64,000 nucleotides of DNA from an uncultured Lachnospiraceae bacterium (GTDB lineage: Bacteria > Bacillota > Clostridia > Lachnospirales > Lachnospiraceae), in contig CAKNHF010000015.1 of assembly GCA_930972465.1 (NCBI GenBank), forward strand, positions 1 through 64,000. Direction: 5' to 3'. The position numbers and the translations under genes are program-made. Each line of letters opens with the position of its first letter. Position 1 is the first letter of the stretch. This document shows, one piece after another, positions 1 through 64,000 of the stretch. The notes under the pieces are model-generated. The model saw only the letters and a program-made list of their open reading frames with translations. It ran no database searches and was not told where the DNA came from.

Positions 1-64
1 TATCCCCTACACGGCGCAGATGATCGCCACCATCACCCGCCAGCAGATCGGCACGGAATCATAA
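1..64 (+). CDS. 3' end of an unidentified protein (partial)
   Basis: The reading frame starting at base 2 is open from the window edge to a TAA at 62-64. It encodes about 20 residues ending in TRQQIGTES. The upstream part lies outside the window, so the family cannot be named. The frame is plausible because it uses common codons and the next gene is convergent. Confidence 0.45.
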   Translation, partial: IPYTAQMIATITRQQIGTES

Positions 65-86
65 CCGGCATATTATGTTTCTTTTC

Positions 87-416
87 TCACCCTGCTTTTG
101 CAATATCGTAAATATCCCCAAGTGGGATCTTCGTATTCACAACAGTCAGAAGTCCTGCAGTCGGGTCAATCCTTGTTACCATTCCGGTCATTTTCAGATA
201 TTCTCCTTTTCTGAAGTATATTACTGTGACCATATCATTCTTCTGTATCTTCCTCAGTTTCCGATCCAGTTCCTCCTGATATTCTTCTGAAAATTCCACT
301 CTGGGCACTATGACTTTTTCTTTTTTCTTCAGTGCCTCCGAGTAACCTTTCAGGGCTGCAAACGGCTGAAACTGCTTTGCCCTCATTTCTCTGCTCATTT
401 TAATTCTGTTTTCCAC
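87..416 (-). CDS. YolD-like protein
   Basis: A 109-residue YolD-like protein. This small family is usually encoded beside Y-family (UvrX/UmuC-like) polymerases in Firmicutes, and its biochemical role is unproven. The N-terminal AKQFQPFAALKGY segment and the C-terminal IYFRKGEY...GMVTRID core are typical. The longer frame begins with a TTG at 431, but a GGAGG lies 8 nt before the GTG at 416, so the GTG is chosen. It overlaps the polymerase stop by 17 nt, so the two genes are probably translated from one SOS-induced mRNA. Confidence 0.85.
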   Translation of the reverse strand: MENRIKMSREMRAKQFQPFAALKGYSEALKKKEKVIVPRVEFSEEYQEELDRKLRKIQKNDMVTVIYFRKGEYLKMTGMVTRIDPTAGLLTVVNTKIPLGDIYDIAKAG

Positions 417-1674
417 TTCTATGACCTCCAATCTGAATATTACGTTCCATTGCAGTGGCTCCTTCCTGCAGATCCATCCCTCTCACAATCGCATTTTTGC
501 CAAACCGCTCTTTGATCTCAAGAATTGCTTTCTGGAGCCGGTGTTCCCTCTCCGCATCTTCCGGACTGGTAAACAGATCGTACTGCCGGTACAGCTCATC
601 CATCACGTGATTAAATGTTACGCTGATCCTTCGTACCGGAGCATTTTTCTCCACAATCCTTTCAAAAAGAAGCTCTGTATGAGAGATGATCTGCCTTGAA
701 GAGCTGGTAACCGTCGGCAGCTTTATTGTCCCGTGAGCCGATTTTTTCTCAAGTCGGTAGCTGTATCCCACATGGAGAGTAACAGAATCTGTGGACAGCC
801 CTTTTGCCACCAGGTCTAAGCTGAGAACGTCTGCCATCTCTTTTGCAACCAGCTTTGCCTCCTCAAAACTGTAGTCCCTTGGCAGAACCTGACCGCTGGA
901 AACAGAAGTATCCCTCGGTTGATATTTTTTAATATCCTCCAGAGTCGTACTCTCCCGTCCCCATGCATGGTCAATCAGAAGCTCGGCATCCACACCGAAC
1001 ATCCGATAGAGAAGATCCTCATCTGCATGCGCAACTTCTCCCATGGTAGTGATCCCCGCTCTTCCCAGCCGATTTACTGTCCCTTTTCCAATTCTCCAGA
1101 AATCGGTCAGCGGTTTATGGTCCCACAGCGTTTGACAATAGCTTTCCTCATTCAGTATCCCTATATGATCCGGGACATGTTTTGCGGTAATATCCAATGC
1201 GACTTTTGCAAGGTACAGATTTGTTCCAATTCCGGCTGTCGCCGTAATTCCGGTACTGTCAAAAATATCCTGCATAATCCGCATGCTCAGTTCCTTTTCA
1301 GTCATCTGATACAGCTTCAGATAATCTGTCATATCCATAAATACTTCATCAATACTGTAAACATGGATATCTTCCTTAGAGATGTACTTCAGATAAATCC
1401 CGTAAATAGCAGCCGAATAATCGATATAGAGCTGCATCCGCGGAGGCGCCATAATGTACTCGATTCCTCCCGGGATCTCGAATACCCGGCAACGGCCTGG
1501 TACCCCCTTTGCTTTCATAGCCGGTGATACTGCAAGACAGATGGTCTTGTCTGTCCGTTCCGGATCCGCCACTACCAGGTTGGATTTCATTGGATCCAGA
1601 CCTCTCTCCCGGCATTCGACGGACGCATAAAAACTTTTCAGATCAATGCAGGAATACTTTCTCTCCTTATTCAT
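400..1674 (-). CDS. Y-family DNA polymerase (UvrX/UmuC-like, translesion)
   Basis: A 424-residue error-prone DNA polymerase of the DinB/UmuC superfamily that copies damaged templates. The N-terminal CIDLKSFYASVE supplies the first metal-binding Asp, and VYSIDEVFMD supplies the catalytic Asp-Glu pair of the palm. A helix-hairpin-helix region follows (FWRIGKGTVNRLGRAGI). A QYDLF motif near residue 370 matches the beta-clamp-binding consensus QxxLF. The ribosome site GAAGGTG lies just before ATG 1674. The promoter carries two SOS boxes, so induction by DNA damage through LexA is expected. The downstream YolD-like gene overlaps it. Confidence 0.93.
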   Translation of the reverse strand: MNKERKYSCIDLKSFYASVECRERGLDPMKSNLVVADPERTDKTICLAVSPAMKAKGVPGRCRVFEIPGGIEYIMAPPRMQLYIDYSAAIYGIYLKYISKEDIHVYSIDEVFMDMTDYLKLYQMTEKELSMRIMQDIFDSTGITATAGIGTNLYLAKVALDITAKHVPDHIGILNEESYCQTLWDHKPLTDFWRIGKGTVNRLGRAGITTMGEVAHADEDLLYRMFGVDAELLIDHAWGRESTTLEDIKKYQPRDTSVSSGQVLPRDYSFEEAKLVAKEMADVLSLDLVAKGLSTDSVTLHVGYSYRLEKKSAHGTIKLPTVTSSSRQIISHTELLFERIVEKNAPVRRISVTFNHVMDELYRQYDLFTSPEDAEREHRLQKAILEIKERFGKNAIVRGMDLQEGATAMERNIQIGGHRSGKQN

Positions 1675-1691
1675 TTATTGCACCTTCTTCC

Positions 1692-1705
1692 AGAACGCAT
1701 GTTCT
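1692..1705. promoter_or_regulatory. SOS (LexA) box, promoter-distal
   Basis: Perfect 14-bp palindrome AGAACGCATGTTCT, matching the Gram-positive LexA core GAAC-N4-GTTC. It lies between the predicted transcription start and the ribosome site of the polymerase gene, so a bound repressor would also block elongation. Confidence 0.85.
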
Positions 1706-1712
1706 ATTATTA

Positions 1713-1741
1713 ATAATATCAGAACATATGTTCTGTTTCAA
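1713..1741 (-). promoter_or_regulatory. sigma-A promoter of the polymerase/YolD operon
   Basis: On the minus strand TTGAAA (1741-1736), a 17-bp spacer and TATTAT (1718-1713). The spacer is almost entirely filled by the second SOS box at 1721-1734. Confidence 0.8.
1721..1734. promoter_or_regulatory. SOS (LexA) box, inside the promoter spacer
   Basis: Perfect 14-bp palindrome AGAACATATGTTCT. It sits between the -35 and -10 hexamers, where LexA binding would exclude RNA polymerase. The centre-to-centre distance to the other box is 29 bp. Confidence 0.9.
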
Positions 1742-1830
1742 TCTCTTTTTATATAATCTCTGTTTTAGAGTTTGAAAGAAAACCTTAGATTATTCCTTCC
1801 ATTTTTATATGACATTTCCTGCTTAAAAAA

Positions 1831-1869
1831 AACGAACAAAGTGCATCCATTTTCTGCTCTTTGTTCGTT
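1831..1869 (-). terminator. Rho-independent terminator
   Basis: Inverted repeat AACGAACAAAG / CTTTGTTCGTT (11 bp) with a T-tract on the minus-strand side (A-run at about 1825-1832 on the plus strand). It ends the transcript that runs through the methyltransferase gene and the MFS remnant. Confidence 0.8.
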
Positions 1870-1898
1870 TTCCTCTATTGGAACTTATATTCAATTAT

Positions 1899-2429
1899 TC
1901 ATATTCCGTTCCCGGAAGCTGACGGTTTGGCCAATCCATCCTTATTTTTTGATTCCGGGATCACGCTATCGCTATTTATGTATATAATATACTTTTGCAA
2001 TAATAATCCCCACAGCCGCAATTCCCGCCGCTCACAGAATTTCAAGGAGGCCAGCGCAGAAAAGCATACCGCGGACACCATATAGACAATTGAGGATATT
2101 CCCACAATGCTGTCCGATGCGCCATATTCTTTCAGTATCTGATTCGTAAAGGACATGGCAGTTGTAAGCTGAATCCCCTGCTGAATCAGTGCGATCAAAG
2201 AAAACACGATAATCCTTCTGCCGCGGCATACCTGAAGCAGTTCCGACACTGTAATGCCGTTCCGCAAATTTTCTCTTTTCTCTTCTGTCAGCAGAAACGA
2301 CAGACAGAAGGCTGTTCCCCCGGCCGCTGCACTCAGAAGACAAAGATTCCGCATTCCCAGCTGACCGGCCGGAACAGGCCGCTTAAGCTCGTACCACTTT
2401 GTCACCGCAGCCAATACAGCCGAGAGCAC
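1899..2429 (-). pseudogene. Truncated MFS transporter remnant
   Basis: About 176 codons remain, with three or four hydrophobic segments resembling the middle of a major facilitator protein (for example RRIIVFSLIALIQQGIQL and SIVGISSIVYMVSAVCFSAL). The usual 12-helix, roughly 400-residue length is missing at both ends. The only upstream start is a GTG without a clear ribosome site, 40 nt after the preceding stop. The last 30 residues are hydrophilic and unlike a transporter end. It is called a decayed gene. A functional short membrane protein cannot be excluded. Confidence 0.55.
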
Positions 2430-2469
2430 AAGCTCTGCTTTTATCTCTGTAACAGCTTTCTCCGGACGG

Positions 2470-4317
2470 TCACTTCCGGTCAGACATCCTCTCCAGGATC
2501 TCCGCGATCATCCCGGCCCGGTTAAAGGGCACCATAAAATAATATCCGTCGGCGATCTCTCCAAGTTTTTCCGCAATCTCCGCCGCGATCCTCACCCCCA
2601 CAGCCTGGGCCTCTTCGCGGCTCATGTCTTTATCGTACTGCGCGATGATCTCGTCCGGAACGTTGATCCCTGTGATCTCATTTTTCATGAACACCGCGTT
2701 CCGGTAGCTGACCAGAGGCATGATCCCACAGATGATCTTCGTGTCGATTCGGCTCTTGATATAGCGGATCCTCTCGAGATCCTCATCGGAATAGATGGGC
2801 TGGGTCAGGAAGAAGGACGCGCCCGCCTCGCATTTTTTCTGCATCCTCCGGATCTCCGCGTCAATGTTCGCCCTTCCATAGTTGAGCGCGCCTCCGTAGG
2901 CGATCGGATCCTCGGAAAAATGCTCCCTGTTCATCTGTCTTACATAATTCATTAATGTAACCGAATGATAATCGTAGACAGAAGTGATATTTCCACGGTC
3001 TCCCGCCGGCACCGGGTCCCCGGTCACAAACAGAAAATTCCGGATTCCATTCATATACGCGCCCAGGATCTCTGATCCGGTCCCGATCACATTCCGGTCC
3101 CGGCACGCCATATGGGGCATAGTTTCGATCTGCAGCTGATTCGAGATCTTTACCGCAGAGAGCACGGAAGAGGCGCGCATCTTTCCCATAGGAGAATCGG
3201 AAAATGTGATCATCTCCACACCGGCATCCTTCAGGATCGCCGCAGCATCCGCCATCTTCCTGTCATTTCCGTCAAAGGGCGGATCCAGTTCCGCGATGAC
3301 CACTTTCTCGCCCGAATAGAGTTTCCGGATGAACAGGTTATTGTCATAGCGGATTTCCGACTCCGCGCGCTGTTCCGGGCTGTCCGAAAGCCTCTTTGCA
3401 GGAGGTCTGTGTCCGACAGCCTTTGCAAGCTTTTCTATGTACGCAGGATTCGTTCCGCAGCATCCGCCGATGATAGTGACTCCCAGATCAGCGATCTCCT
3501 CCATCGCTCTGCAGAAATATGCGGAGTTGTCCCGGTAGACCATCCGGTTCTCGATCCGGTCCGCATATCCCGCGTTGGGTGCGGCATAGACGATCATATC
3601 TCCCAGGTTCTGGCGTTTCAGCAGTCTGCTCAGATGGGACGGTCCGATCCCGCAGTTGAATCCGACTCCGTCGATCAGCCTGCTCTCCTTTGCCGTCCGG
3701 AGCAGTTCGCCCATGCTCACTCCGTTCTTGGTATACCCGAACATGTTAACCGAGAAACCGGTCATGATAAAGGCGTCGCTGACAGACCGGATCCACTCCG
3801 CCACAGGAAGAATCCATTCGAGATCCGAAAAGGTCTCGAACCAGATCAGCCGGATCCCCGCATCCAGGTGCGCCTTTGCCATAGTCTTATATTCTTCGAT
3901 GATCATCTCATCATTTCCGGCGCTTCCGCCCTGCTCCGGCACCGGACCGATGTCCCCGGCGATATAGATTTCTCCCACACTGTCTTTCCCCTGCTTCTGT
4001 GCCTGCTCTTCCACTGCGGACCGGGCGATCCTGCAGGCTGCGGATACATTTTCATAAACAACGGAAAGCTGCTCCTCCCTTGTCCGGGCAGAGGTATCTC
4101 TGCACAGCGTCTGTATATTGGAAGCAAAACTGTTGGTGCGGATGATGACAGCTCCCGCTTCGATATATTCCCTGTGGATCTTACGGATCCTGTCGGGAGC
4201 TTTCAGATTATCCAGTTCGGGAACGCCTGCTCCCTCGCCGTATTTTTCTCTGTAGTAGGTTCCCATCGCCCCGTCTGTGACCAGGCAGCGGGAAGTAAAT
4301 ATACTGTGAAAGTCCAT
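2470..4317 (-). CDS. Bifunctional homocysteine S-methyltransferase / methylenetetrahydrofolate reductase
   Basis: A 615-residue fusion of the YitJ type. The N-terminal half is a zinc-dependent homocysteine methyltransferase (TDGAMGTYY near the start, GFNCG near residue 215 and GGCCGTNP near residue 285, which carry the zinc Cys ligands). The C-terminal half is a MetF-like TIM barrel that reduces methylene-THF to methyl-THF (ELDPPFDG, FFLTQPIYSDEDL). Together they link one-carbon metabolism to methionine synthesis. The open frame begins 20 codons earlier, but AGAGGAG lies correctly before ATG 4317. No S-box (SAM) riboswitch was recognised in the leader. Confidence 0.9.
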   Translation of the reverse strand: MDFHSIFTSRCLVTDGAMGTYYREKYGEGAGVPELDNLKAPDRIRKIHREYIEAGAVIIRTNSFASNIQTLCRDTSARTREEQLSVVYENVSAACRIARSAVEEQAQKQGKDSVGEIYIAGDIGPVPEQGGSAGNDEMIIEEYKTMAKAHLDAGIRLIWFETFSDLEWILPVAEWIRSVSDAFIMTGFSVNMFGYTKNGVSMGELLRTAKESRLIDGVGFNCGIGPSHLSRLLKRQNLGDMIVYAAPNAGYADRIENRMVYRDNSAYFCRAMEEIADLGVTIIGGCCGTNPAYIEKLAKAVGHRPPAKRLSDSPEQRAESEIRYDNNLFIRKLYSGEKVVIAELDPPFDGNDRKMADAAAILKDAGVEMITFSDSPMGKMRASSVLSAVKISNQLQIETMPHMACRDRNVIGTGSEILGAYMNGIRNFLFVTGDPVPAGDRGNITSVYDYHSVTLMNYVRQMNREHFSEDPIAYGGALNYGRANIDAEIRRMQKKCEAGASFFLTQPIYSDEDLERIRYIKSRIDTKIICGIMPLVSYRNAVFMKNEITGINVPDEIIAQYDKDMSREEAQAVGVRIAAEIAEKLGEIADGYYFMVPFNRAGMIAEILERMSDRK

Positions 4318-4406
4318 GTGTCTTCTCTCCTCTGTAAAATCTGTCTGCAGATCAGGCCTTGAACCGGGCATGCGCACCGGCCTGCAGCTTTCATATTCAT
4401 TTTCAC

Positions 4407-4435
4407 AGTATACTCAAAATCCATGGTTTTCGCAA
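4407..4435 (-). promoter_or_regulatory. Promoter of the methyltransferase/MTHFR gene
   Basis: TTGCGA (4435-4430), 17-bp spacer and TATACT (4412-4407) on the minus strand, about 90 bp upstream of ATG 4317. The intervening leader can fold into a bulged stem (CTGCAGGCC with GGCCTGATCTGCAG). Confidence 0.6.
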
Positions 4436-4442
4436 ACATATT

Positions 4443-4835
4443 TCATTCATATTTCTGGAACAGTTCTGACAGGAACCGGTACAGAAGCTCATCCGTTTCT
4501 CTGTTCACCTCCCGGCCCTCCATCAGTTCCGGCAGCGGCTCTGTCAGGCTGCACTCTCCGCAGATATCCACACCGATTACTCTCTGGTGCCTGAACACAT
4601 CCAGCAGCAGCTTCTCCAGAAAAGGATTATCCCGCAATACGTCCGCCGCCCAGTTTTCACAGCTGGTCAGCTGGGGAAACAGCGGCTGCTGCATATCCGT
4701 ATGATGGTCGTACATCACAAGAGAAAATGGTTCCGTGATCATATCGGTAAGGAATTTCGTGACATAATGATAATTTCCGCCTTTTTTCCGGCCGGGCTCA
4801 TTTTGCACGAATTCTTTCTGCCGTCCGGCGCTCAT
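4443..4835 (-). pseudogene. Arginase-like protein with an apparent internal deletion
   Basis: A 130-residue frame. SLVMYDHHTDMQ near residues 40-50 resembles the metal-binding DxHxD of the arginase/UPF0489-type fold, and the C-terminus (VIGVDICGECS...) looks like the end of such a protein. Arginase-fold proteins normally have 250-300 residues. Here the N-terminal beta strands are absent, and the text jumps from NPFLEKLLL to DVFRHQRVIGVD, as if the middle had been removed in frame. The next gene upstream overlaps by 4 nt. The assignment rests on motif resemblance only. A short intact hypothetical protein is the alternative. Confidence 0.45.
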
Positions 4836-5041
4836 TCTCCCTGTTTCTCCTTCTGATTCCTGTTGCGATCCTTCTGATATTTCCTGTACTGCCGGAACTC
4901 TTTTCTCAGATGCTTCGCCATTTCTCTTCTGGACATATCTTTGTATTTTTCTTTCACATCGCTTTTCAGCTGATCTGTCTCCATATCATGCAGGATCCAT
5001 TCCGCCACGTCCTCTTCCTTCAGTTTATATTTATCCAGCAT
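4832..5041 (-). CDS. Small hypothetical protein, basic and helical
   Basis: A 69-residue, highly charged protein (DVKEKYKDMSRREMAKHLRK..., Lys/Arg/Glu rich), probably mostly helical, with no signal peptide or membrane segment. Its stop overlaps the start of the next gene by 4 nt, suggesting translational coupling. No family was recognised. Confidence 0.55.
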   Translation of the reverse strand: MLDKYKLKEEDVAEWILHDMETDQLKSDVKEKYKDMSRREMAKHLRKEFRQYRKYQKDRNRNQKEKQGE

Positions 5042-5171
5042 ATATTTTACTTGGAAATACAGGTGTCCCGGGCAGGCCTGTAACGTAGTTCACAGTTTTT
5101 TCTTTTTGTTTTCATAAATCGGTCACGCCGGCGACACATGGCAGTTGTATGATGGCCACAGTACCAGGAAA

Positions 5172-5214
5172 GGAAAAAGGAGCGGCCGCACCATGTCTTC
5201 GGTGCAGCCGCTCC
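5172..5214 (-). terminator. Rho-independent terminator of the FAD dehydrogenase gene
   Basis: Strong stem GGAGCGGC(T)GCACCG paired with CGGTGCGGCCGCTCC-type arms (5179-5214), followed on the minus strand by TTTTTCC. It lies just downstream of the stop at 5233. Confidence 0.85.
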
Positions 5215-5232
5215 CCTTGTCTCTCATCACCC

Positions 5233-6612
5233 TTATTTATTCTCTGCGATCTCTCTTGCCACATAGACGCCGCTGGCGGAAGCGTGTGACAGCGAATGTG
5301 TCACGCCGCTGCCGTCTCCGATCACATACAGGCCTTTGTGGACGGTCTCAAGATGCTCGTCCAGTTTCACTTCCATGTTGTAGAACTTCACTTCCACCCC
5401 ATAAAGCAGGGTGTCGTCGTTCGCCGTACCCGGAGCGATCTTGTCCAGTGCGTAGACCATCTCTATGATCCCGTCCAGGATCCGCTTCGGAAGGACAAGG
5501 CTCAGGTCTCCCGGCGACGCGGAAAGCGTAGGCCGTACAAAGCCCTCCTCGATCCGCTCCGGCGTGCTTCTTCTTCCCCGGATCAGATCTCCAAAACGCT
5601 GAACCAGAACGCCGCCTCCCAGCATATTGGAGAGACGGGCGATGCTCTCGCCGTAACCGTTGCTGTCCTTGAACGGCTCTGAGAAATGCTTCTCCACAAG
5701 CAGCGCAAAGTTAGTATTCTCCGTCTGCTTCTCCGGATCCTCATAGCTGTGTCCGTTCACGGTCACGATCCCGTTGGTATTCTCATTTACCACGATCCCG
5801 TACGGGTTCATACAGAACGTTCTCACCTTATCCTCGAACTTTTCCGTCCGGTACACGATCTTGCTCTCGTAGAGTTCGTCCGTCAGGTGTGAGAAAATGA
5901 CGGCAGGAAGTTCCACCCGGACGCCGATGTCCACCCGGTTGGATTTGGTCGGAATATCCAGGCTCTCGCAGACCTTCTCCATCCACTTGCTTCCGCTCCT
6001 TCCAACGGATACGATACATTTCTCACACTCATCGGTCTGTCCCCCGGCGGTCACTCTGTATCCGCCCTCTGTGATCTCAAGCTCGTCCACATGGCAGTTA
6101 AACCGGAACTCCACTTTATCCTTAAGTTCTTTAAACAGATTCTCCAGCACCACATAGTTGATGTCCGTTCCAAGGTGGCGCACAGAAGCATCCAGCAGCT
6201 TCAGTCTGTTCTGCATGCACAGCTTCTTGAACTTCGTCCCTGCTGTGGAGTACATCTTCGTTCCTTCACCGCCGTAGGCCACATTGATCTCATCTACATA
6301 ATGCATCAGCTCGGTAGCCGCCTCTTTTCCTATATACTCATAGAGAGTGCCGCCGAAATCATTGGTGATATTATATTTTCCGTCGGAAAACGCGCCGGCG
6401 CCTCCGAACCCGCTCATGATGGCGCACGTCTTACAGTTGATACAGCTCTTTACCTTCTTCCCGTCGATGGGACATTTTCTCTTTTCAAGCGGATTTCCCG
6501 CCTCAAACACTGCCACCTTCAGTTCCGGCGCTTTCTTCATCAGTTCATAAGCCGCGAAGATCCCTCCGGGTCCCGCGCCGATTATGATCACATCATATCT
6601 GCTCATCTGCAT
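5233..6612 (-). CDS. FAD-dependent dehydrogenase (COG2509 type)
   Basis: A 459-residue cytosolic flavoprotein. The N-terminal dinucleotide-binding fingerprint is VIIIGAGPGGIFAAYEL. A cysteine cluster follows near residues 47-63 (CPIDGK...CINCKTC), then GFGGAGAFSDGKYN. Near the C-terminus GLYVIGDGSG is the second FAD contact. The family is widespread in anaerobic Firmicutes, but its substrate is not established. Two ATGs (6612 and 6606) share the ribosome site AAGGAAAGG, and the second has the better spacing. No promoter is visible within 95 bp. Transcription probably enters through the upstream leader and its terminator. Confidence 0.88.
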   Translation of the reverse strand: MQMSRYDVIIIGAGPGGIFAAYELMKKAPELKVAVFEAGNPLEKRKCPIDGKKVKSCINCKTCAIMSGFGGAGAFSDGKYNITNDFGGTLYEYIGKEAATELMHYVDEINVAYGGEGTKMYSTAGTKFKKLCMQNRLKLLDASVRHLGTDINYVVLENLFKELKDKVEFRFNCHVDELEITEGGYRVTAGGQTDECEKCIVSVGRSGSKWMEKVCESLDIPTKSNRVDIGVRVELPAVIFSHLTDELYESKIVYRTEKFEDKVRTFCMNPYGIVVNENTNGIVTVNGHSYEDPEKQTENTNFALLVEKHFSEPFKDSNGYGESIARLSNMLGGGVLVQRFGDLIRGRRSTPERIEEGFVRPTLSASPGDLSLVLPKRILDGIIEMVYALDKIAPGTANDDTLLYGVEVKFYNMEVKLDEHLETVHKGLYVIGDGSGVTHSLSHASASGVYVAREIAENK

Positions 6613-6704
6613 CCTTTCCTTTCTCTTACACAGGCAAACTTCCTTTTTATCTTTCGATCCCTGCCCGCGATCAGCTTTTCGAGGAGAAAGTCTTTCTTAC
6701 CCCG

Positions 6705-6860
6705 AAAAAAAACTGCCGCTCCACATTCTTTAAGTTATATGGAACGGCAGTCTGTCATCCTGTATCATCTACAGCCCGATACCGCTGTCCGGATCACCAG
6801 CTGCCTTATTGTAAATATTATGTAATTTATGTCTTATCATACATGGAATTATTTCTCACT
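6705..6860 (-). ncRNA. Candidate attenuator leader or small RNA upstream of the FAD dehydrogenase
   Basis: A minus-strand promoter at 6890-6862 is followed by about 105 nt without a convincing gene, and then a terminator: CTGCCG-TCCA arms at 6713-6723 and 6740-6750 (one mismatch) with a run of eight T at 6712-6705. The dehydrogenase start lies 93 bp further on, with no promoter of its own seen. The RNA is therefore either a stand-alone small RNA of about 150 nt or a leader with conditional read-through. A possible 10-codon leader frame starts at a GTG preceded by AAGG. I compared it by eye with common riboswitch classes and saw no match. Confidence 0.5.
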
Positions 6861-6861
6861 T

Positions 6862-6890
6862 ATAATATCACAGCCGGAAAACATTTTCAA
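6862..6890 (-). promoter_or_regulatory. Promoter of the leader RNA / FAD dehydrogenase
   Basis: TTGAAA (6890-6885), exactly 17 bp, then TATTAT (6867-6862) preceded by TGTGA on the minus strand. Confidence 0.75.
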
Positions 6891-6942
6891 TGTCGTTTTG
6901 AGGGCGCCGCTTAACCGGATTTAAATTCTGAAATGGATTTTC

Positions 6943-6971
6943 TTGAAATATGTGTAAATTCCCACTATACT
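6943..6971 (+). promoter_or_regulatory. Promoter of the threonine/serine exporter gene
   Basis: TTGAAA (6943-6948), 17-bp spacer, TATACT (6966-6971). It is located 73 bp before the start codon and back-to-back with the leader promoter at 6890. Confidence 0.75.
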
Positions 6972-7043
6972 GTTTTGTAAATAAAATATATAATTGAAGT
7001 GCATCATGCACGAAAGGATTTATAGTTATCGAAAGGAATCATT

Positions 7044-8372
7044 ATGGTAAAAGACAATATCATCCCCAATCATATGAATATCTACTGGCATGACTATACC
7101 GGACATGTAAAAGACAAACCCATTACGGAGGCAAGTCTCCCTGTAAAAGCAGCTCTGATCGGAAGAGTCGGCCTGATGCTCCTGTCCTGCGGAACCGGGG
7201 CATGGCGTGTCAGGAGTTCCATGAATGCGCTTTCTGAACAGCTCGGAGTCACATGTACTGCCAGTATCGGTCTCATGACGATCGTCTACACCTGTTTCGA
7301 CGGGAACAAGACATTCACGAATTCCCTGGCTTTGAATAACACCGGAGTAAATACTTCCAAGCTTAACCAGCTGGAACGTTTTGTGAAAAAGTTCCCACAG
7401 GAAGGAGTTCTTATGTCCGGCGAACAGCTCCATTCGAAACTGGATGAAATTGAGAAGATCCGCGGACTTTACACCCCGCTCCAGCTTGGACTTGCAGCGG
7501 CCGTAGCCTGCGCTGCCTTCACTTTTCTTCTGGGAGGCGGACCAATCGAAATGCTCTGCGCCTTTATCGGTGCCGGAGCGGGAAACTACCTGCGCTGTCA
7601 CCTTATCAAAAGGCACTTTACGCTTTACCTGTGTATTATTTCGTCTGTGGCACTTGCCTGTCTGTCGTACACAGTGTCCCTGCGCCTTCTGGAAACATTT
7701 TTTTCTATACCAGGCAGCCATGAAGCAGGTTACATCTGTGCCATGCTTTACATAATCCCCGGCTTTCCGTTTATCACAAGCGGAATCGACCTGGCAAAGC
7801 TGGATATGCGTTCCGGGCTTGAGCGACTTGCCTACGCTGTGATCATTGTTGTGACTGCCACCATTACAGGATGGGTAATGTCAACCGCTTTGAACCTGCA
7901 TCCCGCGGATTTTGCAGATCTCAACATACCGCCGGCTCTGCATCTGATTCTGCGGCTGGCTGCAAGCTTTGCCGGAGTTTTCGGATTCTCCATCATGTTC
8001 AACAGTCCGGTGCCCATCGCTTCCGCGGCTGCACTGATCGGGGCCGTTGCCAACACTCTGCGGCTGGAACTTGTCGAACTGGCAGCCTTACCGGCCGCAG
8101 TTGCCGCTTTTCTGGGTGCTCTGACCGCGGGGCTCCTCGCTTCTTTCCTTATGAAGCGGCTGGGATATCCGAGAATCTCCGTAACGGTGCCTTCCATCGT
8201 TATCATGGTGCCCGGATTATACCTCTACCGTGCGGTCTACAATATGGGAGAGATGTCACTGGCTCTGTCGGCAAACTGGCTTGTCTCCGCTCTGCTTATC
8301 ATCATGATGCTTCCTCTCGGACTGATCTGTGCCCGGATCATCACGGACCGTTCATTCAGACACTGTACCTGA
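7044..8372 (+). CDS. Threonine/serine exporter family protein (ThrE-like, both halves fused)
   Basis: A 442-residue polytopic membrane protein combining the two ThrE modules. The N-terminal cytosolic part (about residues 30-145, with the RVGLMLLSCGTGAWRVRSSM opening) is followed by about five transmembrane helices. A second ThrE_2-like block of helices includes PSIVIMVPGLYLYRAVYNM near the end. The family exports Thr, Ser and small hydroxylated amino acids, driven by proton motive force. The gene is monocistronic, with ribosome site AAAGGA before ATG 7044, its own promoter, and a strong terminator 40 bp after the stop. Confidence 0.88.
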   Translation: MVKDNIIPNHMNIYWHDYTGHVKDKPITEASLPVKAALIGRVGLMLLSCGTGAWRVRSSMNALSEQLGVTCTASIGLMTIVYTCFDGNKTFTNSLALNNTGVNTSKLNQLERFVKKFPQEGVLMSGEQLHSKLDEIEKIRGLYTPLQLGLAAAVACAAFTFLLGGGPIEMLCAFIGAGAGNYLRCHLIKRHFTLYLCIISSVALACLSYTVSLRLLETFFSIPGSHEAGYICAMLYIIPGFPFITSGIDLAKLDMRSGLERLAYAVIIVVTATITGWVMSTALNLHPADFADLNIPPALHLILRLAASFAGVFGFSIMFNSPVPIASAAALIGAVANTLRLELVELAALPAAVAAFLGALTAGLLASFLMKRLGYPRISVTVPSIVIMVPGLYLYRAVYNMGEMSLALSANWLVSALLIIMMLPLGLICARIITDRSFRHCT

Positions 8373-8412
8373 AGCTGCGGGCAGAGATCATCACATCCGC
8401 TAATGTTAAAAA

Positions 8413-8456
8413 GGGAGTGCGGAGAATCATCTGACCGGATGATTCTCCGCACTCCC
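8413..8456. terminator. Strong bidirectional terminator
   Basis: A perfect 19-bp stem (8413-8431 with 8438-8456) with a 6-nt loop, flanked by A-runs on the left and CTTTC on the right. It serves the exporter gene on the plus strand and the pot operon on the minus strand. Confidence 0.9.
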
Positions 8457-8515
8457 TTTCATTCATTCTGCTTTCTCCTGCAGAGCCTTTGACCTCATAT
8501 TCTCTTCGCAAACAA

Positions 8516-10141
8516 TCAGTTCTGTATTTTTCTTTTTCTGAAGACGTCATCTCTCTTAAAGAACACCGCTGCGGCCGCAATCACCAGGATCACGCCGATT
8601 CCGATCTTCGCCCAGTCCTGCCGGGTAAGCGATGACAGGTTGAAGCATCGGACATTTACCCACATCTGATTGATCCTCTGATTGTTCTCCTGATCAAAAT
8701 ACTGCATGACCACAGCCCTCTCCAGCACATCCTGGGGCGGATACTGCGCGAAAAGCTGCCGCTCCGCCTGATCTGCCTCGGCAGTGATCACATAATCCGG
8801 ATCAGAGGTATCTCCGCTGAAGAAAAATCCCACCGGATACTCCATCGTATCCTCCGCGCTGTCATCTGCTCCATAACACCAGTCCGCATAAGCATAGATA
8901 AGGTCACTGTCTCCTCCGGCTATAACCGAAGTGTAGCCGATATAATACATATTGCGAACTACGTTATCAGGTCTTGACATAAAATTGATAAACGCCTCGG
9001 CCGCCTGTTGTTTTGCCTCGCTGCCGTTGATTCCGTCTTTCAGCATAACCCAGCCGTCAAACCAGATATTCGTACATTCCTCCGGCACCGCGTAGGCGAG
9101 ATAATAGTCATCGATCTCCGCCTGATCCAGTGTGTAGACTGCATCCCCGGACCACTGGTAGTTTGCCAGCACTTTTCCGGTTACCATGTCGGCTTTTCCG
9201 CTGTCAGACTCAAAGGAATAGGCATTCTCTTTCATCTGCTTCAGAATATTTTCCGCAGCGGCCACCGTCTCTTCATCCGTCCGGTTCATCAATTCCGCAA
9301 TCCGCTCCAGCCGGTCGTCCGCATTTAAAAACTCCGGATCCAGCAGCTCTTGTTCATGCAGGATACCCAGGGCGGCAAAATAGCTGTCTCGCACATTGTC
9401 TTTTATGGTAACCTGTCCTCTGTACTTCGGGTCTGCCAGAATCGACCAGTGGGATGCCTCTTCCCTTGTTATTTTCTCCGGATTATAGACAATCCCCGTT
9501 GTCCCCCACATGTAACCTGCCGCATATCTGCTCCATGGTTCGCCGTTGATCGTATTTGTATCGAATATATTTCGTATATAGTCCGAAACGCCGCGCACAT
9601 AATAATTTTCCTCAGTCTCCGTATCAAAGAATGCATCCGACAGAGGCTGCAGTCTGTCTTCAGCGATCAGCTTCATGAACATATATTCTGACGGACAGAC
9701 AAGATCAAAATCATTTCCCAGGGTAAGCTGGTTGTAGAGATCCTCATTCGTTCCGAAGGTCGAGTACTCCACTTCCACCTCCATCCCGTAATTCTCCAGG
9801 TACCATTCCTCGAAGTCTTCGATCATGGAGTTTTCTCCCAGGATCACCGTATTCTCTCTGTCCTCCAGCTCGATCGCTTCTTCCTCGTCCCAGTCACCTT
9901 CATCAATATACTCTTCCCAGTTGGCGATCCGGAGAGTGATCTTCTCCCCTGTTTTCCCGGTCTGCGCCAAAGCGGAAGACTCTGAAGGTTCCGCTGCCGA
10001 CACGGTGAGCATCCTGCCCTGCAGGGAGAATGAAACCGTCACCATAAGAGCGGCCGCCCCTGCGAGAAAGCGGAATCTGTTTCTTCCGACTGTACCGGTC
10101 TTTCTGCAGAAGATTCTTTCAGTCTTTCTCTCTGCTGTCAT
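8516..10141 (-). CDS. potD: Spermidine/putrescine ABC transporter substrate-binding protein
   Basis: A 541-residue PotD-like binding protein that captures polyamines outside the membrane. It has a basic N-terminus with a hydrophobic signal segment (FLAGAAALMVTVSFSL), then the PotD core starting LRIANWEEYID, with FDLVCPSEYM and YMWGTTGIVYNPE typical of the family. A C-terminal hydrophobic helix (IGIGVILVIAAAAVFF) followed by basic residues is unusual and could anchor the protein instead of a lipid. GGAGG is 9 nt before ATG 10141 and only 3 nt from the alternative ATG at 10147. It overlaps the end of potC and is the last gene of the operon. Confidence 0.92.
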   Translation of the reverse strand: MTAERKTERIFCRKTGTVGRNRFRFLAGAAALMVTVSFSLQGRMLTVSAAEPSESSALAQTGKTGEKITLRIANWEEYIDEGDWDEEEAIELEDRENTVILGENSMIEDFEEWYLENYGMEVEVEYSTFGTNEDLYNQLTLGNDFDLVCPSEYMFMKLIAEDRLQPLSDAFFDTETEENYYVRGVSDYIRNIFDTNTINGEPWSRYAAGYMWGTTGIVYNPEKITREEASHWSILADPKYRGQVTIKDNVRDSYFAALGILHEQELLDPEFLNADDRLERIAELMNRTDEETVAAAENILKQMKENAYSFESDSGKADMVTGKVLANYQWSGDAVYTLDQAEIDDYYLAYAVPEECTNIWFDGWVMLKDGINGSEAKQQAAEAFINFMSRPDNVVRNMYYIGYTSVIAGGDSDLIYAYADWCYGADDSAEDTMEYPVGFFFSGDTSDPDYVITAEADQAERQLFAQYPPQDVLERAVVMQYFDQENNQRINQMWVNVRCFNLSSLTRQDWAKIGIGVILVIAAAAVFFKRDDVFRKRKIQN

Positions 10142-10943
10142 ACGCATTCACCTCCTGCCTTTTTGCCGGGCCTGACGATGCCACATTCATGAGTACCACC
10201 ACCAGGATCACCACCAGAAAGATTACCGTGGACAGTGCCCACAGAGCGGTCTTTATCTCTGTCTGAGCACCTCTTGTGGCATTCACTACATAGGTGCTGA
10301 TAGTGTCGAATGTTGCCGGTTTCGTATAAGTCGATATAAAATAGTCATCCAGTGACAGAGTGACCGACAGCATGAATCCGGAAATAATTCCCGGGATAAT
10401 CTGCGGAATCACAATCTTGTACAATGCCTGGAACGGCGTTGCTCCAAGATCCAGCGCCGCCTCATAAAGTCCGCTGTCCATCTGTCTGAGCCTGGGCATG
10501 ACCGCAAGATATACAAAAGGCGCGCACAGCACCACATGACCTATGACCAGAGGAATAAATGTATTTTTCTCAATGCCGAACACAACAATCAGCAGGATAC
10601 AGATAGAAAACGCCGTCACAACATCCGCGTTAACCACCGGAACCTGGTTTGCAGTCTCCACTGCAGCTCTTACACCCTGCCTGGAATAAAATGCACCGAT
10701 CGCTCCCACCGTGCCCAGAACGGACGCAATAAGCGCTGCTCCGATCGCCAGAAGAAGCGTGCCGACGATCATATCTCTGAGCTCTTCTGTCGTAAACAGC
10801 GTCACATAGTTGCGGAGAGAGAACTCTCTGACTGTTCCGATCGTAGTCGAGTCCGTAAAGCTGTAAAATGCCAGGATCAGAACCGGCACATACATGAACA
10901 GCGCCACAATGGCAAGCCAGGAGTAGGAAATTATCTTTTTCAT
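10119..10943 (-). CDS. potC: Spermidine/putrescine ABC transporter permease PotC
   Basis: A 274-residue inner-membrane permease with about six transmembrane helices. The conserved cytoplasmic EAA-type loop reads YEAALDLGATPFQALYKIVIP near residues 175-195 and contacts the ATPase. Its ATG overlaps the TAA of potB by 1 nt (TAATG), so translation is coupled. It pairs with PotB to form the membrane channel. Confidence 0.93.
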   Translation of the reverse strand: MKKIISYSWLAIVALFMYVPVLILAFYSFTDSTTIGTVREFSLRNYVTLFTTEELRDMIVGTLLLAIGAALIASVLGTVGAIGAFYSRQGVRAAVETANQVPVVNADVVTAFSICILLIVVFGIEKNTFIPLVIGHVVLCAPFVYLAVMPRLRQMDSGLYEAALDLGATPFQALYKIVIPQIIPGIISGFMLSVTLSLDDYFISTYTKPATFDTISTYVVNATRGAQTEIKTALWALSTVIFLVVILVVVLMNVASSGPAKRQEVNAYDSREKD

Positions 10944-11740
10944 TAAAGTATCGCCCCCCTGTTCTCTGCATTATTCCGATCCCCTCTTCCCGTAATCAGT
11001 GTGACAATACAGATCACGGCAAACAGGATCAGTGAAATCATGGATCCGTTGTTCCAGTCATAAATATTAAAGTAGCTTCCGATCAGGGATCCCATGATAT
11101 ACGTACTGTTGTAGATCATATCCAGGATGACATAGTTTGTCATCGCAGGAAGAAACGTCATCGTGATACCGCTTACGATCCCCGGCATGGACAGCGGAAG
11201 CGTTACACGGAAGAATACAGCCGCAGGTCCCGCCCCCAGGTCACTGGCCGCTTCCAGAAGGCTCTCGTCCAGCTGAAGAAGCGTGGTATACAGCGGCAGG
11301 ATCATGAAAGGAAGATAATCATAGGTCATCGCAATCACCGTATTCAGGAATGGATGAAGAGACAGATTTCCCTCCAGCACCGTCAGTATTTCTTTCAGTG
11401 CAGTCACTCTCAATGTGAAGTTGATCCACATCGGAAGGATAAACAGCATCAGTATCACAGGCCCACGCTTCAGGCCGCTCCTTGCCAGCACATAGGCCAC
11501 CGGATATGCGACGAGAAGACAGACTGCCGTCACCACTGCCGCGATCACAAGACTGTAGCAGAGTGTCCCGATGGTATTTCCATTTGAAAAAAAGCTGAGC
11601 AGATTCTCCAGTGTGAATCTTCCGCTGCCGTCAGTAAACGCATAGTATACGATCACTGCAAGAGGGAGCACAACAAAACAGATCAGAAAAAGCGCATAGG
11701 GAATGCAGAGCTGTTTTCTGCTGAACCGAATATTCATCAT
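10943..11740 (-). CDS. potB: Spermidine/putrescine ABC transporter permease PotB
   Basis: A 265-residue permease with six predicted helices. The EAA loop LLEAASDLGAGPAAVFFRVTLP lies near residues 155-175. The order potA-potB-potC-potD and the 4-nt ATGA overlap with potA match the classical pot operon. The first hydrophobic helix (YALFLICFVVLPLAVIVYYA) doubles as the membrane-targeting signal. Confidence 0.93.
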   Translation of the reverse strand: MMNIRFSRKQLCIPYALFLICFVVLPLAVIVYYAFTDGSGRFTLENLLSFFSNGNTIGTLCYSLVIAAVVTAVCLLVAYPVAYVLARSGLKRGPVILMLFILPMWINFTLRVTALKEILTVLEGNLSLHPFLNTVIAMTYDYLPFMILPLYTTLLQLDESLLEAASDLGAGPAAVFFRVTLPLSMPGIVSGITMTFLPAMTNYVILDMIYNSTYIMGSLIGSYFNIYDWNNGSMISLILFAVICIVTLITGRGDRNNAENRGAIL

Positions 11741-13176
11741 ACCGCACCCTGCTTTCTTTTTAATATGATCTGGTCTTCCGGTATCATCAGACTGACATGA
11801 TCCCCTTCATTCCACAGATCATCCTCGTCCAGGACGAAGTCTTCCTCGTCAGCCGTACGCACCGTATAGTTGTAATGGCTTCCTTTATATATAAAGGAAA
11901 TGATATTTCCGTTTGCCCGGTATTCTCTTGGCTCATCGCTCATGGAAACCGCCTTGACCGGCACTTCCACCGTGACTTCCATTCCCGCCAGGCTGATCTC
12001 CTCTCCATCCGGAGTAATAACCGAACATTCACCGCTTCTGTGAGATCCCTCGTACAGCTGCGTGAGGTCGCACGCATATTCCCCGCCGGCAAATGCGGCG
12101 CGCCCGTCCTTTGTGATCGTTCCGTCAAACACGTTCATCAGCACACCGGCGGGCATGACATGAATTCCGTCCGGATCGATCCGCATCCCGATCGTGCTGC
12201 CGGTCTGCGCACTTCTTGTGCTCTGGATCACGATCTCATTCTCCCCGCACAGGGCCGTGATCTCATAATACATTCCCTTGAATACCACCGAGTCCACAAC
12301 TCCTGTCAGCTGCCCCTTCCCGGGTTCGGTAATCAGCACATCTTCCGGCCTTACCACAACATCCACGCGGGTATCTTTCGGGACATTGTCCACACAGGGA
12401 AACTGTGTCCGGCAGAACTCTACGGTCATAGAGGCGGCCATTCTTCCCTCGAAGATATTACTCTCTCCGATAAAGTCTGCCACAAACGCATTTTTCGGCT
12501 CGTTATAGATCTCTTCCGGAGTTCCGATCTGCTGGATCATGCCGTCGGACATAACCACCACCTTGTCGGACATGGTCAGAGCCTCTTCCTGATCATGGGT
12601 CACATAGATAAATGTAATCCCCAGTCTCTCATGCATAGATTTCAGCTCTAGCTGCATCTCCTGTCTCATCTTCAGATCCAGCGCTCCCAGCGGTTCATCA
12701 AGAAGAAGGATATCCGGCTCGTTGACAATCGCCCGGGCAATTGCAATCCTCTGCTGCTGTCCGCCCGACAGTGTGGATATTTTTCTTTTCTCAAAGCCTT
12801 CCAGATCCACTACTTCCAGCACTCTTCTGACCTTCTCTGCAATGACCGGTTTCGGCAGTTTTTTCAGATTCAGTCCAAATGCCACATTCTCATAGACATT
12901 CAGATGCGGAAACAGGGCATACCTCTGAAATACAGTATTGATCGGCCGAAGATTCGGGGGAATTCTGCTGATGTCTTCTCCGTTCAGAAGGATCTCCCCC
13001 TCTGTAGGGAACTCGAATCCCGCTATCATGCGTAGCGTCGTTGTCTTGCCGCAGCCGGACGGCCCTAGAAATGTGACAAATTCACCTTTTTTTACTGTCA
13101 GATTAAAATTCTCCACGACAGCAGTGTCATCAAAAACTTTCTTTATATTTTTCAGTTCTATAATATTTTCACTCAT
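11737..13176 (-). CDS. potA: Spermidine/putrescine ABC transporter ATP-binding protein
   Basis: A 479-residue ATPase that drives polyamine uptake. Walker A is GPSGCGKTT, the signature LSGGQQQRIAIARAI, Walker B ILLLDEPLGALD, and the switch His is in VTHDQ. PotA proteins are usually about 360-380 residues. Here the C-terminal TOBE/OB regulatory part is extended by about 100 residues (from around residue 350), as if a second OB-like module had been added. AAGGAG lies 7 nt before ATG 13176, so the longer frame to 13194 is not used. It is the first gene of the operon. Confidence 0.93.
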   Translation of the reverse strand: MSENIIELKNIKKVFDDTAVVENFNLTVKKGEFVTFLGPSGCGKTTTLRMIAGFEFPTEGEILLNGEDISRIPPNLRPINTVFQRYALFPHLNVYENVAFGLNLKKLPKPVIAEKVRRVLEVVDLEGFEKRKISTLSGGQQQRIAIARAIVNEPDILLLDEPLGALDLKMRQEMQLELKSMHERLGITFIYVTHDQEEALTMSDKVVVMSDGMIQQIGTPEEIYNEPKNAFVADFIGESNIFEGRMAASMTVEFCRTQFPCVDNVPKDTRVDVVVRPEDVLITEPGKGQLTGVVDSVVFKGMYYEITALCGENEIVIQSTRSAQTGSTIGMRIDPDGIHVMPAGVLMNVFDGTITKDGRAAFAGGEYACDLTQLYEGSHRSGECSVITPDGEEISLAGMEVTVEVPVKAVSMSDEPREYRANGNIISFIYKGSHYNYTVRTADEEDFVLDEDDLWNEGDHVSLMIPEDQIILKRKQGAV

Positions 13177-13218
13177 GGTCCCACTCCTTACCATGCATCT
13201 TAATGTATAACCTTATTA

Positions 13219-13247
13219 AGTGTATGGGACACACCGGGGTTTGTCAA
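13219..13247 (-). promoter_or_regulatory. Promoter of the pot operon
   Basis: TTGACA (13247-13242), 17-bp spacer, TACACT (13224-13219) on the minus strand, 43 bp before the potA start. Confidence 0.75.
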
Positions 13248-13264
13248 TATATTTTGTTCCGGAC

Positions 13265-13293
13265 TTGACGCTTCAGCGACTCGGTGTTATTGT
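13265..13293 (+). promoter_or_regulatory. Promoter of the GNAT acetyltransferase gene
   Basis: TTGACG (13265-13270), 17-bp spacer, TATTGT (13288-13293). It is divergent from the pot promoter with only 17 bp between the -35 boxes. Confidence 0.6.
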
Positions 13294-13327
13294 AAAACCT
13301 GACCGCAGGAAGAAAGGATTTCAGTAA

Positions 13328-13765
13328 ATGGATATCAAAGTTTACCACACTCTCCATGAGGATGCAGTTATGATCCGGGAAACAGTCTTTATGAAAGAAC
13401 AGGGATTTCACGATGAATTTGATGAGACGGACCGTTCTGCCGCTCATCTGGTTCTGTATATAGACGGACTTCCCGCTGCGACATGCCGCTTTTTCTCCAG
13501 TCAGTCACAGGGGGAATATATTGTCGGACGGATCGCCGTCAGAAAAGAATACCGGGGCCACAGACTCGGTTCCCGAATACTGTCCGCAGCAGAGTCCGAG
13601 ATCCGTAAAGCCGGAGGCGGAAAAGTGCTTCTTCATGCCCAGCAGCAGGCACGTCCATTCTATGAAAAGCAGGGATACTGTGCTTACGGAGAACAGGACT
13701 TTGACGAAGGATGTCCTCATATCTGGATGCGGAAGGAACTGCCCCAGGACCAGATTAAACTTTAG
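13328..13765 (+). CDS. GNAT family N-acetyltransferase
   Basis: A 145-residue acetyl-CoA-dependent acetyltransferase. The acetyl-CoA loop VRKEYRGHRLGSRILSAAE (about residues 72-90) carries the R/Q-x-x-G-x-G/A pattern, and ARPFYEKQGY near residue 110 is the typical motif B segment. The N-terminal RETVFMKEQGF matches the ElaA/YjcF-like subgroup. The substrate is unknown. Divergent transcription from a polyamine importer is suggestive of a polyamine acetyltransferase, but that is only context. Confidence 0.85.
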   Translation: MDIKVYHTLHEDAVMIRETVFMKEQGFHDEFDETDRSAAHLVLYIDGLPAATCRFFSSQSQGEYIVGRIAVRKEYRGHRLGSRILSAAESEIRKAGGGKVLLHAQQQARPFYEKQGYCAYGEQDFDEGCPHIWMRKELPQDQIKL

Positions 13766-13771
13766 GCAGCA

Positions 13772-13815
13772 CAGACCCGACGGCCATGACGAAGCAGCCG
13801 CCGGGTCTGTTTTCT
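13772..13815 (+). terminator. Terminator of the acetyltransferase gene
   Basis: Arms CAGACCCGACGGC and GCCGCCGGGTCTG (13772-13784, 13797-13809) followed by TTTTCTT. It lies between two convergent genes. Confidence 0.8.
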
Positions 13816-15188
13816 TAATGCAGCTCTGCACCTTTTCTTTCCTGGATATCTGCCACTATTTTATTGTACGTCGCTTTATTCAGACGATACAGCAACAGTA
13901 CGGCTGCGGTTATAATCCACAGTATCCCGGGAATTGTGGTAAAAGAGTGCCTGATCACACTGATCACAGCCGAATTCTGCGGCTGATTTGCAACATATCC
14001 GCACATTTCCAGAACAGCTGCAAGCAGTGATGTTCCGATCGCCATTCCCACTTTATTGCCCAGAGAAATAAATGCATACTGGAACCCGTCATTGCGCAGC
14101 CCCGTCTTCCACTCGCCGTATTCTACACAGTCCGGAATAATCGCATAAATCGCAGTATTAAATCCCGAGAAGAAAAACTGTGACAGAGCGGAAAGCAGAT
14201 AGAACATGGCTGGTGTGTCCGCCGCCGAAAAAAAGTACAGGACCAGCATACTGATTCCGGTGAGCAGGGCAAAGATCGCGGCCGCCCTGCCTTTGTTGCC
14301 TGTCATGCGAAATACTGCGGGGAACAGCGCCGCGCCGACAATGGATGGGATAATAATAAACAGGGAGTACGTGCTGAACATTGCCGCATCGCCTTCAACA
14401 TAGGTAAAATAATACAGTGCATCGGCGTTTCTTCCATATAAAGTCAGGCCGAAGAGAAGCTGCCCCGCAACCGCTATCACATACGGTCTGTTCTTTATCA
14501 CTGCAGCCAGCTGCGTCTTCAGTGAAAGTTTCTGTTTTTCAGGTATGTCTACTACTTCTTTTGTTTTTGAAAAACAGAATATGTGACACGCCGCAAAAAT
14601 GCATCCATAGATAACGGCAATAAGGAGGTAACCTCTCTGATCACTGCCGCCTCCAAGAGCGGAAATGAGCGGTACTGTTATGATGTTGATCACACCGATG
14701 GCAATCATCGCACTCACAGACCGGAATGTATTGATCTTTGCACGTTCCTCGATATTCTGCGTCATTGCACCGCAGAGTGTTCCATAGGGAATATTGACAC
14801 ATGTATATCCAAGAACAAGAAGGCAGTATGTAACAGCCATATAAACTATTTTCGAAGTATCTGTCCAGTCCGGATGCGCCCAGAATGTAAGTACAAGTAT
14901 CAGCGCCGTAAGAGGCGCTGCGATCAGAAGCCAAGGACGGTATCGTCCCCATCTCGTATAAGTTTTGTCGCTCAGTCCTCCTATGACCGGATCATTTATG
15001 GCATCCCAGAATCTGGAAAACAGCATCAGACCCGCTACCGCTCCCATCCCGATTCCAAACACGTCTGTATAAAATATCATCAGGAAATTTCCCACAAACA
15101 TCCAGCTGAAGTTGCACCCCACATCCCCCATACCGTACGCGATCTTACTGATCAGAGGCACCTTTACATTTGTATTTCTCTGTTCCAT
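13815..15188 (-). CDS. GPH-family sugar/cation symporter (MFS)
   Basis: A 457-residue, 12-helix transporter of the glycoside-pentoside-hexuronide:cation symporter family. The early YGMGDVGCNFSW and the DAINDPVIGGLSDKT loop near residue 65 are family hallmarks, as is GRYRPWLL. It probably imports a pentose, polyol or glycoside with Na+ or H+. It starts 21 bp after the polyol dehydrogenase and is co-transcribed with it, which suggests that the imported substrate is the polyol or sugar that this enzyme oxidises. Confidence 0.88.
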   Translation of the reverse strand: MEQRNTNVKVPLISKIAYGMGDVGCNFSWMFVGNFLMIFYTDVFGIGMGAVAGLMLFSRFWDAINDPVIGGLSDKTYTRWGRYRPWLLIAAPLTALILVLTFWAHPDWTDTSKIVYMAVTYCLLVLGYTCVNIPYGTLCGAMTQNIEERAKINTFRSVSAMIAIGVINIITVPLISALGGGSDQRGYLLIAVIYGCIFAACHIFCFSKTKEVVDIPEKQKLSLKTQLAAVIKNRPYVIAVAGQLLFGLTLYGRNADALYYFTYVEGDAAMFSTYSLFIIIPSIVGAALFPAVFRMTGNKGRAAAIFALLTGISMLVLYFFSAADTPAMFYLLSALSQFFFSGFNTAIYAIIPDCVEYGEWKTGLRNDGFQYAFISLGNKVGMAIGTSLLAAVLEMCGYVANQPQNSAVISVIRHSFTTIPGILWIITAAVLLLYRLNKATYNKIVADIQERKGAELH

Positions 15189-15209
15189 TATTTCCCCACT
15201 CCTCTGTAT

Positions 15210-16280
15210 TTATCCCCGGCTTTCTTCATCGTCAGCGCAGATTCGGATAACCGCTTTGACAATATCAGCCTTATTATTGACACTGTAATCCATTGCCTTC
15301 TGCACATCGTCAAGATCAAATATATCCGTTACGATTCCTTTCAGGTTTACTTTGCCCTGAGATACCGCCTCGATCGCCATCGGATAGATATGGCGGTAAC
15401 GGAAAACCGTCTTGAATGTCAGCTCTTTATCCAGCACCAGGCTCATAGGCAGTGTCATCTTGCCGGTTTTACTGTATCCTACCAGAACAATATTGGAGCC
15501 TTTCTTCGCGATGCTGACTGCCTGTCGTGTCGTAATCTCCGTACCGGCTGTCTCAATCACGAGATCCGCGCCTTTCCCGTCGGTTAGTTCTCTGATCCTG
15601 TCTTCCACGCTTTCCCTGGCCCCGTTGATCGCTTTGTCCGCTCCCAGCTCAAGTGCTTTCTCCAGACGTTTTTCCATAATATCGACAATGTATACTTCCG
15701 ATACGCCTCTGGCCTTAAGAGCCATCATAGATACAAGCCCGATACATCCAGCTCCCATTACCACTGCCTTCTGTCCGAGATGGGCATCTCCCTGGATCGC
15801 TGCATGGAATCCGACCGCAAGAGGTTCAATGAGCGCTCCCTCCAGTGTGCTGACATTGTCCGGCAGTTTAAAGCAGAGATCAGCTTCATGCGCCACATAC
15901 TCCTGAAATACGCCGTCAACCGGAGGCGTTGCGAAAAATACCACATCCGGACAAAGATTGTATCTTCCCGTCCTGCAGAATTCACAGTGTCCGCATGTCT
16001 TTCCCGGCTCCAGAGCCACACGGTCCCCCACCTTCAGATGTCTGACATTCTTTCCTGTCTCCACGACTGTCCCTCCCGGCTCGTGTCCAAGAACAAAGGG
16101 AGGTTTAACAACATAATCTCCAATTGCTCCCGTCTCATAATAGTGAAGATCGCTTCCACAGATACCGACATACTCCAGCTTTACCAGCACCTCATTATCC
16201 TTCACTTTCGGAATATCCCTCTCTTCAAATCCCATTTTTCCGATTCCGAGCATCACGGCAGTTTTCATCTTTCCTTCCAT
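15210..16280 (-). CDS. Zinc-dependent polyol dehydrogenase (sorbitol/xylitol dehydrogenase-like)
   Basis: A 356-residue medium-chain dehydrogenase. The catalytic zinc site is built by CGSDLHYYE and GHEPGGTV, the structural zinc site by CGHCEFCRTGRYNLC (four Cys around residues 100-115), and the NAD-binding motif is GAGCIGL near residue 180. VDI after the second strand has the Asp that favours NAD. AAGGAG lies 7 nt before ATG 16280. It is the first gene of a two-gene unit with the GPH symporter. The upstream direct repeats are candidate sites for the neighbouring ROK regulator. The exact polyol cannot be deduced. Confidence 0.88.
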   Translation of the reverse strand: MEGKMKTAVMLGIGKMGFEERDIPKVKDNEVLVKLEYVGICGSDLHYYETGAIGDYVVKPPFVLGHEPGGTVVETGKNVRHLKVGDRVALEPGKTCGHCEFCRTGRYNLCPDVVFFATPPVDGVFQEYVAHEADLCFKLPDNVSTLEGALIEPLAVGFHAAIQGDAHLGQKAVVMGAGCIGLVSMMALKARGVSEVYIVDIMEKRLEKALELGADKAINGARESVEDRIRELTDGKGADLVIETAGTEITTRQAVSIAKKGSNIVLVGYSKTGKMTLPMSLVLDKELTFKTVFRYRHIYPMAIEAVSQGKVNLKGIVTDIFDLDDVQKAMDYSVNNKADIVKAVIRICADDEESRG

Positions 16281-16302
16281 TTTTTTCTCCTTTCTTCTAT
16301 TC

Positions 16303-16324
16303 TTTTATTAAATATTTTATTAAA
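16303..16324. promoter_or_regulatory. Candidate ROK operator: direct repeat at the polyol operon
   Basis: Two exact copies of TTTTATTAAA (16303-16312, 16315-16324) with a 12-bp period, just downstream of the operon promoter. A similar pair (TTTTATAA, same period) lies in front of the ROK gene at 17883-17902. Confidence 0.5.
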
Positions 16325-16332
16325 GTAATTAT

Positions 16333-16361
16333 ATTATTATACCGCTGCTGAACTTTGTCAA
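16333..16361 (-). promoter_or_regulatory. Promoter of the polyol dehydrogenase operon
   Basis: TTGACA (16361-16356) followed by an AT-rich -10 region. AATAAT at 17-bp spacing is possible, and the better hexamer TATAAT lies at only 14 bp. The exact -10 is uncertain. Confidence 0.55.
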
Positions 16362-16413
16362 TGATTTTTTCATATTTCTACATAGTGCACAATCTGACCT
16401 TTCCGTTTTTATA

Positions 16414-16690
16414 CTAATTTACCTCTATCGCGAGTCCTGGCGCGGAATTCGGGTCAGCTTTAGCTGACAAAATACATCTCCGAATCCCTCCTCGCAGAAC
16501 TGTAAGAGGCCGCCATGGTCTCGGGCAATCCCGGCAGCCGCCTGTCGGGCTTATCGTAATCGGATGGGGAAGATTCCTTCCCCTACCCTCTCCCGCGATA
16601 CCTCGCTCATCTCGCGGCATTGCCGCTCGATGACCGTTGCCCGTCGGATGCCCGCTCGTGCAAGCACGGCGGTCGTCCTCCGGGCGTATC
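16414..16690. repeat. GC-rich repeat-like intergenic patch
   Basis: About 280 bp of clearly higher GC than the flanking AT-rich intergenic DNA. It contains several short palindromes: GTCAGCTTTAGCTGAC at 16453-16468 and GGGGAAGATTCCTTCCCC at 16566-16583. A 99-codon minus-strand frame crosses it, but the frame is Arg/Pro/Gly rich, runs into the upstream terminator and has no ribosome site. The patch resembles short dispersed repeats seen in gut Clostridia, which is recollection and not tested here. Confidence 0.4.
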
Positions 16691-16694
16691 GCCC

Positions 16695-16725
16695 AAAAAA
16701 AGATCCACCGCATATCTGCGATGGA
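16695..16725 (-). terminator. Terminator of the ROK regulator gene
   Basis: Stem TCCATCGCA / TGCGGTGGA with a GATA loop (16704-16725), followed by seven T on the minus strand. Confidence 0.8.
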
Positions 16726-16746
16726 CCTTCAAAGACCGTCTTAGAA

Positions 16747-17868
16747 TCATATATTATCAAATACTTTTTCAATAAATCTCAATGCCACCCCGTACGCGGA
16801 GGCGTTCAGCTTGTATTTTCCGGCAGAGAGATACCCTGTATCAACATCAAAATTATTATATTTCATTACTTTTTCAGACAGCTCCGGCATGAACTCCTTC
16901 AGATATCCCCCTACATATCCGCCCAGTACGATCCTGCAGTCAAAGATCATCCGCAGATTTGTCACTGCCACAGCCAGATCATCCGTATATCTGTCCCATA
17001 TTTTCACAATATGCGGCTCTCCTCTCCTGACACCGTCAAAAAAACTCTCCAGAGTGCATCCGGAACTTTCCTGAAGAACGAGTGCAGAGCAGTAGGCATC
17101 CATACATCCCCGTTTGCCGCAGTAACACTGCCTGCCGTTTTTCTCAATGACCATGTGTCCGAACTCTCCGCTCTTGAAGTTCTCCCCCGGATACAGCTGC
17201 TGCCCGAGGCAGATCGCTCCTCCCACCGTGTTGCTGAGTGACAGATAAACCGCGTTCTCCGTCTCTTCTCCCAGCTCCGCATAAGCCGCGCTGCTGGCGT
17301 CATTCTCAATTTCAAAAGGAAATCCAAGCGCATTTCCCACAGACCTGAAACTTATATTTTGTACTTTTAACGTATGAGACCGGAGAAGCAGGTTCTGCCT
17401 TCTGTCCACAATGCCCGGTACGGAAAAACCGATTCCGGCGATTCTGCTCTGTTCAACATTCTGGGCTTTGATGAACGCTGAAACCCGTCCGGACAGGGAA
17501 TCATAATACAGTGCGGAATTTTCATACGGAATCCGGATCCTCTCGGATGCAATCATTTCTTTTTTCGCATTGACCATCACCATTGTGATATGGTTATTGG
17601 TGATATCAACTCCTGCCGCATATCCCGCATCGCTCCTGATCGACAGCGCTTTTGCTCTGCGTCCCCCTGTGGATTCATACTCTCCGCTCTCTTCCACAAT
17701 TCCTTCCTCTATGAGAGCCTTTACATTCTGCAGAGTCGTCGGCATACTCAGCTTCAGCCCGGCCGAAATCTCTGTCTTGGATGTCGTCCCTCTGAGCGAA
17801 ATAAATCTCGCTGTCCGTATCCTGTTGTTTCGTTTCGGTTCCAATCCTGTATCGGCATTCTTCCTCAT
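16747..17868 (-). CDS. ROK family transcriptional regulator (XylR/NagC-like)
   Basis: A 373-residue repressor. The N-terminal winged helix (about residues 15-75: SKTEISAGLKLSMPTTLQNV...) is followed by an actin-like sugar-kinase fold with AAGVDITNNHI. The zinc motif CYCGKRGCMDAYCS lies near residue 250. The DExGH-like EFGHMVIE just before it places the sugar-sensing His. It lies next to the polyol dehydrogenase/symporter unit in the same orientation but with its own promoter and terminator. It probably represses that unit and itself. Confidence 0.9.
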   Translation of the reverse strand: MRKNADTGLEPKRNNRIRTARFISLRGTTSKTEISAGLKLSMPTTLQNVKALIEEGIVEESGEYESTGGRRAKALSIRSDAGYAAGVDITNNHITMVMVNAKKEMIASERIRIPYENSALYYDSLSGRVSAFIKAQNVEQSRIAGIGFSVPGIVDRRQNLLLRSHTLKVQNISFRSVGNALGFPFEIENDASSAAYAELGEETENAVYLSLSNTVGGAICLGQQLYPGENFKSGEFGHMVIEKNGRQCYCGKRGCMDAYCSALVLQESSGCTLESFFDGVRRGEPHIVKIWDRYTDDLAVAVTNLRMIFDCRIVLGGYVGGYLKEFMPELSEKVMKYNNFDVDTGYLSAGKYKLNASAYGVALRFIEKVFDNI

Positions 17869-17882
17869 ATTCCGCGCCTCAC

Positions 17883-17936
17883 TTTTATAAGTTATTTTAT
17901 AAAAATGATTATATAATCATATTCGAAAACTGTCAC
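17883..17936 (-). promoter_or_regulatory. Promoter and candidate operators of the ROK gene
   Basis: GTGACA (17936-17931), 17-bp spacer and TATAAT (17913-17908). The perfect 16-bp palindrome ATGATTATATAATCAT (17905-17920) covers the -10, and a direct repeat of TTTTATAA (17883-17890, 17895-17902, 12-bp period) follows it. The layout fits autorepression. Confidence 0.6.
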
Positions 17937-18015
17937 GTACTTTTTTCGAATCAGAAGATTCCGGGCCCTGCCGGGACGTTTCTTCCGGCCGCCTCAGACT
18001 TCACAGCCGAATCTT

Positions 18016-19050
18016 TCAGATACGGTATACCTTTGTCTCATATGCGTTCAGCGATTTTTCTCCTTCCGCGGTCTCTCCGCTGTCAAGATCCGTCACCGCC
18101 TTCCCCAGGGCAATCTTCTGCGGCTGTTTCGAGAAGTTCAGAACAAAGAGATAATCTGTGCCGTCTTTTCTCCGCACCCCGATCTCACACTCCTCCGGCG
18201 CACTGACAATCTCGGAGAACGGGGACAGAATTCCCGCATATTTCAAAAACACCCTGACATTTTCCCTTGTAAATGTTCCTCCGAAATGAAGTACTCTGCC
18301 CTTGCCGCACTTTGTCTCAATCAGCGCCGGTTTTCCTGCATAATAGCTGCCGCTGTAGACTGCAAGAATCTTTGCGTCGCCGCCGGCTGCCATCAGAATA
18401 TCTATGAAGCGGGTGTAATCCAGCGCCTGGTGCGGGTTCGTTCAGTCATTGATAGTGGTACGGGGCACATAAACCTGAGACCAGTCCGTGTATGTCTGAT
18501 CCCAGAACACGGTTCCCCATGCCTCGTTCAGTTTTTCCAGCGTACCGTATTTTCTTTTCAGAAAATCCCGGAAGGCAATAGTGTCGCTCTCCGAATAGAA
18601 CTCGTTAATCTCACAGTTTATCTCATTGTCGATCTGCCATCCCACAATGCAGGAACGCTTTGCATAGTGTGAAGCAATGTGCTCTACAGCGTCCCGTACA
18701 AGTTCATGGAGTTTCCGGGAATTATAGTTATAATGCCTTCTCATCCCGTGGCGGAAGAGTACTCCGTCTTTACGGCAGTTCAGGATCTCGGGATATTTTT
18801 CCGACATCCATACAGGCGGTATCGCGGTAGGCGTGCCGAAGATCACCTTCATCTCCTCCTCTTCCGCAAGATCCAGGAATTCATCGAAAAATTCATAGGA
18901 ATACTTTCCTTCCTCCGGCTCAAAAATCTGCCATGCAAATTCTGCAATGCGTACAGTAAAGATACCGCTTTCCTTCATCCTCCTGAGATCGTCCCTCCAC
19001 AGGCTCTTATCCCAGTGTTCCGGATAGTAGCATACTCCGAGATTAATTTT
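18016..19050 (-). pseudogene. Decayed GH42 beta-galactosidase
   Basis: Remains of a GH42 enzyme that is normally about 680 residues long. The 5' part (about 19050-18442) encodes NLGVCYYPEHWDKSLWRDDL, FAWQIFEPEEG and IVGWQIDNEI, the last including the acid/base Glu region. It has lost its start codon at the junction near 19050. A TGA at 18444-18442 interrupts the frame just before TNPHQALDYTRF. After it the text jumps directly to the C-terminal domain (ILAVYSGSYYAGKPAL... to the stop at 18016), missing about 300 residues including the nucleophile domain. All pieces are in the same frame, so the loss is an in-frame deletion plus a nonsense mutation. Confidence 0.85.
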
Positions 19051-19058
19051 GTTCCATA

Positions 19059-19292
19059 GAATACCTGAACCGCGTCTTCAGGAATCATACCGGAAAAACG
19101 ATCACCGAATACCGCCAGCAGATCTGTCTCAAAGAAGCGGAACATCTGCTTGTCAGCACGGATCTGCCCATCAGCAGCATCATCTCGGAAATCGGATTCT
19201 CAAACCGCAGCTATTTTTACCGTCTGTTTGAGGACAATTACGGTCTGACTCCATTGGAATACCGACGGCTGCAAAAAACAGACACGCAATAG
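19059..19292 (+). pseudogene. 3' stump of an AraC-family regulator gene
   Basis: An open frame of 77 codons on the plus strand ends at TAG 19292 and encodes the C-terminal HTH of an AraC protein: the first helix pair around AEHLLVSTDLPISSIISEIGF, then SNRSYFYRLFEDNYGLTPLEYRR. There is no start codon or sensor domain. Its 5' edge abuts the broken 5' end of the GH42 pseudogene, so a deletion removed the divergent promoter region together with both gene starts. Confidence 0.8.
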
Positions 19293-19300
19293 ATTCCGTT

Positions 19301-20641
19301 TTATCTGTGGCTCTCCTTCCACAGTTTCTCGGCCGTCGGCTTCCAGCTCTCGGCATATGGCTCGCACCGGTCGCACAGATCATCTACGCTCTCCGGATCC
19401 TGATAATCCGTATTCACAGCTCCTGTCTCCCTGACCAGTTCCCTCAGGCGTTCCGGATTTTCCAGCATCGGGCAGGGGCGCAGATGGTTCTCGTTGAACG
19501 GCTGATTGTCATGATAAGCCTGGAAGATCGGGCTTCTCAGCGCATCCAGAAGAGAGGTGTCATGAATGTTCACATTGGAGTAATGAATGAATACACAGGG
19601 CTCCACATCTCCCTTGGCGTTGATGTGAAGGTATCGCCTGCCGCCTGCGATACATCCGCCCACATACTCCCCGTCATTCTGGAAGTCCATTCCGAAGATC
19701 GGCTTTGTCTCACGGAAGTGACGGATCCTGTGATACATCTCCTCCCTCTGCTCCGGCGTCGGAAGCAGATCCGTCACCGCGCCGTGTCCTACCGGCATAT
19801 AGTGGAAGAACCATACGAAGAGGGCTCCGCTCTCGATCATCATATCATAGAATGCCTCGCTGCTGACGTCCTCAAAGTTCTGGCTGGTATAGCATACGGA
19901 AATGCCGAACGGGAGCCTGTGCTCCTTCATCAGCTTCATGGCATGCCGCACCTTCTCATACACCCCGCTGCCGCGCCGTCCGTCGTTCGCCTTCTCAAAT
20001 CCCTCCAGGCTGATGGCCGGAACGAAGTTCTTCACCCGCAGCATCTCCTGGCAGAATTCCTCATCTATCATAGTTCCGTTTGTAAAGGCAAGGAATTCAC
20101 AGTCCGGATGCATCTCACAGATTTTAAACACATCTTTCTTGCGTACCGTGGGCTCGCCCCCTGTGTAAATATACATATAGGTTCCCAGCTCTTTGCCCTG
20201 TCGTACAATAGAATCAATGTCTTCCAGGCTTAAGTTATACTGATGTCCATACTCGGCAGCCCAGCATCCTGTACAGTTCAGATTGCATGCCGTGGTCGGA
20301 TCCAGAAGGATCGCCCACGGAATATTGCAGTTGTACTTCTCCGACATTTCCTCCTGGGTTGCACTTCCCTTCAGGCTGGCATTTGTGATAAAGTTCTGGA
20401 AGAAGGTCCGGCGTACGCCCGGATCCAGTTCATACAGCCGGAGGATCAGCTGATACCAGTTGTTCTTCTCTTCAATAGACTTCCGTATCGCGTTTCTCTG
20501 ACTTGCGTACCAGTCCCTGGGCATAAAGCGATCCACGAACGACATCAGTTTCGGGATATTCTCCTCCGGATTTCCCTCCAGATAGTTTAAAGCCTGATTT
20601 ACTGTAAATTCCTGCATTGTCTCTTTAATTGTCTTTCCCAT
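19301..20641 (-). CDS. Radical SAM protein with SPASM-like C-terminal cysteines
   Basis: A 446-residue radical S-adenosylmethionine enzyme. The [4Fe-4S] motif CNLNCTGCW (CxxxCxxC) lies near residue 120 and is followed by YIYTGGEPTVRK. The C-terminal part has further cysteines (GGCIAG, EPCVF, RPCPM, LCDRC) that could bind auxiliary clusters. An N-terminal helical extension of about 100 residues precedes the barrel. The substrate is unknown. The open frame reaches 20677, but AAAGGCGG is placed before ATG 20641. It follows ftsH by 74 bp on the same strand. Confidence 0.85.
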   Translation of the reverse strand: MGKTIKETMQEFTVNQALNYLEGNPEENIPKLMSFVDRFMPRDWYASQRNAIRKSIEEKNNWYQLILRLYELDPGVRRTFFQNFITNASLKGSATQEEMSEKYNCNIPWAILLDPTTACNLNCTGCWAAEYGHQYNLSLEDIDSIVRQGKELGTYMYIYTGGEPTVRKKDVFKICEMHPDCEFLAFTNGTMIDEEFCQEMLRVKNFVPAISLEGFEKANDGRRGSGVYEKVRHAMKLMKEHRLPFGISVCYTSQNFEDVSSEAFYDMMIESGALFVWFFHYMPVGHGAVTDLLPTPEQREEMYHRIRHFRETKPIFGMDFQNDGEYVGGCIAGGRRYLHINAKGDVEPCVFIHYSNVNIHDTSLLDALRSPIFQAYHDNQPFNENHLRPCPMLENPERLRELVRETGAVNTDYQDPESVDDLCDRCEPYAESWKPTAEKLWKESHR

Positions 20642-20714
20642 TTGTGTTTCCGCCTTTCTGCTTTTCTTTCGTATCATCTATATGAATGAAGCAAAGCTGT
20701 CAGCACTGCCGACG

Positions 20715-22535
20715 CTATGCGTTTAATATCTTCATGAATTCATCTCCCGTGATGGTCTCTTTATCATAGAGATAATCCGCGAGCTCATCCAGCTTCTCCC
20801 TGTTTTCCTCCAGGATTTTTCCTGCTTTCTCATGCTGCTTTTTCACCAGTTCCACAACCTGACGGTCAATCTCCGCCTGGGTCTCCGCGGAACAGCTCAG
20901 AGAAGTATCCCCGCCCAGATACTGGTTGGTGACTGTCTCCATGGCTACCATATCGAAGTCCTTGCTCATTCCGTACCGGGTGATCATGGACCGCGCCAGC
21001 TTTGTCGCCTGCTCGATATCATTTGAAGCGCCCGTGGACGCCGAATGGAATACCAGTTCCTCAGCCGCGCGGCCTCCGGTCAGCGTGGCAATCTTGTTCT
21101 CCAGTTCCTCCTGGCTCATCAGGTAATGGTTCCCCTCCTCTACCTGCATCGTATATCCCAGTGCTCCGGAAGTACGGGGAACAATGGTAATCTTCTGGAC
21201 CGGAGCAGAATTGCTCTGCTTCGCTGCCACAAGCGCATGTCCGATCTCGTGGTAAGAAACAACTTTTTTCTCCTGATCAGTGAGAATGGCATTTTTCTTC
21301 TGGTACCCTGCGATGACTACCTCAATGCTCTCCTCCAGATCCGCCTGGGTTACAAAACTGCGGTTTTCTCTTACAGCGCGCAGCGCCGCCTCATTGACGA
21401 TATTGGCAAGCTCCGCTCCGGATGCTCCGGACGCCATCCTTGCGATCCGGCTGAAATCAACACTCTCATCCAGTTTCACTTTCTTTGCATGGACTTTCAG
21501 AATCTCCTCGCGGCCTTTCAGATCCGGAAGTTCCACCGGAACACGGCGGTCAAAACGCCCCGGTCTTGTCAGCGCCGGATCCAGTGACTCCGGACGGTTG
21601 GTCGCCGCCAGGATGATCACGCCGTTGTTTGTCTCGAATCCGTCCATCTCTGTAAGGAGCTGATTCAGAGTCTGTTCACGTTCATCGTTTCCGCCCACAC
21701 GCCCGTCACGTTTCTGGCCAATGGCGTCGATCTCATCAATGAACACAATACAGGGAGCCTTCTCCTTTGCCTGTTTGAACAGATCCCTGACCTTGGACGC
21801 TCCCATGCCCACGAACATCTCCACAAACTCGGAACCCGACATGGAGAAGAATGGAACGTTGGACTCTCCGGCGACCGCCTTGGCCAGCATAGTCTTTCCT
21901 GTTCCGGGAGGTCCTACAAGAAGAATTCCCTTCGGCATGGATGCACCGATCTCTTTATATTTTTTCGGGTTGTGAAGGTAGTCCACAATTTCGGAAAGAT
22001 TTTCCTTGGCCTCATCCTCACCGGCAACATCAGAAAACCGGATGCCTTCCGATGATTTCACGTAAACTTTGGCATTGCTCTTTCCCATTCCGAATATCAT
22101 GGAATCCGGACCTCCGCTTGCCCTGCTCATGAGTTTTTTCGACATATACTGCCCGATTCCGATAAAGATAATAATGGGTAGAATCCAGGAGACAAGGAAG
22201 GTAATAACCGGCGAGGTCTGCTTGATAATCTGTCCGGAGAATTCTGCGCCGGAGGCATACAGCCTCTCGGTCATGCCCGGATCCTCCACCATTCCCGTCT
22301 TATAGATCTGATCGCCGTCCCGATTGGTAAATATGATCTCGTTCTCACTCTGATCGATTTCAACCTGACCGATCTCCTCATTTTCCGTCATCTGAATAAA
22401 CTGGTCATATCCCACTTCTTTTATCTGCCGTTCTGCTGCCCATGGCATAAACAGAAAATTAAATACCATCAGAATCACAAGAACGATCACATAATAAAAT
22501 ACCAGGGGTTTTCTCGGTTTCTTTACTTCATGCAT
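20715..22535 (-). CDS. ftsH: ATP-dependent zinc metalloprotease FtsH
   Basis: A 606-residue membrane-anchored AAA+ protease that degrades misassembled membrane proteins and short-lived regulators. Two N-terminal membrane helices (about residues 11-31 and 110-130) flank an extracellular domain. Walker A is GPPGTGKT (208-215), with Walker [11 protein letters not shown] and [15 protein letters not shown]. The zinc site HEIGH is in the 425-435 region. GGAGG is 7 nt before ATG 22535. The upstream coiled-coil gene ends 28 bp away, so the two probably share a transcript. Confidence 0.95.
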
Positions 22536-22563
22536 ATTTCATCCTCCTTTGATCTGTTCTGTA

Positions 22564-23016
22564 TCAGCCCGGAGTCTTTCCGGATCTTTGTTTATCAGCA
22601 TCCTTCTGATTTTCAAGTGCCGTAAGCACAGAAATCATTGCCTGCTGCATGGCAAGTGTCGCAAAATCCATGGCGTATTCCGCGTACAGCAGTTCTGCTT
22701 CCCGCTCATCTTCTTCCACGGTACTGTCCTCGGAATGGATATCCTGTACAAGCTGTCTCGTCATCAGATCCTGTGTCTTTTTCCTGTAATCCAGCTGTAC
22801 CTGTGACATTCTTCTGACAGCCTCTGACCTGCAGGATTCTGTTTTTTCCTGAAGCAGAAGTGTATTCTCTTCCAGTTCCTCTTCCGCCTTTTTCAGTTCT
22901 TCGCGGATTTTCCGGCTGTCTCCCTGCTCACAGACACGGATCCTGCACTGCAGCTTTCCGTACTGCTCCGCCATTTCATACAATTTAACGGCAAATATGC
23001 TGTCATCTATTTTCAT
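22564..23016 (-). CDS. Hypothetical coiled-coil protein upstream of ftsH
   Basis: A 150-residue soluble protein, strongly acidic and helical. Residues 20-75 (RKIREELKKAEEELEENTLL...) predict a coiled coil, and the end is basic. No family was recognised. The longest frame begins at 23154, but AAAGGAGG precedes ATG 23016. It is the first gene of the ftsH transcript, so an accessory or substrate role with FtsH is possible but unsupported by homology. Confidence 0.7.
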   Translation of the reverse strand: MKIDDSIFAVKLYEMAEQYGKLQCRIRVCEQGDSRKIREELKKAEEELEENTLLLQEKTESCRSEAVRRMSQVQLDYRKKTQDLMTRQLVQDIHSEDSTVEEDEREAELLYAEYAMDFATLAMQQAMISVLTALENQKDADKQRSGKTPG

Positions 23017-23100
23017 GTAAATATCCTCCTTTCCGTGTCTTATGGACTCTACACTTTTTATATAGCAGATACCGGAATTGATTTCGACTCTCAATTTTTC

Positions 23101-23131
23101 AAATCTGTACTTACAGATTTGGAAATCTGTA
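23101..23131. promoter_or_regulatory. Candidate operator between the ftsH unit and the DUF308 gene
   Basis: Perfect palindrome TACAGATTTGGAAATCTGTA (23112-23131) plus an extra half site AAATCTGTA (23101-23109) facing it. The flanking A-run is on the wrong side for a terminator, so a protein-binding site in the divergent promoter region is the better reading. Confidence 0.5.
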
Positions 23132-23155
23132 AAAAAAACTGACATATCCCGCATT

Positions 23156-23184
23156 TTGTAAAGACAAAGCCGACAAATTATAAG
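23156..23184 (+). promoter_or_regulatory. Candidate promoter of the DUF308 gene
   Basis: TTGTAA (23156-23161), 17-bp spacer, TATAAG (23179-23184). It is immediately downstream of the palindrome at 23112-23131. Another possible -35 (TTGAAA) lies further down, so the assignment is tentative. Confidence 0.45.
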
Positions 23185-23283
23185 TGGCGTTCCGGGGATA
23201 CATCGGCTATATTGAAATCAGACAGAAGCTTTTATAACTGAACTGTAAACTGATATAAACTTATTTTAAAGGAGAGATGATAT

Positions 23284-23868
23284 ATGAGATGGTTTGATTC
23301 AGATTTTGATTATGTACAGGAACTGCTGGATTCATGGAATCAGAAAAGAAAGACGATCCGCACCGCATATTTTATAATGGCGGCCCTTCTTATCATCGCC
23401 GGAATTCTGACCGCGGTATTCCCGGTGAGTATTTTCGCGGTGGTCCAGTATATGGCTGCGGCAGCCGTGATCGTGGTCGGCATCTATCATATAATTACGT
23501 TTGCATCCATGACCTCTTTTTTCCGTGATTACATGCTGGTCATATCCGGAATATTGAATATTCTGCTTGGCATAATGCTGTTTGTCATGCCGGTAGAGCT
23601 GACCGTGGCGGTCATAACTTTTATTCTTGCCATTCTGCTGATATTCAACGGAGCACAGAAACTGGCTTTTGCTTCCCGCCTCAGATATTTCCGTATTCCC
23701 CACTCAGGGACACTGACATTCAGCGGCGTACTTAACATTATACTGGCCGTTGTCTTCCTGCTGCTGCCTTTTGTATCCGCTCTGGCTCTGAATTATATAC
23801 TTGCCGCATATCTGCTTCTGACAGGAGCCGCTCTGGCCGCGGAGGCAGCCGGAATGCGCAAAATCTGA
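23284..23868 (+). CDS. DUF308 / HdeD-like membrane protein
   Basis: A 194-residue membrane protein with six predicted helices in pairs (IRTAYFIMAALLIIAGILTAVF, YMAAAAVIVVGIYHI, LVISGILNILLGIMLF and so on), the repeat pattern of DUF308/HdeD proteins, some of which are linked to acid or envelope stress. AAAGGAG is 9 nt before ATG 23284. Sharing a regulatory region with the divergent ftsH unit makes an envelope-stress role plausible. Confidence 0.82.
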   Translation: MRWFDSDFDYVQELLDSWNQKRKTIRTAYFIMAALLIIAGILTAVFPVSIFAVVQYMAAAAVIVVGIYHIITFASMTSFFRDYMLVISGILNILLGIMLFVMPVELTVAVITFILAILLIFNGAQKLAFASRLRYFRIPHSGTLTFSGVLNIILAVVFLLLPFVSALALNYILAAYLLLTGAALAAEAAGMRKI

Positions 23869-23905
23869 GATTATAATATTATAATATAGTGAAAGAGGTA
23901 TTTTC

Positions 23906-24778
23906 ATGGACAACAGTATGAACCGTCGAAAAAATCAGACGTGTGCACAGGATCCCATTCAGCTCCTGGTCACACTCAACGAAAATTATCTGCCCAGGCT
24001 GCAGGTGGTCCTCACATCAATCTATATCAGTCAGCCGGAAGATAAACCGGATATATGGCTTTTGCACAGCGGCATTGCCGACAGAGCTCTTGATCCGGTG
24101 CGACAGCAGTGCGAAATTTTCGGATTCGGATTTCATCCGGTCATGGTCGACGGCAGCGCCTTCACAAACGCTCCTGTAAGCAGACAGTATCCCAGGGAAA
24201 TGTATTACCGCCTTCTGGCCGCGGACTTTCTTCCCGGAGAACTGAAGCGGGTTCTTTATCTGGACCCGGACACTCTGATCATCAATCCTCTTCGTCCTCT
24301 TTGGGAAACTGATCTGCGGGGACATCTCTTTGCAGCAGCCGCACATACCGGAAAAACGGAGCTGGCCAACAACATCAACCAGCTCCGCCTGGGTACAGAT
24401 CATAATTATTTTAATTCAGGGGTACTTCTGATAGATCTGCGCAAAGCAAGAAATGAAATTATTGCTGAAGAAGTCTTTTCCTACACAAAAGAGCATGCGA
24501 AAGAACTGCTTCTTCCGGATCAGGATATTCTTAACGCCATGTACGGCAGCCGCATACTTGAGATCGACGACTCCATCTGGAATTATGACGCCCGGAACTA
24601 CAACACTTATCTCCTGCGAAGCGCGGGAGAATATGATATGGACTGGGTCATGAACAATACATCCGTTCTGCATTTCTGCGGCCGGTCAAAACCATGGCAG
24701 AAAGGATATATCCATCGCTTCGGCATCCTGTATAAGCATTATATGAAACTGTCGGAAATACACTGTTCCCGCCAATAA
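23906..24778 (+). CDS. Glycosyltransferase family 8 protein
   Basis: A 290-residue GT-A fold transferase of the LgtC/GspA type. LLVTLNENYLP near the start binds the nucleotide sugar, the metal-binding DxD is DPD at 120-122 (VLYLDPDTLI), and YFNSGVLLIDL and DQDILNAMY follow. HFCGRSKPW near residue 260 is the C-terminal metal ligand motif. The sugar and acceptor are unknown. It is 37 bp after the DUF308 gene, so it is likely in the same transcript. Confidence 0.88.
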   Translation: MDNSMNRRKNQTCAQDPIQLLVTLNENYLPRLQVVLTSIYISQPEDKPDIWLLHSGIADRALDPVRQQCEIFGFGFHPVMVDGSAFTNAPVSRQYPREMYYRLLAADFLPGELKRVLYLDPDTLIINPLRPLWETDLRGHLFAAAAHTGKTELANNINQLRLGTDHNYFNSGVLLIDLRKARNEIIAEEVFSYTKEHAKELLLPDQDILNAMYGSRILEIDDSIWNYDARNYNTYLLRSAGEYDMDWVMNNTSVLHFCGRSKPWQKGYIHRFGILYKHYMKLSEIHCSRQ

Positions 24779-24802
24779 GGCATTGGGCCGGTTTCCTCCG
24801 CT

Positions 24803-25345
24803 TTATTCGTGTTTTCCGGGATACATTCTTCCCGTTATGATCCGCTCAAGCTGGCGGATCATACGCTCCTCATTGAGCGCTCCTTCATTCAGACTCTGGA
24901 GCAGAACTCCGGTCATCCCGCAGGCGTAGAACTTCAGCATGACCTGCATATCGTCATAACTTATCTCAAGTTCTGAAAGCCTGCTCCTGGCCATCTTCTC
25001 CAGATAAGCAGATGCAGCATCAACCAGCATTCCTTCGATCTGGAACCATTTTCTGGATTCCACAAGCCTGCTCAGCTTCTTTCTGTTTTGTCTCACGAAA
25101 GATAGATAGGTCTGCAGAGCGTCGGCACGGTCATCCGCTTCCAGACTTTCTTTCACAAGTTCCTGTGTTGCGTTCTGGAATGTCCATTCAAGGACATCCA
25201 TAATGTCATGAAAATGATAATAAAACGTCTGTCGTGAAATATGACATTTTTCGATCAGTCTTGTCACTGTAATCTTATCTATGTCTTCTTTCTCCAGCAT
25301 ATTAATAAAGGTATCAGAAATCTGTTTTTTCATGTCTTCTCTCAT
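24803..25345 (-). CDS. TetR/AcrR family transcriptional regulator
   Basis: A 180-residue repressor. The N-terminal HTH (about residues 5-50) contains IDKITVTRLIEKCHISRQTFYYHFHD, close to the AcrR consensus. The C-terminal part is helical and resembles the DhaS-type group with its FYACGMTGVLLQSL segment. The target is not visible. The nearest candidates are the large ABC exporter upstream and the convergent GT8 gene. The ribosome site is GGGAGACTT before ATG 25345. Confidence 0.85.
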   Translation of the reverse strand: MREDMKKQISDTFINMLEKEDIDKITVTRLIEKCHISRQTFYYHFHDIMDVLEWTFQNATQELVKESLEADDRADALQTYLSFVRQNRKKLSRLVESRKWFQIEGMLVDAASAYLEKMARSRLSELEISYDDMQVMLKFYACGMTGVLLQSLNEGALNEERMIRQLERIITGRMYPGKHE

Positions 25346-25465
25346 AAGTCTCCCTCTTCTTCTGAATCAGATTTGCCTCCCGGTTCCTCTATATACTTTT
25401 CTTCTGAAAAATGAAACATATTGCTATTTTATAATACCTTTTCTCAAGAAACAAGAAGTTATTTC

Positions 25466-25500
25466 AAAAAAAGACTGCACCGTTTTTCAGTGCAGCCTTT
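25466..25500 (-). terminator. Terminator after the small ORF / ABC exporter unit
   Basis: Arms GACTGCAC and GTGCAGCC (25473-25480, 25490-25497). Seven T follow on the minus strand, and TTTTAT on the plus strand. Confidence 0.75.
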
Positions 25501-25515
25501 TATCGTGTATCCCGG

Positions 25516-25650
25516 TCATGCATGAACGACCGAATACGGTTTTCTCTTAAACACCTCTCTCGCCCGGGAATCGACCTTTGCCTCCATTCCCGAATAACTC
25601 CTTGCCAGATCCAGTTTGATATGTTTCACTTTTCTTCTTTCTTTTCTCAT
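25516..25650 (-). CDS. Small basic ORF (44 residues)
   Basis: An open frame ATG 25650 to TGA 25516 encodes a 44-residue Lys/Arg-rich protein (starts MRKERRKVKHIKLDLA, ends KPYSVVHA). GGAG lies 11 nt upstream. It sits alone between the ABC exporter stop and a terminator on the same strand, so it is transcribed and not a shadow of another gene. No family was recognised. Confidence 0.5.
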   Translation of the reverse strand: MRKERRKVKHIKLDLARSYSGMEAKVDSRAREVFKRKPYSVVHA

Positions 25651-25771
25651 AATTCTGTGCTCTCCATCTCGTTTTTTCAGAATTTTCAATTCCTGTTAAA
25701 TATAATGTAGCACAGAAATATGGAATATCTGTTAGAAGTATATTAAATTCAGGTTAGGTATCTTTTCTTTC

Positions 25772-28700
25772 TTACTCTGTTCTCAGCGCTGTCACCGGAT
25801 CACTCTTCGCCGCTTTTCTTGATGGAATGATTCCACCGATCATCGTAAGGATCACACTGAGGATGATCAGAACGATCGCCGGCATCACCGGAAGGACCGC
25901 ACTTACATCATCCGTGCCTGCCAGATGATGAATGAGGGCGTTCCCCGGAATCAGAAGCAGAAGTGTAAGTCCGATCCCGATAATTCCCGCGCACAGCCCG
26001 ATAATGAACGTTTCCGCGTTGAACACCTGGGAAATATTTCCCCTGGATGCTCCGATTGCGCGGAGGATTCCGATCTCTTTCTTTCGTTCCAGCACACTGA
26101 TATAGGTAATTACGCCGATCATGATGGAAGATACAACCAGCGAGATGGCAACAAAAGCAATCAGCACATAACTGATAATGTCGATAATATCTGTGACAGA
26201 AGACATCAGCGTTCCCACGACATCTGTATAAGTAATCACCTGCTCATCTTTTCCTTCGGCCTCCATCCGGCTGTTATAATCGTCCAGGATATCTACTACA
26301 TGTTCTTTGCTCTCGAAATCAATCGGATAGATATCAATTCCGCTGGGAATATCAAAGTCCACATATCCCAGGCTGCGGAGATTATTCTCATAGGTCGCGT
26401 TTTCTGTGGAACTCATGGACATCATAAGTTCGGCAAGATCATCCCCGTCCATATTCATGGTAAACGCTGCCGCGAACATGCTGGAGTCTATGGTCATCGC
26501 GTCTTCCAGGTTCTGTCCAAGCCTGGTCATTGCGTCCCCCATGGCATCTTCCATTCCGGTACTGATCTGTGCCATGACCTGAGTCATGGCCGAGGTGATC
26601 TGATCTTCCAGATTCTGTGCCATTTCCCCTGTAAAGGAAGTCATCATGTCTCCCGCATAACTCTGAATGGAATCCGATATCTGCTCTTCCAGATTTCCTG
26701 TATCTACCATGTCGGTGATTCCGGCTGCCAGCTTCTGTTCCGCGTCATCTGTTCCGAGATAACTGAGGAAATGTTCTCCCATCCTGGAAGGATCCGGAAG
26801 CCCGTTTGCCACAGCATATTCCTGATATCCCGCCGCGATATCGGAGGCCAGCTTACTGATCTGTTCATCGGTAATTGTAAAATCGCTGTTTGCCTGAATC
26901 AGTTCATTTCCCCATCGGTTCAGGATCGCCTGAGCATCCGGGGTCTGAAGATATTCCAGAAGATACTCGTCAAACATATCCGGATCTGTATAGCCCTTGT
27001 CCGCCGCATACAGCTGATAACCTGCAAGGACTTCTGAGAACATGGCCCGGATCTGATCGGCAGATACCGTGATCCCTCCGTTTGCCTCAATGATTGCAAG
27101 TATATTCTGATACAGAATATCCCTCGCCTCATCCGTCCGCAGATATGTGAGAAGATCCTGCCCCAGATTAGAATAATCCGCCTCCGGATGCCCGGCCGCA
27201 TACTGCTGATACCCTTCCATCAGACCGGATACCAGCGCATTCACATCGTCAGCTGAAGCGGTGATCTCAATGCTGTCCATCATATCTTCCAGACTAAGGG
27301 ACGGCATCTCCGGAATATCCAGCCGGATTCCGCTCAAATCGATCATGTCCGACAGATCCATGGCTCCTCCGTCGGCATTTTCCAGATTCGATATGTCAAA
27401 CGCTCCGTCGAGCCCGTCTGTCAGTCCGTCAGAATTGAACGAAAATGCCTTCTGAAGTTTATCTGCATCTACGGAAAACAGCGAATCCGTGTCGAATTCT
27501 GCCTGATTCCCCGTCTCGCCGAATTTCTCGCCGGTAAACACATTCATATCTCTATTTTCCAGCTGTTTCTGAACAATGGCGCTGTTCTCTGCCTCTTCCG
27601 CCACGTGCCGGGTCAGAGAAGCCGGATATCCGATGCCGGACGTAAGCAGAAGTCCGTTCGCATCTTCGGCAGGCTGTACGATTCCGACAATCTTAATATC
27701 CTCGCCGTTTCTCACCAGATTCTCCATATACTCATTATCATCCGTCTTGTCACGCCAGATCTGATATTCACTGTCGTACTCATAACAGTCTGCACTGTTC
27801 ACCAGCTTGAATGTGATCCCAAGGATATCGTCATACGAATAATCACCGATATCTGTCGGTGTGTCCACATCCTCCTCATCGATAAACTGCTGAATCATCT
27901 CATCCAGTTCCATAGAATCACGAAGCCCCATGGTATACAGCATAAAGTCGCTTATTCCGCCGCCGGAAGTAAGCACCAGCACACACTCATTATAATTTTC
28001 AGGCCAGTGTCCCGCCTTGACGTCATACTGGCTTTCATAGAGATCTGTATCTTCCGGCATCTCATAGAACACATCTGTACTCATCATGGATGACATAATG
28101 CTGTTGGAGCCGGTAGAGGAACCAAGTCCCAGCGCGTCAAATGATTTATCCGGATTCACCTGACGAATATCCCCGTCCGCTTCCTGACGGTAGATCTGAG
28201 GAACTACGTTATAAGAATATTCGATTGCATTTGTATACTGTCCGATCCCGCTCTCTCCGCTGTCCAGATAGGCCTTCAATGACTCCAGATCATTTGAGTC
28301 CATTGTGGAAAACATACTGGAGATCATATCAATCACCTGCACTTCTCCCGCCTCATCATTTTCTTCGTCTGTGCTGTCCCCGCCTCCGTCTGATATCATA
28401 GATGATAAGTCAAACCCTGTACTCTGGATCTGAAGCGGATATTCCGACAGCGTCTCCTCCTCAACAGTCTGGATATATGCATTTACTCCTGTAGACAGCG
28501 AGAGGATCAGCGCGATGCCGATGATACCGATGGATCCTGCAAAAGACGTAAGAAGCGTCCTTGCCTTTTTGGTCCGCAGATTATTAAAGCTCAGAGACAG
28601 GGCCGTCAGGAACGACATGGACGCCCTTCCCATATTTTTATGCCGCGGCGGCTCCTGCTCACCTTCTTCTATTATATATGGATCTGAGTCCGCGCGTATC

Positions 28701-29350
28701 TTCCCGTCTCTCAGGCGGACAATACGTGTCGCGTACTGCTCCGCCAGCTCGGGATTGTGGGTGACCATTACCACGAGCCGGTCTTTTGCCACCTCCCGGA
28801 GAAGATCCATAACCTGCACGCTTGTGTCGCTGTCAAGCGCCCCCGTAGGTTCATCCGCCAGGAGGATATCCGGATCATTGACGAGGGCACGTGCAATGGC
28901 GACTCTCTGCATCTGCCCTCCTGACATCTGATTGGGCTTTTTATGAAGCTGTTCCCCCAGCCCCACTTCTTCCAGCGCCTTAACTGCCCGCTCCCGTCTT
29001 TCTGCCTTTCCGATTCCGGAAATGGTCAGGGCGAGTTCTACATTTGCCAGTACAGTCTGGTGCGGAATCAGATTGTAACTCTGAAATACGAATCCTATCG
29101 TATGGTTCCGGTAAGAATCCCAGTCTCTGTCTTTATACTGTTTTGTTGATATTCCGTTGATAATCAGGTCGCCGCTGTCATACCGGTCCAGACCGCCGAT
29201 GATATTCAGAAGCGTGGTTTTGCCGGAGCCGCTTGGTCCCAGAATGGCAACAAATTCATTGTCCCTGAGATTCAGGCTTACATCATCCAGCGCCTTCTGC
29301 ACCAGCTTTCCGGTCGTGTACTCCTTACGGATGTGTTGGATCTGAAGCAT
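25772..29350 (-). CDS. ABC exporter, fused ATP-binding and FtsX-like permease (MacB-type)
   Basis: 1192 residues. Residues 1-225 are an ATPase (GPSGSGKTT, MSGGQMQRVAIARAL, ILLADEPTGALD). A helix near residues 260-285 opens the permease part, and the FtsX block of three helices ends the protein (about 1050-1190, with SVLERKKEIGILRAIGAS). The extracytoplasmic region of about 750 residues is very long and acidic. It contains three tandem repeats around residues 700-900 built on GYQxYA...DPxxxxxxLLxYLxTxDA. Such MacB-like systems export peptides or lipids or signal across the envelope. The substrate is unknown. Confidence 0.88.
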   Translation of the reverse strand: MLQIQHIRKEYTTGKLVQKALDDVSLNLRDNEFVAILGPSGSGKTTLLNIIGGLDRYDSGDLIINGISTKQYKDRDWDSYRNHTIGFVFQSYNLIPHQTVLANVELALTISGIGKAERRERAVKALEEVGLGEQLHKKPNQMSGGQMQRVAIARALVNDPDILLADEPTGALDSDTSVQVMDLLREVAKDRLVVMVTHNPELAEQYATRIVRLRDGKIRADSDPYIIEEGEQEPPRHKNMGRASMSFLTALSLSFNNLRTKKARTLLTSFAGSIGIIGIALILSLSTGVNAYIQTVEEETLSEYPLQIQSTGFDLSSMISDGGGDSTDEENDEAGEVQVIDMISSMFSTMDSNDLESLKAYLDSGESGIGQYTNAIEYSYNVVPQIYRQEADGDIRQVNPDKSFDALGLGSSTGSNSIMSSMMSTDVFYEMPEDTDLYESQYDVKAGHWPENYNECVLVLTSGGGISDFMLYTMGLRDSMELDEMIQQFIDEEDVDTPTDIGDYSYDDILGITFKLVNSADCYEYDSEYQIWRDKTDDNEYMENLVRNGEDIKIVGIVQPAEDANGLLLTSGIGYPASLTRHVAEEAENSAIVQKQLENRDMNVFTGEKFGETGNQAEFDTDSLFSVDADKLQKAFSFNSDGLTDGLDGAFDISNLENADGGAMDLSDMIDLSGIRLDIPEMPSLSLEDMMDSIEITASADDVNALVSGLMEGYQQYAAGHPEADYSNLGQDLLTYLRTDEARDILYQNILAIIEANGGITVSADQIRAMFSEVLAGYQLYAADKGYTDPDMFDEYLLEYLQTPDAQAILNRWGNELIQANSDFTITDEQISKLASDIAAGYQEYAVANGLPDPSRMGEHFLSYLGTDDAEQKLAAGITDMVDTGNLEEQISDSIQSYAGDMMTSFTGEMAQNLEDQITSAMTQVMAQISTGMEDAMGDAMTRLGQNLEDAMTIDSSMFAAAFTMNMDGDDLAELMMSMSSTENATYENNLRSLGYVDFDIPSGIDIYPIDFESKEHVVDILDDYNSRMEAEGKDEQVITYTDVVGTLMSSVTDIIDIISYVLIAFVAISLVVSSIMIGVITYISVLERKKEIGILRAIGASRGNISQVFNAETFIIGLCAGIIGIGLTLLLLIPGNALIHHLAGTDDVSAVLPVMPAIVLIILSVILTMIGGIIPSRKAAKSDPVTALRTE

Positions 29351-29421
29351 TTATGTCCGTCTTCCTTTCTGTAAACACTAACTCAATTTTCTCTCGTTCA
29401 TATGACAAAATAACAGAAAAA

Positions 29422-29450
29422 ATTATAACTAATTCAGATAATCATATCAA
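29422..29450 (-). promoter_or_regulatory. Promoter of the ABC exporter
   Basis: TTGATA (29450-29445), 17-bp spacer, TATAAT (29427-29422) on the minus strand, between the MerR stop and the exporter start. Confidence 0.75.
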
Positions 29451-29515
29451 TCAGTTTTCACATAAAATTCAGAAATTAGACACATTCCTGAAAGTGTAAA
29501 GAATGATATTTCCCC

Positions 29516-30319
29516 TCAGCGCAGGAGGATCTGTATCTCCGTCAGAAATTCCTCCTCCCGTATGGTGTCCCTGTTATCAATCCGATAAATTTCAAACGGA
29601 GATCCCTCCGCCGTACGTTCTTCCCGCTCAAGGTATTCATAAAGTTCGCGCACTCTGTCCCCGTTCTGTGCATAGCCTCCCCGATAGCACAAGGCTGCAT
29701 ATGTTCCTGACGGGAGCACAAAGTCCGACTCTTCTCCGTTCTCTTCCATGACAAAAAAAACCGATTCATATCTGTTCGCAATCCCGCGTTTCATATCAGG
29801 CACAGAGAAAAACGCTCCCACTGTCTGAGTCCCCAGATCCTGTACTTTATCCTCATATTTTTTATGAAGCTTCCTGATGACAAAATCCATCTCCTCATCT
29901 CTGGTAATATACTGTTCGATACGCACACAATGTCTCTCCGGCAGTTTCTTCAGGATAATTTCCCCCGCCCTGACCTGCTGTGCCCGCTTCAGCGATGCAA
30001 TCCGCTTTTCAATCAGCCTTTTTCTTCTTATGATCTCCGCCATCTGCTCATCCAGAAGTGCCTGTTCCCGGCAAAGAAGGGTCAGCGTATTGTCTGTACA
30101 CTGACCGTCCAGAAACTCCTTGATCTGAGACATGGAAAAATCCAGCTTTCTCAGATCGCGTATCACAGTCAGCTTGTACATATCTTTCAGGTCGTAAAGC
30201 CGATAGCCGTTCGTATCTCTCCGTGGCTTCAGGATTCCCAGTCTCTCGTAATACCGCAGGGAATCTACTCCTATCCCGTACAGTTTTGAGATTTCATTGA
30301 TTTTATAATAATCTTTCAT
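29516..30319 (-). CDS. MerR family regulator with GyrI-like effector domain (BmrR-type)
   Basis: 267 residues. The N-terminal MerR winged helix (YYKINEISKLYGIGVDSLRYYERLGIL) and a coiled-coil dimer helix (about 80-120) are followed by a C-terminal half of the effector-binding GyrI-like type (ESDFVLPSGTYAALCYRGGY). Multidrug-sensing MerR regulators have this build. It is divergent from the YitT-family gene, whose promoter has the long spacer and central palindrome that MerR proteins untwist, so that gene is the likely target. Confidence 0.9.
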   Translation of the reverse strand: MKDYYKINEISKLYGIGVDSLRYYERLGILKPRRDTNGYRLYDLKDMYKLTVIRDLRKLDFSMSQIKEFLDGQCTDNTLTLLCREQALLDEQMAEIIRRKRLIEKRIASLKRAQQVRAGEIILKKLPERHCVRIEQYITRDEEMDFVIRKLHKKYEDKVQDLGTQTVGAFFSVPDMKRGIANRYESVFFVMEENGEESDFVLPSGTYAALCYRGGYAQNGDRVRELYEYLEREERTAEGSPFEIYRIDNRDTIREEEFLTEIQILLR

Positions 30320-30380
30320 AATAACTTTTCCTTATATCAGACACCTTTTCCGCCGTTCTGCAAAAACCGTTAACATACTC

Positions 30381-30411
30381 TTGACCCTGGTATTGTACCA
30401 GGGTTTAACAT
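30381..30411 (+). promoter_or_regulatory. MerR-type promoter with operator in a 19-bp spacer
   Basis: TTGACC (30381-30386), a 19-bp spacer, then TAACAT (30406-30411). The perfect dyad ACCCTGGTA-TTG-TACCAGGGT (30384-30404) fills the spacer. An over-long spacer with a centred dyad is the signature of MerR activation. Confidence 0.88.
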
Positions 30412-30433
30412 AACATGTAAAGGAGGAACGGAT

Positions 30434-31102
30434 ATGTTTTTAAAATTCAAGAAAATATTTACTGCACTTACACACAGACTGCTGGACGGTCTGACATGGA
30501 AAAAATTCTTTTTCATTGTCCTGGGCGCCGCGGTCTGTTCCTTCGGAATACACAATATTCATCAGAGGACAGCGATCACCGAGGGCGGAGTGATCGGTAT
30601 GATGCTGCTCATTGACCGGTGGCTGGACCTTCCTCCTGCCTTCATCACTCCGGTTCTGGATATTACCTGCTATGCGCTTGCCTTTAAATATCTGGGCGGA
30701 AGATTCATAAAAATTTCCATCATCTCAACCTTAAGTGTTTCCCTGTTCTATGACTTCTGGGAAATGTTTCCGCCCATGCTTCCTGATCTGTCAGACTATC
30801 CTCTTATCGCCGCGCTTGCCGGAGGAATGTTTGTCGGAGCAGGCGTGGGACTGATCGTAAGACAGGGGGGATCCAGCGGAGGGGATGACGCCCTGGCTCT
30901 CACAATCTCGCACATAAGCCACTGGCGGCTGTCGCGGGCATATCTTTTCACTGATCTCACTGTACTGGCGTTATCTCTCAGCTACATTCCCCTTCCGCGC
31001 ATTTTTTTCTCTGTCATAACAGTGACTGTGTCCTCGCTTCTGATCGACCGGATCCAGAACATGAAGCCCGGACGTCTGTATGTCAGATGTGAAGAAAATT
31101 AA
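30434..31102 (+). CDS. YitT/YczE-family membrane protein
   Basis: A 222-residue membrane protein with five or six predicted helices. ITEGGVIGMMLL near residue 50 and the GAGVGLIVRQGGSSGGDDALAL segment near residue 135 are typical of the YitT family, whose function is not established. It lacks the C-terminal DUF2179 domain of longer relatives. AAAGGAGG precedes ATG 30434. Regulation by the divergent MerR protein points to a drug or lipophilic cation response. Confidence 0.85.
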   Translation: MFLKFKKIFTALTHRLLDGLTWKKFFFIVLGAAVCSFGIHNIHQRTAITEGGVIGMMLLIDRWLDLPPAFITPVLDITCYALAFKYLGGRFIKISIISTLSVSLFYDFWEMFPPMLPDLSDYPLIAALAGGMFVGAGVGLIVRQGGSSGGDDALALTISHISHWRLSRAYLFTDLTVLALSLSYIPLPRIFFSVITVTVSSLLIDRIQNMKPGRLYVRCEEN

Positions 31103-31149
31103 AATATCCCGTACATTCCACAGAGATCATATGGAATGTATGGGATATT
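31103..31149 (+). terminator. Terminator of the YitT-family gene
   Basis: An 18-nt arm AATATCCCGTACATTCCA pairs with the segment 31132-31149, followed by TATTTATTT. It starts at the stop codon. Confidence 0.85.
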
Positions 31150-31187
31150 TATTTATTTCAAATATAATTATAACATTATTTAGAATG

Positions 31188-32636
31188 TTATATTATTTCT
31201 ATCTTGTAATTTTTACAGGCAGACATATCAATTTCTCTTTCGTTATTTTCAAGATATATCCGTGTCGTGAACACGGTCTCTCCTCCATTTAAGAATATCT
31301 CCACAATAGAGCTGTCTATAAGAACAAGAATATCCTCTATTCTTCCTTCTGTCCTTCCGGACCGCTTTCCACGTCCGCCTCCGCAGCGGGACGGGAATCC
31401 GTTTTCATTGAAGAACGAGAGCTCCGCCTTGTTTCCTTCTGTCGTGATTCTCATACCGTTCTCTCTGTTTCCGAGACGTATCACTGTTTTTTCTCCGCCG
31501 ATTCCGCTGACGTTCAGCTTCATGGTCTTCCCGTTCCACTGTAACTTTCCGTTCTCAGCCGATACCTCTTTCCACTCCAGACCGTAAATTTCTCTGACCG
31601 GCATCCGGAATATCTTTCCATCCCGGTATTCCAGTTCACAGGGTATACTCAGACAATGCTGCCATCCATTGTCAACTGAAAGATTCCGGTGCGTATCCGC
31701 AGTATCCGGCATACCGGCCCAGCCGATCATGATCCGTCTCCCGTCGTCAGCTTCAAAGCTCTGGGGCGCATAAAAGTCAAACCCCATGTCCCACTCACGG
31801 AACGTTTTCTCCGGATCCGCATCCTGAGTCAGAAAAGAATATCCCGACTGGTAGATATTCTGAAACTTTTCATTCTGAGTCTCCAGCCCCTGCGGACAGT
31901 AGGAAATTACTCTTTTGTCCTTCAAGGAAAAAATATCCGGACATTCCCACATATATCCGAAGGCTTTTTCCGGAACAAGCTCCCGGTACAGCTTCCAGTT
32001 TCTTTTGTCCTCTGATTCATAGATCAGAACACCGCCTTTATCCCGGCGCTTTCCGTTCTCATCCCGGCTTCTTGCGCGGGCACCGAGAACCATATAATAT
32101 TTCCCTCCTTCTTTCCATACCTTGGGATCCCTCACATGCTGAGTAATATCTTCCGGATAATCCTCCATACCGAGCAGTTTTACCTTTTCTGACATCCGCT
32201 GTCCGTCGTCGGATTCCACAAGGATCTGAGTGGAGATCCTTCCATTGTCAATATAATCATAGTCTCCCGGCATTTTCACATTTCCCGTGTAAAAAAGATA
32301 CATTCTGTCATCTTCGATCAGAGCAGAACCCGAATACACTCCGCTTCTGTCTTCGGGAATGTCCGTGGTCAGAACCGGTTCCTTATACTCCCAGTGGAGC
32401 ATATCCGTACTTGTACAGTGCCCCCAGTAGCCGCCCCCGCCGTTTACGTTCAGAGGAGAATATTGAAAATACGCATGATAAATACCTCTGAACTGACAGA
32501 GTCCGTTCGGGTCATTGAGCCATCCCACAGGAGGCATGATATGAAATTTTGTGCGGAAAGGACAGTTTTTGACTGTCCCTTCCATCCTTTCTTCCTCTGC
32601 CGTTGCTTTCTGAATATTCTGAAGAGTTTTTTCCAT
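31188..32636 (-). CDS. scrB: GH32 sucrose-6-phosphate hydrolase / beta-fructofuranosidase
   Basis: A 482-residue five-blade propeller enzyme. WLNDPNG (about residue 41) carries the catalytic Asp nucleophile, RDPKVW the transition-state Asp, and WECPDIF the acid/base Glu. A C-terminal beta-sandwich follows. With the PTS permease it cleaves imported sucrose-6-phosphate to glucose-6-phosphate and fructose. There is no signal peptide, so it is cytosolic. The frame is open to 32711, but GAGGG precedes ATG 32636, 10 bp after the PTS stop. Confidence 0.9.
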   Translation of the reverse strand: MEKTLQNIQKATAEEERMEGTVKNCPFRTKFHIMPPVGWLNDPNGLCQFRGIYHAYFQYSPLNVNGGGGYWGHCTSTDMLHWEYKEPVLTTDIPEDRSGVYSGSALIEDDRMYLFYTGNVKMPGDYDYIDNGRISTQILVESDDGQRMSEKVKLLGMEDYPEDITQHVRDPKVWKEGGKYYMVLGARARSRDENGKRRDKGGVLIYESEDKRNWKLYRELVPEKAFGYMWECPDIFSLKDKRVISYCPQGLETQNEKFQNIYQSGYSFLTQDADPEKTFREWDMGFDFYAPQSFEADDGRRIMIGWAGMPDTADTHRNLSVDNGWQHCLSIPCELEYRDGKIFRMPVREIYGLEWKEVSAENGKLQWNGKTMKLNVSGIGGEKTVIRLGNRENGMRITTEGNKAELSFFNENGFPSRCGGGRGKRSGRTEGRIEDILVLIDSSIVEIFLNGGETVFTTRIYLENNEREIDMSACKNYKIEII

Positions 32637-32646
32637 AACTGTCCCT

Positions 32647-34596
32647 CTATCCTGCGATAACCGCAATCCTGTCGCCCACAGATACTTTCCGCTCGGGTTC
32701 TCTGTCAACATGACTTCCTTCCACAGGCTCAGTAAAGATCAGACATGCAGATGTGTCATATCCTGCCCCGGCGATTTTATCTTTATCAAATTCCATGATC
32801 AGATCGCCCTTTTTCAGGCTCTGTCCGTCGGATACATGTACATCAAAATATTTCCCCTGAAGGTTCACCGTATCGATTCCTACATGAATCAGCAGTCCGT
32901 TTCCCGCTGCAGTTCTCAGCCCTACTGCATGCTTCGTATCCATCACCATCTCCACCACACAGTCGGCAGGCGCGAAGATCTTTCCTTCACTTGGAACAAT
33001 CGCCACACCATCCCCGAGAATCTTCTGCGCAAATGTGGGATCGTTTACTTTTTCGATTCCTATGAAGTCACCTGATGCATATGCGTCGATCTCTTCGGGA
33101 AGTTCCGTCTTCTCTGGGGCTTTCTGATTCACGGCCACGCTGTCCGCTGTCTGCGCCGGAGTCTGTCCCGGCACTGCCCTGTCCGGTTTCTTTTTGCTGT
33201 ATGCGATTCCGATCAGGAAACAGAAGATAAATCCTGCTGCCAGTGCGATCACATGAGCGATGATGTAATTGATATATCCGTTATGTGCCGGATCTGCAAG
33301 AGCGATTCCCGGTACAACCGTGGTTCCGAATCCAAGTGCCGCCAGGTCTGTGAAGTACACAACTGCGCCGCCCACAGCGCCGCCCAGACAACCTCCGATA
33401 AGCGGGTAGCGATATCTTAAGTTCACACCGAAAAGCGCCGGTTCTGTAACCCCGAAAAGTACGGAGACAAAACTTGGAATACACAATTCTTTTGCTTTCG
33501 CATCTTTTAAGTGTCCCGCCAGATATCCGAGTACTGCACCGCCCTGAGCTGTCATGGCAACAGACATCAGAGGATTCAGGAAGTTTCTTCCCGTGTCAAC
33601 AAGCAGCTGTGATTCGATCGCTCCGAATACATGATGCAGGCCCGTGATGACGATCAGCTGCTGCACCGCAGAGAAGGCCGCATATCCGATCACGCCCAGA
33701 TGCTGCGTCATCCATACCAGTACCGCCGTGATTCCGTCTGCAAGTCCCCGTCCGATAGGTCCTATAATCATGAACAGAAGGAAGGAGCTTACCAGAGTAG
33801 TCAGAAGCGGAGACACAAGCAGTCTGATTACTTCCGGGACTTTCTTTTCAAAGAAGATATCCAGCTTCGCGGTCACAATTCCGATCAGCAGAGCAACGAT
33901 GATACCGCCCTGAAAGCCGATCAGATCCACAGGGAGTCCGAAGATATGCAGAGTAGTCACTTCCACCGTTCCCTGCGCCGCCGCGCTGGCGTCAGCCAGA
34001 CTGTTTGTCAGCATGATACAGCCCATCACGATACCCATGATCGGTCTTCCTCCGAACCGCTTGACCGTACTGTATGCCACACACAGCGGCAGGAATCCGA
34101 AGATCGCTCCGGAGGAAATGTTGATCAGCCGCGAGATACCGTACAGAGTATCGTTGTTCTGAACGAATTCAATGTTGCCCAGCACACTTGACAGTCCTGT
34201 CAGAAGAGCCGCTGCCAGGATTCCCGGCATGATCTCGATAAACACATCCGAGAGCGCCTTGAGCGCTTTCTGAAGAGGGTTCATCCTCTTGTTTGCCTTC
34301 GACTTCAGATCGCCCAGACTCATACTGTCCATGTGCAGAGAATCCGCCATCACCTGGCATACATCGTTTACAAGCCCCGCACCGAATATGATCTGAAGCT
34401 GGTCGCCTGCGACAAACACGCCCTTTACAAGATCCACATCCTCAATTGCGTGGATATCCGCTTTATCATTGTCCTCCAGGACGAGACGCAGACGTGTCGC
34501 ACAGTGGGCTATGCCAAGGATATTATCCCTGCCTCCGGCAAGTTTCACAACTTCCGCTGATATGTTTTCATAGCGTTTCTTTTTTTCAGCATCCAT
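32647..34596 (-). CDS. scrA: PTS transporter EIIBCA, sucrose/beta-glucoside family
   Basis: 649 residues in the order EIIB-EIIC-EIIA. The EIIB phospho-Cys is in HCATRLRLVL (about residue 32). EIIC spans about ten helices (110-470) with GVTEPALFGVNLRYRYP. After a Pro/Ala/Thr-rich linker the EIIA domain carries the phospho-His in LLIHVGIDTV (about residue 560). It imports and phosphorylates the sugar. The adjacent GH32 enzyme makes sucrose the likely substrate. The divergent AraC gene is the probable activator. Confidence 0.9.
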   Translation of the reverse strand: MDAEKKKRYENISAEVVKLAGGRDNILGIAHCATRLRLVLEDNDKADIHAIEDVDLVKGVFVAGDQLQIIFGAGLVNDVCQVMADSLHMDSMSLGDLKSKANKRMNPLQKALKALSDVFIEIMPGILAAALLTGLSSVLGNIEFVQNNDTLYGISRLINISSGAIFGFLPLCVAYSTVKRFGGRPIMGIVMGCIMLTNSLADASAAAQGTVEVTTLHIFGLPVDLIGFQGGIIVALLIGIVTAKLDIFFEKKVPEVIRLLVSPLLTTLVSSFLLFMIIGPIGRGLADGITAVLVWMTQHLGVIGYAAFSAVQQLIVITGLHHVFGAIESQLLVDTGRNFLNPLMSVAMTAQGGAVLGYLAGHLKDAKAKELCIPSFVSVLFGVTEPALFGVNLRYRYPLIGGCLGGAVGGAVVYFTDLAALGFGTTVVPGIALADPAHNGYINYIIAHVIALAAGFIFCFLIGIAYSKKKPDRAVPGQTPAQTADSVAVNQKAPEKTELPEEIDAYASGDFIGIEKVNDPTFAQKILGDGVAIVPSEGKIFAPADCVVEMVMDTKHAVGLRTAAGNGLLIHVGIDTVNLQGKYFDVHVSDGQSLKKGDLIMEFDKDKIAGAGYDTSACLIFTEPVEGSHVDREPERKVSVGDRIAVIAG

Positions 34597-34673
34597 CTTT
34601 TGATACCTCCCATATCATTCCATTTTTCTTGTTCCTGTCTGCAGCCGGCTGCATCCTGCTATCACCATGGTAT

Positions 34674-34697
34674 GGACAAGTTTTGTATCCTTTGTCC
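34674..34697. promoter_or_regulatory. Inverted repeat in the sucrose operon / AraC intergenic region
   Basis: GGACAA (34674-34679) and TTGTCC (34692-34697) separated by 12 bp, upstream of the PTS gene. It is a candidate activator site. No strict consensus is known to me. Confidence 0.35.
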
Positions 34698-34778
34698 TTG
34701 CAATTATTATTATACTGGAATACACTTTATATTATATAGACAAATGTTGTTTTATCATACAGTATTGTTGGAGGTATC

Positions 34779-35612
34779 ATGAAAGACTATATTTTTTCCA
34801 ATGATTTTTCCAGAAATCTGGATGCCATGATCTATACCTGTGGCTACGAGACGTGCGTTCCCTCTCACAGTTATGGTCCGGTTGTCCGCAGCGGCTATCT
34901 CATTCACTATATATTGAAAGGAAAAGGAATCTACAAGACAGACGGAAAGATCTATCAGCTCTCCGAGGGCGACGCATTCCTGATACGCCCGAACACACTG
35001 ATCTATTACGAGGCAGATAAGTACCGCCCCTGGACCTATACGTGGATCGGATTCCAGGGAATCAAGATAGAGGAGTACCTGAAGAGGACATCTCTTCTGG
35101 AAACGCCGTATTTCCACTATGGCAAAGACGACCGTGTAAGACTCTGTCATGAGAAGATGTTTGAGGCATATAATCTGCCCGAGAACCGGGATCTGATGAT
35201 GAACAGCATCCTCTATGAATATCTGTACCTTCTGGCAAGCAAATTTCCCCGGAAATATATTCCTCCCAAGGAAAAAAAGATCACATATGTTGAAGAGGCG
35301 CTCCGATATATCGAAAACAACTACGCCCACCAGGTCAACATCCAGTTCATCGCCGATCATCTGAATATCGAACGTACTTACCTGTATCGTCTTTTCAAAG
35401 ATATTACCGGCGCCTCTCCCCAGGAGTATCTGCTGGACTTCCGCATCCGGCGCGCCTGTACGCTGCTGAAGAATACCGATCTTCCGGTTAATGATATCGC
35501 CCGGTCTGTGGGTTATGATGATGCCCTGTACTTTTCACGGCTGTTCAGGCAGAAAAAGGGACGTACGCCGACCCGATACCGGAAAGAAAAACAGGGACAG
35601 GATCACATGTAA
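34779..35612 (+). CDS. AraC family regulator with cupin sensor (MsmR-like)
   Basis: 277 residues. The N-terminal AraC cupin domain senses a sugar (SGYLIHYILKGKGIY, LSEGDAFLIRP). The C-terminal two HTH motifs are NIQFIADHLNIERTYLYRLFKD and VNDIARSVGYDDALYFSRLFRQKKGRTP. It is divergent from the sucrose PTS/GH32 operon with 182 bp between starts, so it is the likely activator. GGAGG lies 5 nt before ATG 34779. Confidence 0.9.
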   Translation: MKDYIFSNDFSRNLDAMIYTCGYETCVPSHSYGPVVRSGYLIHYILKGKGIYKTDGKIYQLSEGDAFLIRPNTLIYYEADKYRPWTYTWIGFQGIKIEEYLKRTSLLETPYFHYGKDDRVRLCHEKMFEAYNLPENRDLMMNSILYEYLYLLASKFPRKYIPPKEKKITYVEEALRYIENNYAHQVNIQFIADHLNIERTYLYRLFKDITGASPQEYLLDFRIRRACTLLKNTDLPVNDIARSVGYDDALYFSRLFRQKKGRTPTRYRKEKQGQDHM

Positions 35613-35630
35613 TGTGTTCCTGTCCCTGTT
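35590..35630. terminator. Bidirectional terminator between AraC and hydrogenase genes
   Basis: Perfect arms AACAGGGACAGGA and TCCTGTCCCTGTT (35590-35602, 35618-35630). The stem overlaps the last codons of the AraC gene. Confidence 0.85.
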
Positions 35631-35666
35631 GTTTCAGCCGACTGATTCTGCACGCTGTCAGAAATT

Positions 35667-37139
35667 CTATCTGTGCATGGAGAAAGAGTCTTCATCATAA
35701 TTGCTCAGGTTCGCATAGATTCCTCTGTCGTCCGCTTCCTTGATCAGAGCATCCCTTGATTTCTTCGCCAGCTTCTGATCTTTGAAGGAACTCGGTCCGC
35801 CGACACATCCGCCGTCGCACGCCATACCTTCGATAAAGTCCTCCGGAAGTCTTCCGACCTTCATAAGGAGAAGCGCCTTCTTACATTCATCTGCTCCGTT
35901 TGCCTTGCAGACTTTAATATCAATATCATTTCCCGACTCTTTCAGACTTTCCTGAACGGCCGCGGCAACACCGCCGGAATTTCCGAATCTCTTTCCGAAT
36001 ACGGAGGACTCCTGATAAGTGTTCTCCGCCGGCTCAAGAGCAACACCCTTTGCTCTCATCATCGCGCGGATCTCACTGTATGTAAGCGCATAATCTGCAT
36101 TTCCTTCGATCTTCTGATCCACGATCTCGGACTTCTTGGCAAGGCACGGCCCGATGAATACAGTCACAGCTTCCGGATCCTTGGCCTTGATCAGACGGGA
36201 TACGCCGCACATCGGGGAAACTGTGGTGGACACTGCATCACTCAGCTCCGGATAGTGTTTGCGCACCATATTTACAAATCCCGGACAGCAGGATGTCACT
36301 TTCTTCTTGCCTTCCGCATAGGCCTCTCGCCACTCCTCCGCTTCGCTCTTCGCAGTCAGGTCTCCGCCCAGTCCGACTTCCACGAATTCTGTGAAGCCAA
36401 GTTCTTTCATCGCTTTTCTCCAGCTGGCCATTGTGATATCCGGTCCGAACTGTCCTTCTGTCGCCGGCGCCAGCATCGCATAGACATGTTTTCCTGACTT
36501 CATGGCATTAATCACGTCCACGATCCATGTCTTGGAACCGATCGCGCCGAACGGACAGCTGTGAATACATTTTCCGCAGCGGATACATTTCTCCTCATCG
36601 ATAACAGAAATTCCGTATTCATCGTAGGAAATTGCGTCTACCGGACAGCTGAACTTACACGGTCTCTGGAGATGTGCAATGGCATTATACGGACAGGCTT
36701 CCGCACATTTTCCGCACTCCTTGCATTTCGAAGGATCGATATGAGAACGGCTGCGTCCTGCCTCGATAGCCCCGAACTTACATGCATTGATACAGGCCTT
36801 TCCAATACAGTTCTGACAGTTCTCTGTAACCGTATAGCTGGAAATCGGACAGTCTTCACATGCTGAGCTGATAACCTGAATCACATTTCCGTCATCCTTC
36901 AGCCCCGGAGCCTTTCCCTCTGCCAGACGGACACGCTGTCTGATAATCTCTCTTTCCTTGTAAATACAGCAGCGGAACTGCGCAGTCGGTCCCGGGATCA
37001 GTTTCATCGGAATCTCGTCCTTGCGCTCTTCCAGCTCTCCCTCAAAAGCCAGCCGCGCCACTTCTTCTAAAACCGCGTGTTTGATCTTGATTACATTAGC
37101 GTCTGCGTACCTCAAAATTTTTCCCTCCATGATTCTCAT
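35667..37139 (-). CDS. Monomeric [FeFe]-hydrogenase-like protein with multiple ferredoxin clusters
   Basis: 490 residues. The N-terminal half has several [4Fe-4S] motifs (CQNCIGKACINAC, CKECGKCAEACP, CIRCGKCIHSCP). The C-terminal catalytic domain retains the H-cluster ligands: TSCCPGFV (L1), GPCLAKKSE (L2) and GMACDGGCVGGP (L3). Compared with classical HydA, L1 lacks the Trp after CCP and L3 lacks the GGGQP ending, as in the divergent group B type. It may make H2 or act as a redox sensor. GGAG is 7 nt before ATG 37139. There is 115 bp to the ferredoxin-type aldo/keto reductase upstream. Confidence 0.85.
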   Translation of the reverse strand: MRIMEGKILRYADANVIKIKHAVLEEVARLAFEGELEERKDEIPMKLIPGPTAQFRCCIYKEREIIRQRVRLAEGKAPGLKDDGNVIQVISSACEDCPISSYTVTENCQNCIGKACINACKFGAIEAGRSRSHIDPSKCKECGKCAEACPYNAIAHLQRPCKFSCPVDAISYDEYGISVIDEEKCIRCGKCIHSCPFGAIGSKTWIVDVINAMKSGKHVYAMLAPATEGQFGPDITMASWRKAMKELGFTEFVEVGLGGDLTAKSEAEEWREAYAEGKKKVTSCCPGFVNMVRKHYPELSDAVSTTVSPMCGVSRLIKAKDPEAVTVFIGPCLAKKSEIVDQKIEGNADYALTYSEIRAMMRAKGVALEPAENTYQESSVFGKRFGNSGGVAAAVQESLKESGNDIDIKVCKANGADECKKALLLMKVGRLPEDFIEGMACDGGCVGGPSSFKDQKLAKKSRDALIKEADDRGIYANLSNYDEDSFSMHR

Positions 37140-37254
37140 AATTTCACTCCTGCCATACCCTCTGATGCCTTGTTTTCCCTAACCATTATGATATCATGTC
37201 AAAAAAAATTTGCCTAGAGATTTCCTTGTATTCTTTGCCGAACAATTCGCCATA

Positions 37255-38349
37255 TCACTTTCCGAAATATTCCCGGATCTCTTCCATCCGCTTCACCTGC
37301 TCCACATGGAAGGGACATCTTGAATCACAGTGCCCGCAGCCGATGCAGTCCTTCGCAGTCTTCTCCAGGTTCATATAATGGTCCTTCGCCAGAACATCAC
37401 CGGCCTGCACCAGGTCATAGTACTTATTGATCAGTCCCACATCCAGTCCGGCCGGACATGGCTGGCAGTGATTGCAGTAGACGCAGATTCCCTCTGCATC
37501 CTGAGGTGCAAAAGTTCCTATGACAGAATAATCCTTTTCCTCCGGAGATGCCTCAAGGAATCCCAGAATACGCTTTAAATCCTCTCTGCCCCGAATACCC
37601 GGAAGCACAGTCACCACTCCCGGCTTGTCCAGGGCGTACTGAATACACTGATATTCCGTCAGTGCCCTCTGAAACGGCGAGGTCTTCTCATTTAACAGCT
37701 GACCTCCGCCGAACGCCTTCATGACAGAGATTCCCACGCCCTCCGCCTCACATCTGCGGTAAAGAGCGGTCCGCTCGTCCACGCTTCCGATGGCATACTC
37801 CCCGTGGCGGTAGTCATAGGCCGGGTTAATGCTGAACATGAGCATATCGATCAGTCCCATATCAAGCACTTTTTCTACGATCTCAGGCGTGTGGGAAGAA
37901 AGACCGATATGCCGGATCACCCCGTCCGCTTTCAGACCTTTCATATAATCCAGCGTTCCGCCCGAAATCACTTTGTCAAGATCTGCCGCTTCATCAATAC
38001 AGTGGATAAAGCCGAAATCAATGTAACCCGTCTTCAGCATCTTGAGCTGCCAGTCCACAGATCTTTTGATCTTCTCCGGATTCAGCGTCCATCCATAGGT
38101 TCCCGTCCTGTACTCCGCCCCGAAATGTACCTGAAAGTATACCTTATCCCTGCAGCCTTCCACGGCTCTTCCAAAGGGTGCGAAAGGCACGGAATCTGCC
38201 GCCGCCATATCAAAATAGTTGATTCCGTTCTCCACCGCCAGGGCAGCCGCAGCCTCAACTTCCTTCTCGCCGGAAGCGCCCATGGAACTGTTTCCAAGCC
38301 CCAGTATACTGATCTGTTCTCCGCCCTTTGGCAGTTTTCTGTACTCCAT
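37255..38349 (-). CDS. Aldo/keto reductase with C-terminal 4Fe-4S clusters
   Basis: 364 residues. Residues 1-270 form the AKR barrel (GLGNSSMGASG, NYFDMAAADS, IDFGFIHCID, HIGLSSH). The C-terminal extension carries two cysteine clusters (CVYCNHCQPCP and CIGCGHCDSRCP), so electrons may come from ferredoxin and not only NAD(P)H. The classic catalytic Tyr position (after the first Asp) looks altered in FDMAAADS, which also hints at unusual chemistry. It is 1 nt from the MATE stop, so the two are co-transcribed. Confidence 0.87.
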   Translation of the reverse strand: MEYRKLPKGGEQISILGLGNSSMGASGEKEVEAAAALAVENGINYFDMAAADSVPFAPFGRAVEGCRDKVYFQVHFGAEYRTGTYGWTLNPEKIKRSVDWQLKMLKTGYIDFGFIHCIDEAADLDKVISGGTLDYMKGLKADGVIRHIGLSSHTPEIVEKVLDMGLIDMLMFSINPAYDYRHGEYAIGSVDERTALYRRCEAEGVGISVMKAFGGGQLLNEKTSPFQRALTEYQCIQYALDKPGVVTVLPGIRGREDLKRILGFLEASPEEKDYSVIGTFAPQDAEGICVYCNHCQPCPAGLDVGLINKYYDLVQAGDVLAKDHYMNLEKTAKDCIGCGHCDSRCPFHVEQVKRMEEIREYFGK

Positions 38350-38350
38350 T

Positions 38351-39709
38351 CTATTTTCCTCCTAACCATTTTCCTCTCTGAAGACGCACAAACAGAAGGA
38401 TCCCCCGCACACACAGTTCTACCGCCATGGCGATCCATGCTCCCGGAAGACCGATCCTGCCCACCAGTGCCACGGATATCGTCAGCCTGACGCCCCACAT
38501 GCTGATCAGATTCAGTATGCTCGGAATCAGAGAATCTCCTGCTCCTCTGAGCGCCCCCGATGACACAATGGACGCTGCGTAAAACGGTTCCGCGAACAGC
38601 TCGATGCGGAGCACACGGACTCCCAGCTCCCGCACCTGAAGATCCGGGGTCAGCATGGCAAACACCGCAGGGCACAGAAAATACATCACGATCCCGCATG
38701 CTGTCATGACAAGGCAGCCCAGAAGCACAGAGAGGTCAGCGAAATTCTTCGCCAGCTTTTTCTTTCCCGCCCCCATGCTCTGTCCTACCAGCGTGGTGGC
38801 AGCCGTTCCGATCCCGTATCCGGGCATATAGCAGAGACTCTCCGCGGTAACCGCAAAAGAGTTGGCTGCAATCGCCACGGATCCCAGCGGCGCAATGATC
38901 TTTGTTGACGCGATCTGGGCGCCGCAGAGCGCAATGTGTTCAAAACTCATGGGCAGACCGATCTTCACAGCGCGCACGAAGATCTCTTTCTCCGGCCTCC
39001 AGGACTCTCCTCGCCGCATTTTCAGTGCCGGTGAACAGACGCACAGTCTCCACAGCATCAGAACCGCGGTCAGTGCCTGCGCAAGTGCGGTTCCGATAGC
39101 GGCTCCGGCCACTCCGTACCTGCTGATGAAAATCATGTTAAAAATCACATCTTCCCCGCACATGCAGGCATTCAGCAGTCCCGGCGTTTTCATATCTCCG
39201 CTGCACTGGAGCATTGAGCCCGCCAGGCTGCTGAGCTGCACGGCCGGAAGCGAACAGGCATAAATAAAAAAGTAGTCTGAGGCGTCCTTCCGGATCGCTG
39301 TTTCTGCTCCCAGCCAGACCGGCAGATGTCTGCTCACCGCAATTCCGGCGGCCATCAGAATCAGGGAAAAGAGTGCCGCGGCACACAGACCATTCTTTAC
39401 AACTTTTCTTGCCCTCTTTTCATCTCCCGCACCGATCTGATGTGCAGTCTGCACGGAAAATCCAACGGACATCGCGCTGCACAGACCGCTTAAAAGCCAG
39501 GTGCTTGTCGAGACAACGCCGATCGATGCCGAAGCCAGAGCACCCAGTCCGCCCACCATTGCCGCATCAATATACTGCATTATGATAGATGAGATCTGCG
39601 CAAGAATCGCAGGGACACTGAGCCGCCACACCACAGACAGCTTTTCTCTGCGTAACATTTCCGTATCATTGCCGATCAGTCCGGCAATTCCCTGTTCCTT
39701 CTCTTCCAT
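38351..39709 (-). CDS. MATE family efflux transporter
   Basis: A 452-residue transporter with 12 predicted helices in two homologous halves. It exports drugs or metabolites against Na+ or H+. The N-terminal LSVVWRLSVPAILAQISSII with AMVGGLGALASASIGV, and the second-half GYGIGTAATTLVGQSMGAGK, are typical. GGAG precedes ATG 39709. It is first in a unit with the ferredoxin-type aldo/keto reductase. Confidence 0.9.
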   Translation of the reverse strand: MEEKEQGIAGLIGNDTEMLRREKLSVVWRLSVPAILAQISSIIMQYIDAAMVGGLGALASASIGVVSTSTWLLSGLCSAMSVGFSVQTAHQIGAGDEKRARKVVKNGLCAAALFSLILMAAGIAVSRHLPVWLGAETAIRKDASDYFFIYACSLPAVQLSSLAGSMLQCSGDMKTPGLLNACMCGEDVIFNMIFISRYGVAGAAIGTALAQALTAVLMLWRLCVCSPALKMRRGESWRPEKEIFVRAVKIGLPMSFEHIALCGAQIASTKIIAPLGSVAIAANSFAVTAESLCYMPGYGIGTAATTLVGQSMGAGKKKLAKNFADLSVLLGCLVMTACGIVMYFLCPAVFAMLTPDLQVRELGVRVLRIELFAEPFYAASIVSSGALRGAGDSLIPSILNLISMWGVRLTISVALVGRIGLPGAWIAMAVELCVRGILLFVRLQRGKWLGGK

Positions 39710-39799
39710 TCTCTGTTCTCCATCCTCTTCTATTTCAGATTTTACTTTATCATCTCTGAGCCGGAATCACAAATACCTGTCATTTATAGCTCCATATGC

Positions 39800-40381
39800 T
39801 TATTTTCTATAGTTCATCTGTATCACCTGGTCTGCTCCGAGCAGATCGATATCTTCTCTGTCATGTGTCACACAGACCACGGTCTTTCCCTCCGCCCTGA
39901 TCCTGATATATCCGGCTGTGATCTCCTTCATCTCATCGTCCAGTCCCTTGAGCGGTTCATCCAGGAACAGGATATCCCCATCTGCGCAGAGCGCCCTCAG
40001 CACTGCCGCCCTCCGGCGCATTCCCCCGGAGTATTCCCTCACAGGCTGATCCATACATTCATACAGCCCAAGTGTTCTCAGGCCTTCCTCTATCTCATCC
40101 ACGCTGCGCTTCGGACACACAAGGCGTATATTTGTCTTTGCGCTCAGATTATCGCAGAGCCTGTCTTCCTGGAACACGGCGCTCTTTTTATCCGGTATTC
40201 CCTCCACTCTGCCTCCGTCCGCCTTTTCCAGTCCCATAAGAATTCTCAGAAGCGTCGTCTTTCCACAGCCGGACGGTCCCATAATACAGGCAGTTTTTCC
40301 CACTGGAAGGACTGCACTGAAATTATCCAGCACTTTATGATCCCCGTACGATTTCTGCAGTCCGCTGATTCTTATCTCCAT
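39800..40381 (-). CDS. ABC transporter ATP-binding protein (nitrate/sulfonate/thiamine-precursor type)
   Basis: 193 residues, short even for this family (usually 230-260). Walker A GPSGCGKTT, signature YSGGMRRRAAVLRAL, Walker B ILFLDEPLKGLDDE and switch VTHDRED are all present. One base separates it from the permease stop. It is the last gene of a binding protein-permease-ATPase operon. Confidence 0.88.
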   Translation of the reverse strand: MEIRISGLQKSYGDHKVLDNFSAVLPVGKTACIMGPSGCGKTTLLRILMGLEKADGGRVEGIPDKKSAVFQEDRLCDNLSAKTNIRLVCPKRSVDEIEEGLRTLGLYECMDQPVREYSGGMRRRAAVLRALCADGDILFLDEPLKGLDDEMKEITAGYIRIRAEGKTVVCVTHDREDIDLLGADQVIQMNYRK

Positions 40382-40382
40382 C

Positions 40383-41159
40383 TCACCCCATCCTTTCCAC
40401 CCGTTTTACTCCCAGATCGATCAGCCATAGGAAGAACCGTTCAAACAGGACACTGATCACAACGATCACCAGCGTCCACGCGAACAGATCCGGCGTATTC
40501 AGATAAATCTTGGCATTATACAGATTCTCTCCGATGGTGTTCTCCGGAAGGCCGATCACCTCCGCGGCTATGCCTGATTTCCAGCACAGTCCGAGAGCCA
40601 GGGTGCATCCTGCCCGGAAGAACGGCAGTATCTGCGAAGCATAAATATACCGGATCCGGTAAGAAATCGGGATGGCAAACAGCTCCGCCATCTCCGTCAG
40701 CTTCCGGTCCATGCTGCGGATCCCGTCTCTCACATTCGTATAGATCACCGGGAAAACCATCAGCAGCGAGATGATCACTGACAGATTCTCCGGTGAAACC
40801 CAGATCAGCACAAGAATGATAAAAGACGCCACCGGAATCGACTTGACCGTCTGCACAAAGGGCTCCAGGAGCTCGTCGATCCGAAGGAATACAGCCGCGG
40901 CCGCGGCCAGCAGAACGCCGCTGATCATCCCCAGCAGGAATCCTGCCAGAATCCGCAGAAAAGAACAGGCAAGTGACTGCCAGAAAACTGCGGTCTGCAC
41001 CAGCTCCAAAAGTCTCCTTATTACAGCAACAGGAGATACCAGCAGTATCTCCTGTCCGATCCGCATGCTCACGACCTGCCAGACGATCAGCCAGACCGCG
41101 GCAGCCCAGAGCTTTATTTTTGATTTTTTTCTGTTACTGGATATAGTAGAAGTCATCAC
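40383..41159 (-). CDS. ABC transporter permease (SsuC/TauC/ThiX type)
   Basis: 258 residues with about six helices. The EAA loop region TEMAELFAIPISYRIRYIYASQILPFF near residue 170 fits the BPD_transp_1 family. It starts with a GTG inside the end of the binding-protein gene (26-nt overlap), with GGAGGAG 9 nt upstream. It forms the membrane channel for the substrate delivered by the downstream-numbered lipoprotein. Confidence 0.88.
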   Translation of the reverse strand: MMTSTISSNRKKSKIKLWAAAVWLIVWQVVSMRIGQEILLVSPVAVIRRLLELVQTAVFWQSLACSFLRILAGFLLGMISGVLLAAAAAVFLRIDELLEPFVQTVKSIPVASFIILVLIWVSPENLSVIISLLMVFPVIYTNVRDGIRSMDRKLTEMAELFAIPISYRIRYIYASQILPFFRAGCTLALGLCWKSGIAAEVIGLPENTIGENLYNAKIYLNTPDLFAWTLVIVVISVLFERFFLWLIDLGVKRVERMG

Positions 41160-42174
41160 CCGGCAGTTCTCCTCCTATTGATTCCGGATTTGCGTCCTTA
41201 AGGACCGCAAGATAGCCGGAAAGCTGTTCCTTCATGTCCTCTCCTGTGATGCATACAATATTGCACTCCGGTATCGCCTTTACTGCCACATCCTCAGTAA
41301 CGATATCATAGTTTCCTACCAGTTTTGCTGCATCTTCCACATTGTTGTTGACATAATCCACCGAATCCGCATACCGGTCCAGAAAGTCCTCTACTGCCTC
41401 AGGATTCTCCTCAGCGAATTCTTTTCTCACAACGACCACGCCTGTCAGAAGACTGCTCTTCGTCTCTTCATTTTCCATCACCTTGTCCCATTCTTCTGTC
41501 AGATCAAGGGCAACTCTGAGATCCGGATTCTTCGTCTGAGCGGTGGTTACAAAGGGCTGAGGCAGCATTGCGATCCCTTCCGGATCCTGGGCAATCGCGC
41601 TGACACATTCCGAGTGCTCGCTCTTCCACTCAATCGTAACGTCTGTTCCCGGTGTAAGTCCGTTCTTTTCCAGTATAAAATTAAGCGCATATTCCGGTGT
41701 GGATCCTTTTCCGCTTGCATAGATCGTCCTGCCCGCAAGATCGGTCACAGACTGAACAGAATCCCCGTTTTCCACAATATAGAGCACTCCCAGGGTATTC
41801 ACCGCCATTACCTGAATCTGTCCCTCTGTCTTATTGTACAGCACAGACGCCAGATTTGCAGGAACCGCGGCGATATCTGCATCTCCCTGAATCAGCTTCG
41901 GCGTTACTTCATCCGCGGAAGCTGCAATTTCAAAACTGTAATTCTCCGTATCCACATTTCCCGAGTCTGCGTCGTCCATAAGTTTTACCATTCCCATGGC
42001 TGTGGGACCTTTCAGTGCCATCACATTCACATCTGCCGGTTCCGCCTGAGCCTGAGCTCCGCTGTTCTCCTGTGTTTCATTCTGATCCGCGCTTCCGCCA
42101 TCCGAGCTTCCGCATCCCGCAAGAAGCGCTGCTGAAAGCATAAGCGCCGTAATAAGTGATATGATCTTTTTCAT
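41134..42174 (-). CDS. ABC transporter substrate-binding lipoprotein (NMT1/TauA-like)
   Basis: A 346-residue lipoprotein. The signal peptide ends at LLAGCGSS, so Cys20 is lipidated. A Ser/Gln/Glu-rich linker leads to a periplasmic-binding fold of the nitrate/sulfonate/pyrimidine-precursor group (GPTAMGMVKLMDDA, DIAAVPANLASVLY). The substrate is not deducible. AGGAGG precedes ATG 42174. The frame extends further upstream to 42288 but has no ribosome site there. It is preceded by a MerR-like gene in the same orientation. Confidence 0.87.
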   Translation of the reverse strand: MKKIISLITALMLSAALLAGCGSSDGGSADQNETQENSGAQAQAEPADVNVMALKGPTAMGMVKLMDDADSGNVDTENYSFEIAASADEVTPKLIQGDADIAAVPANLASVLYNKTEGQIQVMAVNTLGVLYIVENGDSVQSVTDLAGRTIYASGKGSTPEYALNFILEKNGLTPGTDVTIEWKSEHSECVSAIAQDPEGIAMLPQPFVTTAQTKNPDLRVALDLTEEWDKVMENEETKSSLLTGVVVVRKEFAEENPEAVEDFLDRYADSVDYVNNNVEDAAKLVGNYDIVTEDVAVKAIPECNIVCITGEDMKEQLSGYLAVLKDANPESIGGELPGDDFYYIQ

Positions 42175-42190
42175 ATTCTCTCCTCCTGTT

Positions 42191-42230
42191 ATAAAACAGG
42201 CAGCCCCTGAAGATCGTACAGAACTGCCTG
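42191..42230 (-). promoter_or_regulatory. Hairpin ahead of the binding-protein gene
   Basis: Arms CAGGCAG and CTGCCTG (42224-42230, 42197-42203) with a 20-nt loop, followed by TTTTAT on the minus strand. It could be a weak terminator between the MerR and transporter genes or an attenuator. Confidence 0.4.
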
Positions 42231-42284
42231 ATGCAGATATGGCTGTGCCATCCACAGGTATTTTAGCAAAGAGAGACAGACATG

Positions 42285-42632
42285 TCAAAAATCACCTTTC
42301 CTCTTCTCCCGGATGATATAGTCTATCTTATCAAGAAGTTTCTGTTCACAGTGGATCTTTTCCAGAAGCTCCCCCCGCTTCTTTCTGAGTAATCTCACCT
42401 GCCCCGCAGCCCCTTCTTTCGTCCCGCCGAGAGCAAAATACTGCCGGATCTCCCCGCATGTGAAGCCGGCCTCTGTAAAAATGCAGACCGCGCCCAGATC
42501 TCTGACTTGATCCTCATTGTAATCTTTTGTACCGTCCTCCAGCTCTTTTCCGATAATCAGTCCTTCGGATTCGTATCGCTTCAGCTTCTCAGCCGGAATG
42601 CAGAATCTTTCTTCAATTTCCCGAATCGTCAT
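42285..42632 (-). CDS. Small MerR-like regulator
   Basis: 115 residues. TIREIEERFCIPAEKLKRYESEGLI is a divergent MerR helix-turn-helix with the usual RYxxxGLI wing, then a helical dimerisation region (GQVRLLRKKRGELLEKIHCEQKLLDKID). There is no metal-binding Cys pair at the C-terminus and no effector domain. The longer frame to 42698 lacks a ribosome site, while GGAGG precedes ATG 42632. It lies 110 bp upstream of the importer operon on the same strand and probably controls it. Confidence 0.75.
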   Translation of the reverse strand: MTIREIEERFCIPAEKLKRYESEGLIIGKELEDGTKDYNEDQVRDLGAVCIFTEAGFTCGEIRQYFALGGTKEGAAGQVRLLRKKRGELLEKIHCEQKLLDKIDYIIREKRKGDF

Positions 42633-42704
42633 GTTTCTTTCCCTCCCTCGGCCAATCAGTTCTGTGTCCCTGTATCCTCTTCTTCCGCCGACAGTCAAAA
42701 AAAG

Positions 42705-42743
42705 AAGTACAGGCAGAGAAACAAATGCTTCCCCGCTGTACTT
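42705..42743 (-). terminator. Terminator of the HAD-LysR unit
   Basis: Arms AAGTACAG and CTGTACTT (42705-42712, 42736-42743), with CTTTTTTT following on the minus strand. Confidence 0.7.
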
Positions 42744-42785
42744 TCATTCTAATTTTTCATTCTTCTCCTGTCCAATGCTTATCTT

Positions 42786-43673
42786 TTATGCGCCCTTATA
42801 CTCTTCGAGCATATTTTTGAATTCTTCCAGAAAACGGCCTGCCGCCCTGGAAAAAGGCTGAAATTTCTTCCACACAAGCACGGAGGACAGTTCAAGTGCG
42901 GGAGAAAGCGGACGGAATACAAGATTCTCTCTCTGAAAGCTGTCCATGGCTCCCTCCACCGTCATAAAACAGATTTTTCCGGGATTCACCATAATCTGCG
43001 CATTGGTAATGATATTGCATGTCGCAAAAATATTCATCTGTTCTGTATCTTCGCCCAGCCAGTTGGCAATCTCTTTCTGCATAGAGAGCCGGCTCGCCGT
43101 GATAAGGGGGACCTGCTTTATATCCTCCCTCTCGATCACTTCCTTTTCCGCCAGAGGATGATTCTTTTCCATGAACAGGCCCCAGCGTTCTTTTACCGGA
43201 ATGCGGATAAAATCATACTTCTCGATATCGATCGGCTCCAGCAGCAGCCCGAAGTCACACAGACCTTTATCCAGACGCTCTTTGATAAAATCCGATGTAT
43301 TAGAATAAATCTCATACTGAACCTTAGGATACTTCTCACGGAATTGCACCATTGCCTTCATGAGAATCTCCGAGGACCGGATCGCTCCTTCACCGACAGA
43401 TATCTTCCCTCCCACATCTTCCGGCTCTGAAAATTCCGCCTCTATCCTGTCGACCAGCTCCGTCACTTCTTCCGCCCGGTGCCGGAGCATAATCCCGGCA
43501 TCCGTGAGCATAAGATGCTTTCCTCTCACAAACAGCTGTGTCCCAAGCTCTTCTTCGAGCTGTGCGATCTGGCGGCTCAGCGTAGGCTGGGTTATATGGA
43601 GCACTTCCGCCGCTCTTGATATATTTTCCTCCCTGGCCACGGCCAGAAAATATTTCAATACACGAATTTCCAT
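42786..43673 (-). CDS. LysR family transcriptional regulator
   Basis: 295 residues. The N-terminal HTH is LKYFLAVAREENISRAAEVLHITQPTLSRQIAQLEEELG. A type-2 periplasmic-binding-like effector domain follows from residue 90 (KISVGEGAIRSSEILMKAM). It starts 20 nt after the HAD hydrolase stop, so the two are co-transcribed. The target genes are not evident from the sequence. Confidence 0.9.
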   Translation of the reverse strand: MEIRVLKYFLAVAREENISRAAEVLHITQPTLSRQIAQLEEELGTQLFVRGKHLMLTDAGIMLRHRAEEVTELVDRIEAEFSEPEDVGGKISVGEGAIRSSEILMKAMVQFREKYPKVQYEIYSNTSDFIKERLDKGLCDFGLLLEPIDIEKYDFIRIPVKERWGLFMEKNHPLAEKEVIEREDIKQVPLITASRLSMQKEIANWLGEDTEQMNIFATCNIITNAQIMVNPGKICFMTVEGAMDSFQRENLVFRPLSPALELSSVLVWKKFQPFSRAAGRFLEEFKNMLEEYKGA

Positions 43674-43693
43674 ACAGTCTCACTCCGCTCCTC

Positions 43694-44416
43694 CTATTCT
43701 TCCGGAATCTCCCGGACAAAATCCAGAAGTTCACCCAGGCTTCCCATATAGTCTGTGGCAATCGGAAGATTCTTCCTGTTCTCCATGGTGTCCGTCACCA
43801 GATATGTCTTTACCCCAAGGCCGCGGATAACCAGATCTTCTTCCACATCATTCCCTACCATCAGACATTCCGCCGGATCCAGGGACAGCTCGTCGAGGAC
43901 CGTCCTGAAATACTCGATGTTCGGTTTACAGAAAGAATAGTCTTCATACGTTGTAATCAGCCCGAAATCATCTGCGTCAAGTCCAGCCCACCGTATCCGG
44001 TTCATGGTCGCGCAGCGCGGAAACACCGGATTCGTCGCGAGAAATGTGCCCATCCCCTTCCTCTTTGCCTCCTTAACGACCGCGTCAGCCAGAGGCGAAG
44101 GGTGCGTCACCTGTATCGCCTGATTGAAGTCGGTGTCATAGAATTTCACTGCCAGCGCCTCAGACTGTTCGGTCGTGGTCGGAAGAACATCTTCCATAAA
44201 ACTCCAGAAAGCCTCCCGGTTCGTCCTGCTCCCGTCATTTTTCACCATTGCCTCATATCCCGTCCACACCGCTGTGATGAACGATTTCGGCTCTACCCGG
44301 ATTCCCGCCGCAATATAGGATTTAGCAAGAAGCGGCATATAAAATTTCACAAATTCATCCTGAATCATGGGAAGCAGTGTCCCGTCCAGATCAAATAAAA
44401 TATTCCTGATGCTCAT
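43694..44416 (-). CDS. HAD superfamily hydrolase
   Basis: A 240-residue haloacid-dehalogenase-fold phosphatase. Motif I is LFDLDGTLLP (Asp nucleophile near residue 9), motif II is around LATNP, motif III is the Lys in FCKPNIEYF, and motif IV is MVGNDVEEDLVI. The insertion between motifs I and II is a helical C1 cap. The substrate is unknown. It is first in a unit with the LysR gene. Confidence 0.88.
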   Translation of the reverse strand: MSIRNILFDLDGTLLPMIQDEFVKFYMPLLAKSYIAAGIRVEPKSFITAVWTGYEAMVKNDGSRTNREAFWSFMEDVLPTTTEQSEALAVKFYDTDFNQAIQVTHPSPLADAVVKEAKRKGMGTFLATNPVFPRCATMNRIRWAGLDADDFGLITTYEDYSFCKPNIEYFRTVLDELSLDPAECLMVGNDVEEDLVIRGLGVKTYLVTDTMENRKNLPIATDYMGSLGELLDFVREIPEE

Positions 44417-44467
44417 ATTCTTATCACCCTGCTGTCTGTAAATAGTCTTTGATTTTCAACAAGTAAG

Positions 44468-44497
44468 ATTATAGCATACGTCGGCCGGCAAGGTAAA
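44468..44497 (-). promoter_or_regulatory. Promoter of the HAD-LysR unit
   Basis: TTTACC (44497-44492), 18-bp spacer, TATAAT (44473-44468) on the minus strand, with TATGC before the -10. Confidence 0.55.
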
Positions 44498-44507
44498 ACA
44501 TATTTTT

Positions 44508-44605
44508 GGAGCCGGTTCTTCTCTGTGCAGATCCGCTTGCGATCCTCCACCCGTGCAGACGGCAGGAGCCCCGGAATACGGGACGCCTGCCGTCTTACGG
44601 CTCCT
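44508..44605. repeat. Multi-stem palindromic element after the acetyltransferase gene
   Basis: Outer arms GGAGCCG and CGGCTCC enclose a strong hairpin (GACGGCAGG / CCTGCCGTC with an inner CCCG/CGGG) and a weaker TGCA...TGCA hairpin, giving a three-way-junction layout. It overlaps the acetyltransferase stop and lacks a T-tract, so it is not a standard terminator. Confidence 0.4.
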
Positions 44606-45224
44606 ACAGCTTTGAGATCACTTCCCATGCCTCGCTGTCGAACTCTCTGTCTTTATAATAATACTTCTTGTCCTCTTCCGTGATTTTCTTGATGACCCTG
44701 CACGGATTGCCGACCGCTACCGACCAGTCCGGAATGTCCTTTGTCACCACACTTCCCGCGCCGATTACAGTATTGCTCCCGATGTGCACCCTGGGCATGA
44801 TCACTGTGTTTCCGCCGATCCACACATTATCTCCGATCGTGACGCTGATGCCGTACTCGTACATGGAATTTCTCGCCACCGGGTGAAGGGGATGTCCCGC
44901 CGTATAGATCGCAACATTGGGCGCCATCTGACAGTTGTCTCCTATCTTCACTTTCGCCACATCGATAATCGTGCAGTTATAATTCGCAAAAAAATTCTTT
45001 CCGACCTCAATGTGCGAACCGTAGTCACAGTAGAACGGCGGGTTGATAAACGCGCCTTCCGATTTTCCCAGCAGCTCCTCCACAATCTTTCCAATCGCGT
45101 CAAAATCAGACCGGTCCACGGTATTCAGACGCTGCAGAATCCTGCGGCAGACCTTCTGTTCTTCCATCACGGCGTCATCGGAAATATACGCCATCTCCCG
45201 GTCTCTTCTCTCAATATTGTCCAT
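44604..45224 (-). CDS. Sugar O-acetyltransferase (maltose/galactoside acetyltransferase-like)
   Basis: A 206-residue left-handed beta-helix enzyme of the LacA/Maa type. The N-terminal Mac domain helices (to residue 60) precede hexapeptide repeats. Diagnostic segments are FINPPFYCDYGSHIEVG, the catalytic His in YTAGHPLHP, and VWIGGNTVIMP...GAGSVVTKDIP. It transfers acetyl from acetyl-CoA to sugars and is thought to detoxify them. GGAGG precedes ATG 45224. It stands alone, next to a divergent AraC gene. Confidence 0.9.
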   Translation of the reverse strand: MDNIERRDREMAYISDDAVMEEQKVCRRILQRLNTVDRSDFDAIGKIVEELLGKSEGAFINPPFYCDYGSHIEVGKNFFANYNCTIIDVAKVKIGDNCQMAPNVAIYTAGHPLHPVARNSMYEYGISVTIGDNVWIGGNTVIMPRVHIGSNTVIGAGSVVTKDIPDWSVAVGNPCRVIKKITEEDKKYYYKDREFDSEAWEVISKL

Positions 45225-45514
45225 TTCACTCTTCCTCCGTTACCTGCATTTTCAATATTTTCACCTGTTATGGCTCTGTATTCTCGGCTGTTCACACCTT
45301 TCCCGGCTTTCTTTCAGCGGAATTCTCTTGCCAGCCGCATATTGACATGATAGTATTTCAAATAAGAGGTTTCTATCACAATTATATCCGAATTATATAA
45401 AAATCGTATCATTCAGCATAGAAGCTGTTTCCGTATCCGCCGTTCGGAAACTGATAATGGACTCACCAGGAGACCAGAAAGGAAGACAGCCCTGACGCTG
45501 TCCGGGTCAGAACT

Positions 45515-46438
45515 ATGGCTAAAACAAAACATGATCTTATGAAGGACGCTTCCGAAATCGTACATTATGATACTGCCGGGATCCCTCTGTATGTAAAATC
45601 CGATGTACTTTCTGAATATCCCGGAATGCGCGCCATCTGCCACTGGCATGATGATCTGGAATTCATCCGGATCAGGAAAGGCGAGATGTACTACCGTGTA
45701 AACAGTCAGACCATCCTGCTGAAAGAAGGTGACTGCCTGATCGTCAATTCCCGCCAGCTGCACTATGGATACTCCCGCGGACAGAAAGAATGTCTCTTTC
45801 TGTGTATCCTGGTCCATCCTCTGTTTTTCTCCGGGAACATCACGCTGTACGAGAGATATATCCGGCCTTTCACAGAAAGTGACGGAACCGGATTTCTCTA
45901 TTTTCCACACGGGGCACAATATCCGGGCATGGACACACAAGACGTTTCCTCCGACATCAGCCGACTGCTTGAGAAAGCTGCAGCGCTCAGAAATGGCGGA
46001 CAGCCCGGCTACGAACTGGAGATTGTCGGACTCATGCACATCCTGCTGGGACGGTTAATCTCACTTGGACTCCTCGTCCCTGATCCGGATACCGGTTACG
46101 GTATCTCCCGGCCGGATCCTGACAGCGCTGCTCAGCGCGCCATGGTCTCCTTTCTCTATCAGAACTATTCAGGAAGAATCACTCTGGATGAGATAGCAGC
46201 TGCAGGACACGTCAGCCGAAGCAAATGCTGCCGGATCTTTCAGAAATATCTTCATCAGTCACCGGTGGATTTCCTGAACAGCTACCGCCTGGAAGTCAGC
46301 CGGAGACTCCTTTCAGAGACTTCACTCAGTGTAACTGAGACGGCAACATCTTGCGGCTTCAGTCATCTGAGTTATTTCTCAAAACTGTTCGGGGAGTGCT
46401 ACGGATGTACGCCGAAAGAATACAGAAAACGGCAGTAG
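45515..46438 (+). CDS. AraC family transcriptional regulator with cupin domain
   Basis: 307 residues. The N-terminal cupin part (HWHDDLEFIRIRKGEMYYRV, LLKEGDCLIVNSRQLH) is a sugar-type sensor. The C-terminal double HTH is RITLDEIAAAGHVSRSKCCRIFQKY and SVTETATSCGFSHLSYFSKLFGECYGCTPKEYR. The start is uncertain because no good ribosome site precedes ATG 45515. A second ATG follows 8 codons later. Possible targets are the divergent acetyltransferase gene or the convergent symporter gene. Confidence 0.87.
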   Translation: MAKTKHDLMKDASEIVHYDTAGIPLYVKSDVLSEYPGMRAICHWHDDLEFIRIRKGEMYYRVNSQTILLKEGDCLIVNSRQLHYGYSRGQKECLFLCILVHPLFFSGNITLYERYIRPFTESDGTGFLYFPHGAQYPGMDTQDVSSDISRLLEKAAALRNGGQPGYELEIVGLMHILLGRLISLGLLVPDPDTGYGISRPDPDSAAQRAMVSFLYQNYSGRITLDEIAAAGHVSRSKCCRIFQKYLHQSPVDFLNSYRLEVSRRLLSETSLSVTETATSCGFSHLSYFSKLFGECYGCTPKEYRKRQ

Positions 46439-46447
46439 AATCACCCA

Positions 46448-47839
46448 CTACCGTTTCTTCATCTCATTCTTCTCATAATCTCTCAGGGCAGACAGCGCTT
46501 TGGGAGCCAGCGGAATCAGTGCGATCATATTGAATACCGTCATCAGTCCCACGCCCAGATCTCCCAGATCCCAGACAAACTGATAGGCCGCAAGCCCGCC
46601 TACAAAAAGCATGACAAGAGCGAGGATCTTATACAGTGTCTGTGACAGCCAGTTATCTCCGAAAAGGTATGCCACGTTTGGTCTTGCATAGAACAGAATT
46701 CCGAGGAATGTCGAAAAGCTGAACAGCCACAGAATAACGGCGATAAAAATCACACCGAATTCACCCAGATGGTACTGCATGGCGGTCTGCAGAAGATCCA
46801 TCCCCTCCAGTCCATGTGTCATCTTCTCCGGTGTAAGAAGCATGATCATGGCAGAACAGCTGCAGATCACCAGAGTATCGATGAATACGCCGAGTGCCTG
46901 CAGCAGCCCTTCCTTCGCCGGATGGCTGATATCCGCCGCCGCTGCCGCGCAGGGCGCGGAACCGGAACCGGCCTCGTTGGAGAAAAGGCCTCTCTTCGCA
47001 CCGTTCATAATCACAGCTCCAATACCGCCGCCCACTACCTGACGGAAGCCGAAAGCTTCCGCAAAGATTCTCTCAAAAACCGCAGGCACCTGTCCCGCAT
47101 TTTTTACAATAATGAAAATCGTTATAAAAAAGTAGCATGCCGCCATGACAGGCACCATGACATCCAGCACTTTCACCGTTGCGTTCTTTCTCAGAACAAT
47201 GACCGCCGCAATAATAACCAGCACCGCTGTTGAATAGATGGGCGGTACATGAAATGCATTTTCAAAAGATGCGGAAATCGAATTGCCGATCACCTGACTG
47301 ATACCGCACCAGCAGATCAGCCCGGATAAAGCGAAAAGCACCGCCACCACCGAGTGTTTCCTCATACTGTTTTTCCGAATAAAAAGGTGATGGATATAAT
47401 ATGCCGGCCCTCCGCGATATCCCCCGTACAGCGGATCCTTCTCCTTATATATCTGCGCCAGAGTCGCCTCGACAAACGCGGTGGAGGAGCCGACCAGTGC
47501 GATTACCCACATCCAGAAGACCGCGCCTGCGCCGCCGGCGGATATGGCCGCAACCACTCCGACCAGATTTCCCATTCCCACACGGCAGGCCGTGGAAACG
47601 ATCAGAGCCTGCACACCGGAGATGCCCTCCCTTTCGGTTTTTTTATTATTCTCAAGTGTCACCCTGATCATCTCCGGGAACAGCCGGAATGGCAGAAATC
47701 TTGTTCTTATTGTAAAATAAATTCCCGCCGGCACCAGAATCAGCACCAGAAGAGAAAGTCCCAGTATGCTTCCGCCCGGCAGCGGAATATTAATAATATC
47801 CCCCCAAAGTATGTTGTAGACAGCATGAAAAATTGCCAT
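46448..47839 (-). CDS. Sodium/alanine symporter (AGCS family)
   Basis: A 463-residue transporter with about ten helices. GGVQ-like GISGVQALIVSTACRVGMGNLVGV near residue 75 and the GLFSNEAGSGSAPCAAAAA motif near residue 300 are diagnostic of AlsT/AGCS proteins, which import alanine or glycine with Na+. It has its own promoter and a short leader with a long hairpin. It is convergent with the AraC gene, separated by 9 bp. Confidence 0.92.
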   Translation of the reverse strand: MAIFHAVYNILWGDIINIPLPGGSILGLSLLVLILVPAGIYFTIRTRFLPFRLFPEMIRVTLENNKKTEREGISGVQALIVSTACRVGMGNLVGVVAAISAGGAGAVFWMWVIALVGSSTAFVEATLAQIYKEKDPLYGGYRGGPAYYIHHLFIRKNSMRKHSVVAVLFALSGLICWCGISQVIGNSISASFENAFHVPPIYSTAVLVIIAAVIVLRKNATVKVLDVMVPVMAACYFFITIFIIVKNAGQVPAVFERIFAEAFGFRQVVGGGIGAVIMNGAKRGLFSNEAGSGSAPCAAAAADISHPAKEGLLQALGVFIDTLVICSCSAMIMLLTPEKMTHGLEGMDLLQTAMQYHLGEFGVIFIAVILWLFSFSTFLGILFYARPNVAYLFGDNWLSQTLYKILALVMLFVGGLAAYQFVWDLGDLGVGLMTVFNMIALIPLAPKALSALRDYEKNEMKKR

Positions 47840-47867
47840 ATATTATCCTCTCATTTCTTTCAATGGT

Positions 47868-47921
47868 CAGCAGCATTTGTTTTTCTTCTTTCCACTTTCT
47901 GTCTTCAAATGAAAGCTGCTG
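47868..47921 (-). promoter_or_regulatory. 5' leader hairpin of the alanine symporter mRNA
   Basis: Arms CAGCAGC-ttt-CATTTG and CAAATG-CTGCTG (47906-47921, 47868-47879) separated by a purine-rich loop. It lies at the predicted very 5' end of the mRNA and could stabilise it or modulate translation. Confidence 0.4.
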
Positions 47922-47928
47922 CCTGTCC

Positions 47929-47957
47929 AGTATATACCAAAAACACGATTATGTAAA
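47929..47957 (-). promoter_or_regulatory. Promoter of the alanine symporter gene
   Basis: TTTACA (47957-47952), 17-bp spacer, TATACT (47934-47929) on the minus strand. Confidence 0.65.
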
Positions 47958-47986
47958 ACAATTTATCGCACTACAGCATTTATTAT

Positions 47987-49003
47987 TTACAGCATTAACG
48001 CCTCAAACACCTCTTTCTCCCTGTCATAATAATACACTCTTTCAGAAAGCATCTCATCTCCCGGAAATGTTCTGTTTATCTTCTTCAGGCTTTTCAGTAT
48101 CATTCTCGGCGAAACAGAGCCCCGGCAGTGGAGTCTGGCCTCATGAATACTGGTAAATACCACGTAATAACTGTCTCCGTAAAGTTCTGCGATCCTTTCT
48201 CTCACTCCCGGATAGAACATGGCGACCGCTCCGTTTACCCTCCTTGTCGTGGTCACTGCCGGTATATCAAGTCTCCCGAGCCCTGTAACAGGGCTGCCCA
48301 GTGCCATAAACGCTCCTTTCTCATATGAGCATGAGCGGCTGACATATTCCAGGGGAGAAATGTACATACGCGGCAGAGCTCTGCTGCATGTATTGAGCAG
48401 AGCGGTATCCATCACTGTATCGAATGGCCTGCGCCAGCTTTCAAACGCATCTCCCGGAACTTTTACACTGTCGATCCCCTCAGAGTCGTCCCGGAGCAGT
48501 ATGCAGAGCACAAGAGCAATATCTTCAAATTTTCTGTACACATACCGTCCCTCTTCCCTGGCTATATTATCGAAAAACAGCGGACGGATAATCAGTCTGT
48601 TCTTCACGTATTCATAATCCCTCAGATGATCAAGTATACCGATTTCTTCCGAACAGCAGTAATTCAGATTCTCATACACCGCTTTCTTAACCGGTTCCCA
48701 TCCTGACCTTCTGTAGTCCTCGTACATTTTTTCCGCAGAAAAACGGCAGTATGTCCGCATCTGCCCCTGACCTTCTCTTTCCAGAACCGCGAAATCTCCC
48801 TGAAGTCTGTCCGATTCCGTCTGGTAGTACCGGACATTCGTATCACGGATAAAACTTACATCTTTCTCCTGTATGGCAGTAAAGCCTTTCGGATAAAAAT
48901 GATACCGCACTTTTCCGTTTCCTTCGCCGAAACGCTTCTCATTCCTGCGGAAGAACGCGTCAAACTGAGAACAGAACTCCCTGTAGCCTAATTCATTTTC
49001 CAT
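47987..49003 (-). CDS. DUF5688 family protein
   Basis: A 338-residue cytosolic protein of a family common in Lachnospiraceae with unknown function. Recognisable parts are the opening ELGYREFCSQFDAFF, the LNTCSRALPRMYISPLEYV centre and the C-terminal VNGAVAMFYPGVRERIAELYGDSYYVVFTSIHE, where relatives read NGAxxLYPGVL...SSIHE. The frame begins at 49093, but a promoter (TTGACA-17-TTATAT) overlaps that ATG, and AAAGGG lies before ATG 49003. This places the start at 49003. Confidence 0.75.
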   Translation of the reverse strand: MENELGYREFCSQFDAFFRRNEKRFGEGNGKVRYHFYPKGFTAIQEKDVSFIRDTNVRYYQTESDRLQGDFAVLEREGQGQMRTYCRFSAEKMYEDYRRSGWEPVKKAVYENLNYCCSEEIGILDHLRDYEYVKNRLIIRPLFFDNIAREEGRYVYRKFEDIALVLCILLRDDSEGIDSVKVPGDAFESWRRPFDTVMDTALLNTCSRALPRMYISPLEYVSRSCSYEKGAFMALGSPVTGLGRLDIPAVTTTRRVNGAVAMFYPGVRERIAELYGDSYYVVFTSIHEARLHCRGSVSPRMILKSLKKINRTFPGDEMLSERVYYYDREKEVFEALML

Positions 49004-49078
49004 AGCATCGCCCTTTCCCGCCGGGCATCTGCAGACGGAAACCGATCCGTGATAATCCACAGAAGACAACGCCCGGTC

Positions 49079-49107
49079 ATATAATATTTTCATTTTAAAT
49101 GTGTCAA
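49079..49107 (-). promoter_or_regulatory. Promoter of the DUF5688 gene
   Basis: TTGACA (49107-49102), 17-bp spacer, TTATAT (49084-49079). A second possible promoter lies at 49285-49257 (TTGACG-17-TAAAGT). Confidence 0.6.
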
Positions 49108-49304
49108 TCCGGAAGCTTTCCCGAAACGGGACAGATTCGAGATACAGATTAAAAGAAGCATATCTCTCTGATATATCCAGATATGCAGATCATGGAATAC
49201 GAAATTCCATTGAAAAAACGGTTTCCTGATTTACAGTACCATCTTCTGTGTTCTTTACTTTAACGTCTTCCATTCAATTCGTCAACGGGATCTCAAAAAG
49301 AAAA

Positions 49305-49336
49305 CTGCACAAAATTCGTTTCTGAATTTTGTGCAG
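49305..49336 (-). terminator. Terminator of the T-box operon
   Basis: Perfect arms CTGCACAAAATTC and GAATTTTGTGCAG (49305-49317, 49324-49336), followed by TTTTCTTTTT on the minus strand, 18 bp after the YkvI-like stop. Confidence 0.88.
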
Positions 49337-49353
49337 CACTGCCAGTAGAATGT

Positions 49354-50517
49354 TTAATATTCTGTCGTTTTCGTGTCAAATCTTGTGACGATCATATGTA
49401 CAATATACGGAATCAGTATCACCGGAATCGCCAGGTATGCGATGGCGCTGTAGGCCTTCTGAATCAACGTCAGCAGGCCGAACTGAGCGATGCCGAAATC
49501 AACAATGCAGCACACAATTGCCGCAATAATTTCCTTTCTTGAGACATTAAATCTTTTCTTATCTTCATTCTTTTCTTTCTCATCTGTCCCCGGCTCGCCG
49601 CAGACACGCTTCACCATTGCAGCCACCATGTTAACTGCGGTTGAAACCGCGCCCAGGATGATCAGAATAGAAATCAGCGGAGTCATGAAGGAAGCTCCTA
49701 CCCCGTTCTGTACCATAAACAAAGTCGGCACACTCTGATCCGCCGCGCCCGGATCCGTATAGACTGTCATCAGCCCCAGGACCACCATAAGCATCATCAG
49801 CGAGTTGACCACGAATCCCACTCCCATGCTCTTCACCGCATCCTTCGGCCTCTCAAACGATTTTGCATGCTGTACGAACACTGCAATGTTGGAGAGCTGG
49901 AACGTTCCGTACAGGAATGCGGAGTACAGGGCGTCTCCCAGCGGAAGCTCCGCTGCAGTCATGCTGGACACGGCATCCCGGATCCCGGAAAATCCGGAAA
50001 TAATATTCGGGATATACACAATCAGCAGTCCTGCAATAATGCAGACGGACAGCACTGACGCAACCCGACGAACCAGATCAGTGCCGAAAATCGCCACGAT
50101 AAAGATGAACACACCGATCAGGAACGTACAAAACAGGTACGGCAGGCCTGTCAGCTCACTCAGGGTCGCTCCCCCTGTGGCAAACGCCACTGCCGGCGCC
50201 ACGCACATCACGCAGATATACAGCACCTCGAACAGGTTGGAGAAAATCGGAGCAAATTTTCCATAGAACGCATTATTATAGGAACGGTAATCATATACCT
50301 CATGCTTTCTTGCAAACCGCAGACTGTACGCAAAAAATACAGTGTTGTAGAGCATCGCCAGGACCGGCATAAGAAGGCACCATGCCCCGTATCTCACAAA
50401 ATAACTGTAGATCTGCGCCCCGGAGGCGAATCCGCCTCCGAAATGGGTCGTAAACCATACAAAGGATACTCCAAGTATGATCGCTCCTGTCTTTCCTGCT
50501 CCTTTATTATTCTTCAT
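49354..50517 (-). CDS. YkvI-like membrane transporter (COG3949)
   Basis: A 387-residue protein with ten or eleven predicted helices, distantly related to the LeuT-fold amino acid transporters. VSFVWFTTHFGGGFASGAQI in the first helix is characteristic of YkvI proteins, whose substrates are unproven. A hydrophilic Lys/Glu-rich loop (EPGTDEKEKNEDKKRF) separates the last helices. It overlaps the alcohol dehydrogenase by 11 nt and is therefore under the same T-box. That control by an aminoacyl-tRNA sensor implies an amino acid or derivative as substrate. Confidence 0.82.
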   Translation of the reverse strand: MKNNKGAGKTGAIILGVSFVWFTTHFGGGFASGAQIYSYFVRYGAWCLLMPVLAMLYNTVFFAYSLRFARKHEVYDYRSYNNAFYGKFAPIFSNLFEVLYICVMCVAPAVAFATGGATLSELTGLPYLFCTFLIGVFIFIVAIFGTDLVRRVASVLSVCIIAGLLIVYIPNIISGFSGIRDAVSSMTAAELPLGDALYSAFLYGTFQLSNIAVFVQHAKSFERPKDAVKSMGVGFVVNSLMMLMVVLGLMTVYTDPGAADQSVPTLFMVQNGVGASFMTPLISILIILGAVSTAVNMVAAMVKRVCGEPGTDEKEKNEDKKRFNVSRKEIIAAIVCCIVDFGIAQFGLLTLIQKAYSAIAYLAIPVILIPYIVHMIVTRFDTKTTEY

Positions 50518-51613
50518 TGTCTCTTCCCACTCTTTCTTTCAGTCTGTTCATTGCCTCTTCCAGCATTTCTCTCGTCACTTTATAAGGATAATGAGCCACA
50601 TCTGACATATCCGGGATGCGCTCCATACACTCTTCCCACTGTTCCTCCGTGATCTCGATCTGCTCCAGAGATACCGGAAGGTCTACTGCCTTGTTCAGGT
50701 GATATATCTTTTCAAACTCATCATACTGCCCATCCACCAGAAGAGCCAGCAGGATCCCGAAGCCCACTACTTCTCCGTGAAGATGTCTCTCCTCGATCAC
50801 CGGATAGGAGGTCATTGCGTAGAAAACAGCGTGAGCCAGACCGCTGTTGTAATCAGGGGTATAATCCTTTGTCAGGAAAATGGAGGCAATGCCCGTCGTC
50901 ACAACGATCGCCAGAACGACCTGTTCCACGTCATAAGTACAGAGTCCCTTTTTGTGGTCCTCCAGCGCTTTCGGGCCGTACTCGATCAGCGGATCACAGC
51001 ACATCCGGCTGACCGCAACACCCAAAGCCGTGAAATGCTCCAGTCTCTCATCTCTCGACGAGATAGTGGCCTCATAAAATTTCGCATAGGTATCACCGAT
51101 TCCGGCCCACATATACTGGCTGGGAGCCTTGGCGATGATCTCCGTATCAATGAAAGAGTGCATCACCGGCCGCACAAAGAAATGCGGTTTCAGGAAGGTT
51201 CCGTCATCGTTGTACATGATGGAGACCGAAGTACATGCAGAACAGTTGGACGCGATGGTCGGGAATGCAAAGACCGGCTTGTCATCGGTAATACACAGAC
51301 ACTTCACCGTATCCAGAGCCTTGCCGCCTCCTACGCCGAAAACCATGTCCGCCTCCTGGTAAAGAGGCATCTGACGCAGTTTTTCCACCGTCGCGTAAGT
51401 GCAGTTTTCCCCGTAGATCTCTTTTCCGATGATCTCAAGGCTGGTCTGCTTTACATAAGATTCAATCTTGTCATAAGCGGCTGCCAGAGCTTTCCTCCCG
51501 CCGATCACAAGGACTTTCTTTCCATAGGATTCGCACACCGGCCCGATCTTGTCGTAGATCTTATCGCCGATGGAATAATTCGGAAGATGTACTTCATAGT
51601 TCTCAAGTTTCAT
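50507..51613 (-). CDS. Iron-type (group III) alcohol/glycerol dehydrogenase family protein
   Basis: 368 residues. The N-terminal Rossmann part has VFGVGGGKALDTVKCL (the GGGS/K-x-x-D NAD-binding motif near residue 95). The metal-binding region is in the C-terminal helical domain, with the metal Asp in WAGIGDTYAKFYE and His ligands in AHAVFYAM and ERHLHGEVVGFG. The family reduces aldehydes or ketones or oxidises polyols. AAAGGAGA precedes ATG 51613. It is the first gene behind the T-box leader, so its expression should rise when one amino acid, probably tryptophan, is limiting. Confidence 0.87.
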   Translation of the reverse strand: MKLENYEVHLPNYSIGDKIYDKIGPVCESYGKKVLVIGGRKALAAAYDKIESYVKQTSLEIIGKEIYGENCTYATVEKLRQMPLYQEADMVFGVGGGKALDTVKCLCITDDKPVFAFPTIASNCSACTSVSIMYNDDGTFLKPHFFVRPVMHSFIDTEIIAKAPSQYMWAGIGDTYAKFYEATISSRDERLEHFTALGVAVSRMCCDPLIEYGPKALEDHKKGLCTYDVEQVVLAIVVTTGIASIFLTKDYTPDYNSGLAHAVFYAMTSYPVIEERHLHGEVVGFGILLALLVDGQYDEFEKIYHLNKAVDLPVSLEQIEITEEQWEECMERIPDMSDVAHYPYKVTREMLEEAMNRLKERVGRDNEE

Positions 51614-51663
51614 ATCTGTATCTCCTTTCCATCATACGGGACCCGGACCGTATTCTACAGACA

Positions 51664-51978
51664 ACAAAAAAGCCCTTGTCCCTCACAAAAACATTGCAGG
51701 GACAAGAGCGTTCATCCAATAAAAACTCCTGCGGTGCCACCCGGCTTGACGCGGTCTATCCGCATCCTCTCATGCATACAATCATATGCTTTCTTTGATA
51801 ACGGAGTTTAAATCTCCGGCTCGCCTACTCAATCTTTCAACTCGCCCTCAGAAGCCCATTCACCTCAGTTCCGTCATACCGCGCTCCCACCGCCCGCAGC
51901 TCTCTGTTCGTTACAATTCGCCTGTAATCTCTGTGATGCATCTGCTGAAGTTACTTGCTCTTCCTCATCAGTTTGATA
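51664..51978 (-). promoter_or_regulatory. T-box riboswitch, candidate tRNA-Trp specificity
   Basis: The leader carries the T-box sequence GGGTGGCACCGC (51742-51731) and a terminator (CTTGTCCCT / AGGGACAAG, 51675-51706) with six T. Stem I has AAGTAA on its 5' side and GTGAATGGG on its 3' side, flanked by pairable GAAG and CTTC. In this alignment the specifier codon following GAA is TGG (51858-51856), followed by a purine. The T-box residue C in TGGC expects a G73 discriminator base, as found in bacterial tRNA-Trp. The uncharged tRNA would stabilise the antiterminator and switch on the dehydrogenase/YkvI operon. Confidence 0.88.
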
Positions 51979-51980
51979 AC

Positions 51981-52009
51981 ACTTTACCACTGGAAATCAG
52001 AAATGTCAA
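51981..52009 (-). promoter_or_regulatory. Promoter of the T-box operon
   Basis: TTGACA (52009-52004), 17-bp spacer, TAAAGT (51986-51981) on the minus strand, just upstream of the leader. Confidence 0.75.
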
Positions 52010-52054
52010 TCTTTTTCTTTTCAATATCATTGCGCGCAAAGATTTTCTGCCAGA

Positions 52055-53047
52055 TTATCTTACCGGAGGTAATGGCCAATGGTTATGGAACTGATCAAAT
52101 GGCTGTCCATGGAAAAAATACAGATCTGAATCTTCCGGGTCCGTCTGGAAAAGATCCACCCGGCGGACCCGGCTGTCATCATAGGTTTTGTAATAATACG
52201 CCCCGGTTTCCGCATTCACGCAGCAGGAATACGTGGTAATATCATAAGTCCCGGCTTCTGTGACCACCGCTCCCCGGACCATCGCCACACTGTCCAGGAT
52301 GTGGAAAAACTGGGACACATTCGCCTCTTCCTTTTCCGGCGCCACTGAATTCCATTTCAGAAACGCAGCGCGGATAAAACGGGATGCGGAGGACGCGTCT
52401 CCCGGCAGCCCCATCCCGCCCATTCCCTGAGCGTATGTCTTCAACTGCAGCCTGTCCGAAAAACGATTCTCCGGATTCCCGGCGCTTAATCCCAGATAAT
52501 TGTTCAGATTCATCCTGTGATAATCAAAGGGCGGATTGTTGGTCAGAACACCAATCGGATTATCATAGACTTTCAGCCCCTCTCTTACCGCCTCAAGAAC
52601 CAGGCACTTTTCCCGGTCCGCCAGCATCCAGTGCAGCGGCGCGGGAGGCATCTCCTGTGCAAATGCCGTATCGACTATCCTCATCTCCTCAAGATATCCC
52701 GCCGCCTCCGACACAGAGGAACACTTCCCCAGGAGCCAGGGAATCACTTCAAACGAGGCAAGTTCCAGGCCCGCCCCGTCTGCCTTCTGATAATATGCAT
52801 TTCCCGGGAAATTCAGTCCTGCCATGCACAGGCCCTTCTCATTGACCGCTTCCGCGTACAGCGGAAACCGGTCGTCCGCGGAAGCCATGCCGATCATGGC
52901 ATAATGGCGCTTCTCCCATTCTGTATTCCGGAATTCCAGAGAGAAATTTCTTGGAGTGACCACTACCTGTTCCCCGAAAGAGCAGTCAAGATCAAGATTT
53001 CTTCCGAAATAAAAATCTTTATTTTTATAAGCAATACATGTACACAT
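52055..53047 (-). CDS. bsh: Bile salt hydrolase (choloylglycine hydrolase family)
   Basis: A 330-residue Ntn hydrolase that releases glycine or taurine from conjugated bile acids. After Met removal the nucleophile is Cys2 (MCTCIAY). GRNLDLDCSFGE supplies the Arg and Asp of the active site, PRNF follows, and GVLTNNPPFDYHRMNLNNYL carries the conserved Asn. These segments match bile salt hydrolases more closely than penicillin V acylases. There is no signal peptide, so it is cytosolic. The frame opens at 53188, but GGGAGG precedes ATG 53047. It follows an HTH gene by 46 bp on the same strand. Confidence 0.9.
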   Translation of the reverse strand: MCTCIAYKNKDFYFGRNLDLDCSFGEQVVVTPRNFSLEFRNTEWEKRHYAMIGMASADDRFPLYAEAVNEKGLCMAGLNFPGNAYYQKADGAGLELASFEVIPWLLGKCSSVSEAAGYLEEMRIVDTAFAQEMPPAPLHWMLADREKCLVLEAVREGLKVYDNPIGVLTNNPPFDYHRMNLNNYLGLSAGNPENRFSDRLQLKTYAQGMGGMGLPGDASSASRFIRAAFLKWNSVAPEKEEANVSQFFHILDSVAMVRGAVVTEAGTYDITTYSCCVNAETGAYYYKTYDDSRVRRVDLFQTDPEDSDLYFFHGQPFDQFHNHWPLPPVR

Positions 53048-53093
53048 AGCAGACCTCCCGCTTCTTCTATAGTATTGTACATTCGCTCTTCGC

Positions 53094-53333
53094 CTATTCT
53101 TCAGGCGGATTTTTCTCCCTTTTCTTCTCATCCGGCCAATACTCCAGAATATCACCCGGCTGGCATTCCAGCGTTCTGCAGATCGCATCCAGCGTCGAAA
53201 ACCGAATGGCGCTGATTTTTCCTGTCTTGATCTTAGACAAATTCACATTTGAAACCCCGACCTTTTCCGAAAGTTCCTTTAAGGACATCTTCCGGTCAGC
53301 CATAACACGATCTAATCTTAATATAATCGCCAT
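53094..53333 (-). CDS. Small Cro/CI-type HTH regulator (YozG-like)
   Basis: 79 residues, almost entirely an XRE helix-turn-helix: MSLKELSEKVGVSNVNLSKIKTGKISAIRFSTLDAICRTLECQPGDILEY. It is encoded 8 bp after a DUF2975 membrane protein, a conserved pairing in Firmicutes thought to form a membrane-linked regulatory unit. The bile salt hydrolase follows directly, making it a candidate target or merely a read-through neighbour. Confidence 0.88.
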   Translation of the reverse strand: MAIILRLDRVMADRKMSLKELSEKVGVSNVNLSKIKTGKISAIRFSTLDAICRTLECQPGDILEYWPDEKKREKNPPEE

Positions 53334-53341
53334 ACTCTCAC

Positions 53342-53836
53342 CTACAGCACTTCATCCAGTTCATTCTGCATGGAAAATCCCTCTTTAATGATCCCTGCAA
53401 ATATGAGAAGGAGAACCCCTATCAAAAGGATCCACCCGTCGATCAGAGTAAACGATCCGTAACTCATGATAGTAAATCCTGAATCTTCATATCCGGACAG
53501 ACGCGGAAGTACAAAGGACGCCGCCGTGACGATACCTCCTATGATCCGGATGCACTGCACCAGAAGTCTGGAAAAAATCGTTTTATTTATCTCTATTTTG
53601 ACCAGAAACACAAAACAGCACATAATACAGCCATACAAAACCAGCATTCTGGCAAACTGGCACGCTCCAATCTCCTGCCATATCCGGTCAGATATCCCCC
53701 ACCCGACAAACATGACCGCTGAGATACTCACAAAACCTGTCAGAAAAATCCCCAGACCTAACAAACCCCTGAATCCCCTGGAAAAAGATCTTTGCGGTTT
53801 CATTTCTGCATTTGTTGTATAAATCTTATCCTCCAT
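53342..53836 (-). CDS. DUF2975 membrane protein
   Basis: A 164-residue membrane protein with four predicted helices (GLLGLGIFLTGFVSISAVMFVG, MLVLYGCIMCCFVFLV, IIGGIVTAASFVL, DGWILLIGVLLLIFAGII). The C-terminal tail AGIIKEGFSMQNELDEVL is typical for DUF2975. The paired HTH gene is 8 bp downstream. The function is not established. Ribosome site AGGG lies 7 nt before ATG 53836. Confidence 0.8.
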   Translation of the reverse strand: MEDKIYTTNAEMKPQRSFSRGFRGLLGLGIFLTGFVSISAVMFVGWGISDRIWQEIGACQFARMLVLYGCIMCCFVFLVKIEINKTIFSRLLVQCIRIIGGIVTAASFVLPRLSGYEDSGFTIMSYGSFTLIDGWILLIGVLLLIFAGIIKEGFSMQNELDEVL

Positions 53837-54001
53837 CCTATGTCCCTCTCTTTCTCACATCATCGGCCGATCTTACGTGTATTTGTTCAGGATCACCTGT
53901 ACGTCCTGATACTCAATCCGGATCAGCTTCATCTGATATAATCATATCCCCTCACCGGGACATATGCAAACAGTTCTTTAATGTTTATCATTAATTTTTT
54001 A

Positions 54002-54235
54002 TCATTTCAGTTTAAACAGGCATAAGCGAACAAAATCAGAGGTTTCTTTCAGCGCCCTCTGACTGACAATATTCCCCATCCCGTGTCCGAACAGGCCACA
54101 TCCAAATCCGATAAAAACAAACGGCAGTACCCGTAATATTCCTACTGGATCGCTGTCTATCCTGATAAGATATAATCCAGCCGCCAGCAGTATAAGTCCA
54201 ATGCATAAAATCCAAATATCCGTTTTCCTTTTCAT
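54002..54235 (-). CDS. Small membrane protein, unknown
   Basis: 77 residues with two predicted transmembrane helices (IWILCIGLILLAAGLYLI and LRVLPFVFIGFGCGLFGHGMG) and a basic C-terminus. Its ATG overlaps the stop of a truncated XRE gene (ATGA), with GAGGAGG in front. Small membrane proteins often follow such XRE genes in Firmicutes. No named family was recognised. Confidence 0.6.
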   Translation of the reverse strand: MKRKTDIWILCIGLILLAAGLYLIRIDSDPVGILRVLPFVFIGFGCGLFGHGMGNIVSQRALKETSDFVRLCLFKLK

Positions 54236-54396
54236 TCCTGTTCCTCCTCGTAAATAAAGATATCTTCAATACTCATGTGAAAATACCTGGCGATCTTAAA
54301 CGCCAGCTGAATGGATGGATTATATCGTCCATTTTCTAATGAACCGATCGTCTGCCGTGGTCGCGTAGTTGTAAACGGATTTTTTGTTGTGTCCAT
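54232..54396 (-). pseudogene. Truncated XRE-family regulator
   Basis: A 54-codon frame (ATG 54396 to TGA 54234) whose last 42 residues, RQTIGSLENGRYNPSIQLAF onward to IFIYEEEQE, are the recognition helix and C-terminal half of a common small XRE regulator. The first two helices are missing and replaced by MDTTKNPFTTTRP, joined near the terminator of the DUF362 gene. No promoter is visible. A deletion is the likely cause. Confidence 0.65.
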
Positions 54397-54410
54397 ATTC
54401 GGAAAATAAA

Positions 54411-54445
54411 CAGACCGCCGTATGGGGGCTCCATACGGCGGTCTG
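54411..54445 (-). terminator. Terminator of the DUF362 gene
   Basis: Perfect 15-bp arms CAGACCGCCGTATGG and CCATACGGCGGTCTG (54411-54425, 54431-54445) with a 5-nt loop and TTTATTTT after it on the minus strand. Confidence 0.9.
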
Positions 54446-54446
54446 T

Positions 54447-55571
54447 TTATTTCACTTTAATCAGCTCATACTCCCGGCTTCCAAGTCCGATCTTCTCTGC
54501 ATGCTCAAGACAGGTTTTCCACTCGCTCTCCGGAGTCGTATTCACAAAATGATCATGGTGGTCGCAGAAATCTTCCTTATGAATCTGTTCATCCAGAAGA
54601 CTCCCCCGTATCGGCTGCTGCGCATTGCATGCGTCCGCGCATGCCTGATCCAGGGCCACCGGGTCAAAGCTCGCAAACATTCCCACATCCGGCAGAATCG
54701 GCATATCGTTTTCCGCATGGCAATCGCAGTAAGGCGACACATCAATAACCAGATTGATATGGAATGCCGGGCGTCCGGATACAACAGCCTTGGTATACTC
54801 TGCCATCTTGATGTTCAGATCCTGCACCGCGGAAGAATTCTCATTGTAGATCGCATCAAAATTGCATGCTCCGAGGCATCTTCCGCATCCCACACATTTT
54901 TCATGGTCGATCACGGCCTTCTTCTCCGGGAAAGAAATAGCTCCGTGAGCACAGTTTTTCGAACAGACGCGGCATCCGACACAGACCGACTGATCCACGG
55001 TCGGTTTTCCGCTGTTATGCTGTTCCATCTTGCCTGCGCGGCTTCCGCAGCCCATGCCGATGTTCTTGATACATCCTCCGAATCCTGCCATCTCGTGACC
55101 TTTAAAATGGCTGAGACTGATAAACACATCCGCATCCATGATGGCACGCCCGATCTTTGCCTCTTTCACCAGTGTTCCTCCCTCCACAGGGACACTGACG
55201 TCGTCAGTCCCCTTCAGGCCGTCTCCAATGATGATATGGCACCCGGTGGAGAGCAGATTGAACCCGTTCTCATATGCGGCGCTTAAATGCTCCAGTGCGT
55301 CCTTGCGCCTGCCCACATACAGTGTGTTGCAGTCCGTCAGGAAGGGACGTCCTCCCAGCTCTTTCACCACGTCCGCGACCGCCTTCGCATAGTTTGGACG
55401 GAGAAAAGAAAGATTCCCCGGCTCTCCGAAGTGAATTTTAATCGCTGTCATTTTCTTCTCAAAATCAATGTCCCCTATCCCGGCCTTTCTGATCAGTTTC
55501 TTCAGCTTTTCCGGAAGATTCGTGCCCGGAAGCGCACGCATGTCTGTAAAATAAACTTTTGATTTTTCCAC
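54447..55571 (-). CDS. DUF362 domain protein with two 4Fe-4S clusters
   Basis: 374 residues. The DUF362 fold starts with KVYFTDMRALPGTNLPEKL and includes GGRPFLTDCNTLYVGRRKDA. Two ferredoxin motifs near residues 190-225 are CVGCRVCSKNCAHGAI and CVGCGRCLGACNFDAI. Proteins of this type are likely redox enzymes of unknown substrate. The ORF can be extended to a GTG at 55601, but AAGGAG stands 8 nt before the GTG at 55571. It is monocistronic with a strong terminator at its stop. Confidence 0.85.
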   Translation of the reverse strand: MEKSKVYFTDMRALPGTNLPEKLKKLIRKAGIGDIDFEKKMTAIKIHFGEPGNLSFLRPNYAKAVADVVKELGGRPFLTDCNTLYVGRRKDALEHLSAAYENGFNLLSTGCHIIIGDGLKGTDDVSVPVEGGTLVKEAKIGRAIMDADVFISLSHFKGHEMAGFGGCIKNIGMGCGSRAGKMEQHNSGKPTVDQSVCVGCRVCSKNCAHGAISFPEKKAVIDHEKCVGCGRCLGACNFDAIYNENSSAVQDLNIKMAEYTKAVVSGRPAFHINLVIDVSPYCDCHAENDMPILPDVGMFASFDPVALDQACADACNAQQPIRGSLLDEQIHKEDFCDHHDHFVNTTPESEWKTCLEHAEKIGLGSREYELIKVK

Positions 55572-55693
55572 TTTGTCTTCTCCTTTTCTATTCTTCCTCA
55601 CAGACCCGGAAAAATTAAACTTTTCCGGTCATCTTTATTACTATATCACAGGTGCCCTGCTCTTTAAAAGAATCCTTTTTACCAATCCCACGT

Positions 55694-55722
55694 AAAAAGA
55701 GAGACCGTTCTGGTCTCCCTTT
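55694..55722 (-). terminator. Terminator of the RlmI-like methyltransferase gene
   Basis: Stem GAGACC-gttct-GGTCTC (55701-55717) followed by TCTTTTT on the minus strand. Confidence 0.75.
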
Positions 55723-55763
55723 TACTCTGTCGCCGTACACGCGGACATCTGCCCGCATCTTCC

Positions 55764-56969
55764 TTATTTCTCATCCACCACCTGAAAAATATAAAACTTC
55801 AGATAGTACGAATCCCCCGCTCCCCACAGGATCGGGTGATCCGGAGCCTGTGTCCGGAATTCCACCTGGCGCAGTCTCTTATGAACATTCTGCGCCGCCT
55901 GGCCAATGGTCTTTGTAAAGAGCTCCGGATCCATGAAATGAGAGCAGGAGCAGGTTGCCAGATATCCGCCGTCCTTCACCAGCTTCATTCCCCTGAGATT
56001 GATCTCCCGGTATCCCCTGACCGCCTTTTTTATAGAACTTCTGGACTTTGTAAACGCAGGAGGATCCAGGATCACCACATCGTACCTCTCCCCCTGCTTC
56101 TCCAGCCTCGGAAGAAGATCGAACACGTCCTCACAGATAAATTCCACCCGTTCCTGAAGGCCGTTGAGCACCGCATTCTCTCTCGCCTGCGCCACCCCCA
56201 GTTCGGAGGCGTCCACTCCGGTCACATGCTCCGCCCCTGCAACGCCTGCATTGAGTGCAAAGGATCCGGTATGGGTAAAACAGTCCAGTACCCTCGCACC
56301 TTTGCAGAGCTTTGCCACTGCCCGGCGGTTGTACTTCTGGTCCAGAAAGAACCCGGTCTTCTGTCCGTCTTTCACATCCACATAATAGCGGACTCCGTTT
56401 TCCAAGATCTCCACCTTCGTATCAAAAGGTTCCCCGATGAATCCCTTATAACGCTCCATCCCTTCCTGTTCCCGGACCTTTGCGTCGCTCCGCTCATAGA
56501 CGCCGCGGACATGAATGCCGTCCGCCTCCATCAGCTCCTTTAAGATACAGACAATCTTCTCTTTAAACCGGTCGATCCCCAGAGCCAGGGATTCCACCAC
56601 AAGCACATCGGAAAACTTGTCCACCACAATCCCGGGCAGGAAATCCGCCTCCCCGAAGATCACGCGGCAGCTGGAGATATCGTCCATAACCTTCTTTCTG
56701 TACTCCCAGGCGTTCTTCACCCTCATCCGGATAAACGCCTCGTCCACCTCTGCGTCCCGGTCCCGTGTCATCATACGCACGATCAGCTTTGAATTCCGGT
56801 TGATGAACCCGCGTCCCAGGGGATATCCGTCAAAGTCATGGACAAGCACAATATCTCCGTCCTCGAAACTTCCCATAACGCTCTCCACTTCATTGTCATA
56901 AATCCAGGGACCGCCCTGTTTGAGTGTACGCCCTGCTCCCTTTTTCAATGTCAAGACTGCATTTGACAT
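55764..56969 (-). CDS. Class I SAM-dependent rRNA methyltransferase (RlmI-like)
   Basis: A 401-residue enzyme that probably methylates a cytosine of 23S rRNA. The N-terminal PUA-like domain (GGPWIYDNEVESVMG, PLGRGFIN) precedes the EEHEA-type middle domain and the Rossmann methyltransferase (VLDCFTHTGSFALNA as motif I, VILDPPAF as motif IV, ATCSCSHFM). GGGAGG precedes ATG 56969. Monocistronic. Confidence 0.9.
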   Translation of the reverse strand: MSNAVLTLKKGAGRTLKQGGPWIYDNEVESVMGSFEDGDIVLVHDFDGYPLGRGFINRNSKLIVRMMTRDRDAEVDEAFIRMRVKNAWEYRKKVMDDISSCRVIFGEADFLPGIVVDKFSDVLVVESLALGIDRFKEKIVCILKELMEADGIHVRGVYERSDAKVREQEGMERYKGFIGEPFDTKVEILENGVRYYVDVKDGQKTGFFLDQKYNRRAVAKLCKGARVLDCFTHTGSFALNAGVAGAEHVTGVDASELGVAQARENAVLNGLQERVEFICEDVFDLLPRLEKQGERYDVVILDPPAFTKSRSSIKKAVRGYREINLRGMKLVKDGGYLATCSCSHFMDPELFTKTIGQAAQNVHKRLRQVEFRTQAPDHPILWGAGDSYYLKFYIFQVVDEK

Positions 56970-57089
56970 GATTTTTCCTCCCATTCTGTAAGTTCCTCAT
57001 TTTATCTTTTCATTCACCCGTCTTCCGCTGCACATCATAACATAAATCCTGCGGCTGATGAACAAAAAACTTCTGTAAAACCCATGTCC

Positions 57090-60000
57090 TCAGATTTCAA
57101 ACAGGATCGTCTTGATCTCATACGGATGAAGCTCTGCCGCAACCGGTCCCGTCTTCTGCGTTTCCCCGAGTCTCCGTTCTCTCAGATCCCCTTCTGCCCA
57201 TGATCGGAATCTGAACTCCGGCTTCACTGTCACCTTCTGAGACGAGCCTGCAAAGTCATGGAAACGTATTACAAGATATTTTCCGTCTTCTGATTTCTTT
57301 ACAGCGTCAATCTCGATCTGCGGGTTGTCCACGGTAAAGAAAGAACCGTCCGCCGCCTTTTCTGCCCCTGCTGCCAGAATCATCGGATTATTGAGGGCGT
57401 AAGCGGAACGTACTACATTTCCTCCTACAATATCCTCCGCATGCGGGAGCAGTGAATAAGTGAAGAAATGTTCTCCGATATCCTGGACATGATCCGGATG
57501 TTTACCCGAACGGAGGAGCGAAAGCCTCAGTACATTTCCTTTCACATCGTAGCCATATTTACAATCGTTCAGAAGCGCTACACCATAATTTCTCTCCGAC
57601 AGGTCCGCGAATCTGTGTCCTACAGATTCAAATCTGGCCTGATCCCAGCTGGTATTCCAGTGATTCGGTCTGCGGACATTTCCATACTGAATATCGTATG
57701 TCGCGTAGGTCGTCCTGATATCCACCGGAAATGCCACCTTTAAGAGCTGCTGCCTCTCTCTGAAATCCACCCTGGTCCTGAAGTCGATCCTCCGGTCCGT
57801 GCTGTACAGGATCATATCCTGCCAGATCGTGGTATTCATATACTTCCACTCCATCCCGATAACCAGCCTTAAGGGTCCGCACTCCCTGATTTCATATTTT
57901 CTAAGATCTGTAACTTCACGCATCTTTTCCTGATAGTAAATATCGATGTCCCAGGCCTCATAGTCCAGCGGCTTATCCTCAAACATCTGAAGCACATTCC
58001 CACGCTCTCCGGAAGCCAGTACATTTCTCTGGTTTTCTTTATCATAAAGCGTTTTCATCTGCCCCCTGTCGTTTATTTCAACAGAGTAAAAGGGGGTTTC
58101 GATACAGTTTCCTTCCACCCGGAACACGGCGGCTGATCTGCTCTCTTCCTCCATCTTCCTCCCATCCGGGCAGAACCGGATCGTGCGGTAACCCATGGCC
58201 GGAACATCCTTTACATGAACATACGTAACATCTTTTTCTCTCTGCGTCCTGAGCACATTGCCGTCGCTGTCCATAAATTCTCCCGTTTCCGTTTCGGGAA
58301 CCGCAGCGATCTCATCCATATTCCAGCCGGATGCATTGTAAAGCGTCCATGTTTTCGGTTCCTTTTTCAGCTCACTGTCGAGATAATCTCTGATCACTTC
58401 CGTTCCGATCTCTTCCGCCTTCGCATAGTCCCTTCTGGAATCCTCGTAAACCTCGTGGATCGAAGAACCAGGTATGATATCGTGGAACTGATTCGTAAGG
58501 ATCAGCTTCCATCCCTCCGTAAGCCTCTCCTGTTCCGCCAGCTCCGGAATTCCCGCGCGTATTCCCCGCATGGCTGTCATCCATTCCGCAGTCCTGTAGA
58601 GCAGTTCCATCTTCCGGTTCATCCGCTTATTGTACCCCTGGCTTGTGTAGGTTCCCCTGTGATACTCAAGATAAAGTTCCCCGTCCCATGTGTGCACATA
58701 CCGGTCTGTATTCTTAACCGTTTCCTTTAAATCCCGAAAGAACGCGCCCGCCGTAGAAGTCTCAAGGCAGGGAAGTCCCGGTATCTTATCGATCCTGCGT
58801 CTGCATTCCAGAAGATCCCGGTTTACTCCTCCCCCTCCGTCTCCGTATCCATAGGCGATCAGCAGCTCCTGATTCATCTCTTTGTCACTGTATGCATCCC
58901 ATACCCCCTTCACCGTTTTCGGCGTCAGAAGACCATTATATGTATAGAACCACGATCCCGGATCATTCCAGGGCTCCGGCGTCGTGATGAAATGTGTGAG
59001 TACCTCGCTGCCGTCGATCCCTTTCCACATAAAAGTATCGTGAGGCATCCGGTTATACTGATTCCAGCTGATCTTCGTCGTCATAAATACATCGATTCCC
59101 GACTTCTTCAGGATCTGGGGAAGCGCCCATGAATAGCCGAACACATCCGGAAGCCAGAGATATTCCACCTCTTTGCCAAACTCATCCCTGATGAATTTGC
59201 TGCCGAGCAGAATCTGGCGGGTGAGGGATTCTCCGCTTGTCAGATTACAGTCAGCCTCCACCCACATGCCTCCGTCCACTTCCCATCGGCCTTCTTTCAC
59301 CCTCTTTTTGATCTCTTCATAGATCTCTGGGAAATCTTCTCTGATATATGCATACAGCTGAGGCTGCGTCTGAAGAAAAATAAACTCGGGGAACATTTCC
59401 ATCATTCTGAGAACAGTAGAAAAAGATCTGGAAGCCTTCTCATGTGTGTGCTTCAGTCTCCACAGCCATGCCATATCGATATGGGTATGTCCCACACACT
59501 TTACTCTGACCAGAGAGTCCTTCTTCATGCCGTCGATCTTCTCATTGAGCAGGTCATCCGCACGGTGGACAGACTCATAAAAATCCTCACTTCCCGGATA
59601 GGACCAGTCAATAAGAAGACAGGCCTGATCCAGCGCATTTCTCAGCTCATATTTCACCGGATCCGCGTCTCCAAGGCACTGTACCGTCTCCAGCACCATT
59701 GTGCCGAGATAATAGAAATCATCCGTCTTCTCGTCCAGATAGGCCAGATCTGCACGACCGATCCTGTGTTCCTGGATCCTGGGCACTCCACCGCCTTCCA
59801 GCCCTGACCAGAGACGGAATGTAAGCCGGAATGTCTGTCCGCACAGTTCTTCCGGGAAAAACACCTCCATATGGTTTGTGTCTACTCCCTGATACGGTTT
59901 TCCGTTAATATAGCACATGGCCTCAAAGCCGGAATTATTTCCCCCGCCTGTTTTTCCGAAATCAAACACCCCCACAGCCCTTCTTCCCTTCCAGGCTCCC

Positions 60001-60224
60001 GGTATCGTGACCTCTCTGTGAAGCCACAGGTAGAGGTCCCGTCCACACCATCTGTCGCCGGTGCGCATTTTTTCCCACCCTTCAAATGCCGCCGGAACTT
60101 CCGGATTAACGACACCCTGTTCATCTTCACATGCCAGAAATTCCTCCAGCCCGGTTGTCTCTCTATAGCGGTATTCCCTGATTTCAGTCATTCTTTTGTC
60201 AAGTTTTCTTTCTGTCAAAAACAT
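57090..60224 (-). CDS. GH38 alpha-mannosidase
   Basis: A 1044-residue cytosolic glycosidase. The catalytic domain (about residues 245-510) has the zinc-binding HTHIDMAWLWRLKHT, GGMWVEADCNLTSGESL with the nucleophile Asp, and LPDVFGYSWALPQIL. A helical middle domain and the C-terminal beta-sandwich domains of GH38 follow. It removes alpha-mannose from host N-glycan or yeast mannan fragments. There is no signal peptide. AGGAGG precedes ATG 60224. It stands alone without a visible mannan transporter in the window. Confidence 0.92.
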   Translation of the reverse strand: MFLTERKLDKRMTEIREYRYRETTGLEEFLACEDEQGVVNPEVPAAFEGWEKMRTGDRWCGRDLYLWLHREVTIPGAWKGRRAVGVFDFGKTGGGNNSGFEAMCYINGKPYQGVDTNHMEVFFPEELCGQTFRLTFRLWSGLEGGGVPRIQEHRIGRADLAYLDEKTDDFYYLGTMVLETVQCLGDADPVKYELRNALDQACLLIDWSYPGSEDFYESVHRADDLLNEKIDGMKKDSLVRVKCVGHTHIDMAWLWRLKHTHEKASRSFSTVLRMMEMFPEFIFLQTQPQLYAYIREDFPEIYEEIKKRVKEGRWEVDGGMWVEADCNLTSGESLTRQILLGSKFIRDEFGKEVEYLWLPDVFGYSWALPQILKKSGIDVFMTTKISWNQYNRMPHDTFMWKGIDGSEVLTHFITTPEPWNDPGSWFYTYNGLLTPKTVKGVWDAYSDKEMNQELLIAYGYGDGGGGVNRDLLECRRRIDKIPGLPCLETSTAGAFFRDLKETVKNTDRYVHTWDGELYLEYHRGTYTSQGYNKRMNRKMELLYRTAEWMTAMRGIRAGIPELAEQERLTEGWKLILTNQFHDIIPGSSIHEVYEDSRRDYAKAEEIGTEVIRDYLDSELKKEPKTWTLYNASGWNMDEIAAVPETETGEFMDSDGNVLRTQREKDVTYVHVKDVPAMGYRTIRFCPDGRKMEEESRSAAVFRVEGNCIETPFYSVEINDRGQMKTLYDKENQRNVLASGERGNVLQMFEDKPLDYEAWDIDIYYQEKMREVTDLRKYEIRECGPLRLVIGMEWKYMNTTIWQDMILYSTDRRIDFRTRVDFRERQQLLKVAFPVDIRTTYATYDIQYGNVRRPNHWNTSWDQARFESVGHRFADLSERNYGVALLNDCKYGYDVKGNVLRLSLLRSGKHPDHVQDIGEHFFTYSLLPHAEDIVGGNVVRSAYALNNPMILAAGAEKAADGSFFTVDNPQIEIDAVKKSEDGKYLVIRFHDFAGSSQKVTVKPEFRFRSWAEGDLRERRLGETQKTGPVAAELHPYEIKTILFEI

Positions 60225-60336
60225 AAAAACCTCCTGCCTTCAGAACAGCTTCTTTTTTCTGCATCCATTATAATATAACTGAAAATATTTAAAAGGACAT
60301 TTTTTAACATATCTCCTTTTTCGACCGGATTCGTTT

Positions 60337-60365
60337 TTGACTTCCCGCCGTACCCGTTATATAAT
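60337..60365 (+). promoter_or_regulatory. Promoter of the DUF6465/UvrA-like unit
   Basis: TTGACT (60337-60342), 17-bp spacer, TATAAT (60360-60365), 52 bp before the DUF6465 start. Confidence 0.8.
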
Positions 60366-60416
60366 GTGGGAGGGCATATCAGCCCGTAAAAATCAGGAAA
60401 TGAAGGTAGAACAAAT

Positions 60417-60731
60417 ATGGATACAAAAACAACCACAGCGAAAACAGCTACAGCAGCCGCAAAAAAGGCGAAAACATCAACGTCTGCTAAGACAACGAAG
60501 ACAGCAAAAACAGCCTCTCCCGCAGCACGGGCAAAAAGGACTCAGCCGGAGATTTCTTTTTATCTCCAGTATGCAGACCGCGAATACAGTTTCGCAGAGA
60601 TCAGGCAGCTGGTCCTGGACAAATGCGAGGCAGAAGAAATGGATCCGAAGGACCTCCGCATCTATGTAAAGCCGGGAGACGATAAAGCATACTATACATG
60701 CGCCGGCGGAAGCAGTTCCATCGCATTATGA
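60417..60731 (+). CDS. DUF6465 family protein
   Basis: 104 residues. The first 43 are a low-complexity Lys/Ala/Thr tail (histone-H1-like), and the rest a small alpha/beta domain (ISFYLQYADREYSFAEIRQLVLDKCE...IYVKPGDDKAYYTCAGGSSSI). DUF6465 proteins are frequent in gut Clostridia and have no assigned function. The basic tail suggests binding of nucleic acid. Its TGA overlaps the ATG of the UvrA-like gene (ATGA), so both are made together. GAAGG precedes ATG 60417. Confidence 0.8.
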   Translation: MDTKTTTAKTATAAAKKAKTSTSAKTTKTAKTASPAARAKRTQPEISFYLQYADREYSFAEIRQLVLDKCEAEEMDPKDLRIYVKPGDDKAYYTCAGGSSSIAL

Positions 60732-63229
60732 AAGAGCGGCATATAATCGATAAAATGCTGATCCGGGGCGCACGGGTCCATAATCTGAAAAATATAGACG
60801 TAGATATCCCCCTGGGGCAGATCGTGGGCATTGCCGGCGTCTCCGGCTCCGGCAAGTCTTCCCTTTCCCTGGGCGTGCTCTACGCTGAAGGGTCACGCAG
60901 ATATCTTGACGCCCTCTCCACCTACACCAGAAGAAGGATGACCCAGGCGGCAAAGGCGGATGTGGATGAGGTACTGTATGTGCCTGCCTCCCTTGCGCTC
61001 CACCAGCGCCCGGGTGTTCCGGGCATCCGCAGCACCTTCGGCACCGGTACCGAACTGCTCAACAGCCTCCGGCTCATGTATTCCCGTCTCGCCAGCCACA
61101 AATGTCCCAATGGACATTATCTTGCTCCCACGCTCGCCGTGGCTGCCGGACAGGAGTTGGTCTGCCCGGAGTGCGGAGCCCGTTTCTATGCGCCGTCCGC
61201 GGAGGAACTGGCTTTCAACAGCCAGGGCGCCTGCCGCACCTGCGACGGGACAGGCACTGTCCGCACAGTGGACCGTTCCACCCTCGTGCCGGACGATACT
61301 CTCACCATCGAGGAAGGCGCCGTCGCTCCCTGGAATTCTCTGATGTGGTCGATTATGATAGATGTGTGCCGGGAAATGGGCGTCCGCACCGACGTTCCCT
61401 TCCGTGATCTGACCCCGAAGGAAAAAGAGATTGTCTACGACGGTCCGGCGGAGAAAAAGCATATTCTTTATTATTCCAAAAAAACCAACCAGGCAAGTGA
61501 ACTTGATTTCACCTATTACAGCGCCGTTCATACCGTAGAAAATGCGCTCTCCAAAGTAAAGGATGAGAAGGGCATGAAACGAGTGGAAAAATTTCTGAAG
61601 GAGGACGCCTGTCCGGACTGCGGCGGTTCCCGTCTTTCCGAAGCCGCACGAGCACCGAAACTTCGGGGGATCTCTCTGGACGAAGCCTGCAGGATGACCC
61701 TGTCGGATCTCACCGAATGGGTGGATGGTGTTCCCGCGTCTCTCCCGGAAGAGATGCGCCCCATGGCGAAAAGTATCTGTGAATCCTTCCGGGCCGTGGC
61801 AAAACGTCTCCTGGATCTGGGACTCGGCTACCTTACTCTGGACCGTGCATCCTCCACCCTGTCTACCGGAGAGCGTCAGAGGATGCAGCTTGCCCGCGCT
61901 GTCCGCAACCGCACCACCGGAGTCCTGTATGTCCTGGACGAGCCCTCCATCGGACTGCATCCGTCCAACATCATCGGGCTGAACGGGGTAATGCATGACC
62001 TGATCGCAGACGGAAACTCCGTGATCCTGGTGGATCACGACACTCAGATCCTCTCCGAATCGGACTGGATCATAGAAATGGGACCGGGAGCCGGCGCAGA
62101 CGGAGGACGTGTGATCGCCCAGGGTACAGTTTCCGATATCGCCGGGGATCCCTCCTCAAAGATCGGGCCTTTCCTCTCCGGCACAGCCGGAGTCCATGAA
62201 CGGGCGCAGACCGCGCCGGAAGACATGTTTTCTCTCGGAAAGATTCATCTCTCCACCGGTCCCATCCATACGGTCCGTCCGCTGGAGGTGAATATCCCGA
62301 AAGGACGTCTGACTGTCGTGACCGGCGTATCCGGCTCCGGCAAGACCACTCTGATCCTGGAGAGCCTCATCCCGGGTCTGGAGGCGTCCGTCCAAGGAAA
62401 AAGACTGCCGGGACATGTCCGTTCCGTGGATGCAGGAGGCATCCGGCAGGTAAAGCTCATCGACGCCACTCCCATCGGCATCAATGTTCGCTCCACAGTC
62501 GCCACCTATGCCAATGTCCACTACGAACTGAGAAAGACCTTTGCCAGGACCTCCGACGCAAAGGAACTTGGCTTCAAGGCGGGCGACTTCTCCTATAATA
62601 CAGGGAAGCTCCGCTGCCCGGTCTGCGACGGAACCGGCGTGATCAGCCTGGATGTGCAGTTCCTGCCCGATGTGAAAATCACCTGCCCGGACTGCCGCGG
62701 ATCCAGATATTCAAAAGATGCTTTAAAGATAAAATACACGAACAAAAAAGACAAACGCGCTCCGTCCTGGTCTCTTCCGGAGCTGATGGAAATGGATGTG
62801 AGCACGGCGCTGAAAGCCTGCGGAAATTTAAAAACTGTGCGTCAGCGTCTGCAGGTCCTGGAAGATCTGGGACTGGGATACCTCACGCTCGGCGAAGAAA
62901 CACCCAGTCTCTCCGGAGGGGAAGCACAGCGTCTGAAGCTTGCCAGCGAAATGGGAAAGGCCCAGTCTGACTCCATCTTTGTTTTTGACGAGCCTACCAT
63001 CGGTCTGCATCCGCTGGACGTCCGCACTCTCATTGGCGTCTTCCAGACGCTGATCGATAACGGCGCCACAGTGATCGTGATCGAACACGACCTGGATGTG
63101 ATCCGGAACGCCGACTATGTGATTGACATGGGCCCCGGCGGCGGAGAGGCCGGCGGCAGGATCGTAGCATCGGGAACTCCGGATGAGATAAAGTCAGAAA
63201 AAGAGAGCATTACGGGGAGATTTCTGTAA
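60728..63229 (+). CDS. UvrA-like tandem ABC ATPase
   Basis: An 833-residue soluble protein with two ABC modules of the UvrA type. N-terminal Walker A is GVSGSGKSS, its signature LSTGERQRMQLARAV and Walker B VLDEPSIGLHP. The second set is GVSGSGKTT, LSGGEAQRLKLASEM and VFDEPTIGLHP. Zinc-finger cysteines are present (CPECG..., CRTCDGTG, CPVCDGTG, CPDCRG). UvrA proper has about 940 residues. The shorter length fits UvrA paralogues (UvrA2-like) linked to drug tolerance. It is translationally coupled to the DUF6465 gene. Its 3' end forms part of the terminator. Confidence 0.88.
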   Translation: MKERHIIDKMLIRGARVHNLKNIDVDIPLGQIVGIAGVSGSGKSSLSLGVLYAEGSRRYLDALSTYTRRRMTQAAKADVDEVLYVPASLALHQRPGVPGIRSTFGTGTELLNSLRLMYSRLASHKCPNGHYLAPTLAVAAGQELVCPECGARFYAPSAEELAFNSQGACRTCDGTGTVRTVDRSTLVPDDTLTIEEGAVAPWNSLMWSIMIDVCREMGVRTDVPFRDLTPKEKEIVYDGPAEKKHILYYSKKTNQASELDFTYYSAVHTVENALSKVKDEKGMKRVEKFLKEDACPDCGGSRLSEAARAPKLRGISLDEACRMTLSDLTEWVDGVPASLPEEMRPMAKSICESFRAVAKRLLDLGLGYLTLDRASSTLSTGERQRMQLARAVRNRTTGVLYVLDEPSIGLHPSNIIGLNGVMHDLIADGNSVILVDHDTQILSESDWIIEMGPGAGADGGRVIAQGTVSDIAGDPSSKIGPFLSGTAGVHERAQTAPEDMFSLGKIHLSTGPIHTVRPLEVNIPKGRLTVVTGVSGSGKTTLILESLIPGLEASVQGKRLPGHVRSVDAGGIRQVKLIDATPIGINVRSTVATYANVHYELRKTFARTSDAKELGFKAGDFSYNTGKLRCPVCDGTGVISLDVQFLPDVKITCPDCRGSRYSKDALKIKYTNKKDKRAPSWSLPELMEMDVSTALKACGNLKTVRQRLQVLEDLGLGYLTLGEETPSLSGGEAQRLKLASEMGKAQSDSIFVFDEPTIGLHPLDVRTLIGVFQTLIDNGATVIVIEHDLDVIRNADYVIDMGPGGGEAGGRIVASGTPDEIKSEKESITGRFL

Positions 63230-63240
63230 TGCTCTCTTTT
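63202..63240 (+). terminator. Terminator of the UvrA-like gene
   Basis: Arms AGAGAGCATTA and TAATGCTCTCT (63202-63212, 63227-63237), then TTTTCC. The left arm lies within the coding sequence. Confidence 0.85.
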
Positions 63241-63388
63241 CCAAAAAGGAGGGTCAACAATTTTCCGGACTGGTTATATAATCAGTCCAATACTTTTCCT
63301 GTACTCCCCTCTCCAACAAAATTTAGTGTATTAAATATTCTAATAAGCTCTTTCTTAAATCTTTAAACTCTTCTTTTAATAACTTATT

Positions 63389-64000
63389 TTACTCTTCCCA
63401 CTCTCTTAAATGCCGTACATTTTCCTCTATCCGGCGGATTACATCCAGGAAAACCGAATCATCCTTTCCCGTCGGATCCTCCAATCCCCAGTTAACCACA
63501 TGCTTGCCGGGAATATTGGGACATGCCACATTGCATCCCATAGACACATAGAAGTCCGCCTCCGGTATATCCTGAAGCAGTTTTGAATACTGATCCCTCT
63601 CCATGTCGATCCCATATTCCTGCTTCATCAGCCTTACCGCATCCTGATTGATCTGCGGCCTGGTCTCCGTTCCGGCAGAACAGCAGTAACAAAAATCGGA
63701 TAAATATTTCTTTCCCAGTGCTTCGGCAATCTGGCTCCGGCAGGAATTATGGACGCAGATAAAAGCGATCTTCTTTTTCTTTCTGCAAAACGGACAGCGT
63801 TTACCAATGCACTGGTTATTCTGGCTGCTGTAGGAACAGCATATCCTGGGCTGCTCCATGTGGATTCCCAGGTTTTCCCTGACAAAATCAACTGCCTGAA
63901 GGATAGAAAGGTAAGAGTCCCGCTTACAGCACCGGGGCCCGCCGATTTCTCCGATTGCCCCCAGCGCACTGGCAGTCATCTTATGGGCAAGACCAAAATT
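63389..64000 (-). CDS. DUF5714-arsenate reductase (LMW phosphatase-type) fusion, partial
   Basis: The frame is open from the right window edge, so the 5' end is missing. The first about 75 residues match the C-terminal part of DUF5714 (ASALGAIGEIGGPRCCKRDS, CCSYSSQNNQCIGKRCPFC). A KKKK linker leads to a thioredoxin-type arsenate reductase / low-molecular-weight phosphatase domain: the P-loop is CVHNSCRSQIAEALG, with MGCNVACPNIPG carrying the further redox Cys, and WGLEDPTGKDD. The ATG at 63979 is internal. Arsenate reduction is the likely activity of the C-terminal half. Confidence 0.82.
   Translation of the reverse strand, partial: NFGLAHKMTASALGAIGEIGGPRCCKRDSYLSILQAVDFVRENLGIHMEQPRICCSYSSQNNQCIGKRCPFCRKKKKIAFICVHNSCRSQIAEALGKKYLSDFCYCCSAGTETRPQINQDAVRLMKQEYGIDMERDQYSKLLQDIPEADFYVSMGCNVACPNIPGKHVVNWGLEDPTGKDDSVFLDVIRRIEENVRHLREWEE

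Follow-up and report, generated by a model that had tools for sequence, protein, structure and literature searches.

T-box leaders of the tryptophan class (Rfam RF00230), as described in the available text on trp operons and on trpXYZ of S. suis (PMC9382623), combine a Stem I, a UGG specifier, a UGGC bulge and a terminator, and they govern a synthetase, a trp biosynthesis gene or the TrpX transporter. The bulge is variable: according to the accessible part of the TBDB publication (PMC7778990), UGGU stands in place of UGGC in 46% of Trp T-boxes. The word dehydrogenase is absent from the accessible main text of the 2008 T-box survey (PMC2494555). Literature searches found no report linking a T-box riboswitch with an iron-containing alcohol dehydrogenase, none joining T-box specifier, tryptophan and alcohol dehydrogenase, none joining T-box, tryptophan and YkvI, and no matching report on the hydroxy-acid theme.

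The locus described here lies within a window of 64,000 nt, the whole stretch of DNA that was analysed (contig CAKNHF010000015.1, assembly GCA_930972465.1; coordinates are window positions on the forward strand). It shares Stem I, UGG specifier, UGGC bulge and terminator with the known Trp class, whereas the genes that it controls are an iron-type alcohol dehydrogenase (Fe-ADH) and a predicted APC-fold transporter. All features are located on the minus strand. A sigma-70-type promoter (TTGACA-17-TAAAGT, 51981-52009) matches in 10 of 12 positions and is the best of seven promoter-like sites in a pattern scan, in which 3.5 (sd 1.9) would be expected by chance. The leader is followed by the ADH gene (50507-51613, 368 aa, GldA/HcxA type), which overlaps by 11 nt the transporter gene (49354-50517, 387 aa), labelled YkvI-like in the earlier note. 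A likely intrinsic terminator of the operon (49304-49337), a 14-pair stem with a T tail, is a pattern match only, being one of three terminator-like sites in a scan where 2.5 are expected, which is not above chance.

That the leader (51695-51977) is a T-box is nearly certain. Both the T-box motif and the terminator reported in the earlier note hold up, and the Rfam run suggested there returned a full-length match to RF00230 (model positions 1-219 of 219, 74.2 bits, E 2.9e-16). This score is below the gathering score of 93 bits, an automatic listing threshold and not an anatomical feature, so a plain Rfam scan lists nothing; accordingly, no match was listed for the whole window at the gathering threshold. 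Eight of the 15 T-boxes found by RF00230 in the window genome also score below 93 bits, and three T-boxes of this kind precede TyrS-, MetS- and IleS-like genes. The T-box sequence GGGUGGCACCGC (51731-51742) contains UGGC (51739-51736), which can pair with the GCCA of a tRNA-Trp carrying G73. The attenuator (51666-51709) is a hairpin followed by six T residues; it folds at -23.9 kcal/mol (z -6.62, none of 200 shuffles as good) and is absent from the list of the terminator pattern scan. The antiterminator stretch is aligned by the Rfam model, but its folding is no better than that of shuffled sequence (z -0.79, 40 of 200 shuffles as good).

The specifier had been read as TGG at 51858-51856, preceded by GAA and followed by a purine. 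The sequence agrees (the purine is G51855), and covariation within Stem I (51833-51978) fixes the codon. In an alignment of 49 leaders (47 from ADH operons and two from other Trp genes of the window genome), covariation is seen in the basal, middle and apical helices: the whole structure is 93.5% paired, and there are 134 double-change cells, where shuffles give 34.5 and slid controls no more than 37. The purine after UGG is followed by a helix of columns 18-22 and 129-133, in which all five pairs show compensatory changes, and therefore the codon sits where TBDB, in its available text, places the specifier, 2-4 nt from the end of the bulge. As the alignment rows were picked by a script that demanded ATGG and then A or G after AGAGA, the invariance of UGG in this alignment is partly built in. 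Relative to the 48 other leaders, the window Stem I contains 27 extra nucleotides (about 51934-51908). A model, R1, was built from the Stem I rows, among them the three Trp leaders of the window genome; that these three rank highest when the genome is searched with R1 is therefore partly by construction.

Conservation of the arrangement was surveyed in the best 80 of 253 ADH relatives, a sample with many close kin from chicken-gut genomes. The T-box motif is present in 62 of these 80 loci, and the specifier is UGG in all 62, in line with the earlier proposal that a Trp-specific T-box controls the operon. This reading covered all 62 leaders without a UGG requirement; 61 of the 62 later passed the UGG filter, and the remaining one (L081) has UGG both in this reading and by model R1. 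Cultured carriers include Mediterraneibacter glycyrrhizinilyticus An427 and Anaerostipes sp. 992a. UGGU replaces UGGC in nine of the 62. The transporter adjoins the ADH in 70 of the best 80 loci, while in four it is replaced by a TrpXYZ-like ABC transporter. UGG also occurs in seven further ADH-TrpX loci from the family, class and phylum surveys (L139, L231, L232, L256, L257, L271 and L141, the last read from Stem I only); at 190-276 bits, the TrpX-like proteins fall below their cut-off of 390. The expectation that homologous pairs share one specifier thus stood for every leader with the motif and failed for the 18 of 80 loci that lack it and for paralogous cassettes with other specifiers. Among the 18, 15 have ample upstream sequence, and one of these (L046) retains the remains of a leader. 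A search of all 18 with model R1 gave no convincing Stem I (best match L108, E 0.069, downstream of its ADH), and Rfam found no T-box in the four that were searched (L102, L106, L118, and L121). A script that sought leader peptides with at least two Trp residues in 17 of the 18 returned L046, L103 and L106.

Two other Trp T-boxes are encoded in the window genome, one on a trpEGDCFBA run and one on a TrpB-like gene, which makes the ADH operon a third member of a Trp regulon. The C of the T-box UGGC had been taken to predict a G73 discriminator base, and G73 is indeed present in four tRNA-Trp genes seen in relatives, from which the base was taken here. The tRNA-Trp of the window genome (86% complete) was not found by ARAGORN at the 16 places scanned out of 42 candidates from pattern searches, and the window contains no tRNA.

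The Fe-ADH matches PF00465 at 69 bits (cut-off 31.3), and its metal ligands D174, H261 and H279 are invariant in 36 aligned rows. Its best profile and structural match is glycerol dehydrogenase: the AlphaFold2 model (pLDDT 94.4) resembles GldA (PDB ID: 5zxl, 8k1g, and 1jq5; TM about 0.87) in fold and in the Asp, His, His ligands. However, the substrate Asp of GldA, in the IASTD loop, is replaced by Cys (C124) in 36 of 36 rows, the scores are below the GldA cut-offs (PRK09423, 198 of 336 bits; PrpdilGlycDhGldA, 157 of 700 bits), and the genomic setting is one of amino acid metabolism. E. coli HcxA (YbdH, hydroxycarboxylate dehydrogenase A) is likewise a GldA-like Fe-ADH with Cys for Asp in the substrate loop, and hcxA adjoins the methionine transaminase gene ybdL, which resembles the aminotransferase-linked ADHs described below. 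According to the accessible text of PMC3228920, hcxA and genes of methionine salvage share MetJ as their repressor. HcxA differs from the window ADH in having a repressor instead of a T-box and no transporter pair seen; the two share 30% identity, the window ADH is below the HcxA cut-off (PRK10586, 152 of 429 bits), and in the ADH tree HcxA groups with GldA on long branches outside the clade of the window ADH. The same Asp position is changed to Asn in a laboratory double mutant of Bacillus coagulans polyol dehydrogenase (PDB ID: 6csj), whose title, compared here together with its sequence, reads 'acquired D-lactate dehydrogenase activity'; in the window ADH the Cys is natural. The context and the active site suggest that the enzyme could be an NAD(P)-dependent 2-hydroxy-acid (indole-3-lactate) dehydrogenase.

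The transporter has no match among Pfam and NCBIfam models. Judged by its AlphaFold2 model (pLDDT 88.7), it is a LeuT/APC-fold protein of the APC superfamily: Foldseek retrieves BasC, ApcT, LAT1, AdiC and LeuT, and also Nramp and CodB, with a probability of 1.00 and TM of about 0.6-0.7. In a family survey of relatives at 43% identity or more, the transporter gene adjoins a 2-hydroxy-acid-type enzyme or this ADH in 16 of 19 loci (nine GlcD-like, two HadC-like, one dehydratase-activase, and four ADH, window included); the GlcD- and HadC-like neighbours tested are below the respective cut-offs (327 of 568 and 436 of 700 bits). The protein is a putative importer of the 2-hydroxy acid or the amino acid.

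Sister ADHs are located behind T-boxes of other specificity: Ile in L219, L220 and L234, and Leu in L130 and L228. These codons come from Rfam alignments to which the Trp rule was applied, not from covariation among the Leu/Ile leaders themselves, and the L130 leader also contains a UGG one base further along; L219 and L220 belong to one genus, L228 and L234 to one family. A tree of 70 ADHs places each of the 33 rows with a Trp T-box in one supported clade (98/93) and every Leu/Ile row outside it, neither Ile nor Leu forming a single clade. The position of the other specifiers in a different part of the tree supports amino-acid-specific roles as opposed to accident. Locus L234 has the order Ile T-box, transporter, branched-chain aminotransferase (PRK13357, 494 bits, cut-off 307), ADH. 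An aminotransferase gene adjoins the ADH in eight of 31 other loci. Of these 31, 18 branch outside the Trp clade of the tree, while 13 come from the phylum survey, are not in the tree, and are included on the ground that both TrpX and a T-box are missing. A single conserved cluster in one family accounts for four of the eight (L143, L144, L211, and L212). No aminotransferase was found in the Trp operons looked at, and a further class survey with an Ile-type ADH as the query yielded no new cassettes.

Indole-3-lactate, the 2-hydroxy-acid analogue of tryptophan, is secreted by other gut bacteria. It is moderately likely that the operon serves tryptophan acquisition, with the ADH oxidizing indole-3-lactate to indole-3-pyruvate, which is later transaminated, and the transporter acting in import. 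Several observations weigh against this reading: the 18 loci that lack a T-box motif, the five T-box-bearing ADHs with neither a YkvI- nor a TrpX-like neighbor, the scores of TrpX-, GlcD- and HadC-like proteins below their cut-offs, the glycerol dehydrogenase match of the ADH, the Trp operons without an aminotransferase, and the complete trp operon of the window genome. During tryptophan shortage, uncharged tRNA-Trp (G73) would pair at both the UGG specifier and the UGGC bulge and stabilize the antiterminator, allowing transcription into the two genes. The transporter might then import indole-3-lactate or tryptophan itself, the Fe-ADH would use NAD(P)+ to convert the former to indole-3-pyruvate, from which a housekeeping aminotransferase could form tryptophan. 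The Leu/Ile sister cassettes may follow the same route with 2-hydroxyisocaproate and 2-hydroxy-3-methylvalerate, respectively.

Acquisition of an amino acid from a 2-hydroxy acid explains the operon better than catabolism of an alcohol or aldehyde, since a T-box induces at scarcity, the relatives are linked to aminotransferases and 2-hydroxy-acid enzymes, and sister cassettes exist for Leu and Ile. The same three observations speak against the earlier note's suggestion that the operon may handle an aldehyde or alcohol derived from tryptophan (such as indoleacetaldehyde or tryptophol), and against the export of a catabolic product. Such a role agrees with the Fe-ADH name and with the production of indole compounds by gut Clostridia, but it would have the T-box induce catabolism during tryptophan scarcity, and the other Trp T-boxes of the genome serve trp biosynthesis and a TrpB-like enzyme, which renders it highly improbable. 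An indole compound nevertheless stays the best guess for the substrate, as that note had it. A reverse reaction, from indole-3-pyruvate to indole-3-lactate, for redox balance or for export by the transporter, is very unlikely: dehydrogenases are reversible and some transporter relatives adjoin 2-hydroxyacyl-CoA dehydratase-type genes of amino acid fermentation, yet the tryptophan pool would be drained under the very starvation that induces the T-box, and the Ile operon with its branched-chain aminotransferase fits synthesis better.

It is also rather unlikely that the transporter simply imports tryptophan while the ADH is a loosely linked housekeeping enzyme, such as a glycerol dehydrogenase, sharing the operon. 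The available texts of PMC9382623 and PMC2494555 name TrpX and APC transporters among the targets of T-boxes, and GldA is the best match of the ADH by profile and structure. However, the ADH pairs with two unrelated transporters, it is found behind a Trp T-box with no adjacent YkvI- or TrpX-like gene in five of the best 80 of 253 loci (L063, L069, L075, L087, and L124), and it stands alone behind the Ile T-box in L219 and L220. The loss of the GldA substrate Asp and the scores far under the GldA cut-offs point in the same direction.

Indole-3-lactate and branched-chain hydroxy acids are usually treated as end products. The cassettes may represent a modular, T-box-governed route in Firmicutes by which amino acids are obtained from 2-hydroxy acids, a generalization that could equally well prove right or wrong. 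Each module would combine a transporter, either a YkvI-like APC protein or a TrpXYZ-like ABC system, with an HcxA-like Fe-ADH and sometimes an aminotransferase, and its substrate would be readable from the specifier (Trp, indole-3-lactate; Leu, 2-hydroxyisocaproate; Ile, 2-hydroxy-3-methylvalerate). As the specifier is a built-in label of the amino acid served, a single RNA feature assigns candidate substrates, reaching Fe-ADHs for which glycerol dehydrogenases are the closest named models, and transporters without a Pfam or NCBIfam match. If so, the uncharacterized YkvI-like transporters would gain a substrate class, gut bacteria could feed on hydroxy acids secreted by their neighbors, and indole-3-lactate and branched-chain hydroxy acids would be amino acid sources exchanged among them.

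Tryptophan auxotrophy was also considered as a reason for the operon and is not supported. Among family genomes, where only ADH matches at E 1e-71 or better were examined in detail, trpA is found in nine of 11 with an ADH of at least 49% identity and in 161 of 200 in the whole sample; it is therefore as common alongside a close ADH as in the sample overall, which indicates no link to auxotrophy. The window genome itself has a complete trp operon.

The iron-type alcohol dehydrogenase (ADH) operon on the minus strand of the window consists of a sigma-70-type promoter identified by a pattern scan (52009-51981), a T-box leader (51977-51695), the gene of a 368-aa Fe-ADH (50507-51613), and the gene of a 387-aa membrane protein, the transporter, which overlaps the ADH gene by 11 nt (49354-50517). 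A terminator-like site (49337-49304), also from a pattern scan, lies 3' of the transporter gene. The closest named relative of the ADH (97% identity) comes from a Mediterraneibacter genome (L045). A bile salt hydrolase gene (52055-53188, minus strand; NF038245, 429 bits versus a cut-off of 350) is located directly 5' of the promoter. Near the cassette, a DUF362/ferredoxin protein (Pfam) is encoded at 54447-55601 (minus strand); a protein near the ADH cassette of another genome (L122:2270-3373, minus strand) is similar to it at the N-terminus.

The leader RNA is of a known kind. As the earlier note had proposed to check, it was compared with the Rfam T-box model, which it matches at full length (74.2 bits, E 2.9e-16), although below the gathering value of 93 bits; a default scan therefore shows no T-box. 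Eight of the 15 T-boxes that the model finds in the window genome also score below 93 bits. At its 3' end, the leader has a hairpin (-23.9 kcal/mol, z -6.6) with a tail of six T; the antiterminator stretch, folded alone, is not more stable than shuffled sequences (z -0.79). The specifier loop has the sequence GAA-UGG-G, and the assignment of UGG (51858-51856) as the specifier codon, made earlier from the single sequence, is borne out by covariation in a Stem I alignment of 47 ADH-operon leaders together with two leaders of other Trp genes of the window genome (49 in all). A five-pair helix with a compensatory change in every pair follows the purine 3' of UGG; the distance between UGG and the bulge end is therefore 2-4 nt, which is the specifier position described in excerpts of the TBDB article (PMC7778990). 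In the three Stem I helices, 93.5% of the cells are paired, and double-change cells number 134; shuffling gives 34.5, and slid controls never exceed 37. The C of the T-box bulge UGGC (51739-51736) calls for G73, and this predicted base is present in four tRNA-Trp genes of relatives. U replaces the C in 9 of 62 leaders of ADH relatives, a variation covered by the 46% of Trp T-boxes with UGGU in the TBDB excerpts (PMC7778990). The window Stem I carries 27 extra nucleotides (around 51908-51934, minus strand), which include a small inverted repeat and another CAGAGA and are missing in the 48 other leaders.

Two further Trp T-boxes are present in the window genome, one 5' of a gene run read as trpEGDCFBA (trpA by Pfam) and one before the gene of a TrpB-like enzyme (NF009057, 688 bits versus a cut-off of 366), so that the ADH operon is one of three tryptophan-related units controlled in this way. 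A covariance model of the Stem I alignment rows (R1), built partly from these same leaders, gives the three the best scores in the genome (111.8, 99.8, and 73.9 bits; next match 28.1). The TrpB-gene T-box (L011, at G000:C31:27871-28146 of the window genome, which also has a full trp operon) is very like that of the window.

A genome-collection scan with an ADH alignment yielded 253 relatives, of which the best 80 were kept for the following counts. A correct-strand T-box motif occurs in 62 of the 80, directly 5' of an ADH/transporter unit in 58 and before a TrpXYZ-like-ADH unit in four. The expectation that homologous operons share the specifier holds for all 62 loci with the motif, each having UGG, and does not extend to the other 18, in which no motif was found. 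Among these 18, one has no upstream sequence (L079) and two have little of it (L056, L120); R1 gave no convincing match in any of them. The transporter adjoins the ADH, in either gene order, in 70 of the 80 loci; a TrpXYZ-type ABC transporter replaces the YkvI-like one in four (L112, L115, L117, and L123), and neither type is present in six (L063, L069, L075, L087, L124, and L120, the last at a contig end). Seven further ADH-TrpX loci with a Trp T-box come from surveys of the family (L139 and L141, the latter by Stem I only), the class (L231, L232), and the phylum (L256, L257, L271). The TrpX-like proteins tested score 190-276 bits against NF041285, below its cut-off of 390, and tryptophan as their ligand is thus not assured.

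In a very close relative (L046, 96% ADH identity), the terminator is kept and the T-box sequence has decayed (upstream of 5001). A short hairpin with a T-run, recognized by eye, is frequent directly 5' of the first gene in T-box-less relatives (upstream of the ADH/transporter unit in L085, L090, L103, L104, L106, and L116, and before the ADH in L032), and is perhaps a different attenuator. One T-box-less transporter-ADH operon has, some 340 nt 5' of it and on the same strand, a tRNA-Trp gene with anticodon CCA and G73 (L106:3413-3483, plus strand).

Sister ADHs are found under T-boxes with other specifiers, read by the Trp rule on Rfam alignments: the Ile codon AUC in L219, L220, and L234, and the Leu codons CUG and CUA in L130 and L228, respectively. 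Both Leu loci are of the transporter-ADH type, and L219 and L220, from one genus, combine an Ile T-box with the ADH alone. The clearest case is L234, where a Leu T-box (CUA) with one transporter gene is followed by an Ile T-box (AUC) that precedes three genes, in this order: another transporter, an aminotransferase of the branched-chain type (PRK13357, 494 bits versus a cut-off of 307), and the ADH. All six Ile/Leu T-boxes have UGGU, as A73 tRNAs require. In L130, a tRNA-Leu (loop CAG, A73) lies directly downstream; UGG is readable one base on, making the Leu reading ambiguous in this locus alone.

Codon and ADH group match. In a maximum-likelihood tree of 70 selected ADHs (midpoint root), all 33 Trp T-box rows fall within one clade of 49 (support 98/93), and the three Ile and two Leu rows fall within a separate set of 12 (82/19; 99/92 for 11 of the 12), in which neither the Ile nor the Leu rows form a single clade. 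Twelve positions distinguish 27 Trp-side from five Leu/Ile-side ADHs. Seven of them are near active-site residues in sequence (S129, V130, and I132 near C124; T175, Y176, and A177 beside the metal ligand D174; G258 near H261) and may shape the ADH pocket. In the part of the literature searched, outside which two major T-box surveys lie, no account came up of such a controlled function, with one cassette recurring under T-boxes for Trp, Leu, and Ile.

The ADH has a GldA-type fold (AF2 pLDDT 94.4, TM 0.87 to GldA) and an intact metal triad, and scores below the cut-off of every named family matched. The position of the GldA substrate Asp, which binds the substrate in that enzyme, is Cys in all 36 ADH rows, as in E. 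coli hydroxycarboxylate dehydrogenase A (HcxA). It is Asn in PDB ID: 6csj, entitled 'double mutant with an acquired D-lactate dehydrogenase activity'. E. coli hcxA adjoins ybdL, encoding methionine transaminase. According to excerpts of one study, hcxA is repressed by MetJ, as are methionine salvage genes, and the table entry for this gene, under its name ybdH, is 101 (79), taken as genes (with metboxes) (PMC3228920).

The simplest reading is that the cassette could salvage an amino acid from its 2-hydroxy acid. The 2-hydroxy acid would be taken up into the cell, oxidized by the Fe-ADH to the 2-oxo acid, and transaminated to the amino acid, the T-box turning the cassette on when the cognate amino acid is short; the substrate in the window would be indole-3-lactate. 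The data show the T-box, its codon, the conservation, the gene neighbours, and the agreement between codon and ADH group; the ADH substrate, the reaction direction, and the transporter cargo are what we infer. Against salvage stand the lack of an aminotransferase in the Trp operons examined, the complete trp operon of the window genome, the 18 of the best 80 relatives that lack the T-box motif, and five T-box-bearing ADHs without a YkvI- or TrpX-like transporter.

Among 31 other ADH loci (18 that the tree places outside its Trp clade and 13 phylum-survey loci without TrpX or T-box), a same-strand aminotransferase gene adjoins the ADH in eight, of PF00155 in seven (L143, L144, L211, L212, L264, L268, and L269) and of PF01063 in L234. 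In five of the eight, a membrane protein gene adjoins the ADH as well; the assignment of a Gate domain (PF07670) to this protein comes from tests in L211 and L264 and from sequence likeness in the others. A cluster of aminotransferase, Fe-ADH, and Gate-domain-type membrane protein is kept in five genomes (L211, L212, L216, L217, and L264), and no T-box was found in these clusters. Likewise, no T-box was found in L142, where a histidinol dehydrogenase gene (PF00815) comes after that of an ADH with 49% identity (L142:1501-3965).

In 16 of the 19 loci with a relative of the transporter (at least 43% identity), the adjoining gene is GlcD-like (nine loci), HadC-like (two), of the dehydratase-activase kind (one), or that of this ADH (four); two of the remaining three (L020, L021, and L026) reach a contig end (L020 and L026). 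One GlcD and one HadC were tested, and both score below the equivalog cut-offs. In the nine GlcD-like loci (L023-L025, L027-L031, and L040), the FAD oxidase gene lies directly beside the transporter relative, which has about 43-46% identity.
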